DNA from: Rhodopseudomonas pseudopalustris
GTDB taxonomy: Bacteria; Pseudomonadota; Alphaproteobacteria; Rhizobiales; Xanthobacteraceae
Direction: 5' to 3'
NCBI RefSeq assembly: GCF_900110435.1
Contig: NZ_FODT01000010.1
Span: 62,001-126,000 of the forward strand
Length of the DNA stretch: 64,000 bases
In this document: positions 1 to 64,000 of the stretch, piece after piece
How the letters are laid out: each line of letters opens with the position of its first letter
How positions within the stretch are numbered: the stretch's first letter is position 1
Translations under genes and position numbers: made by a program
Notes under the pieces: generated by a model
The model's input: only the letters and a program-made list of their open reading frames with translations
The model's database searches: none
Told to the model about the DNA's origin: nothing

Positions 1-593
1 CGGTCGCCGAGAGCGAAGGCATCCGATTCATTTCGGACGAGATCTATCACGGCCTCGACTACGCGTTTCCTGCGGTGACCGCGGCCGAGCTGTCGCCGAA
101 CGCCGTCGTCATCAACTCGTTTTCGAAGTACTTCTGCATGACCGGCTGGCGGGTCGGCTGGATGGTGTTGCCCGAGCCGCTGGTGCGGCCGGTCGAACGG
201 CTGCAGCAGAACCTCGCGATCTCGGTGCCGACGCTGTCTCAGATCGCGGCCGAGGCGGCATTTGACGGCCGCGACGAGATGGAGGCGGTGAAGCGAGGTT
301 ACGAGGAGAACCGCAGGATCCTGATCGAGGGCCTGCCGCGGGCCGGGCTGGTCGATTTCCTGCCGGCCGACGGCGCGTTCTATCTCTACGCCGACGTCTC
401 GAAATTCACCGCGGACAGCTTCGACTTCACCAAGCGGATGCTGGCAGAAGCCCATGTCGCCGCGACTCCGGGAACCGATTTTGACCCCGCGCGCGGCAAG
501 CACTTTGTCCGGTTCTCCTACGCCCGCTCGGCCGACGACATGCGCGAGGCGGTGCGCCGCATCACGGCCTGGCTGGGCCAAATATCGCGGTGA
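1..593 (+). CDS. Aminotransferase class I/II, 3' part (5' end outside window)
   Basis: The reading frame is open from base 3 and ends with TGA at 591-593, so the gene starts upstream of the window. It encodes the C-terminal ~196 residues of a fold-type I PLP aminotransferase. The motif DEIYHGL matches the region that contacts the PLP pyridine ring. In SFSKYF the lysine (codon 126-128) is the expected Schiff-base residue, and GWRVGW follows as in aspartate-aminotransferase-like enzymes. The C-terminal small domain ends at ITAWLGQISR. The amino donor cannot be told from this fragment. The nearest downstream gene is more than 500 bases away, so no operon partner is visible on this side. Confidence 0.88.
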   Translation, partial: VAESEGIRFISDEIYHGLDYAFPAVTAAELSPNAVVINSFSKYFCMTGWRVGWMVLPEPLVRPVERLQQNLAISVPTLSQIAAEAAFDGRDEMEAVKRGYEENRRILIEGLPRAGLVDFLPADGAFYLYADVSKFTADSFDFTKRMLAEAHVAATPGTDFDPARGKHFVRFSYARSADDMREAVRRITAWLGQISR

Positions 594-1111
594 GATGACG
601 GACTTTCCGAATCGAAGCTTGATCTCAGCGGCATTTCGTCGCTATAGGCACCTGCGAAGAATTCCTTCCGGAAGAATTTCGCTGCCGATCGGTTCGTTGA
701 TGGCGTGAAATGAGGCAGTGCGACGTTGCTCGCTGATCTCGTCGCGGGCGCTGTCGGCCTGCCTTGTATTCGCCGGCCCGGTGGGCGGCTCGCGCCGCTG
801 CGGGGCCGGCTGCCGGTTAACATGCCGGCCTCGTCGTCGTCGCCTTCATCGTCGTCAGGCTCGCCTTTGTCATGCAACCCGGCGTTGTGAAAGCGCGGTC
901 GGCTGGTGTGGCGTCGGTCCTGCCGGATCGCTGATCAAGATCGCGCTCGGCGCGATGATGCTGCCGACGGTTCGACGCGTGCAAGACGGCCGGCGAGGGT
1001 AAGCGCAGGCGCTGCGTCCAGATCTGGATCGACTTGGCCGACCGGTCTGCCTGTGGTCGTCCTGACGTCATCAACAACGACAGGCACATCAAGATCAGTG
1101 GAGTGATGGTC
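594..1111. other. Intergenic region upstream of dctA
   Basis: About 520 bases lie between the aminotransferase and dctA. No convincing gene is visible. Short open frames occur in several phases around 718-1002, but they are rich in Arg and Cys, change sense from phase to phase, and lack good ribosome sites. The stretch presumably holds the dctA promoter and leader. A GG-N10-GC pair at 910-923 is only a weak sigma-54-like match. Confidence 0.5.
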
Positions 1112-2449
1112 ATGTCGACGATGACCGATATCGGTGCTTCCGTAGCGTTGCATCGCACCAGATCCAAGCCCTGGTACAAGGTGCTCTATGTCCAGGTTCT
1201 GATCGCGATCGTGCTCGGCGTGCTGCTCGGCTGGGTGTCGCCGCATTTGGCGACCAACCCGTGGATCAAGGCGCTCGGCGATGGTTTCGTCAAGCTGATC
1301 AAGATGGTGATCGCGCCGATCATCTTCTGCACCGTCGTCTCCGGCATCGCGCATATCCAGGACGCGCGAAAGGTCGGGCGGGTCGGCGTCAAGGCGCTGC
1401 TGTATTTCGAAGTGGTGTCGTCCTTCGCGCTGATCCTCGGCCTCATCGTCGGCAATCTGGTGCCGGTCGGGCACGGGCTTGCGGCCAAGCCGGACGCCGG
1501 CGCGGTGGCGAAATACGTCGACCAGGCCAGCCACATGAGCTCGGTCGATTTCTTCCTGAACATCATTCCGGAGAGTGTCGTCGGCGCGTTCGCGAAAGGC
1601 GACATCCTGCAGGTGCTGCTGTTCGCGATCCTGTTCGGCTTCGCACTGATGGCGCTCGGCGAGCGCGGCCACCGACTGCGCGACGTGATCGACGACACCG
1701 CCCACGCGGTGTTCGGCGTGATCGCGATCGTGATGAAGGCCGCCCCGGTCGGTGCATTCGGCGCGATGGCCTTCACCATCGGCAAATACGGCCCCGCCGC
1801 GCTGGGCAATCTGATCGGCCTGGTCGCGTTGTTCTACGCGACCGCGGCGCTGTTCGTGTTCGTGGTGCTGGGGCTGATCGCGAAATTCGTCGGCTTCAAC
1901 ATTTTCAGGTTCGTCGGCTACATCAAGGACGAGCTGCTGATCGTGCTCGGCACCTCGTCGTCCGAAAGCGCGCTGCCGCAACTGATGGAAAAGCTCGAAC
2001 GGCTCGGCTGCTCGAAATCGGTGGTCGGTCTGGTGGTGCCGACCGGCTATTCGTTCAACCTCGACGGCACCAACATCTACATGACGCTGGCGACCTTGTT
2101 CATCGCCCAGGCGCTCGGGATCGAGCTCACCTTCACCGAACAGGTCACCATCCTGCTGGTGGCGATGCTGACTTCGAAGGGTGCGAGCGGCGTCACCGGG
2201 GCGGGCTTCGTCACCCTCGCCGGAACGCTCGCGGCGGTGAACCCGGCGCTGGTGCCGGGGATGGCAATCGTGTTTTCGATCGACAAGTTCATGAGCGAGG
2301 TGCGCGCGCTCACCAACATCACCGGCAACGGCGTCGCCACGGTGTTCGTGTCGTGGTGGGAGGGTGAACTCGACCACGACCGGCTGCAGGCCAATCTCAA
2401 CCGGACGATCGATCCGTCCGACGTCGAGACCGCAATCACCACCGGCTGA
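1112..2449 (+). CDS. dctA: C4-dicarboxylate transport protein DctA (SDF family)
   Basis: A 445-residue inner-membrane carrier of the dicarboxylate/amino acid:cation symporter family, expected to import succinate, fumarate and malate with protons or sodium. The N-terminal helix ([19 protein letters not shown]) is followed by the family hallmarks: the serine-rich reentrant-loop motif [11 protein letters not shown], the substrate-binding helix motif NLDGTNIYM, and [13 protein letters not shown] in hairpin 2. The length matches E. coli DctA (428 aa). The start is placed at ATG 1112 because GGAG at 1100-1103 is about 8 bases upstream; a longer open frame from 1034 lacks a ribosome site. No dctB or dctD sensor/regulator genes are adjacent. 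The 3' end faces the rne terminator. Confidence 0.95.
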
Positions 2450-2470
2450 ACTGCCGACCGACCAAAAAGA

Positions 2471-2507
2471 AACCGCCCGGCTTGATGGCCGGGCGGTTCT
2501 TTTTTTT
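2471..2507 (+). terminator. Intrinsic terminator between convergent dctA and rne
   Basis: A perfect 11-bp stem (2471-2481 with 2488-2498) with a 6-base loop is followed by a run of eight T (2500-2507). An A-rich stretch at 2464-2470 on the other side makes it plausible as a bidirectional terminator also serving rne. Confidence 0.9.
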
Positions 2508-2524
2508 GGGGGTGATTGGAGCGG

Positions 2525-5500
2525 TTAGCTTCCGCCACCGAAGCGGCGGGACCACCAGCCAGCGCGGCGCGGCGCTTCCTGCGTGGACTCGTCCGCCGCC
2601 TGTGGCACCGGGGCAGGGGCCGCAGGCTCGGGCTGCGGGGCCGATTCGGCCGCCGGCGGCATCGAGACTTCCGGCTTCGGCTCGGTCGAACCGAAATTCA
2701 CCTTCTCGCGGACGGTGGAGCGGCGACGTGCGGCCCTTTCGGCCGCAGCATCGTCCTGGGCCTGAGCGGACGAAACCGGCTCGCTCTGCGGAGCCGCACT
2801 CTGCGGAGCCGCAGGCTCGGCCTTTTCCGGTTCGCTCACGGTGACGGGCGCAGCTGCGACCGACTCGGCAACCGAATGATCATCATCATCGTCTGCATCA
2901 GGCTCGTGCCGCTTGCCCAGCAACTGCTCGCCTGACGATGCGCCGTCCATATCGGCGACGGCGTCGGCAGCCTCCGAGGTCTCCAACTCGCCGAGTTCGT
3001 CGGAAATCGAGCCGGATGCGCCGTCCTCGAGGCCGCCTTCCGCAGCGCCGCGCCGGCGGCGACCGCCGCGGCGGCCACGGCGACGCGGACGACGTTCGCC
3101 GGCCTGATCGGCGCGTGCTTCGCCTTCGCCCTCGGCGCTGTCTTCGCCGTCTTCGCTATCGTCCTCGGCAGCGGCTTCCGCGCCCTCGGCAACGAGCGCA
3201 GCTTCGCCATCCTCGCGCGGCGCGCCCGCGTCACGGGCCTCGCCGGTGCGCGGCCGGCGGCGGCGGCGGCGCTTGCGCTTGCGGGCGTCGCCTTCGCCTT
3301 CGGCTTCGATGCTGTCGCCGGCCGACTCGCCGGTCAGGCCGACGGTTTCGTCGGTCTCGATCTCGGCTTCGAACTCGTAGCTCTCGTCGTCCTCATACGG
3401 CAATTCTTCAGGCTGCGCCGGAGCAGCCGCAACCTGCGCCGCGAGCAGCGCCTTGGCGGCTTCCAGCGTGTGGACCTGCTCGCCGCGATCGATCACGAAC
3501 GACTGCTGTCCGGTCACGGTGGAGTCAGCCATCACCGACAGCGTCACCTTGAAGCCGGTCTCGAGGTCGCGAAGGTGGCCGCGCTTCTGGTTGAGGACGT
3601 AGAGCGCGACGTCGTTGCGGGTGCGCACGATCAGATTGTGGGTCGCGCCCTTCATCAGGATCTCTTCAAGGCCGCGCAGCAATTGCAGCGCCACCGAGGA
3701 GACTGAGCGAACGTGGCCGCTTCCGCCGCAATGCGCGCAGGGCTCGGTTGAACTCTCGAGCACGCTTGCGCGAATCCGCTGGCGCGACATTTCGAGCAGG
3801 CCGAAATGCGAGATGCGTCCGACCTGGATGCGGGCGCGATCCTGCCGCAGGCAGTCGCTGAGCTTGCGCTCGACTGCGCGGTTGTTGCGCTTCTCGTCCA
3901 TGTCGATGAAGTCGATGACGATCAGGCCGGCGAGGTCACGCAACCGGAGCTGCCGCGCGACTTCTTCGGCGGCCTCCATGTTGGTCTTGAGCGCGGTATC
4001 CTCGATATGGTGCTCGCGGGTCGAGCGGCCGGAATTGACGTCGATCGAGACCAGCGCTTCGGTCTGGTTGAGGACAATGTAGCCGCCGGAGCGCAGTTGC
4101 ACGGTCGGCGAGAACATCGCGTCGAGCTGACTCTCCACCCCCATCCGCGAGAACAGCGGCTGGCCGTCGCGATACAGCTTCACCGCGCGGACGTTGGAGG
4201 GCATCAGCATGTGCATGAAGTCGCGCGCTTCCTGATAGCCGGGCTCGCCCGCCACCTGGATTTCGTCGATTTCCTTGTTGTAGAGGTCGCGCAGCGAGCG
4301 CTTGATCAACGAGCCTTCCTCGTAGACCAGCGTCGGCGCCTGCGATTTCAGGGTGACGTCGCGGACCGTCTCCCACATCCGGATCAGATATTCGAAGTCG
4401 CGCTTGATCTCCGGCTTGGTGCGCGCGGCGCCAGCGGTGCGCAGGATGATGCCCATGCCTTCCGGCACGTCGAGGTCCTGCACCACTTCCTTCAGGCGCG
4501 AGCGATCCTGCGCCGAGGTGATCTTGCGGCTGATGCCGCCGCCGCGCGCGGTGTTCGGCATCAGCACGGCGTAGCGTCCGGCCAGCGACAGATAGGTGGT
4601 CAGCGCCGCGCCCTTGTTGCCGCGCTCTTCCTTGACCACCTGCACCAGCATCACCTGGCGGCGCTTGATGACTTCCTGAATTTTGTACTGGCGGCGGGGC
4701 CGGAAAGCGCGCTCCGGAACTTCTTCCAGCACGTCGTCGCCACCAACGGATTCGACGATGTCTTCTTCGGCCTCGTCGTCGTCCTCGTCGTCCGCTTCGT
4801 CGTCGCCTTCGGAGTCGGCGTCGCTGTCGATCAGATCGTCACCGGCGTCATGGTCGTGCTCGTCGTCGTGATGCTCGGCGCTGACGGTCTCCGCGATCGG
4901 GAACGGCGCATCCTCGGCGTAGCCGCCCTGGTCTTCGGAGCCGCGCTCATCGGAATCGGTTTCCGGCGCGATCGGAGCGGAGGAGGTCAGCGGCGGAGCG
5001 TCGGGCGCGGCCTCGGCGACGATGCTCGGCGCAGCCGCCGGCTCATCGTGCCCGTGATCGCCCGCGTCGGCATGGTTTTCCTGGTGGTCGGGACCGCCGT
5101 GGGCGTGATCGCCCTCTGCGTCGGACGACGAGGCCTGAGGCGCGTAGCCGGACTCGTGCTCCACCAGCTCGTGCATCGGCCGTTCGTGGTCGGGATGCGC
5201 TTGTCCGTCGTGGTGATGGTCAGCGGAATCGACGTGCGGCTGATCGGCCGACGCGTCGACGATCTCGCTCTGCACCCGCTCGCCATTGCCGCGGCGGCGG
5301 TGGCTGCGATGCCTTGAACGGCGTCGGGTGGAGCGCTGCTCGCTCTCTTCCTCGGCCTCGCGATGGGCGCGCTCGTCCGCCTCGATCAGAGCCTGACGGT
5401 CTGCAACCGGGATCTGATAGTAATCGGGATGGATTTCGCTGAAGGCGAGGAAGCCGTGACGATTGCCGCCGTACTCGATGAAGGCGGCCTGCAGCGACGG

Positions 5501-5653
5501 CTCGACCCGGGTGACTTTGGCGAGGTAGATGTTGCCGCGCAGTTGTTTGCGCTGGGCAGTCTCGAAATCAAACTCTTCGACGCGGTTGCCGCGGACCACG
5601 ACCACCCGGGTCTCTTCCGGGTGGGTGGCGTCGATCAGCATCTTGTTGGGCAT
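2525..5653 (-). CDS. rne: Ribonuclease E
   Basis: A 1042-residue endoribonuclease and scaffold of the RNA degradosome. The start is ATG 5653 (MPNKMLIDATHPEETRV). The S1 domain begins near residue 38 (GNIYLAKVTRVEPSLQAAF). It is interrupted after about residue 85 by a ~230-residue insertion, first basic (RRRSRHRSHRRR) then rich in His, Asp and Glu, and resumes at RRQYKIQEVIKRRQ. The RNase H-like/DNase I-like catalytic core follows, with SIDVNSG and IVIDFIDMDEKRNN supplying the two magnesium-binding aspartates, and CAHC as the zinc-link. The C-terminal third is a low-complexity Arg/Glu/Ala/Pro scaffold ending in RRAGWWSRRFGGGS, a tail type I recall from alphaproteobacterial RNase E. The gene converges on dctA and diverges from amiC with a 670-base leader. 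Confidence 0.95.
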   Translation of the reverse strand: MPNKMLIDATHPEETRVVVVRGNRVEEFDFETAQRKQLRGNIYLAKVTRVEPSLQAAFIEYGGNRHGFLAFSEIHPDYYQIPVADRQALIEADERAHREAEEESEQRSTRRRSRHRSHRRRGNGERVQSEIVDASADQPHVDSADHHHDGQAHPDHERPMHELVEHESGYAPQASSSDAEGDHAHGGPDHQENHADAGDHGHDEPAAAPSIVAEAAPDAPPLTSSAPIAPETDSDERGSEDQGGYAEDAPFPIAETVSAEHHDDEHDHDAGDDLIDSDADSEGDDEADDEDDDEAEEDIVESVGGDDVLEEVPERAFRPRRQYKIQEVIKRRQVMLVQVVKEERGNKGAALTTYLSLAGRYAVLMPNTARGGGISRKITSAQDRSRLKEVVQDLDVPEGMGIILRTAGAARTKPEIKRDFEYLIRMWETVRDVTLKSQAPTLVYEEGSLIKRSLRDLYNKEIDEIQVAGEPGYQEARDFMHMLMPSNVRAVKLYRDGQPLFSRMGVESQLDAMFSPTVQLRSGGYIVLNQTEALVSIDVNSGRSTREHHIEDTALKTNMEAAEEVARQLRLRDLAGLIVIDFIDMDEKRNNRAVERKLSDCLRQDRARIQVGRISHFGLLEMSRQRIRASVLESSTEPCAHCGGSGHVRSVSSVALQLLRGLEEILMKGATHNLIVRTRNDVALYVLNQKRGHLRDLETGFKVTLSVMADSTVTGQQSFVIDRGEQVHTLEAAKALLAAQVAAAPAQPEELPYEDDESYEFEAEIETDETVGLTGESAGDSIEAEGEGDARKRKRRRRRRPRTGEARDAGAPREDGEAALVAEGAEAAAEDDSEDGEDSAEGEGEARADQAGERRPRRRGRRGGRRRRGAAEGGLEDGASGSISDELGELETSEAADAVADMDGASSGEQLLGKRHEPDADDDDDHSVAESVAAAPVTVSEPEKAEPAAPQSAAPQSEPVSSAQAQDDAAAERAARRRSTVREKVNFGSTEPKPEVSMPPAAESAPQPEPAAPAPVPQAADESTQEAPRRAGWWSRRFGGGS

Positions 5654-6324
5654 TTTTCAACTCTTGGCGGCGGAATACGCGCGTGACGGCCGGCGCTAGG
5701 GGCGCGGTCGGGGTACGCGACGGTCCACCTGATTCGGGGGTGAGGGGAAGGCCGAAACGCACTTCACCGCGGCGTGCCGGTTTCGAACCCGAGGCGGTGC
5801 GCGTGGCGAAGCTGTCGCTTCGCGGCGGCGCGGCCTTTGCGTGGGTCCGGTTCGGCATCGCAATATGGCGCATCAAGCGTCGGCCCGTCTGAACGAGTGG
5901 CGGCAAAGTGTCCGCCTTGTCATCTTGCTGAAGGACCGGCGCCGCGCCGAAGCGCTCACCGGCAATAATCATCCGACCTGGAGGCCGAATTGGTCGGTCA
6001 TGAAGAGTCTGAACCGTCCCTGGTACAAGAAGGCCCGGGGACGCCGCTCGGGCTGAACCGACGCTCCTGCCTGGCCGCGCACTGCGCTGGCTCGGAGGGG
6101 ACGGAAAAACGCAAAATCCCGCTGCTCAGGTGTTGAGGGATTTGGCGCTGCGCCGAATGGCTGAACGCGACACAACCGGAAGATTAGACCGTCAGCACTC
6201 GATACATACGTGGATTGGGTCGCGCTTGCAAGGAGAGCGTCGCTGTCCGGCAACACCGGAATTTATTCGAATCGCGCCCCTTAAGGCGCGATTAACCACG
6301 CAGTTCTATTGCGGTAAAGCAACT
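5654..6324. other. Intergenic region between divergent rne and amiC
   Basis: About 670 bases hold the promoters and leaders of both genes. I see no gene in it; overlapping open frames in both strands are of low quality. A long 5' leader is common for rne, where it mediates autoregulation by RNase E cleavage. No specific hairpin can be assigned by eye. Confidence 0.5.
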
Positions 6325-7650
6325 ATGAAGAGGGGTCGGGATTCGTTGTCAGTGCGCGCAAATCATTTTGTTTTGTTCCGCGCAATCCTAGCGTGCGCTG
6401 CAGCATTGCTGTGCGCGGCGCCGACCGCAGGCGTGGCGGGGGAGGCTGTGGCAACGTCCGCTCCGGCGCCCACCAGCTTTCCGATCGCCGCTGAAGTTCG
6501 ATTGGCGGGCGACGATACACAGACCCGTTTCGTTATCGATCTCGATCGGACGGTTCCGATGCGGGCTTTCGCGCTGGCGGATCCGTATCGCGTGGTGATC
6601 GATCTGCCGCAGGTCAATTTCCGGTTGCCGGCGGCGTCCGGCGGCACCGGCAGGGGCCTGATCAAGGCTTATCGCTACGGGCTGGTGATGCCGGGCGGCT
6701 CGCGCGTCGTGCTGGAATTGTCCGGTCCTGCCAAGATCACCAAGGCCGACATGCTCGAGGCCGCCAACGGTCAGCCGGCGCGGATGGTGATCGAACTTGG
6801 TTCGGTCGACCGCACGGCCTTCGTCGAGTCGTTGGGCGTCGAGAAAGGGCCGGAGCTGAGGCCGGCGATCGGCGCGGCCGACGCGACGTCCTCGGTGCCT
6901 CATCGCATCGAATCGCCGAAGCTGGATGCGGCAAAGGACGATTTGCGTCCGGTGATCGTGCTCGATCCGGGCCATGGCGGGATCGACAACGGCACCCAAT
7001 CGCAGAGTGGCGTCTCCGAGAAGGCGCTGGTGCTCGAGTTCGCGCTGGCGCTGCGCGACCAGATGGAGAAGGGCGGCAAGTACCGCGTGGTGCTCACCCG
7101 CACGGATGATACGTTCATTCCGCTCAACGACCGGGTGAAGATCGCGCGCGCGCATTCCGCAGCGCTGTTCGTTTCGATTCATGCCGACGCGTTGCCGCGC
7201 GGCGAGGGCGACGCCCAGGGCGCGACGATCTACACGCTGTCCGACAAGGCGTCCGACGCCGAGGCGCAGCGCCTGGCCGATGCGGAAAACAAGGCCGACG
7301 CGATCGGCGGCGTCAACCTGACCGAGGAGCCGACCGAGGTCGCCGACATCCTGATCGACCTGGCGCAGCGGGAAACCAAGACGTTCTCGAATCGGTTCGC
7401 CCAGACCTTGATGCGTGAGATGAGGAGTGCGACCCGGCTGCATAAGCAGCCGCTGAAATCCGCCGGGTTCCGGGTGCTGAAGGCCCCAGACGTGCCGTCG
7501 GTGCTGCTCGAGCTCGGCTATGTCTCGAACAAGGGCGATCTCAAACAGCTGGTTTCGGAGCAGTGGCGGACCAAGACCGTGGGCGCGGTCGCCCTGGCGA
7601 TCGATTCGTTTTTCGCCAAGCGGCTGGTCTCGGCAGGTAAGCCGGACTGA
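6325..7650 (+). CDS. amiC: N-acetylmuramoyl-L-alanine amidase (AmiC type)
   Basis: A 441-residue periplasmic zinc amidase that cuts the bond between MurNAc and the stem peptide, normally during daughter-cell separation. A signal peptide occupies about residues 1-35 (hydrophobic FRAILACAAALLCAAPTAG). An N-terminal AMIN domain (about 45-160, FVIDLDRTVPMRAF) targets peptidoglycan, and the Amidase_3 domain runs from about 210 to the end. Zinc ligands H217 (DPGHGG), E232 (SEKAL) and H286 (SIHAD) are present, with catalytic E396 (LELGYVSN). The ATG at 6325 was chosen because the signal peptide follows it directly; the longer frame from 6130 would bury it. It precedes mrcA in the same orientation, with a 210-base gap. 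Confidence 0.93.
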   Translation: MKRGRDSLSVRANHFVLFRAILACAAALLCAAPTAGVAGEAVATSAPAPTSFPIAAEVRLAGDDTQTRFVIDLDRTVPMRAFALADPYRVVIDLPQVNFRLPAASGGTGRGLIKAYRYGLVMPGGSRVVLELSGPAKITKADMLEAANGQPARMVIELGSVDRTAFVESLGVEKGPELRPAIGAADATSSVPHRIESPKLDAAKDDLRPVIVLDPGHGGIDNGTQSQSGVSEKALVLEFALALRDQMEKGGKYRVVLTRTDDTFIPLNDRVKIARAHSAALFVSIHADALPRGEGDAQGATIYTLSDKASDAEAQRLADAENKADAIGGVNLTEEPTEVADILIDLAQRETKTFSNRFAQTLMREMRSATRLHKQPLKSAGFRVLKAPDVPSVLLELGYVSNKGDLKQLVSEQWRTKTVGAVALAIDSFFAKRLVSAGKPD

Positions 7651-7860
7651 AGCTTTCCGGGTTCAAACAGCGTCGGATATCGGCCCAAGCCCTAGTTTGG
7701 CCACAGCGGAAGCACTATAAGACCCGCTCTGCAGTTCGCGATTTCGGTTGGAATTGAGGCCGGCCCGGCGGCGATGATCGCCGGGTTGCGGACGGAGCCA
7801 ATCTCGTTCAAGGGACATTTCGCCGCGTCACGCGGTCCTCGGTGAAACGGAACACAACTG

Positions 7861-10353
7861 ATGCGATTGCTGCTGCGGTTTTTCGGCTTTCTGTTCGCAG
7901 CCGGGACGATCGTGTTTCTGGTCGGCGTCGCCGGCGCGGCCGGGATGATCTGGCACTTCTCCAAGGACTTGCCCGACTACTCTCAGCTCCAGGATTATGA
8001 GCCGCCGGTGATGACACGCGTCCACGCGTCGGACGGATCGCTGCTCGGCGAATACTCCAAGGAGCGGCGGCTGTATCTGCCGATTCAGGCCGTGCCGAAG
8101 CCGGTGATCAACGCCTTCCTCGCCGCCGAAGACAAGAACTTCTACGAGCACGGCGGCATCGACTATTCGGGCATGGCGCGCGCCGCGATCCTGTACGCCC
8201 AGAACATCGGCTCCAACCGCCGTCCGCAGGGCGCTTCGACGATCACTCAGCAGGTCGCCAAGAACTTCCTGCTCACCAACGAGGTGTCCTTTACCCGTAA
8301 GATCAAGGAAGCCTTGCTGGCGATGCGGATCGAGCGCGCCTATTCGAAGGACCGCATCCTCGAACTGTATCTCAACGAGATCTATCTCGGTCTCGGTGCC
8401 TACGGAATCGCCGCCGCCTCGCTGGTGTATTTCGACAAGTCGGTGAACGAACTGACGGTGTCGGAGGCGGCCTATCTGGCCGCTCTGCCGAAGGCGCCCG
8501 CGGTGCTGCACCCGATCCGCAACCACGACCGCGCGGTCGAGCGTCGCAACTACGTGATCGACCGCTTGCTCGAGAACGGCTGGGTCAAGCAGGCCGACGC
8601 CGACAAGGCGCGCAAGGAGCCGCTGACCGTCACCAGCCGCAGCACCGGCGCGCACACCTTCGCCGGCGAATACTTCGCCGAGGAGGTTCGCCGCGACATC
8701 TTCGAACGCTACGGCGAGAAGAAGCTTTATGAAGGCGGGCTGTCGGTGCGCACCACGCTCGATCCCAAGCTGCAGGTCGAGGCGCGCAAGACCATGACCG
8801 CCGGCCTCGTCAAATTCGACGAGGCGCAGGGCTGGCGCGGGTCGGCGTCGAAGCTCGACATCAGCGGCGACTGGGGCGTGAAACTCGCCGACGTCAAATC
8901 ACTGTCCGACATCTCGCCCTGGCGGATGGCCGTGGTGCTGGACACCTCCGATCAGTCGGCGCGGATCGGCTTCCAGCCGGGCCGTGAACTCGGCGGCGCC
9001 GTATCGAAGCAGCGCGAGACCGGGCTGATCACGCTCGACGGCGTGAAATGGGCGAAACCGGCGGCCGGCCCGCAGCGCGGCCGGACCCCCGGATCGGTCT
9101 CGCAGGTGCTGGCGGCCGGCGACATCATCTATGCCGATCCGCTGCTCGACAAGGAAGGCAAGCCGGTCGAAGGACAATACCGGCTGCGCCAGATCCCCGA
9201 AGTCTCGGGCGCGATGGTGGCGATGGACCCGTGGACCGGCCGCGTGGTGGCGATGGTCGGCGGCTTCTCGTTCGACCAGAGCCAGTTCAATCGCGCCACC
9301 CAGGCTTATCGGCAGCCCGGCTCGTCGTTCAAGCCGCTGGTGTATTCGGCGGCGATGGACAATGGCTATACGCCGTCGACCGTGGTGGTGGACGCCCCGA
9401 TCGAGATCGATCAGGGCCAGGGCGCCGCCGTGTGGCGACCGGAGAACTATTCGACCGGCAAGTATTACGGCCCGCAGACCCTGCGCAACGCGCTGCAGAA
9501 GTCGCTCAACACCGTGACGGTTCGATTGGCCCAGGATGTCGGAATGCCGCTGATCGGCGAATACGCCAAGCGGTTCGGCGTCTATGACGAACTGCCGAAC
9601 TATCTATCCTATGCGCTCGGCGCCGGTGAGACCACGGTGATGCGGATGGTCACCGCCTATTCGATGTTCGCCAATGGCGGGCGGCGGGTGAAGGCGACGC
9701 TGATCGACCGTATCCAGGACCGCTACGGCCGCACCATCTTCAAGCACGACGCCCGCGAATGCCGCGGCTGCGACGCGCCGGAAGGGTGGAAGAACCAGGC
9801 CGAGCCACAGCTCATCGATCGCCGCGAACAGGTGCTCGATCCGATGACGGCCTACCAGATCACGTCGATGATGGAGGGCGTGGTGCAGGCTGGCACCGCG
9901 ACGGTCCTGCGTGAGGTCGGCAAGCCGATCGCAGGCAAGACCGGCACCACCAATGACGAGAAGGACGCCTGGTTCATCGGCTTCTCGCCGGATCTCGTGG
10001 TCGGCATCTATTTCGGCTACGACAAGCCGCGCAATCTCGGCCGCGGCGCCACCGGCGGCCATCTCGCGGCTCCAGTCGCCAAGGACTTCTTCAAGCTCGC
10101 GCTGGCCGACAAGCCGGCGGTGCCGTTCCGCGTGCCGGCCGGCATCAAGCTGATCCGCGTCGACGCCAAGAGCGGAATGCGCGCCGGCCCGGGCGACGGC
10201 GGCCGCACCATCCTCGAGGCGTTCAAGCCGGGCACCGCGCCGCCGGACAATTATTCGGTGATCGGCGTCGCCGACGCAGATGGCCGCCAGCAGCAGATGG
10301 CGCCGCCCGACGATCGCGGCTTCATGCGACCGGGGACAGGCGGCCTCTACTGA
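7861..10353 (+). CDS. mrcA: Penicillin-binding protein 1A
   Basis: An 830-residue bifunctional peptidoglycan synthase. One N-terminal membrane anchor (residues 5-31) is followed by the GT51 glycosyltransferase domain with catalytic glutamate E90 in AAEDKNFYEHGG and the QGASTITQQ motif. The transpeptidase domain has S488-x-x-K491 (QPGSSFKP), a KSLN motif, and K693-T-G. It polymerises lipid II and cross-links strands at the outer face of the inner membrane. Its length and the insert between the two catalytic domains fit class A PBP1A. The position directly after amiC and before prfB is an order I recall from Rhodopseudomonas and Bradyrhizobium. Confidence 0.96.
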   Translation: MRLLLRFFGFLFAAGTIVFLVGVAGAAGMIWHFSKDLPDYSQLQDYEPPVMTRVHASDGSLLGEYSKERRLYLPIQAVPKPVINAFLAAEDKNFYEHGGIDYSGMARAAILYAQNIGSNRRPQGASTITQQVAKNFLLTNEVSFTRKIKEALLAMRIERAYSKDRILELYLNEIYLGLGAYGIAAASLVYFDKSVNELTVSEAAYLAALPKAPAVLHPIRNHDRAVERRNYVIDRLLENGWVKQADADKARKEPLTVTSRSTGAHTFAGEYFAEEVRRDIFERYGEKKLYEGGLSVRTTLDPKLQVEARKTMTAGLVKFDEAQGWRGSASKLDISGDWGVKLADVKSLSDISPWRMAVVLDTSDQSARIGFQPGRELGGAVSKQRETGLITLDGVKWAKPAAGPQRGRTPGSVSQVLAAGDIIYADPLLDKEGKPVEGQYRLRQIPEVSGAMVAMDPWTGRVVAMVGGFSFDQSQFNRATQAYRQPGSSFKPLVYSAAMDNGYTPSTVVVDAPIEIDQGQGAAVWRPENYSTGKYYGPQTLRNALQKSLNTVTVRLAQDVGMPLIGEYAKRFGVYDELPNYLSYALGAGETTVMRMVTAYSMFANGGRRVKATLIDRIQDRYGRTIFKHDARECRGCDAPEGWKNQAEPQLIDRREQVLDPMTAYQITSMMEGVVQAGTATVLREVGKPIAGKTGTTNDEKDAWFIGFSPDLVVGIYFGYDKPRNLGRGATGGHLAAPVAKDFFKLALADKPAVPFRVPAGIKLIRVDAKSGMRAGPGDGGRTILEAFKPGTAPPDNYSVIGVADADGRQQQMAPPDDRGFMRPGTGGLY

Positions 10354-10457
10354 CGGGCCGCTTGATCGGGGCGATTGCGCTTTGCCGCGCCGCCCGCTAA
10401 ATCGCGTCTCACACCTTTGCGGCCACCCTTGCGGTCGCGCTGCCCATCAGAGATTCC

Positions 10458-11589
10458 ATGCGCGCAGAAATCGAACGCCTCGTTGAAGAGATCAAGCAGT
10501 CAGTCGGGCTGCTGAGGAGGCATCTTTGACGTCGACCAGTCGACCGTCCGCCTCGCGGAGCTGAACAAGCTCGCCGAGGATCCCGACCTCTGGAACGATC
10601 CGCAGAAGGCCCAGAAGCTGATGCAGGAGCGCACCTCGCTGGAGGATGCGCTGACCGGCATCGGCAAGGTCGAGCGTGATCTCACCGACAATGTCGAGAT
10701 GATCGAACTCGGCGAGGCCGAGGGCGACGACGGCGTCGTCAGCGAGGCCGAGGCGGCGCTCAAGGCGCTGAAGAAGGAAGTGGCGCGGCGCGAGCTCGAG
10801 GCGCTGCTGTCGGGCGAGGCCGACCGCTTCGACAGCTATCTCGAAGTCCACGCTGGCGCCGGCGGCACCGAGAGCCAGGACTGGGCCTCGATGCTGTTGC
10901 GGATGTACACGCGCTGGGCAGAGAAGCACGGCTTCAAGATTGAATATCTCGAAGAGTCCGAGGGCGAAGAGGCCGGCATCAAATCGGCGACGATTCAGAT
11001 CTCGGGCCACAACGCCTATGGCTGGCTGAAAACCGAGGCCGGCGTGCATCGCTTGGTTCGCATCTCGCCGTTCGATTCCAATGCCCGGCGGCACACCTCG
11101 TTCTCGTCGGTGCAGATCTTCCCGGTGATCGACAATTCGATCAAGATCGACATCGCGGAATCCGACGTCCGCGTCGATACGATGCGCTCCGGCGGCGCAG
11201 GCGGCCAGCACGTCAACAAGACCGAATCCGCGGTGCGGTTGACGCATATTCCCACCGGCGTCGCGGTGGTCTGTCAGGCCGGCCGCTCGCAGCACAAGAA
11301 CCGCGCCCAGGCGTGGGACATGCTGCGCGCGCGATTGTACGAGATCGAACTGAAGAAGCGCGAGGAGCAGGCCGCCGCCGATCAGGCCGCCAAGACCGAG
11401 ATCGGCTGGGGCCACCAGATCCGGTCCTACGTGCTGCAGCCCTATCAGATGGTCAAGGACCTGCGCACCGGCGTGCAGACCTCCGACACCGCCGGCGTGC
11501 TCGACGGCGACCTCGACGAATTCATGGCCGCGACCCTGGCGCAGCGCGCATTCGGGACCGGGCCGGGCAGTGTCGAGGATGTGGAGTAA
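10458..11589 (+). CDS. prfB: Peptide chain release factor 2 (programmed +1 frameshift)
   Basis: RF2 recognises UGA and UAA and triggers peptide release. The gene is in two phases. A 23-codon zero frame starts at ATG 10458 and ends at TGA 10527-10529. The +1 frame resumes at GAC 10528 and continues to 11589, giving about 376 residues. The shift site is textbook: the Shine-Dalgarno-like AGGAGG at 10515-10520 lies three bases before CTT TGA C. The SPF anticodon-like tripeptide ([10 protein letters not shown]) marks RF2 rather than RF1, and G248-G249-Q250 is the peptidyl-transferase-centre motif. Annotations starting at an internal ATG (for example 10621) would lose the N-terminal domain. Confidence 0.96.
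10515..10530 (+). promoter_or_regulatory. prfB programmed frameshift signal
   Basis: AGGAGG (10515-10520), spacer CAT, then CTT TGA C (10524-10530). The internal Shine-Dalgarno sequence at the E. coli spacing promotes slippage of the CTT-reading tRNA into the +1 frame when RF2 is scarce, so RF2 regulates its own synthesis. Confidence 0.93.
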
Positions 11590-11604
11590 CGGCCTCTGCG
11601 ACTA

Positions 11605-12243
11605 TTAGTTCAGCGGTTGGGCGTTTGGACCGCAACGCCATCGCTGCGCTGCAATTCGAAGGAGCGCATCCTTAAATCTAGCTGGAATGTGGTCGCCAGC
11701 CAGACGTCTGGTATCAACGTACAATGGAATGGATCGGGGGAAGGGTGACTTGGTTAGTCTCAGCTCACCTCCCTCAATTCGCGTCCCATCGATTTGATTC
11801 ATTAGAATTTTCTCATCGTCTGACCACCTGGGCGCATCGAAAGTTTCATCCATGGGTCTGACAATGGTTTTCAGCGCGGTCGATGAGCCTTTCTTTTCTC
11901 CAATTCCGGCGATCAGTAGTCCGCAGAATATGCCGTCGGCTTTTGATCCCGACGTGATGTCAATGCCGGATCGATTTGGCGAGGGCTTTCCCTTCCTGTG
12001 GACATACCACGTCCCACGTTCGAGCTGCTGCTCGGCCCAATATCGAACGCCGTGAGTAGTGCAGTCACGCCAAAGGGTGGGATGGTACAAATACAGCTCA
12101 ATCGCTTCGATCGGCCACTGCCTTGTGCCCCGCTCGATTTGATAGTCAAGAATGAGCGTTTGTGCCGCGCTGTAGAAACGATCGCGGATTTCGTCGAATG
12201 AATTCGAGTTTCTGAAATCAGGTAGGACGCTGTCAATATCCAT
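11605..12243 (-). CDS. Hypothetical protein, probably recently acquired
   Basis: A 212-residue protein whose function I do not recognise. Readable stretches include AIELYLYHPTLWRDCTTHG, RGTWYVHRKG, SGIDITSG and FCGLLIAGIG. The pattern of Trp-Tyr-x-His, then SG(V/I)DIT, then GGLLI resembles a family of small uncharacterised bacterial proteins that I cannot name with certainty. It has no signal peptide or membrane span. It lies between prfB and the M23 gene, convergent with prfB with only 15 bases between stops. The DNA is clearly richer in A and T than its neighbours, with codons such as AAT, TTT and ATT at raised frequency. That suggests horizontal insertion. Confidence 0.75.
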   Translation of the reverse strand: MDIDSVLPDFRNSNSFDEIRDRFYSAAQTLILDYQIERGTRQWPIEAIELYLYHPTLWRDCTTHGVRYWAEQQLERGTWYVHRKGKPSPNRSGIDITSGSKADGIFCGLLIAGIGEKKGSSTALKTIVRPMDETFDAPRWSDDEKILMNQIDGTRIEGGELRLTKSPFPRSIPLYVDTRRLAGDHIPARFKDALLRIAAQRWRCGPNAQPLN

Positions 12244-12315
12244 GCTTCTGCACTTGGTTGGTTGTCAACTAACCCACCATTTTCCAAAAGTGCCTCTCAG
12301 TCAATTCCATTGCTA

Positions 12316-13695
12316 CTAACCCGCCCCAGCCAGCCTCACCCCCGCGCGCAAAAACTTCTGCGGGTCGACGGCTTCGCCGTCGATGCGGGTTTCGTAGTGC
12401 AAATGCGGGCCGGTGGACCGGCCGGTGGAGCCGACTTCGCCGATCACCTGGCCGATCTGGATGCTCTGGCCGACCTTGGCGATGATCTTCGACAGGTGGC
12501 CGTAGCGGGTCGACAGGCCGTTGCCGTGGTCGATCTCGACCATCTGGCCGTAGCCGCCCTGCCAGCCGGCATTCACTACCTTGCCGATCGCGGTGGCGCG
12601 GACCGGGTCGCCGGATGAGGCGCGGAAATCGAGGCCGGTGTGCATCGCCGGGCGGCCGAGAAACGGATCGCTGCGGACGCCGAAGCCGGACGAGAATTCG
12701 ACGTTGCCGATCACCGGCTTGCGATACGGCACCAGCGACAGGGCCCGGTTGAGGCGGTCGAGCTGGGCGCGGCCGAGGTTGATCCGATAGAGCTGGCGGT
12801 CGAACGAGCTGGCATTGGTCGACGGCGCCTTCAACGGCACGAACGGACCGCCGATGCCGGCGCGCGGTGCAGCGGCTTCCAGCCCGCGGGTGTCGAGGCC
12901 GAGATCGGTGAAGACGCCGCGCATCCGGCGGGCGCGGGTTTCGTAGGATTCTTCGACGGAGCCGAGCGCCGCGATCTGCCGCTTCTCGACCTGATCGAGC
13001 GACTGCTCGAGCTTGGAGAGCGCGGTGTCGAGGCCCTGCGCCTTGGCGTATTGCGTGGTCGGCAGCGCCGGCGCGGCTGCGGGAGAACGCGACTCCAGCC
13101 GCGCCTCGCGGTCCGGCGGCGCGACGAAGATCACGGTGTCGTTGATCGGCGAAGGCTTCAGCGGCCCGGCCGGCGCAGTGTCGGTCGACGGCGTCCGCGA
13201 GCTCTTGATGCTGCCGGTGACCACGACGTCGGGCAGGGTGTTCAGCGCACTGGCGCGCGACTCCAGCATGGTCTGGCGTCGCATCACCTGATCGAGCTTC
13301 TGGTCGAATTGCTCCTGATCGAGCAGCTGCCGGCTGGTAGTGCGATCGACCTTGGCGCGCAGCTCGGCGATGCGATCCTCATAGGCGTATTGCATCTCCG
13401 CCTGGCGGGCGATCAGCCTCGTCAGCACATCGTCGCGGAATGCGAAGTAAGTGGCGGTGGCCGCCGACCAGCAGCCCAGCGCAACGATGGTGCCGACCAC
13501 GATCCAGAACACCACCGGCCCGATCCGGACCTGCTTGCCGGCATGGGCGATGGTGTAGCTGGAGGCCTCGGCGGGGACTTCAGGAGAAGGCCTTTGCCCC
13601 GGATGCGGGCGCTGCGCCCGGTGCGGCTGCGGCCGGCCGTAGTTCGGGGCGTGGTTGGGATGGTGTTCGGAAGGGTGACCGGAACGGTAGGACAT
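12316..13695 (-). CDS. M23-family metallopeptidase with N-terminal membrane anchor and coiled coil
   Basis: A 459-residue bitopic protein. Its N-terminus is a His/Pro-rich cytoplasmic tail, followed by a membrane span at about 60-85 (VVFWIVVGTIVALGCWSAA). A periplasmic coiled-coil segment (about 95-150 and 230-260) leads to a C-terminal LytM/M23 domain (about 335-455). Zinc-site motifs are HTGLDF and HLHYE, both with intact histidines, so it is likely an active endopeptidase rather than a degenerate EnvC-like activator. The family cuts peptide cross-bridges in peptidoglycan during growth or division. Start ATG 13695. Confidence 0.9.
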   Translation of the reverse strand: MSYRSGHPSEHHPNHAPNYGRPQPHRAQRPHPGQRPSPEVPAEASSYTIAHAGKQVRIGPVVFWIVVGTIVALGCWSAATATYFAFRDDVLTRLIARQAEMQYAYEDRIAELRAKVDRTTSRQLLDQEQFDQKLDQVMRRQTMLESRASALNTLPDVVVTGSIKSSRTPSTDTAPAGPLKPSPINDTVIFVAPPDREARLESRSPAAAPALPTTQYAKAQGLDTALSKLEQSLDQVEKRQIAALGSVEESYETRARRMRGVFTDLGLDTRGLEAAAPRAGIGGPFVPLKAPSTNASSFDRQLYRINLGRAQLDRLNRALSLVPYRKPVIGNVEFSSGFGVRSDPFLGRPAMHTGLDFRASSGDPVRATAIGKVVNAGWQGGYGQMVEIDHGNGLSTRYGHLSKIIAKVGQSIQIGQVIGEVGSTGRSTGPHLHYETRIDGEAVDPQKFLRAGVRLAGAG

Positions 13696-13783
13696 CGATA
13701 CTCCCGCGCCTGACGGAAACAGTCAGTCGGCTCAACGCGCGGGCAGATTTGACCCCCTCATGGTTAATTTTCGGAGAATGGAT

Positions 13784-14446
13784 TCACAACAATTGCGCTG
13801 CTGCGAGGACCTGGTCGGCATGGCCGTCGACCTTCACATTTCGCCATACACGGGCGACCTTTCCGTCGCCGCCGATCAGAACCGTGCTGCGAATAACCCC
13901 TTCGAACTTGCGGCCATACAACGATTTCTCGCCCCAGGCGCCATACGCTTGGAGCATCTCATGGGTGGGGTCGGAGAGCAGCGGCGTCGCAAGGTCGTGC
14001 TTGTCGCGAAACGAATCCTGCGCCTTCACCGAATCCGCGGACACGCCGACCACTGCGGTCCCGCAGGCCTCGAACGACTGCTTGAGGCGGGTGAAGTCGA
14101 TCGCCTCCTTGGTGCAGCCCGGCGTGTTCGCGCGCGGGTAGAAGAAGATCACGAGCTTTCTGCCGGAGAAGCTTGAGAGCGTTACGGAATCGCCGCCGTC
14201 GCGGGGCAGGGTGAAGGCCGGCGCCTTGGCGCCCTCGGCGAGACCGGCGACGGTCGGGGTTGCGAGCTTCGCCGCAGTCGCTTTGCCGGGGGCTTTGGCC
14301 TTGGCCGCAGCCAATGGCTTCGCCTTTGCAGCGGCAGTCTTGCTCGCGGATGTCGCGGCGGACTTCTTGGCCGGGGCCGGAGATTTCGCCGCCGGCTTTT
14401 TCGCGGTCGCCGATTTCGGGGATTTGTCGCGCGATTGCTTGGACAT
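13784..14446 (-). CDS. bcp: Peroxiredoxin, Bcp/PrxQ type, with Lys/Ala-rich N-terminal tail
   Basis: A 220-residue protein. The thioredoxin-fold AhpC/TSA domain fills the last ~150 residues (KAPAFTLPRDGG onward), with the peroxidatic cysteine in NTPGCTKEA. The usual PrxQ resolving cysteine five residues later is replaced (TPGCTKEAIDF); another cysteine in FEACGTAVVG is farther along. The first ~65 residues are a repetitive Lys/Ala/Pro/Ser tail (KKPAAKSPAPAKK) like histone H1 or polymer-binding tails. ATG 14446 is preceded by AAGGAAGG, a strong ribosome site; an upstream frame to 14551 lacks one. It reduces organic and hydrogen peroxides. Confidence 0.9.
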   Translation of the reverse strand: MSKQSRDKSPKSATAKKPAAKSPAPAKKSAATSASKTAAAKAKPLAAAKAKAPGKATAAKLATPTVAGLAEGAKAPAFTLPRDGGDSVTLSSFSGRKLVIFFYPRANTPGCTKEAIDFTRLKQSFEACGTAVVGVSADSVKAQDSFRDKHDLATPLLSDPTHEMLQAYGAWGEKSLYGRKFEGVIRSTVLIGGDGKVARVWRNVKVDGHADQVLAAAQLL

Positions 14447-14634
14447 ACGCCTTCCTTTCGTCGCTTTCGGCGGGTCAAACAAGGGTTCGCGGAAATTGCT
14501 GCGGCACCGCTGCTGCTGGGCAAATCCGCCGGCCTCGGGATATGGTTGCAAGGATTCGGTGCCCGGGCCACTCGATTGTGAGAAGGCCGGCCAGCCCGGC
14601 GGCGAGTCAACAGTTCAACCGAGGATAGGCAGAA

Positions 14635-17600
14635 ATGCCGCCACAGGAGCGTATCCTGCGCGTCGGCGCGCAATCCTCCCTCGGCGATCAAGCTGCGACC
14701 GAGCACGTACATCGAGAGGCTATGGCCAGCTACCCGTCGCCCCGCGATTCCGGGCAAGATTCGCAATCAGATGAACATGTAGCCAGGAATTGGCAGGACG
14801 GCGGCTGGGACCCCGAGCCCGAGGAAGCCGGCCGCCACCGTGCCCGCAAACTGCTGTCGCGCAGCAATCTCGGGTTTCATCGTGTCGATGAATCGATGCG
14901 CCGCTGGCGCCATTGGCTGACCGATGAGCCGTGGCTGAAGAGGGTTGCGATCGCCGCCGTCGTCGTCGTCTTGGTGCTGACGGCAGGCTTCGGCGGCCTA
15001 TGGCTGCGGCTCGGCGCCGGGCCGATCAATCTCGATATGGCGACTCCATGGCTGGCCAACGCCATCGAGGAGAATATTGGCCACGGCAACACCGTCGAGG
15101 TCGGCGGCACTCAGATCGAACGGGAGGGCCGAATTCGCATCGCAGTGCGGATCCGCGACATCGTGGTGCGCGATCGCGACCACGTCATCGTCGCGACTGC
15201 GCCGAAGGCGGAAGTTCGGTTGTCCGGCTGGGCGCTGCTGATGGGCAAGCTGCGGGCCGAAAGCCTGCGGCTGGTCGATGCCGAACTGGCGATCCGGATC
15301 ACTCCCGACGGTCAGGTCACGGTGTCGACCGGCGACACCGCGCGGCCGCTCGCCACCGGCGTCGCATCGGCCCGCAGGCCGCCGGAATTTACACTGCCGG
15401 GCCAGGCGCCGACCGCCGCGGCGCCTTCAGGCCAAGGTGACGCGGCATTGCCAGCGCCGCTCGGCAAACCGGCGACCACCGATGGCGACGACGGCATGAA
15501 GAGCTTGCTCGCCGGGCTCGACTGGCTCGACAGCCTGAGCCTCACCGGACTCGACGGCCAGAACCTCAACGAGATCGGCCTGAAGAACGGCAACCTGGTC
15601 GTCGACGACCAGCAGCGCGGCAATCGCTGGAATTTCGAGAATATCAGCCTCAGCCTGCGAAGGCCGACCCGCGGCGGCGTCGCGCTCAGCGTCGGCGAGG
15701 AGGGCGCCAAGGCCTGGTCGCTGCGAGTCCTGGTCGGCCCGGCGCAGGACGGCGTGCGCTCGGTGGAGCTGCATGCCAATCAGGTGCCGACCCGCAACAT
15801 TCTGCTGGCGTTGCGGGTGAAGAATTTGACCTATGGCGCGGATTTCCCGCTGACCGGCGATCTCAAGGGCGAACTCGGCCGCGACGGCCTGCCGACCTAT
15901 TTCCGCGGCAAGCTGGTCGCCGGCGCGGGCACCGTGATCGACTACGACACGCCCGACTATCCGATGGCGATCGATCAGGCGGAGTTCAATTTCGAGTGGG
16001 ACGCCAACCGCCGCGTGCTGGTGGCGCCGTTGAAGGTGATCGCCGGCGCCAACCGCGTCACGCTGCTTGCGTCGGTCGAGCCGCCGAACGGCAACGCGGC
16101 TGATTGGCGACTCAACCTGTCCGGCGGGACCATCGTGCTGCCAGGCGCAGCGGACGAGGCGCCGCTGATCTTCAATCGCATCGCCGTCCGGGTTCGCTTC
16201 GACACCGACAATCGTCGGGTGCTCCTGACACAGGCCGATATCAGCAACGGCGAGATCGGCGTCGCAGGCTCCGGCAGCATCGACTACGGCGCTGAGCCGC
16301 GGCTCAAGCTCGGCTTTGCCGGCACGCCGATGTCGATTTCCGCACTGAAGCGGATGTGGCCGGTCCTGATTGTCCCGGAAGTGCGGGAATGGGTCAATGA
16401 GCGGATCGACAAGGGCTCGATCCAGAGCATCGACATTGCGGTGAACTCGCCGGTCAAGAACCTGTCGCGCCGTGGCCCACCGATCCCTGACGAAGGGCTG
16501 CTCGTCAACATCATCGGCAGCGGCGCGACGATCCATCCGGTCGACGGTATGCCGTCGGTGCGCGACGCCGACATGCGGGTTCGTGTCACCGGCCGCACCG
16601 CAACGGTCGCGGTGGCGCAGGCCAATGCCGAGAGCCCGAGTGGACGCAAGATCGCATTGTCGGACATTCTGTTCGAAGTGCCGGACATGGCGCCGAAGCC
16701 GTCGCCGTCGCGGATCAAGTTCAAACTCGACGGGCCGGTTCAGGCCGTCGCTGAAGTGCTGTCTTCGGGCCGCCTCAGCGATGTCAGCAACGTGCCGATG
16801 GACCCGAATTCGAGCAAGGGGGCGGTCAGCGCCCAGATCATGCTGGGAATGCCAATCCAGCGCCAGCTGACCAAGGCCGACACCGTCTATTCGATCAACG
16901 CCGACGTGAACGGCTTCTCCGCCGACAAGCTCGTGATGGGCCAGAAGCTCGAAGCGAACACGCTGAAGGTGATCGCCAACAACCAGGGCTATCAGGTCAA
17001 AGGCGACGTCAAAATCAACGGCCAGCCGGCGACGCTCGACTATCGCAAGCCGGCGGAGGGCGAAGCCGACGTCCGGCTGCAATCGACGCTCGATGATGCA
17101 AGCCGCGCCAAGCTCGGGCTTGATCTCGGGAGCGCCGTCACCGGCCCGGTGCCGGTCAAGCTGGCCGGCAAGATCGGCGATGGCGATCAGGAGACCAAGC
17201 TCGGCATCGACGCCGATCTCACGGCGGTCAAACTCGACAATGTGCTTCCCGGCTGGACCAAGCCGCCCGGAAAGGCGGCCCGCGCCTCCTTCAACGTGCT
17301 GCAGAAAGGCCAATCGACGCGGTTCGAGGACATCCAGGTCGAAGGCAGCGGGACCTTGATCAAGGGCGCGCTCGAAGTCGATCAGGACGGCGACCTGATC
17401 AACGCCACCTTCCCGGTGTATTCGCCGTCGGAGGGTGACAAGACCACGCTGAAGGCCGATCGCGGCCAGGACGGCGTGCTCAAGGTGGTGATGCGCGGCG
17501 ACGTGTTCGACGGCCGCGGCGTCATCAAGTCGGCATTGTCGGGAACGCAGTCGGATCCGAAGAGCAAGACCAAGGGCATCGATTTCGACCTCGACCTCAA

Positions 17601-18366
17601 GCTCGGCGCGGTCGCCGGTTTTTACGGCGAGGCGCTACGCAGTGTCGACGTCAAGCTGGTCCGCAGGAACGGTGCGTTCCGCACCTTCAACCTCGCCGGC
17701 AAGCTCGGCCGCGACACCCCGATCACCGCCGAGCTGCGAGGCAAGAACCGCGGCCGCGAAGTGATCTATCTCGAGACCAACGACGCCGGCTCTTTCTTCC
17801 GCTTTTCCGACACCTATTCCAAGATATACGGCGGCCAGCTCGCGCTGGCGGTCGAGCCGCCGACCGTCGAGCCCCGCGAGAAGGAAGGGCTGATCAATGT
17901 TCGGGACTTCACGGTGAAGGGCGAGGCGGCGCTCGAGCGCGCTGCCGCCGGCGCTCCCGGAGGCACATCGGCGGGACTTGCATTCTCGCGGCTGCGCGCC
18001 GAATTCACTCGGCAAAACGGCCAGCTTACCGTCCGCGACGGCGTCGTGAAGGGGCCGACCATCGGCGCGACGATCGAGGGCTCGATCGACTATCCCGCCA
18101 ATCAGGTCCGGATGAGCGGCACCTTCGTGCCGATGTACGGGTTGAACAACATGTTCGGGCAGATCCCGATCGTCGGCCTGTTCCTCGGCGGCGGCAGCAA
18201 CGAGGGTCTGATCGGCGTGACCTATGAGGTGGTCGGAACCCCCGGCCAACCGGTGTTGCGCGTCAACCCGATCTCCGCGATGGCGCCGGGCGTGCTGCGC
18301 AAGATCTTCGAGTTCAACACCGGCCGACAGAACAACGGCGTCGATTTCCCGACGCCGCCGAACTGA
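14635..18366 (+). CDS. AsmA-like / DUF3971 envelope protein
   Basis: A very large (1243-residue) protein with a cytoplasmic N-terminal tail and one membrane span near 100-120 (VAIAAVVVVLVLTAGFGGLWL). A long periplasmic beta-rich region runs from there, with DUF3971 in the first two thirds and an AsmA-type C-terminal domain (GLAFSRLRAEFTRQNGQLTVRDG, GSIDYPANQVRMSGTFVP). This matches the YhdP/AsmA-like repeating-beta-groove proteins. Members of this group are implicated in phospholipid transfer between the membranes. ATG 14635 has AGGATAGG upstream; ATG 14722 with GAGAGG is an alternative start. It is divergent from bcp. Confidence 0.85.
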   Translation: MPPQERILRVGAQSSLGDQAATEHVHREAMASYPSPRDSGQDSQSDEHVARNWQDGGWDPEPEEAGRHRARKLLSRSNLGFHRVDESMRRWRHWLTDEPWLKRVAIAAVVVVLVLTAGFGGLWLRLGAGPINLDMATPWLANAIEENIGHGNTVEVGGTQIEREGRIRIAVRIRDIVVRDRDHVIVATAPKAEVRLSGWALLMGKLRAESLRLVDAELAIRITPDGQVTVSTGDTARPLATGVASARRPPEFTLPGQAPTAAAPSGQGDAALPAPLGKPATTDGDDGMKSLLAGLDWLDSLSLTGLDGQNLNEIGLKNGNLVVDDQQRGNRWNFENISLSLRRPTRGGVALSVGEEGAKAWSLRVLVGPAQDGVRSVELHANQVPTRNILLALRVKNLTYGADFPLTGDLKGELGRDGLPTYFRGKLVAGAGTVIDYDTPDYPMAIDQAEFNFEWDANRRVLVAPLKVIAGANRVTLLASVEPPNGNAADWRLNLSGGTIVLPGAADEAPLIFNRIAVRVRFDTDNRRVLLTQADISNGEIGVAGSGSIDYGAEPRLKLGFAGTPMSISALKRMWPVLIVPEVREWVNERIDKGSIQSIDIAVNSPVKNLSRRGPPIPDEGLLVNIIGSGATIHPVDGMPSVRDADMRVRVTGRTATVAVAQANAESPSGRKIALSDILFEVPDMAPKPSPSRIKFKLDGPVQAVAEVLSSGRLSDVSNVPMDPNSSKGAVSAQIMLGMPIQRQLTKADTVYSINADVNGFSADKLVMGQKLEANTLKVIANNQGYQVKGDVKINGQPATLDYRKPAEGEADVRLQSTLDDASRAKLGLDLGSAVTGPVPVKLAGKIGDGDQETKLGIDADLTAVKLDNVLPGWTKPPGKAARASFNVLQKGQSTRFEDIQVEGSGTLIKGALEVDQDGDLINATFPVYSPSEGDKTTLKADRGQDGVLKVVMRGDVFDGRGVIKSALSGTQSDPKSKTKGIDFDLDLKLGAVAGFYGEALRSVDVKLVRRNGAFRTFNLAGKLGRDTPITAELRGKNRGREVIYLETNDAGSFFRFSDTYSKIYGGQLALAVEPPTVEPREKEGLINVRDFTVKGEAALERAAAGAPGGTSAGLAFSRLRAEFTRQNGQLTVRDGVVKGPTIGATIEGSIDYPANQVRMSGTFVPMYGLNNMFGQIPIVGLFLGGGSNEGLIGVTYEVVGTPGQPVLRVNPISAMAPGVLRKIFEFNTGRQNNGVDFPTPPN

Positions 18367-18389
18367 TTTCGAATTTCGCGCCGTAGCGC

Positions 18390-18956
18390 TTAGTCCTTGG
18401 CGCGCAGCCACGGCACCATGCGGCCGAGCGTGGAGTCGTGCCGAACGTACTGATGCCACAGCGCCCCGACGACGTGGATGAAGACCACGATGACCGTCGC
18501 CAGGAACAGCGGTCCATGTGCCGCGTGCAGCGCGCAGGCCACTGCCTTGTCTGCTTCGAGCAGTGGCGGGATGCCGAGCAGATCGACTCCGCGACCGGAA
18601 AACAGCGTCATTCCCAGACCGGTCGCCGGCAGGGCGAGCAGCAGCAGATATAACAGGCCGTGGCTGATCCGGGCGATCACCTTGCTGAAGCGCGGCGACG
18701 GAACCAAATCCGGTGCACCGTGGATCTTGATCCACAGAACGCGCAGCACCGCCAAACCCAGTACCAAAGTACCGATCGCCTTGTGCCAGTCGTAAAACGT
18801 GCGACGGAGCGGGTCGGCCTTGTCCAGTTCTTGCGCGTAGTTCATTGAGGCGAATAGCGCGATCACGGCGAAGAAGATCACCCAGTGAATGGTGACGGCG
18901 AGGGCGCCGTATTCACTGGGACTTTTGTCGGCAGAATCGAGGGTTGTCGTGGTCAT
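18390..18956 (-). CDS. Cytochrome b561 family protein
   Basis: A 188-residue four-helix membrane cytochrome. Histidines expected to ligate two b hemes appear in TIHWVIFF, DWHKAIGTL, ISHGLLYLL and FIHVVGALWH. These proteins pass electrons from quinol to periplasmic or quinone-reactive partners. The start is ATG 18956, with GGAG six bases upstream; the longer frame to 19070 is not supported. It is convergent with the AsmA-like gene, 23 bases between stops. No dedicated redox partner gene (for example a YceI-type protein) is next to it. Confidence 0.9.
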   Translation of the reverse strand: MTTTTLDSADKSPSEYGALAVTIHWVIFFAVIALFASMNYAQELDKADPLRRTFYDWHKAIGTLVLGLAVLRVLWIKIHGAPDLVPSPRFSKVIARISHGLLYLLLLALPATGLGMTLFSGRGVDLLGIPPLLEADKAVACALHAAHGPLFLATVIVVFIHVVGALWHQYVRHDSTLGRMVPWLRAKD

Positions 18957-19188
18957 GATGTCTCCGAAACGAAAGCGCGGCGCGAGCAGCCTAGGGTGAG
19001 CAGCTCGCCGGGCGATGGTGCCCGGCTTCGTGGCCTGGGCGATGTGATCGAGCGCAAATCCGCCGAACACATTTTGCTGATCGCAGGAGCGTGCGTGCCG
19101 CCAGCGCGAGGTCTATGCCACGCAGCGATTGCGAATTCATGACGGGAATTTGCAAGCGAGTAGCAACAGGGGCGGCAACGGCAGGCGC

Positions 19189-20442
19189 TCAATGGCGTTC
19201 GCGCAGCGCCGGCACCACCAGAAAGGGAATCATGCCGATCAGCACGCTGACCAGCGCGAAGCCGATCACCGGGTCATAGCTGTTGCTGAGATCGTGGATC
19301 AGGCCGCCGCACCATGAGCCGAACGCCGATCCGAGCCCGCTGCCGATTGCGATGGTGCCGTAAATCAGGCCGACCTGCTTGCCGCGAAACACCTTCATTG
19401 CGGTCGCGGTGATCAGCGGACCGCGCGAGCCGATCATGCTGCCGAAGCACAGCACAAAACCCGTCAGCAGGAAGTAATTGGGGTACCACTTCACCAGCCA
19501 CAGCATCACGATTCCGGTGATCGAGATTGCGTAGCTGAACAGGATCGACGGCCGGCGCCCGATCACGCCGTCGAGCCAGCTCACGCCGAGCATGCCGACC
19601 ACCAGCACGACGCCGGAGAAGCCCCAGGCGGTGGCCGCCTGCAGCGGCGGAAAGCCGGCGTCGACCAGATAGGCGACGACCTGCGGTGCGATCGCGTACA
19701 TTCCGATCGCGGTGAAGAAAAACGTCGCGAACAGCGCCCAGAACGCGTGGTGACGAATCGCATTGCGCAGCGTCCAGCCGTCGTCCGCAGGATCGGCCAG
19801 CGCCGACTGCGCCAGCACCTCCGAGCCGCCGGCATAGCGGCGCCACGGCAGCACCAGCAGCGGCAGCAGCAGGACCAGCATCGCGGCGCCGAAGCTTTGA
19901 TAGGCGCCGCGCCAGCCGATCTGGTCGATCAGAAGCTGCGCGATCGGCAACATCACCAGTACGCCTGCGCCGGTCGCCGAATACACCACGGCCATCGCGG
20001 TGGGCAGCCGTGGACCGAACCAGCGCCCGAGCAGAATGGAATTCGGCACATTGCCGGTGAAGGTGATGCCGAGCCCGACGCACAGGCCGATCGCGATCTG
20101 CAATTGCCAGAGCTGCTGCGCGAACGCCGCCGCCAGAAAGGCGCCGCCGAGCAGAACCATGCCGAGGGTGTAGACCGCGCGTGGCCCGGAGCGGTCGAAC
20201 AGCCGGCCGACCAGCGGCGAGGCGAGGCCGCTGCACAGTGCAGACAGCGAATAGATCGACACGACCTCGGCGCGGTCCCAGCCGAAGGATTGCGAGATCG
20301 GCAGCAGAAAGACAGTGAAGCTCTCGCCGAGACCGCGTCCGAGCATCGCCAGCACAAAGCACAGGCCGAGCACGACGAGGCCGGTCCGCTGCGAAATGCG
20401 CTGATCCAAGGGGCGATCCTTCCCGGGAGACGTTGGCTCCAT
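19189..20442 (-). CDS. MFS transporter
   Basis: A 417-residue carrier with about 12 predicted membrane helices. The motif-A-like loop GRLFDRSGPRAVYT lies between helices 2 and 3, and a long central cytoplasmic loop (about 205-230) separates the two halves. Arrangement and length resemble the monocarboxylate or oxalate/formate antiporter branch of the superfamily, but the substrate cannot be read from sequence. It starts at ATG 20442, 45 bases downstream of the tyrS stop, so co-transcription with tyrS is possible. Confidence 0.85.
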   Translation of the reverse strand: MEPTSPGKDRPLDQRISQRTGLVVLGLCFVLAMLGRGLGESFTVFLLPISQSFGWDRAEVVSIYSLSALCSGLASPLVGRLFDRSGPRAVYTLGMVLLGGAFLAAAFAQQLWQLQIAIGLCVGLGITFTGNVPNSILLGRWFGPRLPTAMAVVYSATGAGVLVMLPIAQLLIDQIGWRGAYQSFGAAMLVLLLPLLVLPWRRYAGGSEVLAQSALADPADDGWTLRNAIRHHAFWALFATFFFTAIGMYAIAPQVVAYLVDAGFPPLQAATAWGFSGVVLVVGMLGVSWLDGVIGRRPSILFSYAISITGIVMLWLVKWYPNYFLLTGFVLCFGSMIGSRGPLITATAMKVFRGKQVGLIYGTIAIGSGLGSAFGSWCGGLIHDLSNSYDPVIGFALVSVLIGMIPFLVVPALRERH

Positions 20443-20487
20443 GGAGCGCGTTTCCGCGGGAAAGAACAGCGCCTGCGACGAATGGGG

Positions 20488-21744
20488 CTATGCAGGCCGC
20501 AGTAGCACGTGCTTCTTCTTGCCCATCGACAGCTTGATTACGCCGTCGGCGGTCAGATCCGCCGCGGTCAGCGCCATCTTCTCGTCGGTGACCGGAACGT
20601 CGTTGACCTTCAGCCCGCCGGCCTTGATCTGCCGCCGCGCTTCGCCGTTCGAGGCGACGAGCCCGGATTTCTCCGCGAACGCCGCCAGCACGCTGAGGCC
20701 GGCATCGAGCTCCGCCCGCGCGACGTCGACGCTCGGCAGATCCTGCGCAGTGCCGCCCTGTTCGAAGGTGGTTCGTGCGGTCGCCTCGGCCTTGTCGGCG
20801 GCGTCGCGGCCGTGCACCAGCGCGGTCGCTTCGGTGGCCAGGATCTTCTTCGCCTCGTTGATCTCGGCGCCCTGCAGCTTGGACAACCGCTCGATTTCGT
20901 CGATCGGAAGCAGCGTGAACAGCTTGAGGAAACGGCCGACGTCGGCGTCCTCGGTGTTGCGCCAGTACTGCCAGTAGTCATAGGCCGGCAGCATGTCGCC
21001 GTTCAGCCAGACCGCGCCGGCCGCGGTCTTGCCCATCTTGGCGCCGGAAGAAGTCGTCAGCAGCGGACAGGTGAGGGCGTGGAGCTGCGGCGTGCCCATG
21101 CGGCGACCGAGGTCGACGCCGGTGACGATGTTGCCCCACTGATCGGAGCCGCCCATCTGCAGATTGCAGCCGTGGCGCCGCGACAGTTCGACGTAATCGT
21201 AGGACTGCAGGATCATGTAGTTGAATTCGATGAACGACAGCTCCTGCTCGCGCTCGAGCCGCATCCTCACCGAGTCCATCGTCAACATGCGGTTGACCGA
21301 GAAGTGGCGGCCGAGGTCGCGCAGCATCTCGATGTAGTTGAGCTTGGTCAGCCAATCGGCGTTGTCGACCATCAGCGCCTTGTTGCCGTCGTCGCCGAAG
21401 GTGATGAAATTGGCGAACACCCGCTTGATCGAGACCTTGTTGGCTTCGATCTGCTCCAGGCTGAGGATCTTGCGGGTCTCGTCGCGGCCGGAAGGGTCGC
21501 CGACCCGGGTGGTGCCGCCGCCCATCAGCGCGACCGGCTTGTTGCCGGTCGCCTGCAGCCAGTGCAGCATCATGATCGACAGCAGATGACCGACATGCAG
21601 CGACGACGCGGTGCAGTCGTAACCGACATAGGCCACGACCTCGCGGCGCGACGCCAGCGCGTCCAGCGACTCGGGGTCGGAAATCTGATGGATGAAGCCC
21701 CGCTGCTGGAGCACATTCATAAAATCAGACTTAAAAGCGGTCAT
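20488..21744 (-). CDS. tyrS: Tyrosyl-tRNA synthetase
   Basis: A 418-residue class I aminoacyl-tRNA synthetase. The HIGH signature appears as HVGHLLS, with the tyrosine-binding start [22 protein letters not shown] contacts the amino acid, and the KMSKS-like loop is KMGKT ([10 protein letters not shown]). A C-terminal S4 RNA-binding domain spans about 350-418 ([16 protein letters not shown]). The gene is divergent from anmK across 153 bases that contain a good promoter-like pair for tyrS. Start ATG 21744. Confidence 0.96.
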
Positions 21745-21837
21745 CTTTGTGGATCTCTTATCACTGTTATTTCACGCTCCGCGCAAATCGGCTGCGCGGT
21801 AAGCCCAAGAGGGCTTTCGATTGCGTTGCCGTGTGGC

Positions 21838-21865
21838 ATTATAAGAACTGGGCGTTTGACACAAG
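21838..21865 (-). promoter_or_regulatory. Probable tyrS promoter
   Basis: On the minus strand, CTTGTG (21865-21860) and a perfect TATAAT (21843-21838) are separated by 16 bases, and the -10 box lies 94 bases before the tyrS ATG. This fits a housekeeping-type promoter. The plus strand at 21856-21861 reads TTGACA, a possible -35 for anmK without a clear -10. Confidence 0.5.
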
Positions 21866-21897
21866 TTTGACGTTCCGCACGAGAAAGACGGCCTTCA

Positions 21898-23001
21898 ATG
21901 ATGCTGACGGCGATCGGACTGATGAGCGGGACCTCGCTCGACGGGGTCGACGTCGCCTTGATCAAGACCGACGGTCGGCGGGTGGCGGCGCTCGGGCCTT
22001 CGGGCTACCGGCCCTATACCGAGAGCGAACGCGACCTGCTGCGGCAGGCGCTGGCGGAGGCAGCCGGCCTCGACCGGCGCGACGCACGGCCGGGCATCCT
22101 CGCCGAGGCCGAACGCGCGGTGACGATCGCCCATGCGGAGGCGGTGGCGGCCTTCACTGCGCAGAACCGGATTTCCGCGGACGCCGTCGACATCGTCGGA
22201 TTTCACGGACAGACCGTGCTGCACCGTCCGGCCGCGAAGTTGACGGTGCAGATCGGGGATGCGCAGGCGCTGGCGAAGGCGATCCACATCCCTGTCGTGT
22301 ATGATTTCCGCGCCGCCGACGTCGCCGCCGGCGGGCAGGGCGCGCCGTTCGTCCCGGTCTATCACCGTGCGTTGGCGCAATCGCTCGGCCGCGACGGTCC
22401 GATCGTGGTGGTCAATATCGGCGGCGTCTCGAACATCACCTTCATCGACGGCAACGAAACGCTGATCGCCTGCGACACCGGTCCCGGCAACGCGTTGCTC
22501 GATGACTTCATGTTTCGCACCATCGGCAAGCCGTTCGATTGCGAGGGGCGACTGGCGGCGCAGGGCGTTCCGGATGAGGGCTGGTTGGCGGATGCGCTTC
22601 AGCATCCGTTTTTCGCCAAGCCGCCGCCGAAATCGCTCGACCGCAACGATTTCGCGGCACTGGCGCTGGGCGACTGGTCGCCGGCCGATGGTGCTGCGAC
22701 GCTGACGGCATTCACCGCAAGGTCGATTGCGAAGATCGTGCCGTTATTGCCGAATCCTGCGCACAGCGTCGTGGTCACCGGCGGCGGCGCTCGCAATCTG
22801 ACGATGATGCGGATGCTGCGCGAACAACTGGCGCCGGCGCAGGTCGAGAGCGCCGATGCGCTCGGCTGGTCGGCGGATGCGATGGAAGCCCAGGCGTTCG
22901 GCTTCCTCGCCGCGCGGGGGCTGAAGGGCCTGCCGCTCAGCTATCCCGCGACCACCGGCGTGGCGTTTCCGATGACCGGCGGGCTGATCGCAAGGCCCTG
23001 A
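21898..23001 (+). CDS. anmK: Anhydro-N-acetylmuramic acid kinase
   Basis: A 367-residue sugar kinase of the ASKHA fold that opens and phosphorylates 1,6-anhydro-MurNAc to MurNAc-6-phosphate in peptidoglycan recycling. The N-terminal ATP-binding motif GLMSGTSLDGVD, GFHGQTVLH, the central NIGGVSNITFI with CDTGPGNALLDD, and the C-terminal VVTGGGARN are all present and typical. Length matches the family (about 370). ATG 21898 is immediately followed by a second ATG at 21901; either could serve. A gene for recycling fits this envelope-rich stretch of the chromosome. Confidence 0.95.
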   Translation: MMLTAIGLMSGTSLDGVDVALIKTDGRRVAALGPSGYRPYTESERDLLRQALAEAAGLDRRDARPGILAEAERAVTIAHAEAVAAFTAQNRISADAVDIVGFHGQTVLHRPAAKLTVQIGDAQALAKAIHIPVVYDFRAADVAAGGQGAPFVPVYHRALAQSLGRDGPIVVVNIGGVSNITFIDGNETLIACDTGPGNALLDDFMFRTIGKPFDCEGRLAAQGVPDEGWLADALQHPFFAKPPPKSLDRNDFAALALGDWSPADGAATLTAFTARSIAKIVPLLPNPAHSVVVTGGGARNLTMMRMLREQLAPAQVESADALGWSADAMEAQAFGFLAARGLKGLPLSYPATTGVAFPMTGGLIARP

Positions 23002-23019
23002 TTGATTGGGGTTTTCGTG

Positions 23020-23088
23020 GCGAGGAGCGAAGCGACGAAGCAATCCAGAATCAGGCGCTCGCGCGCTGGATTGCTTCGCTGGGCTCGC
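23020..23088. repeat. Intergenic palindrome with GAAGCAATCCAG arms
   Basis: The arms read GAAGCAATCCAG (left, within 23020-23048) and CTGGATTGCTTC (right, within 23066-23088), each continued by GCGA-rich extensions. I recall this dispersed palindrome as very common in Rhodopseudomonas and Bradyrhizobium intergenic spaces. Placed between convergent anmK and the hydrolase gene, it could also help end transcription. Confidence 0.75.
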
Positions 23089-23102
23089 GAGGACCGATCA
23101 GA

Positions 23103-23750
23103 TCAGCGGACGTTGGCCAGCCGCATGTCGAGATAGGACGTCACCGTCTCCATCAACGGCTCCATCTTGTCTTCGAAGAAATGGTTGGCGCCGGGGATGG
23201 TCTGCTGGTCGATGATGATGCCCTTCTGGGTCTTCAGCTTTTCGACCAGAGTGTTGACGTCCTTGGCGGGCGCGACGATGTCCTTTTCGCCGTGCACGAT
23301 CAGGCCGGACGACGGGCAGGGCGCGAGGAACGAGAAGTCATAGCGGTTCGGCTCCGGCGCGATCGAGATGAAGCCCTCGACCTCGGGCCGTCGCATCAAG
23401 AGCTGCATGCCGATCCAGGCCCCGAACGAGAAACCGGCGACCCAGCAGGCGCGCGCTTCGGGGTTGATGGTCTGCGCCCAGTCGAGCGCCGACGCCGCGT
23501 CGGACAATTCGCCGGTGCCGTGATCGAACGAACCCTGGCTGCGGCCGACGCCGCGGAAATTGAAGCGCAGCACCGAAAAACCACGCGCCACGAAGGCGTA
23601 ATAAACCTGATAGACGATCGGGTGGTTCATGCTGCCGCGGAACTGCGGATGCGGGTGCAACACCATCGCGATCGGCGCGTTCTTCTGTTTCGCGGGATGG
23701 TAGCGGCCTTCGAGGCGGCCTGCGGGACCGGTGAAAATGACTTCAGGCAT
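23103..23750 (-). CDS. Alpha/beta hydrolase, dienelactone-hydrolase-like
   Basis: A 215-residue cytoplasmic hydrolase. Visible landmarks are the oxyanion-side HPHPQFRGSMN, nucleophile serine in GFSFGAW, acid in VHGEKDIV, and histidine in GANHFF. The family contains esterases and uncharacterised serine hydrolases; no substrate is indicated. ATG 23750 has AAGGAT upstream. The frame continues to 23909 but without a ribosome site, and the hydrolase homology starts at MPEVIFTGPAG. As I recall, this gene commonly sits divergent from the first cysteine desulfurase of suf clusters in this family, as here. Confidence 0.88.
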   Translation of the reverse strand: MPEVIFTGPAGRLEGRYHPAKQKNAPIAMVLHPHPQFRGSMNHPIVYQVYYAFVARGFSVLRFNFRGVGRSQGSFDHGTGELSDAASALDWAQTINPEARACWVAGFSFGAWIGMQLLMRRPEVEGFISIAPEPNRYDFSFLAPCPSSGLIVHGEKDIVAPAKDVNTLVEKLKTQKGIIIDQQTIPGANHFFEDKMEPLMETVTSYLDMRLANVR

Positions 23751-23988
23751 CAGCGATCCTTGGTAGATTTGGATTTGGCCGGGCGCGCGCGGGCTCTGCC
23801 AATCACGGCCGTCGGTCGCCGTCCGCAGATCAGGCAAGACGGCGGGATGAACGGGGAGCTGCGTTCTAGCATGGAGCGCAGGGCCAATTGCAAGCATATT
23901 GAGCGCCATTGCGTTTCAGAACCGAGACTGCGCCGCTGGTTCCGGCAATGGAACTGTTCCAGTCAGTTGCGGAGGGTGTGAGTTCGTT

Positions 23989-25161
23989 ATGGCTGACCGG
24001 GTCTATCTTGATTGGAATGCGACAACGCCGTTGCGGGCGGAAGCGCGGGCGGCGATCGCGGCGGCGCTGGATCTGGTCGGCAATCCATCCTCGATCCATG
24101 CCGAGGGCCGGGCGGCGCGCGGGATGGTCGAACAGGCCCGCGCGGCGGTGGCCGCGGCGATCGGGGCCGAGGCGCGGAGCGTCGTGTTCACATCGGGAGG
24201 CACCGAAGCCAACACGCTGGCGCTCATGCCCGGACTCCGGATCGGTTCCCAACCGTCTGAACAGCTTGTCAATTCGGCGATCGAGCACGCCTCGGTGCTG
24301 GCCGGCGGGCGGTTTGCGCCAGAGCATATCGATACCGTTCGGGTGACGCGAGATGGCGTCGTCGATCTGGATCATCTGCGCAGCCTGCTGGCGGGCCGGC
24401 CACCGGCGCTGGTGTCGGTGATGCTCGCCAATAATGAGACCGGCGCCCTCCAGCCGGTGACCGATATCGGCGGTATCGTCCATGCAGCTGGCGGCGTCCT
24501 GCACGTCGACGCAGTGCAGGCGTTCGGAAAAATAACATTCAATATCAATGATCTGGGCGCCGATCTTGTATCGCTTTCTGCGCACAAGATCGGTGGTCCT
24601 AAGGGCGTCGGTGCGCTGGTTCTCGGGTCCAATCTGGCCGGCCTCGCGCCGTTGCTGCGCGGTGGCGGTCAGGAGCTGGGCCGGCGGGCCGGGACGGAGA
24701 ACGTCGCCGGGATCGCTGGCTTTGGCGCGGCGGTTGCGGCGGCGATTCCCGCCATGGCTGCGGACATGAGCCGGATCGAAAAACTGCGAAATCGGCTCGA
24801 AACAGGCCTGAGGCAAACCCAAGGCAGCGAAGGCGGAATTGTGATCGCCGAATCCGCGCCGCGGCTGGCGAACACGACGCTGTTCGCGGTGCCGGGATTG
24901 CGCGCCGAGACCGCGGTGATCGGATTCGACCTCGCCGGAATCGCGGTGTCGTCCGGGTCGGCCTGCTCGTCGGGCAAGGTCCGGTCGTCGCATGTGCTCG
25001 AGGCGATGGGGTTCGGTCCGGAACTTGCACAGTCGGCGATACGGATCAGTCTCGGCTGGTCGAGTAGCGAAACCGACATTGATCGCTGCCTTCAGGCTTG
25101 GAGAAAGCTTGCGGGCAACCTAACTAAGAGGGATCATGAAACAGAGCTTGAACGGTTCTAA
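23989..25161 (+). CDS. Cysteine desulfurase, NifS/IscS type
   Basis: A 390-residue PLP enzyme that removes sulfur from cysteine for cluster assembly. The start MADRVYLDWNATTP, PLP lysine K200 (SAHKIGGPKG) and active-site C326 (SSGSACSSGK) on a flexible loop put it in group I (NifS/IscS), different from the SufS encoded 4 kb downstream. ATG 23989 follows GGAGG at 23971; the upstream extension to 23899 is not conserved in appearance. It heads the suf cluster and ends 82 bases before sufB, with an iron-box-like palindrome overlapping its stop codon. Confidence 0.93.
   Translation: MADRVYLDWNATTPLRAEARAAIAAALDLVGNPSSIHAEGRAARGMVEQARAAVAAAIGAEARSVVFTSGGTEANTLALMPGLRIGSQPSEQLVNSAIEHASVLAGGRFAPEHIDTVRVTRDGVVDLDHLRSLLAGRPPALVSVMLANNETGALQPVTDIGGIVHAAGGVLHVDAVQAFGKITFNINDLGADLVSLSAHKIGGPKGVGALVLGSNLAGLAPLLRGGGQELGRRAGTENVAGIAGFGAAVAAAIPAMAADMSRIEKLRNRLETGLRQTQGSEGGIVIAESAPRLANTTLFAVPGLRAETAVIGFDLAGIAVSSGSACSSGKVRSSHVLEAMGFGPELAQSAIRISLGWSSSETDIDRCLQAWRKLAGNLTKRDHETELERF
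25148..25161. promoter_or_regulatory. Iron-control-element-like palindrome upstream of sufB
   Basis: TTGAACGGTTCTAA is an imperfect dyad with a full TTCTAA half-site, resembling the TTAGAA/TTCTAA elements bound by the heme-dependent regulator Irr in this family. It overlaps the stop codon of the upstream desulfurase gene and lies about 85 bases before the sufB start. Left half is degenerate, so the call is tentative. Confidence 0.35.
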
Positions 25162-25243
25162 GAGGGTTTCATCCCGCGCCGGATCGTGTAAGCATGTTTT
25201 AGTAGATCCACCGCGGTCCTTGAAACCGCGAGCGGAGGTTTAA

Positions 25244-26725
25244 ATGGCTGCCGTACAAGAAACCGTCGATCGGGTTCGCCAGATCGACGTCGATCAATAT
25301 CGCTATGGATTCGAGACGCTGATCGAATCCGACAAGGCTCCCAAGGGGCTGTCGGAAGACATCGTCCGATTTATCTCCGCAAAAAAGAACGAACCGGACT
25401 GGATGCTGCAGTGGCGGCTTGAAGCCTATCGCCGCTGGCTGACCATGACGGAGCCCACTTGGGCGCGGGTCAACTACCCCAAGATCGACTTCCAGGACCT
25501 GTATTATTATTCGGCCCCCAAGCCGAAGAAGACCATCGGTTCGCTGGACGAGATCGATCCGGAGATTCTCGAGACCTACAAGAAGCTCGGCATTCCGCTG
25601 CGTGAAGTCGAGGTGCTCGAAGGCGTGGTTCGTCCCGAGGGCGAGCGGCGCATCGCGGTCGATGCGGTGTTCGACTCGGTGTCGGTGGCCACCACCTTCC
25701 AGGCCGAGCTGAAGAAGGCCGGCGTGATCTTCATGCCGATCTCGGAAGCGATCAAGCAGCACCCCGAACTGGTGCAGAAATATCTCGGCACCGTGGTGCC
25801 GACGACTGACAATTACTATGCGACGCTGAACTCCGCGGTGTTCTCCGACGGTTCGTTCGTCTATGTGCCGCCGGGCGTGCGCTGCCCGATGGAGCTGTCG
25901 ACTTATTTCCGCATCAACGAGCGCAACACCGGCCAGTTCGAGCGCACGCTGATCATCGCCGACAAGGGCTCCTACGTCAGCTATCTCGAAGGCTGCACCG
26001 CTCCGCAGCGCGACGAGAATCAGCTTCACGCCGCGGTCGTCGAGCTGGTCACGCATGACGACGCCGAAATCAAATATTCGACGGTGCAGAACTGGTACCC
26101 CGGAAACTCCGAGGGCAAGGGCGGCATCTACAATTTCGTCACCAAGCGCGGCGACTGCCGCGGCGCCAACTCGAAGATTTCCTGGACTCAGGTCGAGACC
26201 GGTTCGGCGATCACCTGGAAATATCCGAGCTGCATTTTGCGCGGCGATAACTCCCGCGGAGAATTCTACTCGATCGCGATCTCGAACGGCTATCAGCAGG
26301 TCGATAGCGGCACCAAGATGATCCATCTCGGCAACAACACCACCAGCCGGATCATCTCCAAGGGCATCGCGGCCGGCCGATCGCAGAACACCTATCGCGG
26401 TCTCGTCACCGCGCACCGCAAGGCCAAGGGCGCGCGCAACTTCACCGCCTGCGACTCGCTGCTGATCGGCGACCAGTGCGGCGCGCATACCGTGCCCTAT
26501 ATCGAGGCGAAGAACACGTCGGCGCTGTTCGAGCACGAAGCCACCACGTCGAAGATCTCCGAGGACGTGCTGTTCTATTGCGTCCAGCGAGGCCTCAGCC
26601 AGGAAGAGGCGGTCGGCCTCGTGGTCAACGGCTTCGTCAAGGACGTGCTGCAGCAACTGCCGATGGAATTCGCGGTGGAAGCGCAGAAGCTGATCTCGAT
26701 CTCGCTCGAAGGCTCGGTCGGCTAA
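25244..26725 (+). CDS. sufB: Fe-S cluster assembly scaffold SufB
   Basis: A 493-residue scaffold subunit of the SufBCD complex on which Fe-S clusters are built. The C-terminal beta-helix carries recognisable SufB stretches: [49 protein letters not shown], and [15 protein letters not shown], which include the cysteines proposed to relay persulfide and hold the cluster. ATG 25244 is preceded by GGAGG at a good distance. A pair of palindromic repeats separates it from sufC. Confidence 0.97.
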
Positions 26726-26734
26726 CACCAAAGC

Positions 26735-26842
26735 CCTCGTCCTGAGGAGGCCGCGAAACCGCGGTCTCGAGGACGGAGATGACAAAGTGAACCAGCTCGT
26801 CCTTCGAGACGCGCGCAACGCGCGCTTCCTCAGGACGACGAC
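26735..26842. repeat. Two tandem palindromic repeats between sufB and sufC
   Basis: Two hairpin units, about 26738-26777 and 26797-26840, both built from arms of the form CGTCCTGAGGA and TCTCGAGGACG or TCCTTCGAGAC, arranged in opposite orientation. I recall this dispersed REP-like family from Bradyrhizobium and Rhodopseudomonas. They fall inside the suf operon, so they may attenuate or stabilise the message between sufB and sufCDS. Confidence 0.75.
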
Positions 26843-26857
26843 ACAGGAAGGCTGGCA

Positions 26858-27616
<759 letters not shown>

Positions 27617-27633
27617 AGCCGATCGGACGGGTC

Positions 27634-28950
27634 ATGATGAGTATCGCAGTGGCGAAGACAGAGAAGGCGGACGTGGCGGGCGCGAATTTCGCCAGCATCG
27701 TCGCGCGCCAGCCGGGCGCGGGCAAGGTTGCGGACGCCCGCCGTGAGGCGTTCGACGAATTTCAGCGCATCGGTCTGCCGCATCGTCGGATCGAGGATTG
27801 GAAGTACACCGATCTGCGCGCGCTGATGCGCGAGGTGCTGCCGGTCGCGCCGACGCCCGACGCGGCGGCGCTGGCGCGCGCCGAGGCGGCGCTGAAACTG
27901 CATGCGATCGAAGGCGTCCGCCGGCTCGTGCTGGTCGACGGCGCGCTGGCTGTGGCGCTGTCCGATCTGTCGGCGCCGGAGGCCGGGCTGTCGATCCGCA
28001 GCCTGCGCGAGGCGCTCGACGCCGGCGACGACCGGCTGTTGTCGCTCGACACCGGCAATCCGATGACGGCGCTGAACACCGCGCTGATGACCGATGGCGT
28101 GGTGATCGACGTCGCGGACGGCGCCAAACTGGCGAAGCCGCTGTACATCGTTCACATCGCTTCCGGCGGCGCGCCATCGGCGATGTTCACCCGCTCGCTG
28201 GTCAGCCTCGGCAAGGAGTCGGCCGCGACAGTGGTCGAGAGCTTCGTCGCAGGCGAGGGCGCCGGCGTCTATCAAGTCCACGACACGGCCGTGATGACGG
28301 TCGGCGACCGCGCGCGGCTCGACCACGTCCGGCTGATCGAGGATTCGCGCGACGCGTTCAACATCGCCTCGGCCGAGGTGCGCGTCGGCGCGCATGCGCA
28401 TTACAGCGTCGCCGGCGTCACCACCGGCGCATTGGTCAGCCGTTATCAGCTGGTCGTCAACATCGCCGGCGAATATGCGCGGGTCGAGACCAACGGCGTC
28501 AATCTGCTCAACGGCAAGCAGCACGCCGACACCACGCTGGTGATGAATCACGACGTGCCGCATTGCGTCAGCCGCGAGGGCTTTCGCGCCGTGGTCGACG
28601 ATCGCGGCCATTCGGTGTTTCAGGGCCGCATCAATGTGCGCCAGCCGGCGCAGCAGACCGACGCCAAGATGATGACCCGGGCGCTGCTGCTGTCCGACGA
28701 GGCCGAGGCCGACAACAAGCCGGAGCTGGAGATCTTCGCGGACGACGTCACTTGCGGCCACGGCGCCGCGATCGGCGCGCTCGACGATCAGCTGCTGTTC
28801 TATCTGCGCGCCCGCGGCCTGGCCGAGAAGGAAGCCGAGGCGCTGCTGATCCAGGCGTTCGTCGGCGAGGCGATCGAGGCGATCGCCGACGACAATCTGC
28901 GTGAACTGGCGATCGCCGCCGCGACGCGCTGGCTGGAGGCGCGGCGATGA
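27634..28950 (+). CDS. sufD: Fe-S assembly protein SufD
   Basis: A 438-residue SufB paralogue and partner in SufBC2D, involved in iron entry. The N-terminal helical motif PHRRIEDWKYTDLRAL is diagnostic. The beta-helix contains NGVNLLNGKQHADTT, DDRGHSVFQGRINV and DDVTCGHGAAIG, with the conserved histidine and cysteine proposed to act at the SufB-SufD interface. ATG 27634 is followed at once by ATG 27637. Its stop overlaps the sufS start by four bases (ATGA), so the two are translationally coupled. Confidence 0.96.
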   Translation: MMSIAVAKTEKADVAGANFASIVARQPGAGKVADARREAFDEFQRIGLPHRRIEDWKYTDLRALMREVLPVAPTPDAAALARAEAALKLHAIEGVRRLVLVDGALAVALSDLSAPEAGLSIRSLREALDAGDDRLLSLDTGNPMTALNTALMTDGVVIDVADGAKLAKPLYIVHIASGGAPSAMFTRSLVSLGKESAATVVESFVAGEGAGVYQVHDTAVMTVGDRARLDHVRLIEDSRDAFNIASAEVRVGAHAHYSVAGVTTGALVSRYQLVVNIAGEYARVETNGVNLLNGKQHADTTLVMNHDVPHCVSREGFRAVVDDRGHSVFQGRINVRQPAQQTDAKMMTRALLLSDEAEADNKPELEIFADDVTCGHGAAIGALDDQLLFYLRARGLAEKEAEALLIQAFVGEAIEAIADDNLRELAIAAATRWLEARR

Positions 28951-30194
28951 CGACGCACCCGGCGGTCAGCAACGGCAGCTACGATGTCGCGCGGGTGCGC
29001 GAGGATTTCCCCGCGCTGGCGCTCAAGGTCTACGGCAAGGATCTGGTCTATCTCGATAACGCCGCCTCGGCGCAGAAGCCGCGCGCCGTGCTGGAGCGGA
29101 TGACCAAGGCGTATGAGAGCGAATACGCCAACGTGCATCGCGGGCTGCATTATCTCGCCAACGCCGCGACCGAAGCCTATGAGGGCGGCCGCCACCGGGT
29201 GCAGAAGTTTCTCAACGCCAAGCGGCCGGAAGAGATCATCTTCACCCGCAACGCCACCGAGGCGATCAATCTGGTCGCGTCGTCGTTCGGCGCGCCGAAT
29301 ATCGGCGAGGGCGACGAGATCGTGCTGTCGATCATGGAGCACCATTCCAACATCGTGCCATGGCACTTCCTGCGTGAGCGGCAGGGCGCGGTGATCAAAT
29401 GGGCGCCGATCGACGACGACGGCAATTTCCTGATCGACGAATTCGAGAAGCTGCTGTCGTCGAAGACCAAGCTGGTCGCGATCACCCAGATGTCGAATGC
29501 GCTCGGCACCATCGTGCCGGTCAAGGACGTGGTGAAGCTCGCGCACGACCGCGGCATTCCGGTGCTGGTCGACGGCAGCCAGGGCGCGGTGCATCTCACG
29601 ATCGACGTCCAGGACATCGATTGCGACTTCTACATCATGACCGGGCACAAGCTGTACGGCCCGACCGGAATCGGCGTGCTGTACGGCAAGTACGATGTCC
29701 TCGCCAAGATGCGGCCGTTCAACGGCGGCGGCGAGATGATCCGCGAAGTCGCGCAGGACTGGGTGACCTATGGCGACCCGCCGCACCGGTTCGAGGCCGG
29801 CACGCCGGCGATCGTCGAGGCGGTCGGGCTGGGTGCTGCGATCGACTACGTCAATTCGATCGGCAAGGAGCGGATCGCGGCGCACGAACACGATCTTTTG
29901 ACCTACGCCCAGGATCGGCTGCGCGAGATCAATTCGCTGCGGCTGATCGGCACCGCCAAGGGCAAGGGACCGGTGATTTCCTTCGAAATGAAGGGCGCTC
30001 ACCCGCACGACATCGCCACCGTGATCGACCGCCAGGGGATTGCGGTGCGCGCCGGAACCCATTGCGTGATGCCGTTGCTGGAGCGGTTCCAGGTCACGGC
30101 GACGTGCCGCGCCTCGTTCGGCATGTATAATACCCGTGAGGAAGTCGACCTACTCGCACAGGCGCTGATCAAGGCGCGGGATCTGTTCGCATGA
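28947..30194 (+). CDS. sufS: Cysteine desulfurase SufS
   Basis: A 415-residue group II cysteine desulfurase. PLP lysine K235 sits in TGHKLYGPTG and the persulfide cysteine C373 in AGTHCVMPL. DFPAL and YLDNAASAQKP near the start are family hallmarks. It normally needs a sulfur acceptor such as SufE or SufU; neither is visible in the window. The start overlaps sufD and its stop overlaps the following DUF59 gene by four bases. Confidence 0.96.
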   Translation: MTTHPAVSNGSYDVARVREDFPALALKVYGKDLVYLDNAASAQKPRAVLERMTKAYESEYANVHRGLHYLANAATEAYEGGRHRVQKFLNAKRPEEIIFTRNATEAINLVASSFGAPNIGEGDEIVLSIMEHHSNIVPWHFLRERQGAVIKWAPIDDDGNFLIDEFEKLLSSKTKLVAITQMSNALGTIVPVKDVVKLAHDRGIPVLVDGSQGAVHLTIDVQDIDCDFYIMTGHKLYGPTGIGVLYGKYDVLAKMRPFNGGGEMIREVAQDWVTYGDPPHRFEAGTPAIVEAVGLGAAIDYVNSIGKERIAAHEHDLLTYAQDRLREINSLRLIGTAKGKGPVISFEMKGAHPHDIATVIDRQGIAVRAGTHCVMPLLERFQVTATCRASFGMYNTREEVDLLAQALIKARDLFA

Positions 30195-30559
30195 CCGACA
30201 CGATCGAAGCCAAGGCCAATATGCAGACCGTCTCGGCGCTGCCGCCCGAGGAGACCGAGCGGCTCGGCACCGAGATCGTCTCGGCGCTGAAGACGGTGTT
30301 CGACCCGGAAATTCCGGCCGACATCTACGAGCTCGGCCTGATCTACAAGGTCGAGATCAAGGACGATCGCACCGTCGACGTCGAGATGACGCTGACGACG
30401 CCAAACTGCCCGGCGGCGGGCGAACTGCCGACCATGGTCGAGAATGCGGTCGCCACCGTGCCCGGCGTCGGCGTGGTCAATGTCAGCATCGTCTGGGAGC
30501 CGGCGTGGACGCCGGAGCGGATGAGCGACGAGGCGCGCCTCGTCCTGAATATGTGGTGA
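30191..30559 (+). CDS. DUF59/MIP18 family Fe-S maturation protein (SufT-like)
   Basis: A 122-residue protein of the MIP18/DUF59 family. VFDPEIPADIYELGLIYKV and LTTPNCPAAGELP are the conserved stretches, the latter with the invariant cysteine. Members next to suf genes (SufT) help mature Fe-S proteins, and eukaryotic relatives act in late cytosolic assembly. It overlaps the end of sufS, so it is the fifth translationally linked member of the operon. Confidence 0.93.
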   Translation: MTDTIEAKANMQTVSALPPEETERLGTEIVSALKTVFDPEIPADIYELGLIYKVEIKDDRTVDVEMTLTTPNCPAAGELPTMVENAVATVPGVGVVNVSIVWEPAWTPERMSDEARLVLNMW

Positions 30560-30563
30560 GTCC

Positions 30564-30600
30564 GTCATTGCGAGCAGCAGCGTGACGAAATGACGGGGCC
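30564..30600. repeat. Partial intergenic repeat before sufA
   Basis: The sequence around 30565-30600 (CGTCATTGCGAGC followed by GTGACGAAATGACG) is a truncated or diverged copy of the same class of dispersed GCGAGC-containing palindrome seen at 23020-23088. The outer arms CGTCATT and AATGACG can pair. Confidence 0.5.
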
Positions 30601-30659
30601 TGCGTAGAACGAATAAGTCACAAACGGGCGGCCTTGAACCGCCACGAGGATGTGAACCG

Positions 30660-31064
30660 ATGACGGAGACGACACCGCTTTCCACGCCCGACAAGCCCGC
30701 GCGCCGGCCGCGCCCGCAAGTAATGCGGCTGACCGAGGCCGCCGCGACGCGCGTCAAGGATCTGATGTCGCGCGCCGACAGCGAGATCGTCGGCCTGCGC
30801 GTCGGCATCAAGAACGGCGGCTGCGCCGGTCAGTCCTACACGGTGGAATACGCCCACGACATCAAGTCGAACGACGAGACGATCGAGGACAAGGGCGTCA
30901 AGATCCTGATCGACCCCAAGGCCGTGATGTTCCTGCTGGGAACTGAAATGGACTACAAGTCCGAGAAGATGCAGGCGCAGTTCGTGTTCAACAATCCGAA
31001 CCAGATCTCGGCCTGCGGCTGCGGCGAGTCGGTCGAACTGGTGCCGGCGAAGATCGACGGCTGA
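30660..31064 (+). CDS. sufA: A-type Fe-S carrier SufA/ErpA-like
   Basis: A 134-residue HesB/IscA-family carrier that passes assembled clusters to apo-proteins. The three conserved cysteines are present: C55 in GGCAGQ, and C119 and C121 in SACGCGES. A 20-residue N-terminal extension rich in Pro and Arg precedes the domain. It is 100 bases after the DUF59 gene, beyond a partial repeat, and is probably the last gene of the suf operon. It converges on the GGDEF gene. Confidence 0.94.
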   Translation: MTETTPLSTPDKPARRPRPQVMRLTEAAATRVKDLMSRADSEIVGLRVGIKNGGCAGQSYTVEYAHDIKSNDETIEDKGVKILIDPKAVMFLLGTEMDYKSEKMQAQFVFNNPNQISACGCGESVELVPAKIDG

Positions 31065-31094
31065 CGTTTCGGACGCGCCGCGCGTAGCACGGCG

Positions 31095-32162
31095 TTACGC
31101 GACCTTGGCTGGCTCCACGCCGCGATATTCCGGGTCGGTTTCGCAGATCACCCGGTTGCGGCCATTGCGCTTTGCGGAATACAGGCAGGCGTCGGCGCGT
31201 TCGATCAGCGCGTCGGCGTCGTCGTCGGGCTTCAGCGTCGACACGCCGGCCGACAGCGTCACCCGGCCGAGGATCTCGCCGGTCGACTTCTTCTTCAATT
31301 CCTTCGACATCACCGTGCGGCGGATATCGTCGGCGATCACCAGCGCCTGTCGCAGCGGGGTGTTCGGCAGCACCACGGCGAATTCCTCGCCGCCGTAGCG
31401 CGAGGGAATGTCCTTGTTCTTGATGGTCTGCTTCAGGGTCATCCCGACCAGCCGCAGCACCTGATCGCCGGTGAGGTGGCCGTAATTGTCGTTGAACGAC
31501 TTGAAGTGATCGATGTCCATCATCAGCAGCGACAGCGGCAGCCGGGTCGCGGCGGCGCTGCGCACCGCCTCGGTGACGACGCGGTCGAAATGCTTGCGGT
31601 TGCCGAGACCGGTCAGCGGATCGGTCAGGCTCTCGGCGCGGATCTCCTCGAGATTGGCCTGCAGATTGGTGATTTCCTGCTTGGAGGTCGACAGCCGCTG
31701 TTCGAGCGCGTTGTTGGCATCCTGCATCTCGCGGGTCGATGCGACCAGCCGCTCGACGATCGCGGTGATCTGTTCGCGGTCGGTGGTGAGCGACAGCTTA
31801 TGACTGGCGCCCTTCAGATTGTCGCCGAAGCTCGCGGTGGTCCCGAGCGCATCGGCGAGCAGCGACATCATGTCGTCGATCTCGCTGACGACGCGCGCGC
31901 CGATCCGGTCGATGCGTTCGTGAGTGCGGCCGTGGGAGAGATAGCAGTCGTGCAACTGCTCGAGGTCGGCGTCCGTCAGCGTTCCGTGGAGCGCCAGCGC
32001 CTGGTTGATCGCCTTGTTGAGGTCGGCATTATAGCCGGTGGCGTAAACGTACCAGATCTCGTAATTGCGCGGCATCGCACCTTGCCGCAACGCACGAATC
32101 TGGTTCAGCGCAACCTCGGCAAACGCCATGGTGCGCTCGTGTTCTTCTTGAATAGAACCCAC
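31095..32162 (-). CDS. Diguanylate cyclase (GGDEF protein)
   Basis: A protein of about 355 residues without membrane spans. The N-terminal ~180 residues are helical (FAEVALNQIRALRQGAMPRNYEIWYVYATG), with a coiled-coil segment leading into the GGDEF domain. The active loop is RYGGEEFAVVLP, and substrate and metal residues in MMDIDHFKSFND and SAGVST are intact. It likely makes cyclic di-GMP. No RxxD inhibitory site is obvious five residues before the GGEEF. The GTG at 32162 has GGGGGA upstream and is preferred; the frame also allows ATG 32210 or a shorter start at ATG 32126. Confidence 0.88.
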   Translation of the reverse strand: MGSIQEEHERTMAFAEVALNQIRALRQGAMPRNYEIWYVYATGYNADLNKAINQALALHGTLTDADLEQLHDCYLSHGRTHERIDRIGARVVSEIDDMMSLLADALGTTASFGDNLKGASHKLSLTTDREQITAIVERLVASTREMQDANNALEQRLSTSKQEITNLQANLEEIRAESLTDPLTGLGNRKHFDRVVTEAVRSAAATRLPLSLLMMDIDHFKSFNDNYGHLTGDQVLRLVGMTLKQTIKNKDIPSRYGGEEFAVVLPNTPLRQALVIADDIRRTVMSKELKKKSTGEILGRVTLSAGVSTLKPDDDADALIERADACLYSAKRNGRNRVICETDPEYRGVEPAKVA

Positions 32163-32267
32163 CGTGTCCCCCCGGGGGACCAGCCCCCAACCCTCCATCG
32201 AAGGTCGCAAGGCTACGGGGTGACAGTGAATCCCCGGTAAATAGCCGAGGGGAAATGGAACCTGGCG

Positions 32268-33770
32268 TCAGCCGCGAGCACGCACCGGACGCAGCAGGAA
32301 GGCGGGCAGATGTGAGTGATCTGCGGGCTCCGAGGCCGATTCGCGTTCACGCGACGGCGGCGCCGATCCGAACGAGGCGTGGGCGGCCGGGGCGGGAACC
32401 GACGCCGGGCGCGGCTCGCGCCGCGGCTTGCGGGGCTCGCGCGGTTCACGCCGCGGCTCCTGGACCTCGACAGTCTCGCGGGCTTCGCTCGGCTCGGGGG
32501 CTTTGCGCGGCTCGCCGCGTCGCGGGCGTCGCGGTTCGCGTGCTTCGCGCGGGCCATCTTCGCCCCGCGGCGCGCGACTGCGCGACTCGGACGGGCGCCG
32601 CGACGAACGTGCGGGCCGCTCGGTCTCTTCCTCGGCGTCGCCGGCCGGGCCGGCGTCCGCGTGAGGAATTTCCTTGCCGATCAGCTTCTCGATCGCAGCG
32701 ATCGACTTCTGGTCGGAGGGGGCGACGATCGAGATCGCGGTTCCGAGACGACCGGCGCGGCCGGTGCGGCCGACGCGGTGGACGTAGTCATCGGGGTGAT
32801 GCGGGACATCGAAATTGAAGACGTGGCTGACTTCCGGAATGTCGAGGCCGCGGGCCGCGACGTCGGAGGCGACCAGGATCGGCAGCTCGCCTTTACGGAA
32901 TTGATCAAGCGCCGCGGTGCGGGCCGACTGGTCCATGTCGCCGTGCAGCGCGCCGACGCTGAAGCCGTGCTTCTGCAGCGACTTCGCCAGCAGCGCGACT
33001 TCGCGCTTGCGGTTGCAGAAGATGATCGCGTTCTTGAGATCGGTGGCGGCGCGGATCAGGCGGCGCAGCGTCTCGCGCTTCTCGTGCGGCTCGCGCCCGC
33101 AGGGCACCTGCGATTGCGTCACGGTGACGGCGGTGGAGGCCGGCTTGGAGACTTCGATCTTTTCGGGATTGTGCAGGAAGGTCTCGGTGATGCGGCGGAT
33201 TTCCGGCGGCATCGTCGCGGTGAAGAACAGCGTCTGGCGGGTGAACGGCACCAGCTTGCAGACCCGCTCGATGTCCGGGATGAAGCCCATGTCGAGCATC
33301 CGGTCGGCTTCGTCGATCACCAGCAGCTCGACGCCGGTGAGCAGCAGGCCGCCGCGTTCGGTGTGGTCGAGCAGACGGCCCGGCGTGGCGATCAGCACAT
33401 CGACGCCGCGGGTCAGCTTGACGTCCTGGTCGCCGAACGAGACGCCGCCGATCAGCAGCGCCACGGTGAGCTTCTGGCCGGCGCCGTATTTGTCGAACTG
33501 CTCCTTGACCTGGGCGGCGAGCTCGCGCGTCGGCTCCAGGATCAGGGTTCGCGGCATCCGCGCCCGGGCGCGGCCCTTTTCCAGCATCGTCAGCATCGGC
33601 AGCACGAACGCAGCCGTCTTGCCGGTGCCGGTCTGGGCGATGCCGAGCACGTCTCGCCGGGCGAGCACGTGAGGGATCGCCTGTTCCTGAATCGGGGTGG
33701 GGGTCGTGTAACCGCTGGCCGCGACAGCGGCGAGGACCTTGTCTGAAAGGCCGAGATTGGAAAAGGACAT
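32268..33770 (-). CDS. rhlE: DEAD-box RNA helicase, RhlE type
   Basis: A 500-residue ATP-dependent RNA helicase. Motifs in order: Q motif (TPIQEQAIP), I (AQTGTGKT), Ia (PTRELAAQV), II (VIDEADRMLD), III (SAT appears as FTATMP), IV-V (HGDMDQ, ASDVAARGLDIP) and VI (HRVGRTGRAG). After about residue 380 the chain becomes a basic low-complexity tail of Arg, Glu and Pro, which in relatives binds RNA or degradosome partners. Start ATG 33770. It is encoded downstream of a 360-base gap and ahead of the GGDEF gene. Confidence 0.95.
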   Translation of the reverse strand: MSFSNLGLSDKVLAAVAASGYTTPTPIQEQAIPHVLARRDVLGIAQTGTGKTAAFVLPMLTMLEKGRARARMPRTLILEPTRELAAQVKEQFDKYGAGQKLTVALLIGGVSFGDQDVKLTRGVDVLIATPGRLLDHTERGGLLLTGVELLVIDEADRMLDMGFIPDIERVCKLVPFTRQTLFFTATMPPEIRRITETFLHNPEKIEVSKPASTAVTVTQSQVPCGREPHEKRETLRRLIRAATDLKNAIIFCNRKREVALLAKSLQKHGFSVGALHGDMDQSARTAALDQFRKGELPILVASDVAARGLDIPEVSHVFNFDVPHHPDDYVHRVGRTGRAGRLGTAISIVAPSDQKSIAAIEKLIGKEIPHADAGPAGDAEEETERPARSSRRPSESRSRAPRGEDGPREAREPRRPRRGEPRKAPEPSEARETVEVQEPRREPREPRKPRREPRPASVPAPAAHASFGSAPPSRERESASEPADHSHLPAFLLRPVRARG

Positions 33771-34131
33771 TGAGCCTCTGTTATGGGCGCAACCTGACCC
33801 GGATCGAAATATCGGAGTTCGGGATCACGCCATTGGTCGAAACCGCCGCCTGGAATCTGGAAACAGGCTGTCGCGCCCAACCCCGGAGCGGCATGCATAG
33901 TTGCACGGGGAAGTCTGATCGCAGACAGACGGCACAACGGGCATCGCGCTTCGATACCGGGCCGCTTCAAGCGCGGAACATAGGCCTGAATCGGCCAAAG
34001 TCAATGCGGCAGCGCATGAAACCGCTCAAAACATAATGAATCAGCGGTCTTGGCGGCTTTTTGGGCAACCCGGCCTGGCCGCGCGGGGAGGTTGGGCGAA
34101 ACCGGGGCGACCGCGGTCCTGAAACTCGCCG
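33771..34131. other. Intergenic region upstream of the helicase gene
   Basis: About 360 bases between the helicase and the AraC-type gene, both on the minus strand, hold the presumed helicase promoter and leader and the 3' end of the araC-type transcript. An open frame on the plus strand (33770-34036) has no ribosome site and no recognisable domain. I see no gene here. Confidence 0.5.
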
Positions 34132-35121
34132 TCAGGCTTTCGGGCGCTGCCGCCGCAGCGTCTCGGTGGGCGGCTCGCCGAACGCCTCGCGATAGTCCTT
34201 GGCAAAGCGGCTCGGATTGGCAAAGCCGCAGCGCAGGGCGACGCCGACCAGCGTGGTGGCCGATCCGCTCTCCAGCAGATCCTTCGCGCGGGACAGGCGC
34301 ACGCGCTTGATCAGCGCGGCCGGCGAGCAGCCACGATGTTTGATGAAGGCGCGCGTCAACGTCGAGACGCTGACCCCCGCGGCGCGCGCGAGGTTCTCGG
34401 CGGTGAGGTCGGCCTCGCAGCGGGACTCGGCGTAGTGCTCTGCCTGCAGGACATAGGACGGCGCCGACTGGCGAGTGGTGGCGTCCAGCAAGTGACCGAG
34501 ATTGTGTCGGCTGCAGCACAGCAGCGAGGTGATGCAGGCCTGCTCGAGCTGCACCAGGACTTTCGAGGGCCAAGCCGAAAAAGCAGGATCGAGCCGGTTG
34601 GCGAGCAGTCTCAGCAGATCCCGAAAGCCCAGATAGCGGGGAGTGTTGTTCGCGATCGGGGGATCGAAGGCAATCTGTTGCTGCGGTGAAAAGCCGATCA
34701 GCGACGTCAACGTGCGTTCGAGGACCTGCTCGGGAACCCGGAGAACGAGCTGTCGGAAGTCCTGTCCCAGATCGAGTTGCACGCGGCGACGCGGCGGGCA
34801 CACGAAGGCGGTGCCTTTCGTGAATTCGATGCGATGCGCACCACTGGTCAGGCGCGCGTGGCCGTGCAGACAGACGTGCACCAGCGCGATCGCGCGTTCG
34901 GGAATCAAGACTTTAGTAGGTGCCGCGTTGCCGGTGAAATACAGCCCCACATGCGGGAGCTCGACGAGATTTGTCCGCATGAAGAAGCCTTCGCCGGTGC
35001 CGGCGATCACTTCGACGCCGTGACGCCGCATCACGTCACGCGCTTCGATTGGGTCATGGCTTCGCAGAATTGAAAAATCCTGCAGCAGCTCCGGCTCGTC
35101 ATCCAACAACTCGACGTTCAT
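34132..35121 (-). CDS. AraC-family transcriptional regulator
   Basis: A 329-residue regulator. The N-terminal ~200 residues look like the cupin-like AraC_binding_2 sensor domain. The last ~100 residues hold two helix-turn-helix units: AENLARAAGVSVSTLTRAF and LVGVALRCGFANPSRFAKDY, ending in FGEPPTETLRR. Relatives regulate degradation or amine-use genes, but no target is adjacent. The divergent chemoreceptor gene at 35449 is the nearest candidate target. Start ATG 35121. Confidence 0.9.
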   Translation of the reverse strand: MNVELLDDEPELLQDFSILRSHDPIEARDVMRRHGVEVIAGTGEGFFMRTNLVELPHVGLYFTGNAAPTKVLIPERAIALVHVCLHGHARLTSGAHRIEFTKGTAFVCPPRRRVQLDLGQDFRQLVLRVPEQVLERTLTSLIGFSPQQQIAFDPPIANNTPRYLGFRDLLRLLANRLDPAFSAWPSKVLVQLEQACITSLLCCSRHNLGHLLDATTRQSAPSYVLQAEHYAESRCEADLTAENLARAAGVSVSTLTRAFIKHRGCSPAALIKRVRLSRAKDLLESGSATTLVGVALRCGFANPSRFAKDYREAFGEPPTETLRRQRPKA

Positions 35122-35448
35122 GCGTGACCAACTACGCCGAACCTGCGCGCATGCCTACTCGTGGACCGAATGCGACAGGTTCTTTTTCGTTCTGTCCTGA
35201 ATGACTGAATTTGTACTTACCGCCGTTTAGCAGTCTTAAGATAGATAACGACGTGTTGTGCATGTAGCGGTGAGCTGATCTGCAAAATGACTGCGGCTCG
35301 GGACGTCGGGTCCGAGCTCGGCGCCCCGAACAGGCGGCGTTCGCCGCGCGCGGAGTCCTGCTGCGGGACGGTTTTCCGGTGCGAACAATACACGCAAGCA
35401 TGCGCCTTGCGGAGTGCGACATGTAGGCACGGCTATCGAGGTAATGGA
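35122..35448. other. Divergent promoter region, AraC gene and chemoreceptor gene
   Basis: About 330 bases with a locally AT-richer core (35200-35270) that probably holds both promoters. No coding sequence is convincing: the chemoreceptor frame extends back to 35287 but lacks a signal anchor or ribosome site there. Confidence 0.5.
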
Positions 35449-37134
35449 ATGAATATCTCCAACATGAAGATAATCTACAAAATCGCCGCGTGCTTCCTGC
35501 TGCTCAGCGTCGTGGTCGGAGTTGGTATCTGGCACGCCGCTGCGAAGATGAGCGAAATCGACCGACTGTATTCCGACATGCTCGACAACGACTTGCAGGG
35601 CATGAAGGCTAACATCCGTGCCAATACGCGCCTCTACAATATAGGCCGTCTGTCATGGCGTGTCATCGCCGAGACCGATCAGGCCGAGTTTCAGAACGTC
35701 CGCCAAGAGGCAGCGGCGAACCGCAAGGAATTCATTGAATACATCGCGCAGGCCAAGAAGGGGCTTCCGGCCTACGCAGATGATTTCGACCGGATTGTCC
35801 GACAGTTCGAGGACGTCGTGACGAGGAAATACGCGCTCGTCGAAAAGGCTGCGATTGCCAACCAGAAGGACGAGGCCGTCCGACTGGCGAAGAGCATGGG
35901 CGAAGACAATCAGGCATTGCGTGAGGCGCAGAGCGCGATCACGACCCGAGTCGACAAGGACCTCGCCGAGCGCAGGGAAGCCATTTCCGCAGACGTCTCG
36001 AACACCGTCCGCCTCACTGTGCTGACGATCGGCGGCGCCTTCGTGGCGGTCCTGGCGATCGCCTTCGCGATCGTGCAGTTCGGCATTGCGCGTCCGATCG
36101 GGCGATTGGTCGGCGATCTGCAGAAGATGGCGCGCGGCGAGAGCGTCGAGGTGTCCGGCACCGAGCGCGGCGACGAGATCGGACAGACCGCCAATGCGGT
36201 CGAAGGAATCAAGCTGATGCTCGACGACAAGGCGAGACTGGAAGCCGGGGAGAAGGCCGAGCAGGATCGCCGGCTCGCGGCGCAGCGCAAGCAGGACTTG
36301 GCGAAGCTCGCGCACGATTTCGAAGCCGCGGTCGGCGAGGTGATCCAGGCGGTGTCGTCGGCCTCGACCGAACTCGAAGCGTCGGCGACGACGCTGACCT
36401 CGAACGCACAGCACGCGCAGGAAGTGACGACGTCGGTCGCCGCGGCCTCAGAGCAGGCATCGGCCAACGTGCAGTCAGTGGCGTCGGCCACTGAGGAAAT
36501 GGCGTCCTCGGTCACGGAGATCAGCCGGCAGGTGCAGGAGTCCGCGCGCATCGCCCAAGAAGCCGTGGGGCAGGCGCAGACGACCAACGAGCGAGTCGGC
36601 GAATTGTCGGCTGCGGCGGCGCGGATCGGCGATGTGGTCGACCTGATCAACACCATCGCCGGCCAGACCAACCTGCTGGCGCTCAACGCCACCATCGAGG
36701 CGGCGCGCGCGGGCGATGCCGGACGCGGATTCGCGGTGGTCGCCAGCGAAGTGAAGGCGCTGGCCGAGCAGACCGCCAAGGCCACCGGCGAGATCAGCCA
36801 GCAGATCAGCGGCATCCAGGCCGCGACCGATCAGTCGGTGTCGGCGATCCGGGAGATCGGCGCGACGATTTCGAAGATGTCGGAAATCGCCTCGACGATC
36901 GCCTCCGCGGTGGAAGAGCAGGGCGCCGCCACGCAGGAGATCTCGCGTAACGTCCAGCAGGCTGCGCAGGGCACGCAGCAGGTGTCGTCCAGCGTGATCG
37001 ACGTTCAGCGCGGCGCCAGCGAGACCGGCTCGGCGTCGAGCCAGGTGCTGTCGGCGGCGCAGTCTTTGGCCAATGACAGCAACCGTCTCAAGCTCGAAGT
37101 CGGCAAGTTCCTCGAGACCGTCCGCGCCGCGTAG
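35449..37134 (+). CDS. Methyl-accepting chemotaxis protein
   Basis: A 561-residue inner-membrane chemoreceptor. Membrane span 1 is at about 8-30 ([15 protein letters not shown]). A ~155-residue helical periplasmic domain of four-helix-bundle size follows, then membrane span 2 at about 190-212 ([19 protein letters not shown]), a HAMP domain ([19 protein letters not shown]) and a long coiled signalling domain. The hairpin tip reads [20 protein letters not shown], the CheA/CheW contact site. No C-terminal CheR-binding pentapeptide is present. ATG 35449 was chosen because [12 protein letters not shown] leads directly into the first span. Confidence 0.94.
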
Positions 37135-37193
37135 AGCGTGACAAAGCGTATTCCGCGAGCGGTGCTCCCGGACTACGCGCAATCCCCGCGATA

Positions 37194-37222
37194 GCAGAGT
37201 CCGGTCTCACGCCGGACTCTGC
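37194..37222 (+). terminator. Hairpin downstream of the chemoreceptor gene
   Basis: A perfect 11-bp stem (37194-37204 with 37212-37222) and 7-base loop lie 60 bases after the stop. There is no T tract, so it may be a terminator helper or a message-end stabiliser. Confidence 0.45.
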
Positions 37223-37383
37223 ATCACCGTCTCCCGCCCCGTGCACGGACCCGCCGGGTTGTCAGCACCCCGGCCGGATCGCCGCCGACCCCTCGATGCA
37301 TATTTGATTGAACCATGCACAGGTTCTGGCCGACTATCGCCCAGGCGGTCGGATCCGGCCGCAGGGTGTCGAGGGACTGATTG

Positions 37384-38877
37384 ATGCGATCGAACTGGCT
37401 CCGGGCGCTGTCGGCGATCGGCGCCGGCGCCATTGTGCTGGCGCTTGCGGCGCCCGCCGCGGCGGCCAAGCGCGTCGCGCTGGTGATCGGCAACAACGAT
37501 TATCGCAACGTGCCGAAGCTGCAGAAGGCGGTGAACGACGCCCGCACCATGGGCGACGCGCTCCGCACGCTCGGTTTCCAGGTGATGGCCGCGGAGAACC
37601 AGAGCCGTATCGGCTTCAGCCAGAGCCTGCTGGCGTTCGACAACGCGATCGAGCCCGGCGACACCGCGTTCTTCTTCTATGCCGGGCATGGCTTCGAGAT
37701 TTCCGGCCAGAACTTCCTGCTGCCGACCGACGTGCCGGCGGCGACCGAAGGCCAGGAAGAACTGTTGCGCGACGCCTCGATCCTCGCCGACCGCATCGTC
37801 GAGCGGCTGCAGAACCGCGGCGCGCGCACCGCGATCCTGGTGCTCGACGCCTGCCGCAACAACCCGTTCGAGCGCCGCGGCACCCGCGCGCTCGCCGGCC
37901 GCGGTGGGCTCGCGCCGATGACGACGCTGCCCGAGGGCGTGTTCTCGATCTTCTCGGCGGGGCCGCGGCAGACTGCATTGGATCGGCTGTCGGACACCGA
38001 CGCCAATCCGAACTCGGTGTTCACGCGGGTGTTCGCCAAGCAGTTGCTCGATCCCGGCGACAATCTCGTGCAGGTGGCGCAGCGGACGCGGCGCACGGTG
38101 AGCGAAATGGCCGAGACTGTCGGTCACAAGCAGGTGCCGGTGTATTTCGACCAGATGGTCGACGACGTGTTTCTGAGCGGCGCGCCGAAGCCGGGCGCGG
38201 CCGCGCCGGCCGAGCCGCCGCAGAAGGTCGCGGCGCTGCCGCCGGTGGCGCCGTTGAAGCCGCCGACCTCGGAGAGCCTCAACGCGCCGATCGCCAGCTT
38301 CTCGCGCCACAATGGCGGCTGGACGGTGTCGTTCTCGATCGCCGATCCGACTCTCGGGATCTCCTGGCGGCTCGGCGACAGCGGAGAATTCCGCGAGACG
38401 GGTTTCATGGACGTGCTCGATCCGCGCACCCGCAAGCGGATGCCGAACCCTTCGATCCAGTTGCCGACAGACGCGGCGGCCGCGACCCTCGAGGTGCGCT
38501 ATGTCGATGCGCAGGGCGAGCTGCAGGGGCCGTTTCCGATCCGCTTCGAGCCGGAGGCCGCGCTGCTGCGCGACCAGCGCAAGATACTTGACATGACCGC
38601 GACGAGCTGGCTGTCGTTCCGCGAGTTCAATGGGCTATTGGTCTACTACACACATCTGATGTCTTATCGTTGCGCGATCCGCGAGGCGCGGATCGGGATC
38701 GACAGCGCGGTTCCCGACAAGGTGCTGAAAATGCCGGCCTGCGACCTACGCGATCCCGTCGCGATCCCGCACGAGGCGACGCCGTATCTGAAGCTGTCGC
38801 CGAACGTGAAATCGGTGTCGGTGGAATTGACCTATCGCGACGGCTCGGTGTCGGAGATCAAGAGTTTTCGGCGTTGA
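37384..38877 (+). CDS. Secreted caspase-like (C14) protein
   Basis: A 497-residue protein with a signal peptide (about 1-28, cleavage after APAAAA) and a caspase-fold domain (about 29-260). The strand KRVALVIGNNDY opens the fold, catalytic His102 is in YAGHGF and Cys157 in LDACRNNPF, so the dyad is intact. A Pro/Ala-rich linker (about 262-290) joins a C-terminal domain of ~200 residues with no family I can name. Such caspases cut after basic or acidic residues in other systems; the target here is unknown. ATG 37384 follows GAGGGA. The gene is followed after 112 bases by aqpZ, and a second caspase-fold gene lies beyond it on the other strand. Confidence 0.88.
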   Translation: MRSNWLRALSAIGAGAIVLALAAPAAAAKRVALVIGNNDYRNVPKLQKAVNDARTMGDALRTLGFQVMAAENQSRIGFSQSLLAFDNAIEPGDTAFFFYAGHGFEISGQNFLLPTDVPAATEGQEELLRDASILADRIVERLQNRGARTAILVLDACRNNPFERRGTRALAGRGGLAPMTTLPEGVFSIFSAGPRQTALDRLSDTDANPNSVFTRVFAKQLLDPGDNLVQVAQRTRRTVSEMAETVGHKQVPVYFDQMVDDVFLSGAPKPGAAAPAEPPQKVAALPPVAPLKPPTSESLNAPIASFSRHNGGWTVSFSIADPTLGISWRLGDSGEFRETGFMDVLDPRTRKRMPNPSIQLPTDAAAATLEVRYVDAQGELQGPFPIRFEPEAALLRDQRKILDMTATSWLSFREFNGLLVYYTHLMSYRCAIREARIGIDSAVPDKVLKMPACDLRDPVAIPHEATPYLKLSPNVKSVSVELTYRDGSVSEIKSFRR

Positions 38878-38989
38878 CGCGCACCCTGTTGGCTGCCGTC
38901 GCGCGGCCGCTTTCTACCCCCACCTTTAGGTCCACACAGGACCGTACTTTCACGCCGGCAGTTCGGTCGTGACCATCGAGGAGATAGAG

Positions 38990-39712
38990 ATGAGTCTGAA
39001 TAAGTACGTCGCTGAGTTGATCGGCACCTTCTGGCTGACCTTTGCCGGTTGTGGCAGCGCGGTGATCGCCGCGGGATTTCCCGAGGTCGGGATCGGCCTG
39101 GTCGGCGTGTCGCTGGCGTTCGGCCTCAGCGTCGTCACGATGGCCTATGCGATCGGCCATATCTCGGGTTGCCACCTCAACCCCGCGGTGACGCTGGGCC
39201 TCGCCGCCGGGGGACGTTTCCCGCTCGGGCAGATCGCGCCCTACATCATCGCGCAGGTGCTCGGCGCGATCGCCGCCTCGGCCTTGCTCTACCTGATCGC
39301 CAGCGGCGCGCCCGGCTTCGACCTCGCCAAGGGCTTCGCCTCCAACGGCTACGCCGCGCATTCGCCCGGCCAGTACAATCTCGTCGCGTGCTTCGTGATG
39401 GAAGTCGTGATGACCATGATGTTTCTGATCGTCATCATGGGCGCCACCCATGGCAAGGCGCCGGCCGGCTTCGCGCCGCTGGCGATCGGACTTGCGCTGG
39501 TGATGATCCATCTGGTCAGCATTCCGGTCACCAACACGTCGGTCAATCCGGCGCGCAGCACCGGACCGGCGCTGTTCGTCGGCGGCTGGGCGATCGGCCA
39601 GCTCTGGCTGTTCTGGGTTGCGCCGCTGATCGGCGGCGTGCTCGGCGGCGTGATCTATCGCTTCCTCAGCCCGCAGCCGACCGGCGTGGTCGAAGGCGTC
39701 AAGCCGAAGTAA
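38990..39712 (+). CDS. aqpZ: Aquaporin Z
   Basis: A 240-residue six-helix water channel. The two NPA motifs are at N64 (NPAVTLG) and N186 (NPARSTG). His and Arg near the second NPA ([10 protein letters not shown]) fit the narrow water-selective filter rather than a glycerol channel. ATG 38990 has GGAGATAGAG directly upstream; the frame to 38969 is not needed. It is followed by a strong hairpin at 39725-39747. Its place between two caspase-like genes is unusual. Confidence 0.95.
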
Positions 39713-39724
39713 CCGCGGGAGTGG

Positions 39725-39747
39725 CGCCACCGCGGAGCGCGGTGGCG
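39725..39747 (+). terminator. Hairpin downstream of aqpZ
   Basis: A perfect 10-bp GC stem, 39725-39734 with 39738-39747, with a three-base loop, lies 12 bases after the aqpZ stop. There is no T run, so the terminator call is moderate. Confidence 0.5.
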
Positions 39748-39794
39748 TCGTGCGCCACTGCGTGAGTGCGCAAGCGTGACATGCGTAAGGTGAG

Positions 39795-39832
39795 GCGACG
39801 GCGCGGTGGCGCCGCGCCCGCCATCGTCACGC
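39795..39832. repeat. Diverged intergenic repeat, copy 1
   Basis: The stretch with GGCGACGGCGCG and GCGCCGCGCCCG at 39795-39832 recurs with a few changes at about 49073-49110. Each copy can form a GC-rich hairpin. It looks like a short dispersed element rather than coding sequence. Confidence 0.55.
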
Positions 39833-39925
39833 CGCCAGTTCGGCACAGCGGTTGGCGCGCGCCGCGCGAGCCGGCCTGCCGCGCGACGATCCGCGGTTCA
39901 CGCCTCGATCGGGACCACCTCAACC

Positions 39926-41803
39926 CTATCTTGCCTTGAAATAGAAACCCTGAGCCGACAACTGCCCGTAGGTGAACGGCTCTTGCTTCTTCGCGGTGCT
40001 GGCGTAGACGTCGTCATGCACCATCCGGAATAGCTGGTTGATCTCGAGACCCGGCGCGTCCATGAGCCGGACCAGCGACGTCGCGAACGGGCTGTTGTCG
40101 CCGGAGCCGTCGGTCGCGTAGTGGCCGTGCTTGGTGGCAAACGCCACCAGCGTGCCGCTTTCGGGTTCGATACGCGCGAGGCCTCTGCCGACCGAGAGTG
40201 ATTTCTTCTCTGCGGCGAAGGGATTCTCGCGGCAGGCGTCCAGGATCACGAGACGCATCTTGTCGGCGGCGCCGACTGCGTTGAGGACCTGATCGAGGGC
40301 AACGCCTTCGTTCGGAATATTGGCATCGTTCTCGAATTTCGCGTCGACCGGAACGAGATAATTGCTGCCGTCGAGTTCAATGCCGTGACCGGCAAAATAA
40401 ACAACCGACCAGTTGGCGTTTTTACTCTCGTCGGTGAAGGTTTTAAGTGCAGCCAAAAGCGAGTCCCGGTTCACGTCTGTCAGCAGCTTGACGTTCTGGA
40501 AACCGGATCTTCCGAGCGCGTCGGCAATGGCAGCAGCATCCCGTTTGGGATTTGCAAGCGTGTCGAATGCCTCATATTTCGAATTGCCGATCACCAGAGC
40601 GATACGCCCACCGGTTCGCTCCGTGCCCGGACGGGTGGCGCCCATTTTGGCGTCGATCCGCTCGATGCCCGCGGCTGCGACGGGGTGCGAAGGAACCAGT
40701 TTCAACGCGTCCTGAAGGTCGGCTTGCGCCTTCGCGAAATCGCGCGACCGTTCGAACGCCTGCGCGCGCTGGAGCAGAGCGGTTATGTTCTTCGGCTCGA
40801 TCTTGAGTGCCTCGTCGAAATCCTTGATTGCCGCCGACAGATTATTGGTCGCGATATAGGCGCGGCCGCGGTTGATGTAGGGGCGGGCAAATCTGGAGTT
40901 GATCGCGATGGCCTGCGAAATATCGGTGATCGCGCGGTCATACTCGCCGAGACTAAACTGGACATAGCCTCTGCCGCTGAGATAAGCAGCGGTGTTTGGC
41001 GCCAGCTCGAGCGCCCTGTTGTAAGCCGCCAGCGATTTTTCAAACTCCTGCAGCTTGCTGTAAACTGATCCTAATCCTCCATGAGCGGGGGGCAGGTTCG
41101 GATTCAGCTTTACGGCTCGGGTCAGGTCGGCCAATGCCTTGTCTTGGTCGCCCATGTCCGAATAGATCATTCCCCTGAAGGCGTAGGGGGCGGCTGCGGT
41201 ATTGTCGATCTCGAGGGCCGCATTGACATCCGCCAATCCCTTGCCGTTGTCACGCAACGCAAAGAACGCGTTCCCGCGTTGACCCAGCGCGAACGCATTG
41301 CGCGGATCCAGCTTCAACGCCTCGTTGAAGTCAGACATGGCTTCGTCGAATTTTCCAATCCGCATTTTGGCGACACCGCGCCAAGCGTAGGCAAAGGGAA
41401 ATTTCGGATCCTGCTTCACGGCCCGATCGAGTTCGACGATCGCTCCGGCATATTTGCCCTGTTCGATCAGCGATCGCGCTTTGCCGACCGCCGGCCCCGC
41501 GACCGAACGCGGCTGGTTCAAGCCACCGGGGCCCTGCCTGCCTGCGCCGCCGGGGCCACCGCCCATGGCGGCCTGGACGCAGGCCCTGACCTTCGGCGTT
41601 GCCAGCGCACGGCAGGACTCCAGCGTTCCGCCTGCCTTCATGCAAGGCATGACGATCGGCCTGCCTACGGTTTCGCGACAGCGTTCCAGCGCCTGGCCTT
41701 GCGAGAAGGCCGGATTGGCAAGCAGCAGGACCGAGGCGATTGCTGCGAGAGTTGAAATCGAACGCGAAAGAACTTTGCTATAGCAATTGCTGCGCGCCCA
41801 CAT
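39926..41803 (-). CDS. Secreted TPR-caspase (C14) protein
   Basis: A 625-residue protein. The signal peptide ends near residue 34 (VLLLANPAFSQ). The mature N-terminus has four cysteines (42, 54, 64, 75). About seven TPR units fill residues 108-385 (for example FDEAMSDFNEALKLDP and FEKSLAAYNRALELAP). The caspase-fold domain starts at GGRIALVIGNSKY (~398), with His473 in YFAGHGIEL and Cys524 in LDACRENPF, so the dyad is intact. ATG 41803 is used because GGGAG lies five bases before it; ATG 41815 has no ribosome site. TPRs would bind protein partners. It is divergent from the three-gene zinc-ribbon cluster at 41970-43438. Confidence 0.9.
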   Translation of the reverse strand: MWARSNCYSKVLSRSISTLAAIASVLLLANPAFSQGQALERCRETVGRPIVMPCMKAGGTLESCRALATPKVRACVQAAMGGGPGGAGRQGPGGLNQPRSVAGPAVGKARSLIEQGKYAGAIVELDRAVKQDPKFPFAYAWRGVAKMRIGKFDEAMSDFNEALKLDPRNAFALGQRGNAFFALRDNGKGLADVNAALEIDNTAAAPYAFRGMIYSDMGDQDKALADLTRAVKLNPNLPPAHGGLGSVYSKLQEFEKSLAAYNRALELAPNTAAYLSGRGYVQFSLGEYDRAITDISQAIAINSRFARPYINRGRAYIATNNLSAAIKDFDEALKIEPKNITALLQRAQAFERSRDFAKAQADLQDALKLVPSHPVAAAGIERIDAKMGATRPGTERTGGRIALVIGNSKYEAFDTLANPKRDAAAIADALGRSGFQNVKLLTDVNRDSLLAALKTFTDESKNANWSVVYFAGHGIELDGSNYLVPVDAKFENDANIPNEGVALDQVLNAVGAADKMRLVILDACRENPFAAEKKSLSVGRGLARIEPESGTLVAFATKHGHYATDGSGDNSPFATSLVRLMDAPGLEINQLFRMVHDDVYASTAKKQEPFTYGQLSAQGFYFKAR

Positions 41804-41969
41804 AAAATCTCCCATTAAATAAACTTGCCAAGTAACTTTATAAATGTACCAGCGAGCCGAGAGATCTCAACTATGATCGCCCGATTTTAAGGTTTGTCAA
41901 TACCGCGACATCGCCTTGGTCAGCGTGATAAATAGCAATTCTTGCCACATTTAAAATGAGGGCATGGGA

Positions 41970-42434
41970 ATGCACGGTCGGACGCTTCGCTTGTTGTTTG
42001 CCGCTTCGATTGCCGGTTGCCTGCTCGTTAGTTCGGTAGACCCCGGCTTCGCCGCCAACGTCATTATCACCGAGGAGGAGGGGAAACTCCCGCCTCCGAG
42101 GGAAATGCCGGCGCCTTCCGACCGCGGTATTACCCGCGGTCCAAAGATCGAGCTCGACGCCGACGACAAGGTCGTCCTGCGCGCGCCGCTGCATTTGAAG
42201 CTGAAATTCAAAACCTACGGCGGCTCAGCGATCGATCTCGGCGCCCTTCAGGCGACTTACATCAAGGAGCCGGCCGTCGATCTGACGACGCGGCTGAAGC
42301 CGTTCGCCCAGCAAACAGGCATCGATATTCCCGATGCGCAATTGCCGCCCGGCGAGCATTTCATTCAGATCCTTATCAAGGATTCGGACGGCAGGGCCGT
42401 CACCAAGGTTTTCAAGCTCAAGGTTGCTCCCTGA
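41970..42434 (+). CDS. Exported hypothetical protein (possible lipoprotein)
   Basis: A 154-residue exported protein of unknown function. Either a lipobox-like SIAGC near residue 15 or a signal peptidase I site after VDPGFA (~28) could be used. The mature part starts with an acidic/proline stretch (TEEEGKLPPPREMPAP) and continues as a beta-rich domain (KVVLRAPLHLKLKFKTYGGS, PGEHFIQILIKDSDGRAV) resembling a small Ig-like or carrier-binding fold; this is an impression only. ATG 41970 fits GAGGG at 41959; ATG 41964 is too close to it. It begins the cluster divergent from the TPR-caspase. Confidence 0.75.
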   Translation: MHGRTLRLLFAASIAGCLLVSSVDPGFAANVIITEEEGKLPPPREMPAPSDRGITRGPKIELDADDKVVLRAPLHLKLKFKTYGGSAIDLGALQATYIKEPAVDLTTRLKPFAQQTGIDIPDAQLPPGEHFIQILIKDSDGRAVTKVFKLKVAP

Positions 42435-42467
42435 CATTTCGGTCGGATCTGCATCGAGGTTCAGAAT

Positions 42468-42671
42468 TTGAAGTGTTATTTCTGCGCGTTCGAAACCGAA
42501 ACGGGGGTGCTGGTCTGCAGCGCCTGCTCGCGTGATATCGTCGCGCCGGCGTCGGTGATCGCGGAACGCGATGACCTCGTGCGGAAACTCGCCAGCGCGC
42601 GCGAAGAGCTGTTGAGGACAAAGGAAGAGATCAAAGCTCTGACGCGGCGCGGCGAGGGTGGCGAAGGCTGA
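42468..42671 (+). CDS. Small zinc-ribbon coiled-coil protein
   Basis: A 67-residue soluble protein starting with TTG 42468 (ATCGAGG upstream; no ATG or GTG is available in frame). It has a C3-x2-C6-x10-C17-x2-C20 zinc ribbon (CYFCAF ... CSACSRDI) followed by a helical segment (ERDDLVRKLASAREELLRTK) likely to form a coiled coil. The last base of its TGA is the first base of the next gene's ATG, so the two are translationally coupled. The zinc ribbon matches the next protein in spacing and in the CSRD motif. Function is unknown. Confidence 0.7.
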   Translation: MKCYFCAFETETGVLVCSACSRDIVAPASVIAERDDLVRKLASAREELLRTKEEIKALTRRGEGGEG

Positions 42672-43438
42672 TGGAGTGCCCGTTCTGCGTCGAAACAATC
42701 AAGGACGAGGCTCTCGCCTGCATGCATTGCTCGCGCGACCTTCGGGTCATTCGCCCGGTGCTGCTCGAGATTCAGGAGACAGTGCTCGAACTCGACAAGG
42801 TCAGGCAGGAGCTCGACCGGGAGCGGGCGCGGCTTGAACGCCTCAAGCATCCGTGGCGCACCTTTCTATCCTACGCAGTTCTCTACGTTGCGATCCCGGT
42901 CGTGCTGCTCGTCATCGCGCACGTCCTGATCACCATCGCATTCAATATCTCGCCGCTCTATCTGCGCATCGCTTCGGTCCTGATTCCGTTTCCCTTCGGC
43001 TTCCTCGCTTTCGTGGTCAGCCGGCTCGGTTTGCGCGGCGCCTTCGCGATAGGGCTTTCGACGGCGACCATCGCGGTCGCGCTGATGCTCGTCATCACCG
43101 GCGTCAACGATGCTGTGCCGATCATCCCGACGACGCGCGGGGAGTGGCGGGAGGTCACGGAATACATCGCCAGCGTTTGTCTGGCGTTCGTCACCGGCAA
43201 CATCCTGAGCGCACTGATCTTCAAGATATTGCCGGGTACGCTGGCGGGTGGCGGGCGACCGAACCCGGCCGCGTTCAAGGTTGCGCTTCTGCTCGGCCGG
43301 CATGTCGGCGAGGATCAACTCCGCCGGCGGGCGCGGCTGATCCAGAACATGATGCAGACGGCGGGGCCTCTGGCCGGTGTTGCCGCAACGGCAGTCGGAT
43401 CGATCTATGCAGGATTGAAAGGCGTCGTCGGACAATGA
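42671..43438 (+). CDS. Zinc-ribbon membrane protein with coiled coil
   Basis: A 255-residue protein. An N-terminal zinc ribbon with cysteines 3, 6, 17 and 20 (CPFCVE ... CMHCSRDL) is followed by a coiled coil (about 31-58). Four predicted membrane spans follow at about 66-90, 97-117, 122-143 and 164-186, and a ~65-residue cytoplasmic-looking tail (RPNPAAFKVALLLGRH...). I do not recognise a named family. Zinc ribbons joined to membrane helices are seen in bacterial sensor or conflict proteins; that link is inference. It overlaps the preceding gene by one base. Confidence 0.78.
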   Translation: MECPFCVETIKDEALACMHCSRDLRVIRPVLLEIQETVLELDKVRQELDRERARLERLKHPWRTFLSYAVLYVAIPVVLLVIAHVLITIAFNISPLYLRIASVLIPFPFGFLAFVVSRLGLRGAFAIGLSTATIAVALMLVITGVNDAVPIIPTTRGEWREVTEYIASVCLAFVTGNILSALIFKILPGTLAGGGRPNPAAFKVALLLGRHVGEDQLRRRARLIQNMMQTAGPLAGVAATAVGSIYAGLKGVVGQ

Positions 43439-43509
43439 CGGCCGCCAAGCGCTCTCAATATCGTGTCCCTGATAGCGCCAAGCGCTGTCCGCTCTGCCAT
43501 CCTGTTATA

Positions 43510-43611
43510 GCGTTTTCGAGCGAAGTGGGTACCGGTTCGCGTGGAGAAAACGCGCCAGAACAAACAGCTAGAGCTCCGGTTCTGATTCGATCAGAACCGG
43601 AAAAGCTCTAG
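43510..43611. repeat. Two-hairpin intergenic repeat
   Basis: Hairpin 1: GCGTTTTC (43510-43517) with GAAAACGC (43546-43553). Hairpin 2: CTAGAGCT (43568-43575) with AGCTCTAG (43604-43611), enclosing CCGGTTCTGAT / ATCAGAACCGG. I recall this composite element as one of the most abundant dispersed repeats in Bradyrhizobium and Rhodopseudomonas genomes. A related half occurs at 61661-61691. It marks the end of the zinc-ribbon transcription unit. Confidence 0.85.
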
Positions 43612-43713
43612 CCTGGTGCTCTCGCGGAGCGGCTATCTCTCACCATGTCCGCTGGAGTGTCGTTTTCGGTTCCGTCCCGCATATTCTATCAGTGAGCCCG
43701 GGAGGTAGCTGTG

Positions 43714-44622
43714 ATGAAATGGCGACTAATCATGATGGCGTTGACGATGTACGGCCTGACAGGCGCTCTGAATGCCGAGCAGCAGCCGGTGCATCGTGAT
43801 AGACTGCCCTCCGAGATCGTCCGCCGGGCTGCAACCTATGCGACCGATCTGACATTTCCCAATCATCCGGAAACGTCCGCCGACGTCGATCCGCCGCGTA
43901 TGGCGTTGCTGAAGCCTGCCGGGGATGGACCGTTCCCCGCCATTGTGCTGGTCCATCAGTGTAGCGGGCTCAACCCAGCGGTGTTGGCGTGGGTACGGCG
44001 CGCGATCAGCCGGGACTACGCGGTGCTGCTGCTCGACAGCCTTACCGCACGCGGCGTCACGAGCCTCTGTCATGGCCCGAAAGCCGGCGTCAATCTGATC
44101 CGGGGCACCAGGGACGTGCTGCAGGCGGCGCAGTTCTTGCGGAAGCAGTCATTCGTGGATGGCGAGCGCGTTGCCCTCGTCGGCTTCTCCTGGGGCGGCA
44201 TGATCGGACTGCTGGCGTCGAGCCGGCATTATGTCGGCGCATTGGAATCCGGGCCCGGATTTGCAGCTGTCGTCAGCTTCTATCCAGGGTGTTTTCGAAT
44301 CACGCCGCCCAACGGACAACCGTTCGAATTGGTGAATTCCGATATCGCCCAGCCGCTGCTGGTGTTGATGGGAGAGGCAGATACCGAAACACCGGCCGCC
44401 GACTGCGTCAGGAATCTCGATCCGATCAAGGCGGCGGGTGCGCCGGTCGAGTGGCACAGCTACCCGTATGCGACGCATTGCTGGGATTGCCAGCACCTCG
44501 ACGGCTTCCGCAAGATCGATGTCCGCGGCAACGAGGTCGCTTTCACGTACCAGCAAACTGTGGTCGACGATTCCGAGCGGCGGCTGTTCGAATTTCTCGA
44601 CCGCCGACTGACGCGTCCTTGA
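43714..44622 (+). CDS. Secreted dienelactone-hydrolase-family protein
   Basis: A 302-residue alpha/beta hydrolase with an N-terminal signal peptide (about 1-22, MALTMYGLTGALNA). Nucleophile Ser159 is in GFSWGG, the acid probably in GEADTETP, and the histidine in YPYATHCWD. Four or more cysteines in the chain (QCSG, SLCHG, YPGCF, ADCVR, HCWDCQ) suggest disulfides in the periplasm. Dienelactone hydrolases open lactone rings, but the exported members are mostly uncharacterised. ATG 43714 fits GGAGG at 43701; GTG 43711 is an alternative. Confidence 0.85.
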   Translation: MKWRLIMMALTMYGLTGALNAEQQPVHRDRLPSEIVRRAATYATDLTFPNHPETSADVDPPRMALLKPAGDGPFPAIVLVHQCSGLNPAVLAWVRRAISRDYAVLLLDSLTARGVTSLCHGPKAGVNLIRGTRDVLQAAQFLRKQSFVDGERVALVGFSWGGMIGLLASSRHYVGALESGPGFAAVVSFYPGCFRITPPNGQPFELVNSDIAQPLLVLMGEADTETPAADCVRNLDPIKAAGAPVEWHSYPYATHCWDCQHLDGFRKIDVRGNEVAFTYQQTVVDDSERRLFEFLDRRLTRP

Positions 44623-44700
44623 TCGGCGCAGACGACCAGGTGACGCCCCAGTCAGCCCGCAGGCCGACGGCATCGAGAAACATTGCACCCGATCGGCGGT

Positions 44701-44889
44701 TCACGCCTTCCGCGAGATCAAGATCAGCACCAGCCCGCCGATCGCGGTGGTGGCGCCGTAATACGCCCACTGCGTCTGCTTCAACATGAAGCTCGACTCC
44801 GGCCAGTTGATGTAGCCGAGGCCCTGGCCGGTCCAGACCAGCCCCATCAAGACGGCGATGATTCCGATGGTGAGAAACAGCGTGCGCAT
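44701..44889 (-). CDS. Small two-span membrane protein
   Basis: A 62-residue protein with two predicted membrane helices (FLTIGIIAVLMGLVW and WAYYGATTAIGGLVLILIS) joined by a short loop with GYINWPES. The function is unknown. ATG 44889 has GGAGAC upstream. A decayed partial copy of its 3' end lies near 49136-49170. Confidence 0.75.
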   Translation of the reverse strand: MRTLFLTIGIIAVLMGLVWTGQGLGYINWPESSFMLKQTQWAYYGATTAIGGLVLILISRKA

Positions 44890-44993
44890 GATCGTGTCTC
44901 CGGTCCGCGGATGGATTTCAGCATGGCGCTCGGCGTGGCGAAGTCAATCGGTCGTTCGTCCGCAGGGCAGGCGGGGGCGTGCTTGCGCGAGTG

Positions 44994-45980
44994 TCAGCGT
45001 CGTCGCGTCTTTGGTCGTGCTGACGCTGCTTGATGCGCCACGCGGCTCTTCGACACGCGCGGAGAGGGTTGGGACCGCGTTTCCTGGCTTGCGATCGACG
45101 CTGTTGCGACATCGACGAAATGAGCAGCGAGCGGCGACAGATTGTCGTCATGCCACGCCAGCACGATGTCGAGCGTCACCGAGGCGTCCTCGATTTCCAG
45201 TGATCTGATTCCGGGCGGCAGCGTCGGGATGAACGAGGCATCGAGGATGGTGCAGCCGAAGCCCGATCTGACGAGCTGCAGCAGCACCGGGACGTCGTCG
45301 GCTTCCTCGACCACATTCGGCGTCAGACCTTGCGCCCCGAACATGTCGTCGACGAGCTTGCGGAAACCGCGCCATCGATTGGCCGTTCCGATCACGATCG
45401 GAACCGTCGTCAGCCGCTGCAGCGATATCGCATGATCTGCCGCCCAGGCGTGATTGCTGGGCACCAGCGCGATCAGACGCTCCTTCGAAACAGCCACGTT
45501 GCGCAGCGGCGCGGCCGCCAGGTTCGACATCATGAAGCCGACGTCGATCGCGCCCTGGTCCAATCCGGTGACTTGCTCGGAGGATGCCAGAAGGCGGAGC
45601 GCGACGGTGGCGTCCGGATATTTTCTGCGAAAATCGATGATGATGTTCGACATCGGACTCATCGCGGCGAATGTCGAATAGCCGACCACGACGGTCCCGC
45701 TGAGACCCTGCGCCACCTGGCCGGCGCGGGCGCAGGCCCGAGCCAGACGCCGCACCGCATCGGCGCCGTCGCGATAAAGCACCTCGCCGGCCGGGGTCAG
45801 CGCCACATGCCGGGTCGACCGTTGAAACAGCTGGAAGCCGAGCTGCTGCTCGAGCTGGCGAATGCTGCGGCTCAGGGCAGGTTGCGCAATGTGCAGCGCC
45901 TGCGCCGCCTTGCGAAAACTGAGCGTCTCGGCGACCGCCAGGAAGTACGGGATTCTTGATTGAACGGAGGGGTGGATCAT
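44994..45980 (-). CDS. LysR-family transcriptional regulator
   Basis: A 328-residue regulator. The N-terminal winged helix-turn-helix is IPYFLAVAETLSFRKAAQAL followed by HIAQPALSRSIRQLEQQLG; the effector-binding domain follows, and the last ~30 residues are basic. ATG 45980 (MIHPSV) directly precedes the HTH; the frame to 46124 is a false extension. It is divergent from the gamma-glutamyltranspeptidase gene, and a clear T-N11-A operator lies between them, so it very likely regulates that gene and itself. Confidence 0.93.
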   Translation of the reverse strand: MIHPSVQSRIPYFLAVAETLSFRKAAQALHIAQPALSRSIRQLEQQLGFQLFQRSTRHVALTPAGEVLYRDGADAVRRLARACARAGQVAQGLSGTVVVGYSTFAAMSPMSNIIIDFRRKYPDATVALRLLASSEQVTGLDQGAIDVGFMMSNLAAAPLRNVAVSKERLIALVPSNHAWAADHAISLQRLTTVPIVIGTANRWRGFRKLVDDMFGAQGLTPNVVEEADDVPVLLQLVRSGFGCTILDASFIPTLPPGIRSLEIEDASVTLDIVLAWHDDNLSPLAAHFVDVATASIASQETRSQPSPRVSKSRVAHQAASARPKTRRR

Positions 45981-45995
45981 CGCAGGCCCGTCAGA

Positions 45996-46016
45996 TTGAT
46001 GCCGATAGGGTATCAA
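45996..46016. promoter_or_regulatory. LysR-type operator, TTGAT-N11-ATCAA
   Basis: TTGAT (45996-46000) and ATCAA (46012-46016) form a perfect dyad around 11 bases, the classic T-N11-A geometry of LysR regulators. It is 16 bases upstream of the regulator's ATG and about 126 bases upstream of the divergent transpeptidase gene. Confidence 0.6.
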
Positions 46017-46142
46017 AGAGCGTCTCATTGGTATTGGACGGACATTAATGCGGCCTGTCAAATGCGGGCCTGCAGGGTCGCCCGCCGAGAGGCGCGGCTC
46101 GCATATCGGCCGTGGCGGCCGCAATCAGACCACGAGGAACGC

Positions 46143-47756
46143 ATGGCAAAACCAACGGCGATGATTGTCGCGGCGCAGGCGGAAGCCGCCGAAGCGGGGG
46201 CCTCGATCCTGCAGGCCGGCGGCAACGCCGTCGACGCCGCAGTCGCCTGCGCCCTGGTCCAGGGCGTCGTCGATCCATTGATGGCCGGCATCGCCGGCTT
46301 CGGCAGCGCCAGCTTCTATCTTCCCGGACAACAATTTCACAAATACCTGGATTTCCATGCGCCTGCGCCCGCGGCCGCGCGCCCGGAGATGTGGGAGCAT
46401 CTGATCGAAGGCGAAGCGCGCGACGGTTACGGCTTCATCCTCAAGGGCAAGGTCAACGACATCGGCTATCAGTCGGTCTGCGTCCCGGCCTCGCTGAAAG
46501 CGCTCCACGCGGCGCATGTCAGGTTCGGCGCGCTGCCGTGGCGTGACGTCGTGGCGCCCGCGATCGACTGGGCCGAGCGTGGCTGGATGGTGCGTCCACA
46601 CGTCGAACTGTTCTGGTCCGATCCCGGCACGATGGGACGCGCCGCGGTCGTCGACCGGCTGACGTTCTCGGCCTCTGGCCGCAGGCTGTACTGCCGCGAC
46701 GACGGCACGCCGAAGCGCGTCGGCGATCTCGTTCACAATCCCGACTACGCCAATACGCTGCGCATGATTGCCGACGGCGGCTCGGACGTCTTCTACAAGG
46801 GGGAGCTCGGCCGTCGCATCGTCAGCGACATGCGTCAGAACGGCGGACTCATCACCGCCGAAGATCTTGCGGCGTATGAACCCAAATGGTTCGATCCGTT
46901 GCGTGGCAGCTATCGCGGCCACGACGTCACCACAAACAATCCACCCGGCGGCGGGCTGATGCTGATCGAGATGCTCAACATCCTCGAGCAGTTCGATCTC
47001 GCCGGCATCGGACACAACAGCGCCGAGTACATTCGCATCGTCTGCGAAGCGATGAAGCGCGCGACGGTCGACAAGGACAACGCCATCGGCGATCCGTCAT
47101 TTGTCGACGTTCCGGTCGCGCAACTGGCTTCGAAGGACTATGCGGCGGAGGTCGCCCGGAACATCGTGGCGGGCGGCAAGATCGAGGTTCCCCGGTTCAA
47201 TTCGGGGTTTCCGTCGAAAGATACCACGCACGTGTCGGTGGTCGATCGCGACGGCAACTGTGTGACGATGACGCATTCGCTCGGGATGCCGTCGGGCGTC
47301 ATCACCGAGGGGCTCGGCTTCTTCTACAATGGCTGCATGGCCGTGTTCGATCCGAGGCCCGGACGAGCCGGCAGCATCGCGCCCGGCAAGGCGCGGTTCA
47401 CGTCGGTTTGTCCGTCGATCGTCTTCCGCGATGCGAAGCCCTATCTGGTGATCGGCGCGCCGGGCGCGACACAGATCGCGATGGGCGTGCTGCAGGCGAT
47501 CCTCAACGTGATCGATTTCGACATGACCATGACGGAAGCCGTGAGTGCGCCGCGCTTCTCGGCGACCAGCAACAGCATCGACGTCACGAACCGGATCACC
47601 CACGGCGTCGCGCGTCAGCTCAAAGCCGACGGCTACGAGGTCATTCGCAGCCCCTACACATTCGGCATCGCCGCCGTGCATGGCATTCGTATCGACGGTG
47701 ACAGGCTGGACGGTGGCGCCGATCCGGGACATGACGGCCTCGCCATCGGGGTCTGA
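46143..47756 (+). CDS. Gamma-glutamyltranspeptidase family protein, no signal peptide
   Basis: A 537-residue Ntn-hydrolase precursor. The N-terminal part (VAAQAEAAEAGASILQAGGNAVDAAVACAL) and the tail of the large subunit (PGGGLMLIEMLNILEQFD) are typical. The nucleophile is T361 in DTTHVSVVD, where self-cleavage would make the small subunit of 177 residues. No signal peptide precedes the domain, unlike periplasmic Ggt, so it may act in the cytoplasm on an imported gamma-glutamyl or amide compound. GAGGAA precedes ATG 46143; the frame back to 45960 is not coding-like. It is followed 40 bases on by a solute-binding protein gene. Confidence 0.9.
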   Translation: MAKPTAMIVAAQAEAAEAGASILQAGGNAVDAAVACALVQGVVDPLMAGIAGFGSASFYLPGQQFHKYLDFHAPAPAAARPEMWEHLIEGEARDGYGFILKGKVNDIGYQSVCVPASLKALHAAHVRFGALPWRDVVAPAIDWAERGWMVRPHVELFWSDPGTMGRAAVVDRLTFSASGRRLYCRDDGTPKRVGDLVHNPDYANTLRMIADGGSDVFYKGELGRRIVSDMRQNGGLITAEDLAAYEPKWFDPLRGSYRGHDVTTNNPPGGGLMLIEMLNILEQFDLAGIGHNSAEYIRIVCEAMKRATVDKDNAIGDPSFVDVPVAQLASKDYAAEVARNIVAGGKIEVPRFNSGFPSKDTTHVSVVDRDGNCVTMTHSLGMPSGVITEGLGFFYNGCMAVFDPRPGRAGSIAPGKARFTSVCPSIVFRDAKPYLVIGAPGATQIAMGVLQAILNVIDFDMTMTEAVSAPRFSATSNSIDVTNRITHGVARQLKADGYEVIRSPYTFGIAAVHGIRIDGDRLDGGADPGHDGLAIGV

Positions 47757-47796
47757 TCGTTGTGGCCGAACCAATTCAATCAAAGGGAGAGAAATT

Positions 47797-49014
47797 GTGA
47801 AGACCAGAACGCTGCTTGCCGCTGCTGCAATGACGATGTCTGTAACGACGGCGGCGCGCGCTCAGGTCTCTGATGATGCAGTCAGGATCGGCGTGCTGAC
47901 GGATCACTCCGGCGGGTTCGCCCACCTCGTGGGCAAGCGCTCGGTGGACGCCGCGCAGATGGCGGTCGATGATTTCGGCGGCACGGTGCTCGGCAAACCG
48001 ATCTCGGTGATCACGGCGGATCATCAGAACAAGGCGGACATCGCCTCCGCGCTCAGCCGGAAATGGTTCGAGACGGAAGGCGTCGACGCCATCACCGACG
48101 TGGCCGGCTCCGCAGTGGCGTTGGCCACTCAGGAAATCGCCCGGTCCCGCAACAAGATCGTCCTGGTGTCGGGCGCCGCGACCACCGAACTGACCGGCAA
48201 GGCCTGCTCGGCGACGACCACGCAGTGGAGCTATGATACTTACGCGCTGGCGAAGGGCACGGCGGCCCAGGTGACCAAGCAGGGCAATGGAGCGTCGTGG
48301 TTCTTTCTGACCAGCGACTACGCATTCGGCCATTCGCTGCAGAATGAAGCCAGCCGTTTCGTCGAGGCGAATGGCGGCAAGGTGGTCGGCGCGGTGCGTT
48401 TTCCATTCGGGTCGTCGGACTTCTCGTCGTTCCTGCTGCAAGGTCAGGCCTCGAAGGCGAAGGTGATCGGACTGGCGATGTCCGGCGCCGACCTCATTTC
48501 GGCGATCAAGCAGGCGGGCGAATTCGGGATCGTCCAGTCCGGCCAGAGCCTCGCCGGCCTCGCGATCTACATCAACGATGTCGAGGGACTGGGGCTGAAA
48601 ACGGCGCAGGGCCTGACGCTGACCACCTCGTTCTATTGGGATATGAACGACGAGACCCGGTCATGGGCCAAGCGGTACATGGAGCGGTCGGGCGGGTTCA
48701 TTCCCAATTTCATTACCGCAGGCACCTACGCTTCGGTGATGCACTATCTCAAGGCGGTGCAGGCTGCGGGGACGGACGAGGGCACGGCGGTCGCGGCCAA
48801 GATGCGGGACATGCCGGTGAACGATTTCTACAACAAGGATGTCGCAATCCGCGTCGATGGTCGGGTCATGCACAAGACCTTTCTGATGGAGGTCAAGAAG
48901 CCCGCCGAATCGAAGTATCGCGGCGATTACTACAAGGTGCTGGCCGAAATGTCCGGAGACGAATCCTTCCGGCCGCTGTCCGAAAGCCAGTGTCCGCTGG
49001 TCAAGGCGAAGTAA
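47797..49014 (+). CDS. ABC transporter substrate-binding protein (branched-chain amino acid/amide type)
   Basis: A 405-residue periplasmic binding protein, type 1 fold (Peripla_BP_6). The start is GTG 47797 with AGGGAGA nine bases upstream. The signal peptide spans about 1-22 (AAAAMTMSVTTAARA-QV). VRIGVLTDHSGGFAHLVGKRS is the usual start of the mature domain. Relatives bind amino acids, amides or aromatic acids. No permease or ATPase gene follows, so it either shares a transporter encoded elsewhere or acts as an orphan receptor. Its likely co-transcription with the transpeptidase suggests they handle the same compound. Confidence 0.9.
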   Translation: MKTRTLLAAAAMTMSVTTAARAQVSDDAVRIGVLTDHSGGFAHLVGKRSVDAAQMAVDDFGGTVLGKPISVITADHQNKADIASALSRKWFETEGVDAITDVAGSAVALATQEIARSRNKIVLVSGAATTELTGKACSATTTQWSYDTYALAKGTAAQVTKQGNGASWFFLTSDYAFGHSLQNEASRFVEANGGKVVGAVRFPFGSSDFSSFLLQGQASKAKVIGLAMSGADLISAIKQAGEFGIVQSGQSLAGLAIYINDVEGLGLKTAQGLTLTTSFYWDMNDETRSWAKRYMERSGGFIPNFITAGTYASVMHYLKAVQAAGTDEGTAVAAKMRDMPVNDFYNKDVAIRVDGRVMHKTFLMEVKKPAESKYRGDYYKVLAEMSGDESFRPLSESQCPLVKAK

Positions 49015-49072
49015 CCGCGACGACAGCGTCACAGCCCAGCGCAATGGCGTAACTGTGTGATTGCCGAAAGTG

Positions 49073-49110
49073 GAAGGTGTGGCGACGGCGCGCTTGCGCC
49101 GCGCCCGGCA
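49073..49110. repeat. Diverged intergenic repeat, copy 2
   Basis: Matches 39795-39832 through the shared core GGCGACGGCGCG ... GCGCCGCGCCCG, with scattered changes. It lies between the binding protein gene and modE. Confidence 0.55.
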
Positions 49111-49135
49111 GCTTCGCGGCGACCTGCTGTTTTTG

Positions 49136-49170
49136 CCTTCCGCGAGATCAAGATCAGCATCAGCGCGCCG
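49136..49170 (-). pseudogene. 3' remnant of a copy of the small membrane protein gene
   Basis: The bases CCTTCCGCGAGATCAAGATC (49137-49156) are identical to the 3' end of the small membrane protein gene at 44701-44889 and are followed by further partial identity. Read on the minus strand it gives LMLILISRKA against LVLILISRKA. The rest of the gene and its start are missing. Confidence 0.5.
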
Positions 49171-49190
49171 CGCGCGGGCGGCGTCAAAAT

Positions 49191-49982
49191 TCAGTCGACG
49201 GCGATGATGACGTGATCCGGATCGAACGTCGCCGCGGCTTCCGAGCCTTCGACGATACCGAGATCCTCGATCTGGTGACGCTGGACCACTGCGACGAGCG
49301 TCTTGCCGTTGCCGAGGTCGAGATGCACCTCGGAGTGAACTTCCGCATCGATGCGCTGAATCACCGAGCCGCGGAACAGGTTGCGCCGCAGTTTCGCTGC
49401 GTCGTCCGGAGATACCAGGCGCACGAAGGGAGCTTTCACAATCGCCAGCGCCTTGCGGCCGGGCACGAGGCCGAGCTGCTCGGTCGCGGCATTGGTGATG
49501 ATCGCGTGAATCGCGTGGTCGTCCGAGACTTTGAGGATGACTTCGACGTCGACCGGCCAGCGCCGGATGTTGACCACCTCGGCATGGAAGATGTTTCGCG
49601 CCGATATTTTGAATCCGGTGCCCCACATCAGCGCGTCGCCGATGTCTTCGAGGCCTTCTTCGGCGATCAGCGACGATATCTTCGTGAGCTGATCTTCCAG
49701 GCGATGGAACACGGAAATCAGCCGCCGGCCTTCGTCGGTGATCTCGGCGGCGCCGCCGACGCGGCCGCTGGTCCGGGTCACGAATGCAGGCGTCGGCAAC
49801 AGATTGTTGATCGCGTCGACGGCCTCCCACGCGGTCTTGTAGCTGATCCCCGTCGCCTTCGCGGCCTTGCTGATGCTGCCGTGTTCGGCGACCGCCTCCA
49901 GCAGGCGGATGCGATCACGGCCGACCAGAACACGTCCGCCGCTCCGCAGCACCAGATATGCGTCGATCTTGTCTTCCGCCAT
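49191..49982 (-). CDS. modE: ModE-type molybdenum-responsive regulator
   Basis: A 263-residue regulator. The N-terminal winged helix-turn-helix (LLEAVAEHGSISKAAKATGISYKTAWEAVDAINN) is the ModE/LysR-like LysM-type DNA-binding domain. Two TOBE/MOP repeats follow (SARNIFHAEVVNIRRWPVDVEV and RNLFRGSVIQRIDAEVHSEV), which bind molybdate or tungstate in E. coli ModE. In E. coli, ModE represses molybdate uptake when metal is plentiful. Its gene follows the DUF2478 gene of the importer operon after 197 bases on the same strand. Confidence 0.92.
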   Translation of the reverse strand: MAEDKIDAYLVLRSGGRVLVGRDRIRLLEAVAEHGSISKAAKATGISYKTAWEAVDAINNLLPTPAFVTRTSGRVGGAAEITDEGRRLISVFHRLEDQLTKISSLIAEEGLEDIGDALMWGTGFKISARNIFHAEVVNIRRWPVDVEVILKVSDDHAIHAIITNAATEQLGLVPGRKALAIVKAPFVRLVSPDDAAKLRRNLFRGSVIQRIDAEVHSEVHLDLGNGKTLVAVVQRHQIEDLGIVEGSEAAATFDPDHVIIAVD

Positions 49983-50016
49983 CGCGTCGGGTCGCGTGAT
50001 TCAGATTGTTGATGGA

Positions 50017-50059
50017 GCATGATCCTTTGCAGGAAGCGGTCGCAGTTTCGGGATCATGC
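50017..50059. repeat. GCATGATCC palindromic repeat
   Basis: GCATGATCC (50017-50025) and GGATCATGC (50051-50059) are perfect 9-bp arms around 25 bases. It belongs to a dispersed GCATGATCC palindrome family I recall as common in Bradyrhizobium-group genomes. It lies between modE and the importer operon. Confidence 0.7.
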
Positions 50060-50179
50060 CGGAGGGCCGCAACCCTAGGCGATCCCGGCGCGGGGGGGAA
50101 GCGAGATGCAGCAACAGCGAAGGCTCCGCAATGCCGCATCGGCTGAGGCGCGGTCTGACTTGGCCGTCCGCTGACAGGT

Positions 50180-50803
50180 TCAGCCGTTGCTCGCCCGGCG
50201 TTGCGCGGCGAGGGCGTCGAACCAGGCGACGATGGCGTCCTGATCGCAGCTCAACTCCGTCCAGTCCGCGCCCGCGAATGCGATCCAGCCCGGCAGCATC
50301 GATTGCTCGACTGCAACGAGCGCGGGCGTCTGGTCGGCGACGGCGAGACCGACTTCCTCGCGAATGCCGCGTCCGGCGAGTTCTTCCTTGGCGAAGCGTC
50401 CGAACAGAACAAGGTCGGGCTGCGTGGCGATCGCCGCGGCGAGCCGCACCCGCGCCTGTGCGAGGCCATCGGCGCTGAGGATGCACGAGGTCGATCCCGG
50501 GCCGAGATCCTGCGACAGAGCGATGGAATCGCCGCGCGTGACGTCGTCGAGCCACAGCGAGGCGCGGCCGTTTGAATGCGGCGCGCCATTGCGGGGGACG
50601 ACGCCGGCGATCCGGGCGCCGGGCCGGGCGAGCAGGCGGTCCCGGACGGCGGCGAGCATTGTTTCGAGGGGATCGCCGGCGCGATAGACCACGACGGCGA
50701 GAGGAAACACCCCGCCGGGTCGTTCGGATGCGTCGGCGTTGGTCGCGGCGCGGTCAGCGTCATCGGCGCGATCGTGGCTTTGGTCTGGTTTGTTGCACGA
50801 CAT
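50180..50803 (-). CDS. DUF2478 family protein
   Basis: A 207-residue cytoplasmic protein. The central part (PLAVVVYRAGDPLETMLAAVRDRL ... RIAGVVPRNG) and ITDLGPGSTSCILSADGLAQA-like text match DUF2478, a family I recall near molybdenum transport and nitrogenase genes in purple bacteria. Its biochemical role is not known; the fold may be nucleotide-binding. It starts three bases after the ATPase stop with GAGGTG as the ribosome site, so it is the last gene of the importer operon. Confidence 0.82.
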   Translation of the reverse strand: MSCNKPDQSHDRADDADRAATNADASERPGGVFPLAVVVYRAGDPLETMLAAVRDRLLARPGARIAGVVPRNGAPHSNGRASLWLDDVTRGDSIALSQDLGPGSTSCILSADGLAQARVRLAAAIATQPDLVLFGRFAKEELAGRGIREEVGLAVADQTPALVAVEQSMLPGWIAFAGADWTELSCDQDAIVAWFDALAAQRRASNG

Positions 50804-50806
50804 CTC

Positions 50807-51607
50807 TTACACCTCGGAAACGGCCTGTGGGGGAGCGGGTGAGCGCGTCACTACACGACGCCCTGAGGGGGTCGATTCGAGGCAAAGCTCGACGCCATAG
50901 AGGCTGCGCAGACGAGGGGCGGTCAGGATGTCGTCGACAGCGCCGACTTCGAAGCGCTGCATCCGGCCGAGGACGGCGACGCGGTCGGCGATCGCGAAGG
51001 CCTGCTCCGGCTCGTGGGTCGACACCAGCAAGGATAGTCCCCGCGCCGCCAGCGCGCGGACCTGATCGAGCAGAGCGAGGCGATTGCCGATATCAAGGCT
51101 GGCGGTCGGCTCGTCCATCACGATGATGTCGGTGTCCTGGGCGAGCGCGCGCGCGATCAACATCAGCTGCCTCTGACCGCCCGAAATCCGATCGGCGGTC
51201 CGGTCGGCGAGGCCGGCGATGCCGAGCGCGTCCAGCGCGCGTCGGGCGGCGGCCATATCGTTGCGGCCCGGCGTCTCGAACAGGCCGAGCCGAGCGGTGC
51301 GGCCCATCACCACGATGTCGATCACGGTGTGGCTCGGATCGCCCTGGTAGGCCTGCGGCACCAGCGCGATGTGGCGGGCGATCTGCTCGCGGCGCATCGT
51401 CGTGATGTCGCGGCCGCCGATCAGGATCTGGCCGCGCAGCGGCGGCAGCAGGCCGAGGATGGTCTTGAACAGCGTCGTCTTGCCGACGCCGTTGGGTCCC
51501 ATCAGACAGGTGGTGCTGCCGCCTGTCAGATCGAGGTCGATGCCGTCGAACAGCGTCACGCCGTCGTAACCGATCGCCACGTTCCGCAGGGAGAGGCAAG
51601 CCGTCAT
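50807..51607 (-). CDS. ABC importer ATPase (FecE/BtuD/MolC type)
   Basis: A 266-residue ATPase. Walker A GPNGVGKTT, Q-loop LVPQAYQ, signature ISGGQRQL, Walker B IIVMDEPTAS and the H-loop STHEPEQ are intact. It pairs with the preceding FecCD-type permease. The start is ATG 51607, which overlaps the permease stop as ATGA with GGAGG upstream; ATG 51619 is an alternative. Confidence 0.93.
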   Translation of the reverse strand: MTACLSLRNVAIGYDGVTLFDGIDLDLTGGSTTCLMGPNGVGKTTLFKTILGLLPPLRGQILIGGRDITTMRREQIARHIALVPQAYQGDPSHTVIDIVVMGRTARLGLFETPGRNDMAAARRALDALGIAGLADRTADRISGGQRQLMLIARALAQDTDIIVMDEPTASLDIGNRLALLDQVRALAARGLSLLVSTHEPEQAFAIADRVAVLGRMQRFEVGAVDDILTAPRLRSLYGVELCLESTPSGRRVVTRSPAPPQAVSEV

Positions 51608-52668
51608 TCGCGCCTCCACAGCGCGCGCGTACCATGTCGGGTGATCAGCCAGACGAACAGGCCGCCGCCGACCAGCGCCGTCAACACGCCGATCGGAATT
51701 TCGATCCGCGCAACGGTTCGCGCCAGGGTGTCGACCACGACCATGAACGCCGCGCCGAGCAGGATCGACACCGGCAGCAGGCGGTCGAAGCGCGGCCCGA
51801 CCAGCAGGCGCGCCAGATGCGGCACCATCAGGCCGACCCAGCCGATCACGCCCGACACCGCGACGACGCTGGCGGTGATCAGGGTTGCGGCGGCGATCAC
51901 CACCTGCCGGGTGCGGCGTGCGTCGACGCCGAGCGCGCGGGCGTCGTCATCGCCGAGCGACAGCACGGCGATCCGCCAGCGCAGCAGGAATAACGGGACC
52001 AGCCCGATCGCCACGGTCGGGATCACCACCGCAAGGTCTTCGGGACGGATGCTGGCGAGGCTGCCGAGCAACCAATAGGTGATCATCGGCAGTTGCGAGT
52101 AGGGGTCGGCGACGATCTTGACCAGGGAGATCGCCGCCGCCGCGATGGCGCCGACGACGATGCCGGCGAGGACCAGCATCAGAATGTCGCCGCGTTCGCG
52201 CAGCGACCAGGCGAGGGCGGAGACCAGGACGACGGTCAACGAACCGGTGACGAAGCCCATCAGTTCGATCACCGCGATCGGAAAGCCGAACAGGATGCCG
52301 ATCACCGCGCCGAACCCGGCGCCGTGCGAGACGCCGAGAATGTCGGGCGACACCAGCGGATTGCGGAACAGACACTGATACGCCGCGCCGGCCGCGGCCA
52401 GCGCAGCGCCGACGCAGATCGCGGCGGCGATGCGCGGCAGACGAACCTGGAACAGCACGATCGCGGCCTGCCCATCGTCGCGACCGCCGGCGAGCCGATC
52501 CAGCATCGCGGCGATGACCTCGCCCGGTGCAATCGGGTAAGGCCCGGTTCCCGCGGCGATCACCACGACGAAAGCCAGAACAGCGGCGAGACCGATCACG
52601 ACCGGCGTGATCCTCTGGCTTGCCACGTCAGTGACCAGAGCCTTTGAGAAGGTTTTCAATCTCCGCAT
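51604..52668 (-). CDS. FecCD-family ABC importer permease
   Basis: A 354-residue protein with about ten predicted membrane helices. The family marks are LFRNPLVSPDILGVSHGAGFGA and IGWVGLMVPHLARLLVGPRFDRLLP. This family imports ferric siderophores, vitamin B12, heme and, in the MolABC subgroup, molybdate. ATG 52668 overlaps the binding-protein gene by 41 bases. GTG 52626, just after that gene's stop, is a credible alternative. Confidence 0.92.
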   Translation of the reverse strand: MRRLKTFSKALVTDVASQRITPVVIGLAAVLAFVVVIAAGTGPYPIAPGEVIAAMLDRLAGGRDDGQAAIVLFQVRLPRIAAAICVGAALAAAGAAYQCLFRNPLVSPDILGVSHGAGFGAVIGILFGFPIAVIELMGFVTGSLTVVLVSALAWSLRERGDILMLVLAGIVVGAIAAAAISLVKIVADPYSQLPMITYWLLGSLASIRPEDLAVVIPTVAIGLVPLFLLRWRIAVLSLGDDDARALGVDARRTRQVVIAAATLITASVVAVSGVIGWVGLMVPHLARLLVGPRFDRLLPVSILLGAAFMVVVDTLARTVARIEIPIGVLTALVGGGLFVWLITRHGTRALWRRE

Positions 52669-53680
52669 CCGAAACGTCGACTTGATAGAACAGCCGATAG
52701 AAGCTGCGTAGTTCGGCCTCCCGCGCCGTCTTGGTGCGGTCGGGATAGAGCGTGTGGAGGAGGAGCGGCAAGCCGATCAGGCGATTGACGGAGGGCGGCA
52801 GATCGATGCTGCCGAACGGCTGGTTCGGAAGCAGAAACACCCGCTTCATCTTCACCGCCGGGACGACCTGCCATTCGGGGCGTTCCAGGATCATGCGGTG
52901 GACGGCGGGATCGATGGTCACGATCGTGTCCGGAGCCCATGCGATGACCTGCTCGGGCGAGACGCGCGCAAGGCCGCCGGCCTCGCGGACGCCGTCGACC
53001 ACATTGACGGCGCCGACCCGCTCGATGATCTCGGTGTTGATCGATCCACGTGATCCGGTTTCGAATCCGTCGAGGCCGCGGGCGAGATAGATGCGCGGCC
53101 GCGCCGCCGGCGGCACGGTCGCGACGACGCGGTCGACCTCGGCGAAGATCGTTTCGCTGGCGCGGGCGAGGGCTTCGCCGCGTTCGCTCACGCCCAGAAT
53201 GTCGGCGAGCAGCCGCAGCGCCGCCGGCGTGTTCTCGAAGCGCCCGTCGATCAGCAGATAGGGAATCCCGGTCTGCGCCTGGATGCGCTCGGCGATCGAT
53301 CGGTAGGTTTCATTTGTCGCGCCGAAATCGATGATGACGTCGGGCCGGCTCGCCATCAGGCGCTCGGTGCTGATGGTGTCGCCGCGTCCGGTGAGCCGTC
53401 CGAGTTCGGGGAGCTCATGCGTGGCCGGCAACAGGAACGGCTTGTCGATGTCGCGGGGCGCGCGCCCCCAGCCGATCATCTTGTCCGGCGCGACGACATA
53501 GAGCAGCACGCCCGCCGGCGGCCCCGACGCGAAGACGCGTGTGATGGTGTCGGGGACTTCGACGCGGCGGCCGGCGGAGTCGACGATGCTGCGGGCTTCG
53601 GAGTGAGATGCAGCGCCGAGGCTCAGGGCTGACAGGACCGGAACGATCAGCAGGATCTTGCGCCATGCGACGCCGATCAT
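52628..53680 (-). CDS. Periplasmic binding protein (FecB/BtuF/MolA type)
   Basis: A 350-residue exported protein. The signal peptide spans about 1-28 (LLIVPVLSALSLGAASHS). The type 3 binding fold has VPDTITRVFASGPPAGVLLYV near the start, the RPDVIID beta-strand and the long linking helix (about 160-185). The ligand cannot be read from sequence; nearby modE suggests molybdate or a metal-chelate. ATG 53680 lies two bases after the TrmO-like gene stop, with GGGAGAG as ribosome site. Confidence 0.9.
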   Translation of the reverse strand: MIGVAWRKILLIVPVLSALSLGAASHSEARSIVDSAGRRVEVPDTITRVFASGPPAGVLLYVVAPDKMIGWGRAPRDIDKPFLLPATHELPELGRLTGRGDTISTERLMASRPDVIIDFGATNETYRSIAERIQAQTGIPYLLIDGRFENTPAALRLLADILGVSERGEALARASETIFAEVDRVVATVPPAARPRIYLARGLDGFETGSRGSINTEIIERVGAVNVVDGVREAGGLARVSPEQVIAWAPDTIVTIDPAVHRMILERPEWQVVPAVKMKRVFLLPNQPFGSIDLPPSVNRLIGLPLLLHTLYPDRTKTAREAELRSFYRLFYQVDVSDAEIENLLKGSGH

Positions 53681-53682
53681 GG

Positions 53683-54180
53683 TCACTGCTCTCCCACGTG
53701 GAAATCGCCGGGCTTCTCCGGCGCCTGTGGGATGAAGGTCGATCGATCGGGCTTCAGATCCACCAGGGGCGTGCCGTCCAGGCAATCGAGGCCACGGACG
53801 AGAAGATTGGCGCCGTCGCGACCTTCGAGGCGCACGACCGACGTTCCGATCGGGTTTGGACGAATAGGTGAGCGGAGCGAAAACGTGCCGCGTGCGTCGC
53901 CGTCATCTCGGGGGCACTGCAGCAGCAGATCGCGCCGCGAGCGATGCAGCCAGTAGAACACTTCGATCAGTGCGTCGTCGCTGATGCCGGCCAGCGCCGG
54001 CACCCAGGTCTCGAACAGTTCGATCCGGCAGAGCGGTCCGTCCGGTCGGCCACGGCGCGGGCAGGCGCCGAGGTCCGTCCAGGGCGTGTGGATTCGGCCG
54101 ATGAACACCAGGCTGGCGTCTGTGCCGCCCCGCCAGTCCGTCGCCACTTCTCCCATTCTGATTTCGTTGTCCGCTTTCAT
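53683..54180 (-). CDS. TrmO/TsaA-like (YaeB/DUF62-like methyltransferase family) protein
   Basis: A 165-residue protein of the YaeB/TsaA family, whose characterised member TrmO methylates t6A37 in tRNA. Family stretches are [40 protein letters not shown] and DLKPDR. The last contact region and RPNPIG are intact. In this position it heads the metal-uptake operon rather than standing near tRNA genes. The start at ATG 54180 is preferred; the frame runs to 54300 through the operator-like motif. TrmO-like proteins next to such transporters may act on a metal ligand; this is speculation. Confidence 0.85.
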
Positions 54181-54261
54181 GTCGTCGTCCAATCCGTTCG
54201 CGGCGCCGGCCACAGCCAAGCTCGAGAGCATTGGGCGTTCAGCCGGACCGGCATGAAACAA

Positions 54262-54284
54262 TATATGTACATTTTCTACATTAA
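54262..54284. promoter_or_regulatory. Operator-like motif, copy 1
   Basis: TATATGTA, 7 bases, TACATTAA: an imperfect dyad (ideal right half TACATATA). It lies about 80 bases upstream of the TrmO-like gene start. The same half-sites and spacing recur at 54503-54525. Confidence 0.5.
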
Positions 54285-54422
54285 CGGAACTCCCGGTCAA
54301 TGGAATGCCGGGCGCTGCCCGATCGCGGGAATGAGTCGATTATGTGTCTTTTTGGTCGCATTTTGGCCGAAAACTGGCTCGTTCAAGCGGTAAATCGGGG
54401 CGAAATCGCATCCAAACACCGT

Positions 54423-54445
54423 AAATACACGTTTAAAGTGTATTT
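54423..54445. promoter_or_regulatory. Perfect inverted repeat, AAATACAC-N7-GTGTATTT
   Basis: Eight-base arms 54423-54430 and 54438-54445 around GTTTAAA. The 8-7-8 geometry equals that of the flanking operator-like motifs, though the half-site differs. It lies between the divergent importer and receptor genes. Confidence 0.5.
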
Positions 54446-54502
54446 TGAGGGATTGATCGCTGTTGGACGGTTGGCAAGTCGTCCCCAATCCCCAAAGATC
54501 AT

Positions 54503-54525
54503 TATATGTATTTCGGTTACCTAAA
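54503..54525. promoter_or_regulatory. Operator-like motif, copy 2
   Basis: TATATGTA, 7 bases, TACCTAAA, the same layout as copy 1. It lies about 225 bases upstream of the TonB-dependent receptor start. Confidence 0.5.
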
Positions 54526-54749
54526 TTGTGATGAGGCGCGTCCTCTCGTTTTCCGGGTTCGTCGGCCCAGTCGGGCCATCTTCATGTCGGCGGCCGGCCG
54601 ATCGCGCGGCGCAGTCCGAGGGACGCAGCCGCGCGGGATCCCGCGGATCGCGCCGACATCGCTGACCACCTTCCGATTTCGCACTGACAGTCGACGGCGC
54701 GAGCTGCGGTGCTTTCTTTCGACGCGCGCAATCCTGGACTGGGGGCAAA

Positions 54750-56936
54750 ATGAAACGGATGAAGGGTGTTACCATTCTGCTGGCGAGCGCTGCGACGGTC
54801 ACGTCCGGTGCGGGGTACGCCGGCAACGAAGGCAAGGGGGCCTATGAGCTCGGAATGATCCAAGTGACTGCGCCGGTGGATGAAGGTTCCGAGTTCGGCG
54901 ACTACGGCGGCAGCACGATCTCCAACACGCAGACCGAGACCTACAACAAGCCGACGCTCGACAAGGCGATCGACCTCGTGCCCGGCGTCAATGCCGGCAA
55001 TACCGGCAGCCAGCGCAACGAAACCAACATCTACGTCCACGGCTTCGACCGTCTGCAGGTGCCGCTGTCGATCGACGGCGTGCGCATCTACCTTCCGGCC
55101 GATAATCGCCTCGACTTCTCGCGCTTTCTGACCGACGACATCGCGCAGATCCAGATCGCCAAGGGCTACGCATCCGTGCTCGACGGGCCGGGCGCTCTGG
55201 GCGGGGCGATCAATCTGGTCTCCAAGAAGCCGGTCAAGGCGCTGGAGGGCGAATGGCGCAGCCAGGCCGAATTCGGCAACACCGGCGTGTTCGACGGATT
55301 CAAGAATTACGGCCGCGTCGGCAGCAAGCAGGACCAATACTACTTCCAGGCCAGCGGCACGTGGCGCAAGGTCGAGGGTTGGGAGCTGCCGTCGAGCTTC
55401 ACGCCGACCGCGGTCGAGGACGGCGGTCGGCGCAACTTTTCGGACTCCAACGATTGGAGCGTCAATCTGAAGGCCGGCTGGACGCCCAATCCGACCGATG
55501 AGTACTCGATCAATTTTATCAAGCAGAACGGCAAGAAGAACGCGCCGTACAATGTCGAACCGACGGCGTCGCCAAGATACTGGTCGTGGCCGTCTTGGAA
55601 TGTGCAGATCTTGTCGGCGGCGACCAAGACCGAGATCGGCGACGACGCCTACGTCAAGACGCGGACGTTCTGGGAGACCTTCGACAACGCGATCGACATG
55701 TGGGACAACGCGGCGCAGACGCAGCGATACTCCACCAGCGCGGCGCGGTCGATCTATCAGGATTGGGCGGTCGGCAATACGGTCGAGGTCGGCAAGGAAT
55801 TCGGCAGCTTCGACACCCTCAAGGTGGCCACGCATGTGCGGCGTGACAGCCATTCCGAATGGAACGAGCTGTTCACCGACCGCTTCGGCCTGAATGCGAC
55901 CACGACGCCGAAAAGCTCCTCCTGCAACACCAGCGTCACCTCGAGCGGGGTCTGCTTCAACGAGCCGACCCAGACCTCCGTCGAAGACACCTATTCGGTG
56001 GCGACGGAAAATACGGTGCACATTACGCCGAGCTTCGACTGGGTGCAGGGCGCCAGCTATGACTGGCGGCATCTCAGCAAGGCCAACGACTACGTGCTCG
56101 GACAGTACAGCAAGGGCGCCTATTACGAGCCGTCCTGGATCAACTACAAGCTGTTCGACGATTCGGCCTTCAACTGGCAGTCGGCGGCGATCTGGCGTTA
56201 CTCGGACACGGCGAAGCTGTTCATGAACATCTCGGACCGCACCCGGTTTCCGACATTGTTCGAACGCTACAGCTCGCGCTTCGGAACGGGCGCGTCGAAC
56301 CCGCAATTGCTTCCCGAACGCGCGGTCAACTATCAGCTTGGGTGGACCAATGCCTTTGCCCCGAAAAGTCAGGTGTCGGTGCTCGTCTATTATGCCGACG
56401 TCAGGGACATGATCCAGTCGGTCGCGACCGGCCGCACCTTCGTCGACCCGGTTTCCGGGAGGGCTTCCACGATCACGCAGAACCAGAATGTCGGCAATGG
56501 CTATCGCTATGGCGTCGATTTCGCGGTCGACTATGCGGTCGGCGCCACGCTCGTTCTGGGCGGAAACGCCTCCTACATCCACAACGTCCTGACCCACCCC
56601 ACCGATCCGACGATCCAGCAGACCGGGATTCCGACCGTCAAGGGAATGCTCTATGCGAGCTACAGCCCGATCGAATCGGTGACCCTGACGCCGAACCTGT
56701 TGTTCGCCGACGATCGCTGGTCGCAGAAGAACCAAGTGATCGCCCAGAAATCGGTTTCCAGCTACGTCAAGACCGGCTCCTATATGCTGGCCAATTTCAC
56801 GGCGGATTACCGGATGCGGGAGAACCTCACCTGGTCCGGCGGGGTGAGAAACATCTTCGATCAGGAATACTCGCTCGCCTGGGGCTATCCCGAAGCCGGG
56901 CGAACCTACTACGTGGCCATGAAGGCGACATTCTGA
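54750..56936 (+). CDS. TonB-dependent outer-membrane receptor
   Basis: A 728-residue receptor. It has a signal peptide (about 1-24), a TonB-box-like stretch near the mature start (LGMIQVTAPVDEG), a plug domain (about 50-165: AIDLVPGVNAGNTG, NIYVHGFDRLQVPLSIDGVRI, GALGGAINLVSKKP) and a C-terminal barrel ending in TYYVAMKATF with the final aromatic residue. It imports metal chelates across the outer membrane with TonB energy. ATG 54750 starts the signal peptide. It is divergent from the importer operon and shares its operator-like motif. Confidence 0.93.
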   Translation: MKRMKGVTILLASAATVTSGAGYAGNEGKGAYELGMIQVTAPVDEGSEFGDYGGSTISNTQTETYNKPTLDKAIDLVPGVNAGNTGSQRNETNIYVHGFDRLQVPLSIDGVRIYLPADNRLDFSRFLTDDIAQIQIAKGYASVLDGPGALGGAINLVSKKPVKALEGEWRSQAEFGNTGVFDGFKNYGRVGSKQDQYYFQASGTWRKVEGWELPSSFTPTAVEDGGRRNFSDSNDWSVNLKAGWTPNPTDEYSINFIKQNGKKNAPYNVEPTASPRYWSWPSWNVQILSAATKTEIGDDAYVKTRTFWETFDNAIDMWDNAAQTQRYSTSAARSIYQDWAVGNTVEVGKEFGSFDTLKVATHVRRDSHSEWNELFTDRFGLNATTTPKSSSCNTSVTSSGVCFNEPTQTSVEDTYSVATENTVHITPSFDWVQGASYDWRHLSKANDYVLGQYSKGAYYEPSWINYKLFDDSAFNWQSAAIWRYSDTAKLFMNISDRTRFPTLFERYSSRFGTGASNPQLLPERAVNYQLGWTNAFAPKSQVSVLVYYADVRDMIQSVATGRTFVDPVSGRASTITQNQNVGNGYRYGVDFAVDYAVGATLVLGGNASYIHNVLTHPTDPTIQQTGIPTVKGMLYASYSPIESVTLTPNLLFADDRWSQKNQVIAQKSVSSYVKTGSYMLANFTADYRMRENLTWSGGVRNIFDQEYSLAWGYPEAGRTYYVAMKATF

Positions 56937-56955
56937 GATCGGCCGATCAACCAAG

Positions 56956-56978
56956 GGCCCCCGCTGGCGGCGGGGGCC
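56956..56978 (+). terminator. Hairpin downstream of the TonB receptor
   Basis: A perfect 9-bp GC stem (56956-56964 with 56970-56978) and 5-base loop lie 20 bases after the stop. There is no T run. Confidence 0.5.
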
Positions 56979-57063
56979 TCACCGACGGCAGCTGCACGCC
57001 GCCGCCCGGTGGCGGCTGTCGTCTGGCGTGGGAAATCTCGACCTTAACTATAAGGGGAAGTTC

Positions 57064-57300
57064 GTGGTCTATTTTGGCCGGGAACGCCGCGGTCGGCTGT
57101 TCGACTTTTTCGAGGGGCGGGGCCGTGGTCCGAAGTATCGCTTCGTTTTCGCGGATATTCCCGGCGAGGTCACAACGGAAAAACTTGCCGGTTCTGCTCT
57201 CGACGCGCCCTTGCTCCAAGTATTCAAGCGGCGCGTCAATGGCGACGTACCACAGCCGGCCGCCGCGTCGCCAACCGTGGTTGCACTAAATCCGCGCTGA
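57064..57300 (+). CDS. Possible small protein, weakly supported
   Basis: A 78-residue frame from GTG 57064, with AAGGGGA nine bases upstream, ending TGA 57298-57300. The chain (VYFGRERRGRLFDFFEGRG, KYRFVFADIPGEV) is less low-complexity than most shadow frames here, but I recognise no domain. It could extend back to GTG 57028. The stretch is otherwise the spacer between the receptor gene and parE. Confidence 0.3.
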   Translation: MVYFGRERRGRLFDFFEGRGRGPKYRFVFADIPGEVTTEKLAGSALDAPLLQVFKRRVNGDVPQPAAASPTVVALNPR

Positions 57301-57413
57301 ATTCCGATCTTGCACCAACGAGTGGTTGAAGGGACCAATCTGCCAGGTGCAATGACAGACGAAATGCCGCTGTTCGTGTGTGTGGGGGCAACGCAGGCTG
57401 CTCAACAGCTTCC

Positions 57414-59468
<2,055 letters not shown>

Positions 59469-59931
59469 GAGTCCTGGATTAGGTCCTGAGGTCTAACTGG
59501 GTGGCGCCAGGGTGGCGCGCTGTGCGAATCGGTGTGCCTGACTATGCCATGGAAGGCTGCGGATGTGACGCCGGCTGCGGCTCCTGGCGGCGGCGGCCCG
59601 GCGCGCCGCCCCCCGGGCGCTGCGCGAGGTCACCGCCGGAACGGGCATATAAGGCGGAGCCGGTGGGATGGAAAGGGCGACGCCGAGCTGCCAGTCCGAC
59701 ATCGGGCCGTGGCGCGCGGTCGCGGTTGTGTGACGTGCAACTTGCCGGCGAGCGGCGCAGAATCCGTCCGGTTCTCACGCAGGCCGCCGCATTCAGGCCA
59801 TTTCGATCTGCTCTTCCGGCCGGCCCGGGCAATCCGTCACGGTGCATAGCGCTTGTCGACCAGGCGGGGGGCCGTGCTATGCGACAGCGGTGTGAACCGC
59901 CGGCGGGCGCGCCGGCAGGTCTGAAGGGACA
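59469..59931. other. Intergenic region between parE and dedA-type gene
   Basis: About 460 bases between divergent genes. It must hold both promoters. GC-rich throughout with many short frames of no quality; no gene, repeat or tRNA is recognised. Confidence 0.5.
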
Positions 59932-60462
59932 ATGGAAGAATCTTTTCGCGGCATTATCGATTTCGTGCGCGAGCACCAGGCCTGGGCCGCGCCGGTGGTG
60001 ATGGCGCTGGCGTTCGGGGAATCGCTCGCTTTCATTTCGCTGGTGGTTCCAGCCTGGGGCGCGCTGGTCGCGATCGGCGCGCTGATTGGCGTCTCCGGCA
60101 TCAGTTTCTGGCCGGTGTGGCTCGCCGGTGCGGCCGGCGCGGCGCTGGGCGACTGGCTGTCGTACTGGTTCGGCTATCGCTACAAGGACAACGTCGCCCA
60201 GATCTGGCCGCTGTCGAAGTTTCCCGGGCTGCTGCTGCGCGGCGAGGCCTTCGTGCAGAAATGGGGCGTGCCGAGCATCTTCATCGGCCGCTTCTTCGGG
60301 CCGCTGCGCGCCTCGGTGCCGCTGGCCGCCGGCATTTTCGAGATGCCGTTCTGGAGCTTCCAGATCGCCAATGTGCTGTCGGCGCTGGTGTGGTCGGCGG
60401 TGCTGCTGCTGTTCGGCGACGGGCTGTCGATCGCGGCGAACTGGATACTCCGATCGATTTGA
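59932..60462 (+). CDS. DedA/SNARE-associated family membrane protein
   Basis: A 176-residue membrane protein of the DedA superfamily. Hallmarks are FGESLAFISLVVPAW, LGDWLSYWFGYRYK and the FIGRFFGPLRASVPLAAG motif with the conserved arginines. Recent work shows DedA members flip lipid carriers such as undecaprenyl phosphate or phospholipids; which one applies here is open. ATG 59932 has AAGGGACA upstream. It is 134 bases ahead of the metallo-beta-lactamase-fold gene. Confidence 0.92.
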   Translation: MEESFRGIIDFVREHQAWAAPVVMALAFGESLAFISLVVPAWGALVAIGALIGVSGISFWPVWLAGAAGAALGDWLSYWFGYRYKDNVAQIWPLSKFPGLLLRGEAFVQKWGVPSIFIGRFFGPLRASVPLAAGIFEMPFWSFQIANVLSALVWSAVLLLFGDGLSIAANWILRSI

Positions 60463-60595
60463 CACCAGCGGCTGCGGAATATGGCGCGGCCCCCGGTGTT
60501 GGCGTCAATTGGGCGTGCGATGCGCCCGATCGCGCGATCAAACCGTTGTTAGAACTCGCCCCCCGCCTCAAAAACCAACCCATCGAGGATACGCC

Positions 60596-61588
60596 ATGGA
60601 CCTGACCCGACGTCACGCCCTGACCGCTGCCGCTGGCGCGCTCGCCGCCGCACCGCTGCTGCGAAGCGCCCCCGCGGAGGCTGCCGCGCCGGTCGCCGAC
60701 AAGCAGGCTCCCAGCTTCTATCGCTACAAGGTCGGCGACGCCCAGGTGAACGCGATCGCCGACGGCGCCAACACCTTTCCGCTGACCGACGGCTTCGTCG
60801 TCAACGTCAAGAAGGACGAGATCAACGCCGCGCTCGAGCAGGCCTTCATGCCGAAGGACAAGATGACCATCAACTTCACCCCGCTGGTGATCAACACCGG
60901 GGGCAGGCTGGTGGTGGTCGACACCGGCAACGGCGAGGCCGCCTTCGCCTCCAGCAAGGGCAATGTCGGTCAGTTCGCCGCCAACATGGCCGCGGCCGGC
61001 TTCGACCCCAAGGCGGTCGACATCGTGGTGATCTCGCACTTCCACGGCGACCACATCAACGGCCTGCTCACCGCCGACAACCAGCCGATGTTCCCGAATG
61101 CCGAGGTGCTGGTGCCGGCCGCGGAGTGGAAATACTTCATGGACGAGGGCGAGATGAGCCGCGCGTCCGGCGAGCGGCTGCAAAGCGTGTTCAAGAATGC
61201 CCGCCGGGTGTTCGAGGCCGGGCTGAAGAAGAAGGTGACGCCCTATGAGTGGGGCAAGGACGTCGCGCCGGGCCTGCTGGCGGTGGAGGCAGCCGGCCAC
61301 ACGCCGGGCCACACCTCGTTCGTGCTGTCGTCCGGCTCCGACAAGGTGTTCATCCAGTCCGACATCACCAACCATCCGGCGCTGTTCGTCGCCAATCCCG
61401 GCTGGCACCTGATGTTCGACCAGGACCCGGCGCAGGCCGAAGCCACCCGCCGCAAGGTCTATGACATGCTGGTCGCCGAAAGGATGCGGGTGCAGGGCTT
61501 CCACTATCCGTTCCCGGCCAACGGCTATGTGCAGAAGGACGGCAACGGCTATCGGCTGGTGCCGGCGCCGTGGAGTCCGGTGATCTGA
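60596..61588 (+). CDS. Tat-exported metallo-beta-lactamase-fold hydrolase
   Basis: A 330-residue protein with a Tat signal (MDLTRRHALTAAAGALAAAP). The zinc motif is H148-F-H150-G-D152-H153, with further ligands in AAGHTPGHTSF and SDITNHP. Relatives are lactonase- or sulfatase-like hydrolases; no substrate is evident. It is an MBL-fold enzyme, and the sequence gives no reason to call it a beta-lactamase. GAGGA lies seven bases before ATG 60596. Confidence 0.9.
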   Translation: MDLTRRHALTAAAGALAAAPLLRSAPAEAAAPVADKQAPSFYRYKVGDAQVNAIADGANTFPLTDGFVVNVKKDEINAALEQAFMPKDKMTINFTPLVINTGGRLVVVDTGNGEAAFASSKGNVGQFAANMAAAGFDPKAVDIVVISHFHGDHINGLLTADNQPMFPNAEVLVPAAEWKYFMDEGEMSRASGERLQSVFKNARRVFEAGLKKKVTPYEWGKDVAPGLLAVEAAGHTPGHTSFVLSSGSDKVFIQSDITNHPALFVANPGWHLMFDQDPAQAEATRRKVYDMLVAERMRVQGFHYPFPANGYVQKDGNGYRLVPAPWSPVI

Positions 61589-61919
61589 GACGTCTCGGGT
61601 CGAGCGAACGAGCAGGGCGGCGTGCGCAGCGCCGCCTTGGAGCCTGAGCGCAGTCCTGGCGCTTCGGTTCTGATTGAATCAGAACCGAAGCTCCACGTCA
61701 CGATCACGTCTTGACGGTATCTCATTCTGCAACTATCAAGTCCCGCATGATCAACGCCGCCGCCAACGCCAAAGCCCGCCGCCGCATTTTCGCGGTAGGA
61801 GCGGCTGTTCGCGTCTGACAGCGTTGCCCCTGCCGCCGGTTTCGGTCCGCGGCAGGTTGATGATCCCCCACCCAAGCGAACTGATCCCGGCGGCTCCGTC
61901 TTCAACCAGGAGTCAGCCG
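61589..61919. other. Intergenic region with palindromic repeat
   Basis: About 330 bases. It contains the perfect palindrome at 61661-61691 and otherwise no gene; the frame open from 61674 gives no coherent N-terminus for the downstream protein. Confidence 0.5.
61661..61691. repeat. GGTTCTGATT palindrome
   Basis: Arms of 15 bases (61661-61675 and 61677-61691) mirror each other around one base. The core GGTTCTGAT/ATCAGAACC is the same as in hairpin 2 of the repeat at 43568-43611, so this is a partial copy of that dispersed element. Confidence 0.75.
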
Positions 61920-62588
61920 ATGTATGTGCCGCCGCCTTTCAAGCCCGATCGCTCCACCTGCCTCGCTTTCGCGGCGGCGCGCGGTTTCGGCCTGGTCTGC
62001 GCCCATGACGGCCGCAAGCCGGCGGCGTCGCCGCTGCCGTTTTCGATCGACTACGCGAGCGACGGCACACCGCTGCTGTCGTTCCACGTCGCGCGCGGCA
62101 ATCCGCTGGCAGGGCTCGCCGACAGCCGCACGCCATGGCTGATGGCAGTGACCGGTCCGGGCGCCTATGTCTCCGCCGATTGGTATGCGTCGCCGGATCA
62201 GGTGCCGACCTGGCTGTATCAGAGCGTGCATCTGACCGGGCCCGCGGCGGTGATGTCGGAGGGCGAACTCGACGGCCATCTTGACGAGGTCAGCGCAGTC
62301 TTCGAAAGCTCGCTGGCGCGCGAGCTGCCATGGACGCCGGCGAAGATGACCGCCGGACGGCGCAGTGCGATGAAGAAGGCGATCGTCGGCGTGATGATGC
62401 GGGTGGACGTGGTCGAAGGCAGCTTCAAGCTGAACCAGCACAAATCCGACGCCGATCACGTCGCGGTGGCCAATGCGCTGGCGCGGCAGGCCGATCCGGC
62501 CGCGCAGGCGATCGCCGCGCAGATGATCGCGCTGCGGCCGCAGTTGGACTACATAGAAGCCGCGGCCGTCCTCGAGCCCGCATCGTGA
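61920..62588 (+). CDS. FMN-binding negative regulator, PaiB family
   Basis: A 222-residue split-barrel flavin-binding protein. The start [10 protein letters not shown] and the motif [11 protein letters not shown] are typical of PaiB-like proteins; in Bacillus, PaiB was described as a negative regulator of sporulation and protease genes. The real activity may be flavin reductase-like. ATG 61920 follows AGGAG at a good distance. It ends 11 bases before argC, so the two are likely one transcript. Confidence 0.88.
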
Positions 62589-62599
62589 AGGAATCCGAG

Positions 62600-63595
62600 A
62601 TGACCCTGACTGACACCACGACGAACCAAGCGGCTGCGAGCCAACGCGCCAAGCCGGTCGTGTTCATCGACGGCGCCGCCGGCACCACCGGCCTCGGCAT
62701 TCGCGAGCGGCTCGGCCGCAACGGCGAGGTCGTGGTGAAGGACATCGCCGACGACAAGCGCAAGGACGTGGCGGCCAAGCGCGCGCTGATGGCCGAGGTC
62801 GATCTCGTGATCCTGTGCCTGCCGGACGACGCCGCGAAAGAAACCGTGGCGCTGATCGACGTCATGGGCGGCGATGCGCCCAAAGTGCTCGACGCCTCGA
62901 CCGCGTTCCGGGTGGCGCCCGACTGGACCTACGGCTTTCCGGAGCTGGCGCCCGATCAGGCGGACAAGATCAGCGTCGCGCGAAAAGTCTCCAATCCCGG
63001 TTGCTATCCGACCGGCGGAGTCGCGCTGCTGCGGCCGCTGGTCGACGCGGCGCTGCTGCCGGCCGACTATCCGGTGACGATCAACGCCGTCAGCGGCTAT
63101 TCCGGCGGCGGCAAGGCGATGATCGCGGCCTATGAGGCCGGCACCGCGCCTGCGTTCGAACTCTACGGCCTCGGCTTTGCGCACAAGCATCTGCCGGAGA
63201 CCCAGCTCTACGCACGGCTGACGCGGCGGCCGATCTTCGTGCCCTCGGTCGGCAATTTCCGGCAGGGAATGCTGGTGTCGGTGCCGCTACATCTCGACAC
63301 GCTGCCGGGCAGACCGGCGGTCGCCGATCTGCAGGCGGCGCTGGAGCAGCGCTACGCCGGCAGCGCCTATGTGTCGGTGCTGCCGCAGGGCAGCGCGCCG
63401 ATCACCGACGGCCGGATCGAGCCGGAGGCGTTGAACGAGACCAACAAGCTCGAACTCTGCGTGTTCGGCAGCGATGCGCATCGCCAGGCGGTGCTGGTGG
63501 CGCGGCTCGACAATCTCGGCAAGGGCGCGTCGGGCGCCGCGGTGCAGAACATGCGACTGATGCTGGGCTTGCCGGACGCGCCGGGCCTCGAATAG
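62600..63595 (+). CDS. argC: N-acetyl-gamma-glutamyl-phosphate reductase (type 2)
   Basis: A 331-residue NADPH-dependent reductase, third step of arginine synthesis. The nucleotide-binding start is [17 protein letters not shown] and the active-site cysteine is C135 in [20 protein letters not shown] follows. The short length and GAAGTTG motif mark the type 2 form (about 310-330 residues). ATG 62600 follows GGAATCCGAG. Its closeness to the PaiB-like gene suggests co-transcription. Confidence 0.95.
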
Positions 63596-63704
63596 AGCGT
63601 TCGGACGGTTCTCGCTTCGCGCCAGAGCACTGCTGCAGCCAACCCCCTTGAAGCGGTTGTCCGGTCCGCCGACCGGGGACCCGCGCGATCTGGATTGTGA
63701 CCCC

Positions 63705-64000
63705 ATGACCGACGCCTTCGACGCTGCGACGCTGCGGTTCTACCGCGGCAATGCCGACGCCTATGCCGAGCGCAAACCGCCGCTCGACGGTCCGCTGACC
63801 CGGTTCCTCGCCGAGCTGCCGCGCGGCGCGGCGATTCTCGAACTCGGCTGCGGCGCCGGCTATCAGGCCGAGGCGATGCTCGCCGCCGGTTTCGACGTGC
63901 ATCCGACCGACGGTTCGGCGGAAATGGCGGCGACCGCTTCGCGGAGGCTCGGCCGCCCGGTCGCCACCCTGCTGTTCCACCAGCTCGACGCGGTCGAAGC
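63705..64000 (+). CDS. SAM-dependent methyltransferase, 5' part (runs off window)
   Basis: The first ~98 codons of a class I methyltransferase start at ATG 63705. TLRFYRGNADAYAERKPPLD and the SAM-binding motif I ILELGCGAGYQAEAMLAAGFDVHPTDGS are clear. The frame is open at the window end. The substrate is not evident. It lies 109 bases after argC on the same strand, so co-transcription is possible. Confidence 0.85.
   Translation, partial: MTDAFDAATLRFYRGNADAYAERKPPLDGPLTRFLAELPRGAAILELGCGAGYQAEAMLAAGFDVHPTDGSAEMAATASRRLGRPVATLLFHQLDAVE

What the first reader, a model, noticed from the sequence alone, without database searches (positions are those of the whole stretch)
39926..43438. TPR-caspase divergent from an exported protein and a paired zinc-ribbon module
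A secreted TPR-caspase with an intact His/Cys dyad is divergent from three closely packed genes: an exported small protein, a 67-residue zinc-ribbon protein and a zinc-ribbon protein with four membrane spans. The last two overlap by one base. Intact catalytic residues, protein-binding repeats, a membrane partner and shared ribbon suggest a dedicated stress or defence module. Gene neighbourhood is the only evidence for a joint function.
Basis: partly seen in the sequence, partly recalled or inferred. Interest (0 to 1): 0.75.

Follow-up and report, generated by a model that had tools for sequence, protein, structure and literature searches.

The report
Exported caspase-like protease with membrane partner
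Bacteria related to Bradyrhizobium carry an unstudied gene set in which an exported caspase-like protease sits with a small exported protein and a membrane protein bearing a zinc-ribbon head; relatives swap one type of caspase-like protease for another while keeping the partners, which suggests a real but still unexplained stress-sensing or defence machine.

Summary
In detail: the four genes lie where stated, with an intact C14 His/Cys dyad. A dedicated module is supported, but its usual protease is an exported TPR-CHAT enzyme, another caspase-fold family. Of 78 named loci chosen by the zinc-ribbon membrane protein, 72 have CHAT within 5 kb, 5 have C14, 1 neither. The window and two Bradyrhizobium genomes share a divergent TPR-C14 form whose four-cysteine N-terminal domain also occurs on the module's CHAT proteins, and on 0 of 31 other C14 ORFs among the caspase's best relatives. 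The set recurs in another proteobacterial lineage: 8 of 8 exported-protein genes found there lie within 2.5 kb of C14 or CHAT, against roughly 0.3-0.7% by chance. The membrane protein's head can be TIR instead. In 28 of 126 loci the module, or a cut or remnant copy, lies at clpP-clpX. Against: 11 of 40 own-family loci show no protease within 5 kb (some cut or remnant), and N-domain genes also occur outside modules. Function is untested; I favour membrane-spanning, protease-triggered signalling in envelope stress or defence.

The parts
39926..41815 (-). TPR-caspase with export-type N-terminus (N-domain, TPR repeats, Peptidase_C14)
41531..41710 (-). four-cysteine N-terminal domain (residues 36-95) shared with the module's TPR-CHAT proteases
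   Evidence: alignment A7; C11, C23, C33, C44 of the stretch invariant in 24 rows, most of which were picked with a four-Cys pattern
40676..41482 (-). TPR repeat region, residues about 112-380
   Evidence: DNA coordinates by arithmetic
39965..40606 (-). Peptidase_C14 domain, residues 404-617; His477 codon 40385-40387, Cys528 codon 40232-40234
   Evidence: DNA coordinates by arithmetic
41816..41963 (.). intergenic stretch between the divergent genes; two sigma-70-like matches on the - strand, none on +
   Evidence: 2 found in 41700-43720; shuffles 0.5, sd 0.7
41964..42434 (+). small exported-type protein with predicted beta-sandwich mature domain
42468..42671 (+). 67-aa zinc-ribbon protein
42671..43438 (+). 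255-aa protein: zinc ribbon, helical segment, four hydrophobic peaks

Best explanation
This is an envelope-spanning protease module. From sequence: a protease of the caspase fold with an export-type N-terminus (here N-domain-TPR-C14, elsewhere N-domain-TPR-CHAT), a small exported-type protein with a predicted beta-sandwich, and a four-span membrane protein whose N-terminal head is a zinc ribbon (elsewhere a TIR domain). Inferred: protease and small protein form a complex outside the inner membrane, held together by the N-domain and TPR repeats. When they meet a trigger (misfolded or foreign envelope material), the protease acts on, or changes the state of, the membrane protein, most likely through its conserved loop between spans 3 and 4. 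The signal passes to the cytoplasmic head, which with the 67-aa ribbon protein recruits a cytoplasmic effector. Its place between clpP and clpX in part of the genomes makes cytoplasmic proteolysis a possible output. The C14 enzyme in the window does the job that TPR-CHAT does in most relatives.
For: Linkage: 29 of 40 own-family loci and 77 of 78 named loci have CHAT or C14 within 5 kb of the membrane-protein gene; the two sets share several genomes; 8 of 8 exported-protein genes in family f189 within 2.5 kb; 2 of 2 plasmid records found with the exported protein. Rough chance per locus 0.2-2% at 2.5 kb, 0.3-4% at 5 kb (from counts, CHAT cross-hits on C14 genes removed by hand; shared ancestry ignored). 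Protease swap: WIN, L125, L126 one clade (100/99) within a set of 22 rows whose other 19 are CHAT (98/91) (root by midpoint only); the window genome's one CHAT match falls on a C14 gene; shared N-domain. Active sites: 98 of 98 CHAT hits have FA[TS]H and LSACN; 15 of 15 C14 genes have GHG and DACR (a 16th row is an antisense ORF). Hydrophobic N-terminus in 89 of 97 CHAT ORFs, at least three of the rest being truncated. TIR_2 heads. clpP/clpX context.
Against: No functional data. Eleven of 40 own-family loci have no protease within 5 kb: L086, L093, L096, L097, L123 with flanks to judge by; L098, L099, L102 on contigs under 6 kb; L091 (cut; its other half L092 has CHAT), L121 (remnant copy), L124 (weak match, no gene). 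L182, the one miss in the named set, looks like the same locus as L086. Eight of 32 N-domain places lie outside modules, among them two CHAT genes (L212, L213) and the broken C14 of L216. Six of eight class-level loci outside the family have neither intact C14 nor CHAT within 5 kb. The exported protein is rare: 10 of 385 class, 9 of 299 phylum and 6 of 80 f189 genomes. The membrane-protein model is poor (pLDDT 63.5), so topology rests on hydropathy and charge. The clpP-clpX site is found in a minority of loci and not in the window. The window's second caspase (37381) has no counterpart in the L125/L126 stretches.
Confidence: 0.4

Rival explanations
1. Defence or abortive-infection module: the exported protease-sensor detects phage at the envelope and the cytoplasmic head (TIR or ribbon) kills or arrests the cell.
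For: TIR_2 heads on a related membrane domain (L099 E=8e-12, L102 E=4e-10); L100, 73% identical to L099, sits with CHAT; patchy distribution (37 of 198 family genomes); exchange of parts; a relative with CHAT on a conjugative plasmid. Published caspase-containing defence systems exist (PMC12799240, passages).
Against: PADLOC gives only generic caspase and TPR models plus a weak LmuB match, E=0.047. Some loci sit in a housekeeping clpP-clpX neighbourhood. No match of the small protein in the phage collection at E 1e-5. TIR catalysis not tested.
Confidence: 0.27
2. Housekeeping proteolysis outside the inner membrane: the membrane protein and ribbon protein are assembly or anchoring factors for the protease, with no signalling.
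For: Position by tig/clpP/clpX/lon in 28 of 126 loci; in genus g25 10 of 10 and in g26 8 of 11 sampled genomes match the membrane protein; TPR repeats.
Against: Found in only 2 of 11 sampled genomes of the window's own genus; head exchange for TIR is odd for an anchor.
Confidence: 0.22
3. Cell-death module in which the membrane protein is a pore released by the protease, as with bacterial gasdermins.
For: Protease next to a membrane protein; the glycine-rich C-terminal segment also occurs as detached copies in G123.
Against: No gasdermin match; predicted helical protein, not a beta pore.
Confidence: 0.08
4. Chance neighbourhood of unrelated genes.
For: Several loci lack the protease.
Against: Recurrence in two lineages and in different gene orders and the shared N-domain.
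Confidence: 0.03

Closest known systems
Prokaryotic C14 caspase homologues (metacaspases / orthocaspases)
   Same: Peptidase_C14 with His/Cys dyad; TPR fusions and N-terminal hydrophobic segments are described (PMC3501461, passages)
   Different: Linked exported protein, ribbon pair and N-domain; the 31 other C14 ORFs examined in the family lack the N-domain
TPR-CHAT protease Csx29 / Craspase, type III-E CRISPR (listing with starts of abstracts)
   Same: TPR plus CHAT architecture in the usual partner of this module
   Different: Here the protease has an export-type N-terminus and sits with a membrane protein; the PADLOC scan of five window proteins showed no cas family; no wider cas search was made
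Canu caspase-nuclease defence (PMC12799240, passages)
   Same: Caspase, TPR and Ig-like parts in one locus
   Different: In the prototype CanABC the caspase carries the Ig-like fold itself and partners a nuclease; here the beta-sandwich is a separate exported-type protein and no nuclease family was matched
Caspase-linked Thoeris (title in a reference list and one sentence; mechanism otherwise recalled)
   Same: TIR and caspase-like protein in one system
   Different: Here the TIR, when present, is the head of a membrane protein; the window has none
Bacterial gasdermins with caspase-like proteases (listing)
   Same: Protease beside a membrane-acting protein
   Different: No gasdermin match

Membership tests
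Peptidase C14 caspase family | C14 domain above Pfam cut-off | tested here: met
   117 bits against cut-off 21.4
Peptidase C14 caspase family | His/Cys dyad | tested here: met
   GHG 476, DACR 526
Peptidase C14 caspase family | cleavage after basic residues (as stated for orthocaspases in the PMC6426788 abstract) | not testable with these tools
   needs enzyme assay
Craspase (type III-E CRISPR) | TPR-CHAT protease | tested here: not met
   window protein's main hit is C14 (117 bits); it also reaches the CHAT cut-off weakly, 29.6 against 24 bits, over the same region; relatives do have TPR-CHAT
Craspase (type III-E CRISPR) | gRAMP/Cas7-11 and CRISPR array | not tested
   no dedicated search made
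Canu | caspase with C-terminal Ig-like fold | tested here: not met
   C14 match ends at residue 617 of 629
Canu | linked pro-nuclease | tested here: inconclusive
   no nuclease among Pfam and NCBIfam hits of the module proteins, but three of them match no curated family above cut-off
Bacterial gasdermin systems | gasdermin-fold partner | tested here: not met
   no gasdermin hit; predicted helical, four hydrophobic peaks
Caspase-linked Thoeris | TIR protein in the locus | tested here: not met
   no TIR among the eight window proteins scanned; TIR heads only in relatives
Known defence systems in PADLOC | system-specific model match | tested here: not met
   generic caspase and TPR models and a weak LmuB match, E=0.047, for five window proteins

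The most novel reading that the evidence does not exclude
A two-compartment, caspase-type receptor system: an exported protease-sensor with exchangeable catalytic domain (CHAT or C14) signals across the inner membrane through a four-span protein with exchangeable cytoplasmic head (zinc ribbon or TIR), and at its clpP-clpX site feeds the ClpXP/Lon machinery. No paper describing this set was seen in the ten paper searches, which cover open-licence papers only.
Probability: 0.3. Interest if true: 0.87.

Novelty: new variant of a known kind. Interest (0 to 1): 0.72.

Why it matters
What exported bacterial caspase-like proteases do is, to my knowledge, largely open. This module gives them fixed partners, a shared N-terminal domain and a defined membrane protein, so their trigger and substrate can be sought genetically. 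The exchange of CHAT for C14 under the same N-domain, and of ribbon for TIR on a related membrane domain, would show how immune-type parts are recombined in bacteria. If the clpP-clpX link is functional it would join envelope sensing to cytoplasmic proteolysis.

Tried and rejected
Collection scan with the exported-protein alignment A1 was not possible. Structure of the membrane protein: poor model, best PDB match E=0.38. Exported protein: model pLDDT 79.7, only weak matches, best E=1.4e-3, to Ig, FN3, PKD and CopC-like sandwiches; profile against PDB sequences best E=0.017, so 'Ig-like' is a description, not an assignment. PHROGs: for the membrane protein only matches to its first 25-30 residues. 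Papers on TPR/CHAT in Bradyrhizobium and on CHAT with clpX: none listed. The B. diazoefficiens caspase-family gene bll3611 of the NnrR regulon was not tied to this module. Early regex counts of the CHAT Cys motif missed rows and were replaced; a first N-domain pattern was wrong and was replaced. An earlier idea that one search shows C14 in every family genome was dropped: that search also counts TPR matches, and a Pfam C14 search of 18 genomes found it in 17.
Full report
What is in the window. The 629-aa protein has TPR repeats and an over-cut-off Peptidase_C14 domain with GHG and DACR motifs. The three rightward proteins match no Pfam or NCBIfam family above cut-off. The last is a zinc ribbon, a helical stretch and four hydrophobic peaks. 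A second C14 caspase, 37381-38877, and an aquaporin gene lie just beyond the first.

Who else has it. In 198 sampled genomes of the family, the membrane protein matches in 38 and the exported protein in 37; the window's genus has it in 2 of 11 in both searches. Some match to the TPR-caspase occurs in all 198, but TPR repeats alone can give that; Pfam C14 was found in 17 of 18 genomes searched with it. I fetched 36 stretches round membrane-protein matches from 34 genomes and mapped them; three genomes with weak or partial matches were not fetched. The exported-protein gene lies beside it in 35 of 36; the exception, L091, is one half of a gene that appears cut between two contigs (L092 holds the other half and the exported protein).

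The protease is usually CHAT, not C14. The gene upstream of the exported protein in most loci is a TPR protein with a CHAT domain (L083: PF12770, E=1.6e-48; the others by similarity to it) and an export-type N-terminus in 89 of 97 ORFs. Counts within 5 kb of the membrane protein: own-family loci, 26 CHAT and 3 C14 of 40 (the 36 plus four exported-protein loci, one of which, L124, proved a weak match without a gene); named loci from the species collection, 72 CHAT and 5 C14 of 78, neither in L182. The named loci are the best 78 of 154 relatives that the scan confirmed, mostly Bradyrhizobium and Afipia, so they are close kin, and several seem to be genomes already in the first set. The own-family loci without a protease are listed under evidence against.

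The window's form. L125 and L126 (two Bradyrhizobium genomes) have the same divergent TPR-C14 gene next to the same three genes. In the tree of the membrane protein these three are one clade (100/99) within a set of 22 rows of which the other 19 have CHAT (98/91); with the root only at the midpoint, replacement of CHAT by C14 is the likeliest reading, not proven. The window genome's only CHAT match falls on one of its six C14 genes. The N-terminal part of the window caspase, with four cysteines, matches the N-terminus of the module's CHAT proteins (41-69% identity in A7 outside L125; 51% over 77 residues to L083) and was found in 0 of 31 other C14 ORFs, some of them cut short. A profile of this domain matches 32 places in 30 of 198 genomes: by position 24 are in module loci and 8 are not. 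The 8 are two CHAT genes without the exported protein nearby (L212, L213; the second genome, G014, has its exported protein on another contig, L093), three short or broken genes in one genus (L214-L216; in L216 the domain is followed by a C14 stretch with stops), two places in one small double-domain protein (L217), and one weak partial match (G055, not fetched).

Other C14 forms. L088 and L184 have two C14 genes upstream, L090/L188 and L202 have C14 directly after the membrane protein, and L122 has C14 beside the exported protein alone. GHG and DACR are present in 15 of 15 C14 genes; the CHAT motifs FA[TS]H and LSACN in 98 of 98 hits (the two sets overlap).

Beyond the family. In 385 genomes of the class 10 match the exported protein, two of them from the window's family. 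Of the eight loci outside it, L113 has CHAT and L114 has C14 within 5 kb, both with the membrane protein. The other six are weaker matches without it: three (L115, L117, L120) have a degenerate C14-like gene about 2 kb away (L117 just over the Pfam cut-off; the other two judged by eye), two (L118, L119) lie 1.5-3 kb from a trypsin-type protease gene, with TPR in L119, and L116 showed neither in the ORFs listed. In 299 genomes of the phylum 9 match, one of them (G781) from outside the class. In 80 genomes of G781's family 6 match, at 8 places. All 8 lie within 2.5 kb of a C14 or CHAT domain, and 3 of the 7 loci also have the ribbon membrane protein (L218, L225, L226). L225 has CHAT, exported protein and membrane protein in the order seen in Bradyrhizobium. 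Both plasmid records found with the exported protein carry an annotated CHAT gene divergent from it; one of them, Variovorax paradoxus, also has the ribbon protein. A random point lies within 2.5 kb of such a protease with roughly 0.2-2% chance in the 19 genomes counted; this ignores shared ancestry and is not a formal test.

Exchangeable head. In L099 and L102 a related membrane domain carries a TIR_2 head; L100 is 73% identical to L099 and sits with CHAT; in L098 the spans appear inside a split TIR-like sequence (by eye). All four are beside an exported-protein gene.

Position. In 28 of 126 loci tig, clpP, clpX or lon lie beside the module; it lies between clpP and clpX on the same strand, or is a contig-cut half (L091, L092) or remnant (L121) of that arrangement. 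Divergent members L095 and L096 are among them, so this may be the older site. Some of the 28 seem to be the same genome in both sets.

Mechanism. Export of protease and small protein, four spans and a ribbon head are sequence inferences. By charge I place the ribbon inside and the loop between spans 3 and 4 outside; D147, P153, W159, E161, E164 and Y165 there are invariant in 34 rows. That gives a two-compartment arrangement in which an exported protease could signal inward. Trigger, substrate and output are unknown, and stress and defence both remain open.

Known systems. C14 membership is met by domain and dyad. Canu, gasdermin and Thoeris fail on a feature tested; Craspase fails for the window protein on its main domain and was otherwise not tested (see the table). 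Literature: passages of PMC8195603, PMC7159879, PMC3501461, PMC12799240 and PMC6710368 were read by term search; the other papers were seen as listings only.

Noticed in passing
window 37381-38877 (+): A second C14 caspase with hydrophobic N-terminus and GHG/DACR (PADLOC generic caspase E=8.7e-15), separated from the module by an aquaporin gene; no second C14 was seen in the L125/L126 stretches.
   Followed up: partly
window 43711-44622 (+): Dienelactone-hydrolase-like protein; homologues lie near the module in a minority of loci (for example L068, L083, L143, L175).
   Followed up: partly
L098:1790-2683: The membrane spans appear to be inserted inside a TIR-like domain (by eye).
   Followed up: partly
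L080 (G123) 9228-9347, 12162-12263: Detached copies of the last 35-40 residues of the membrane protein downstream of the module.
   Followed up: no
L185:4833-5354, L192:6645-7169, L217:7775-8242: Small proteins made of tandem four-cysteine N-domains; in L185 and L192 the gene lies between the CHAT gene and the exported-protein gene.
   Followed up: partly
L218:8077-13977: Outside the class: two exported-protein genes, ribbon membrane protein, C14-DUF4384, an OmpA-like protein (by eye) and a divergent second C14.
   Followed up: partly
L115:10571-12067, L117:5589-7082, L120:10609-12126: Degenerate C14-like genes that by eye seem to lack the His and Cys, about 2 kb from distant homologues of the exported protein; only L117 was tested with Pfam.
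   Followed up: partly
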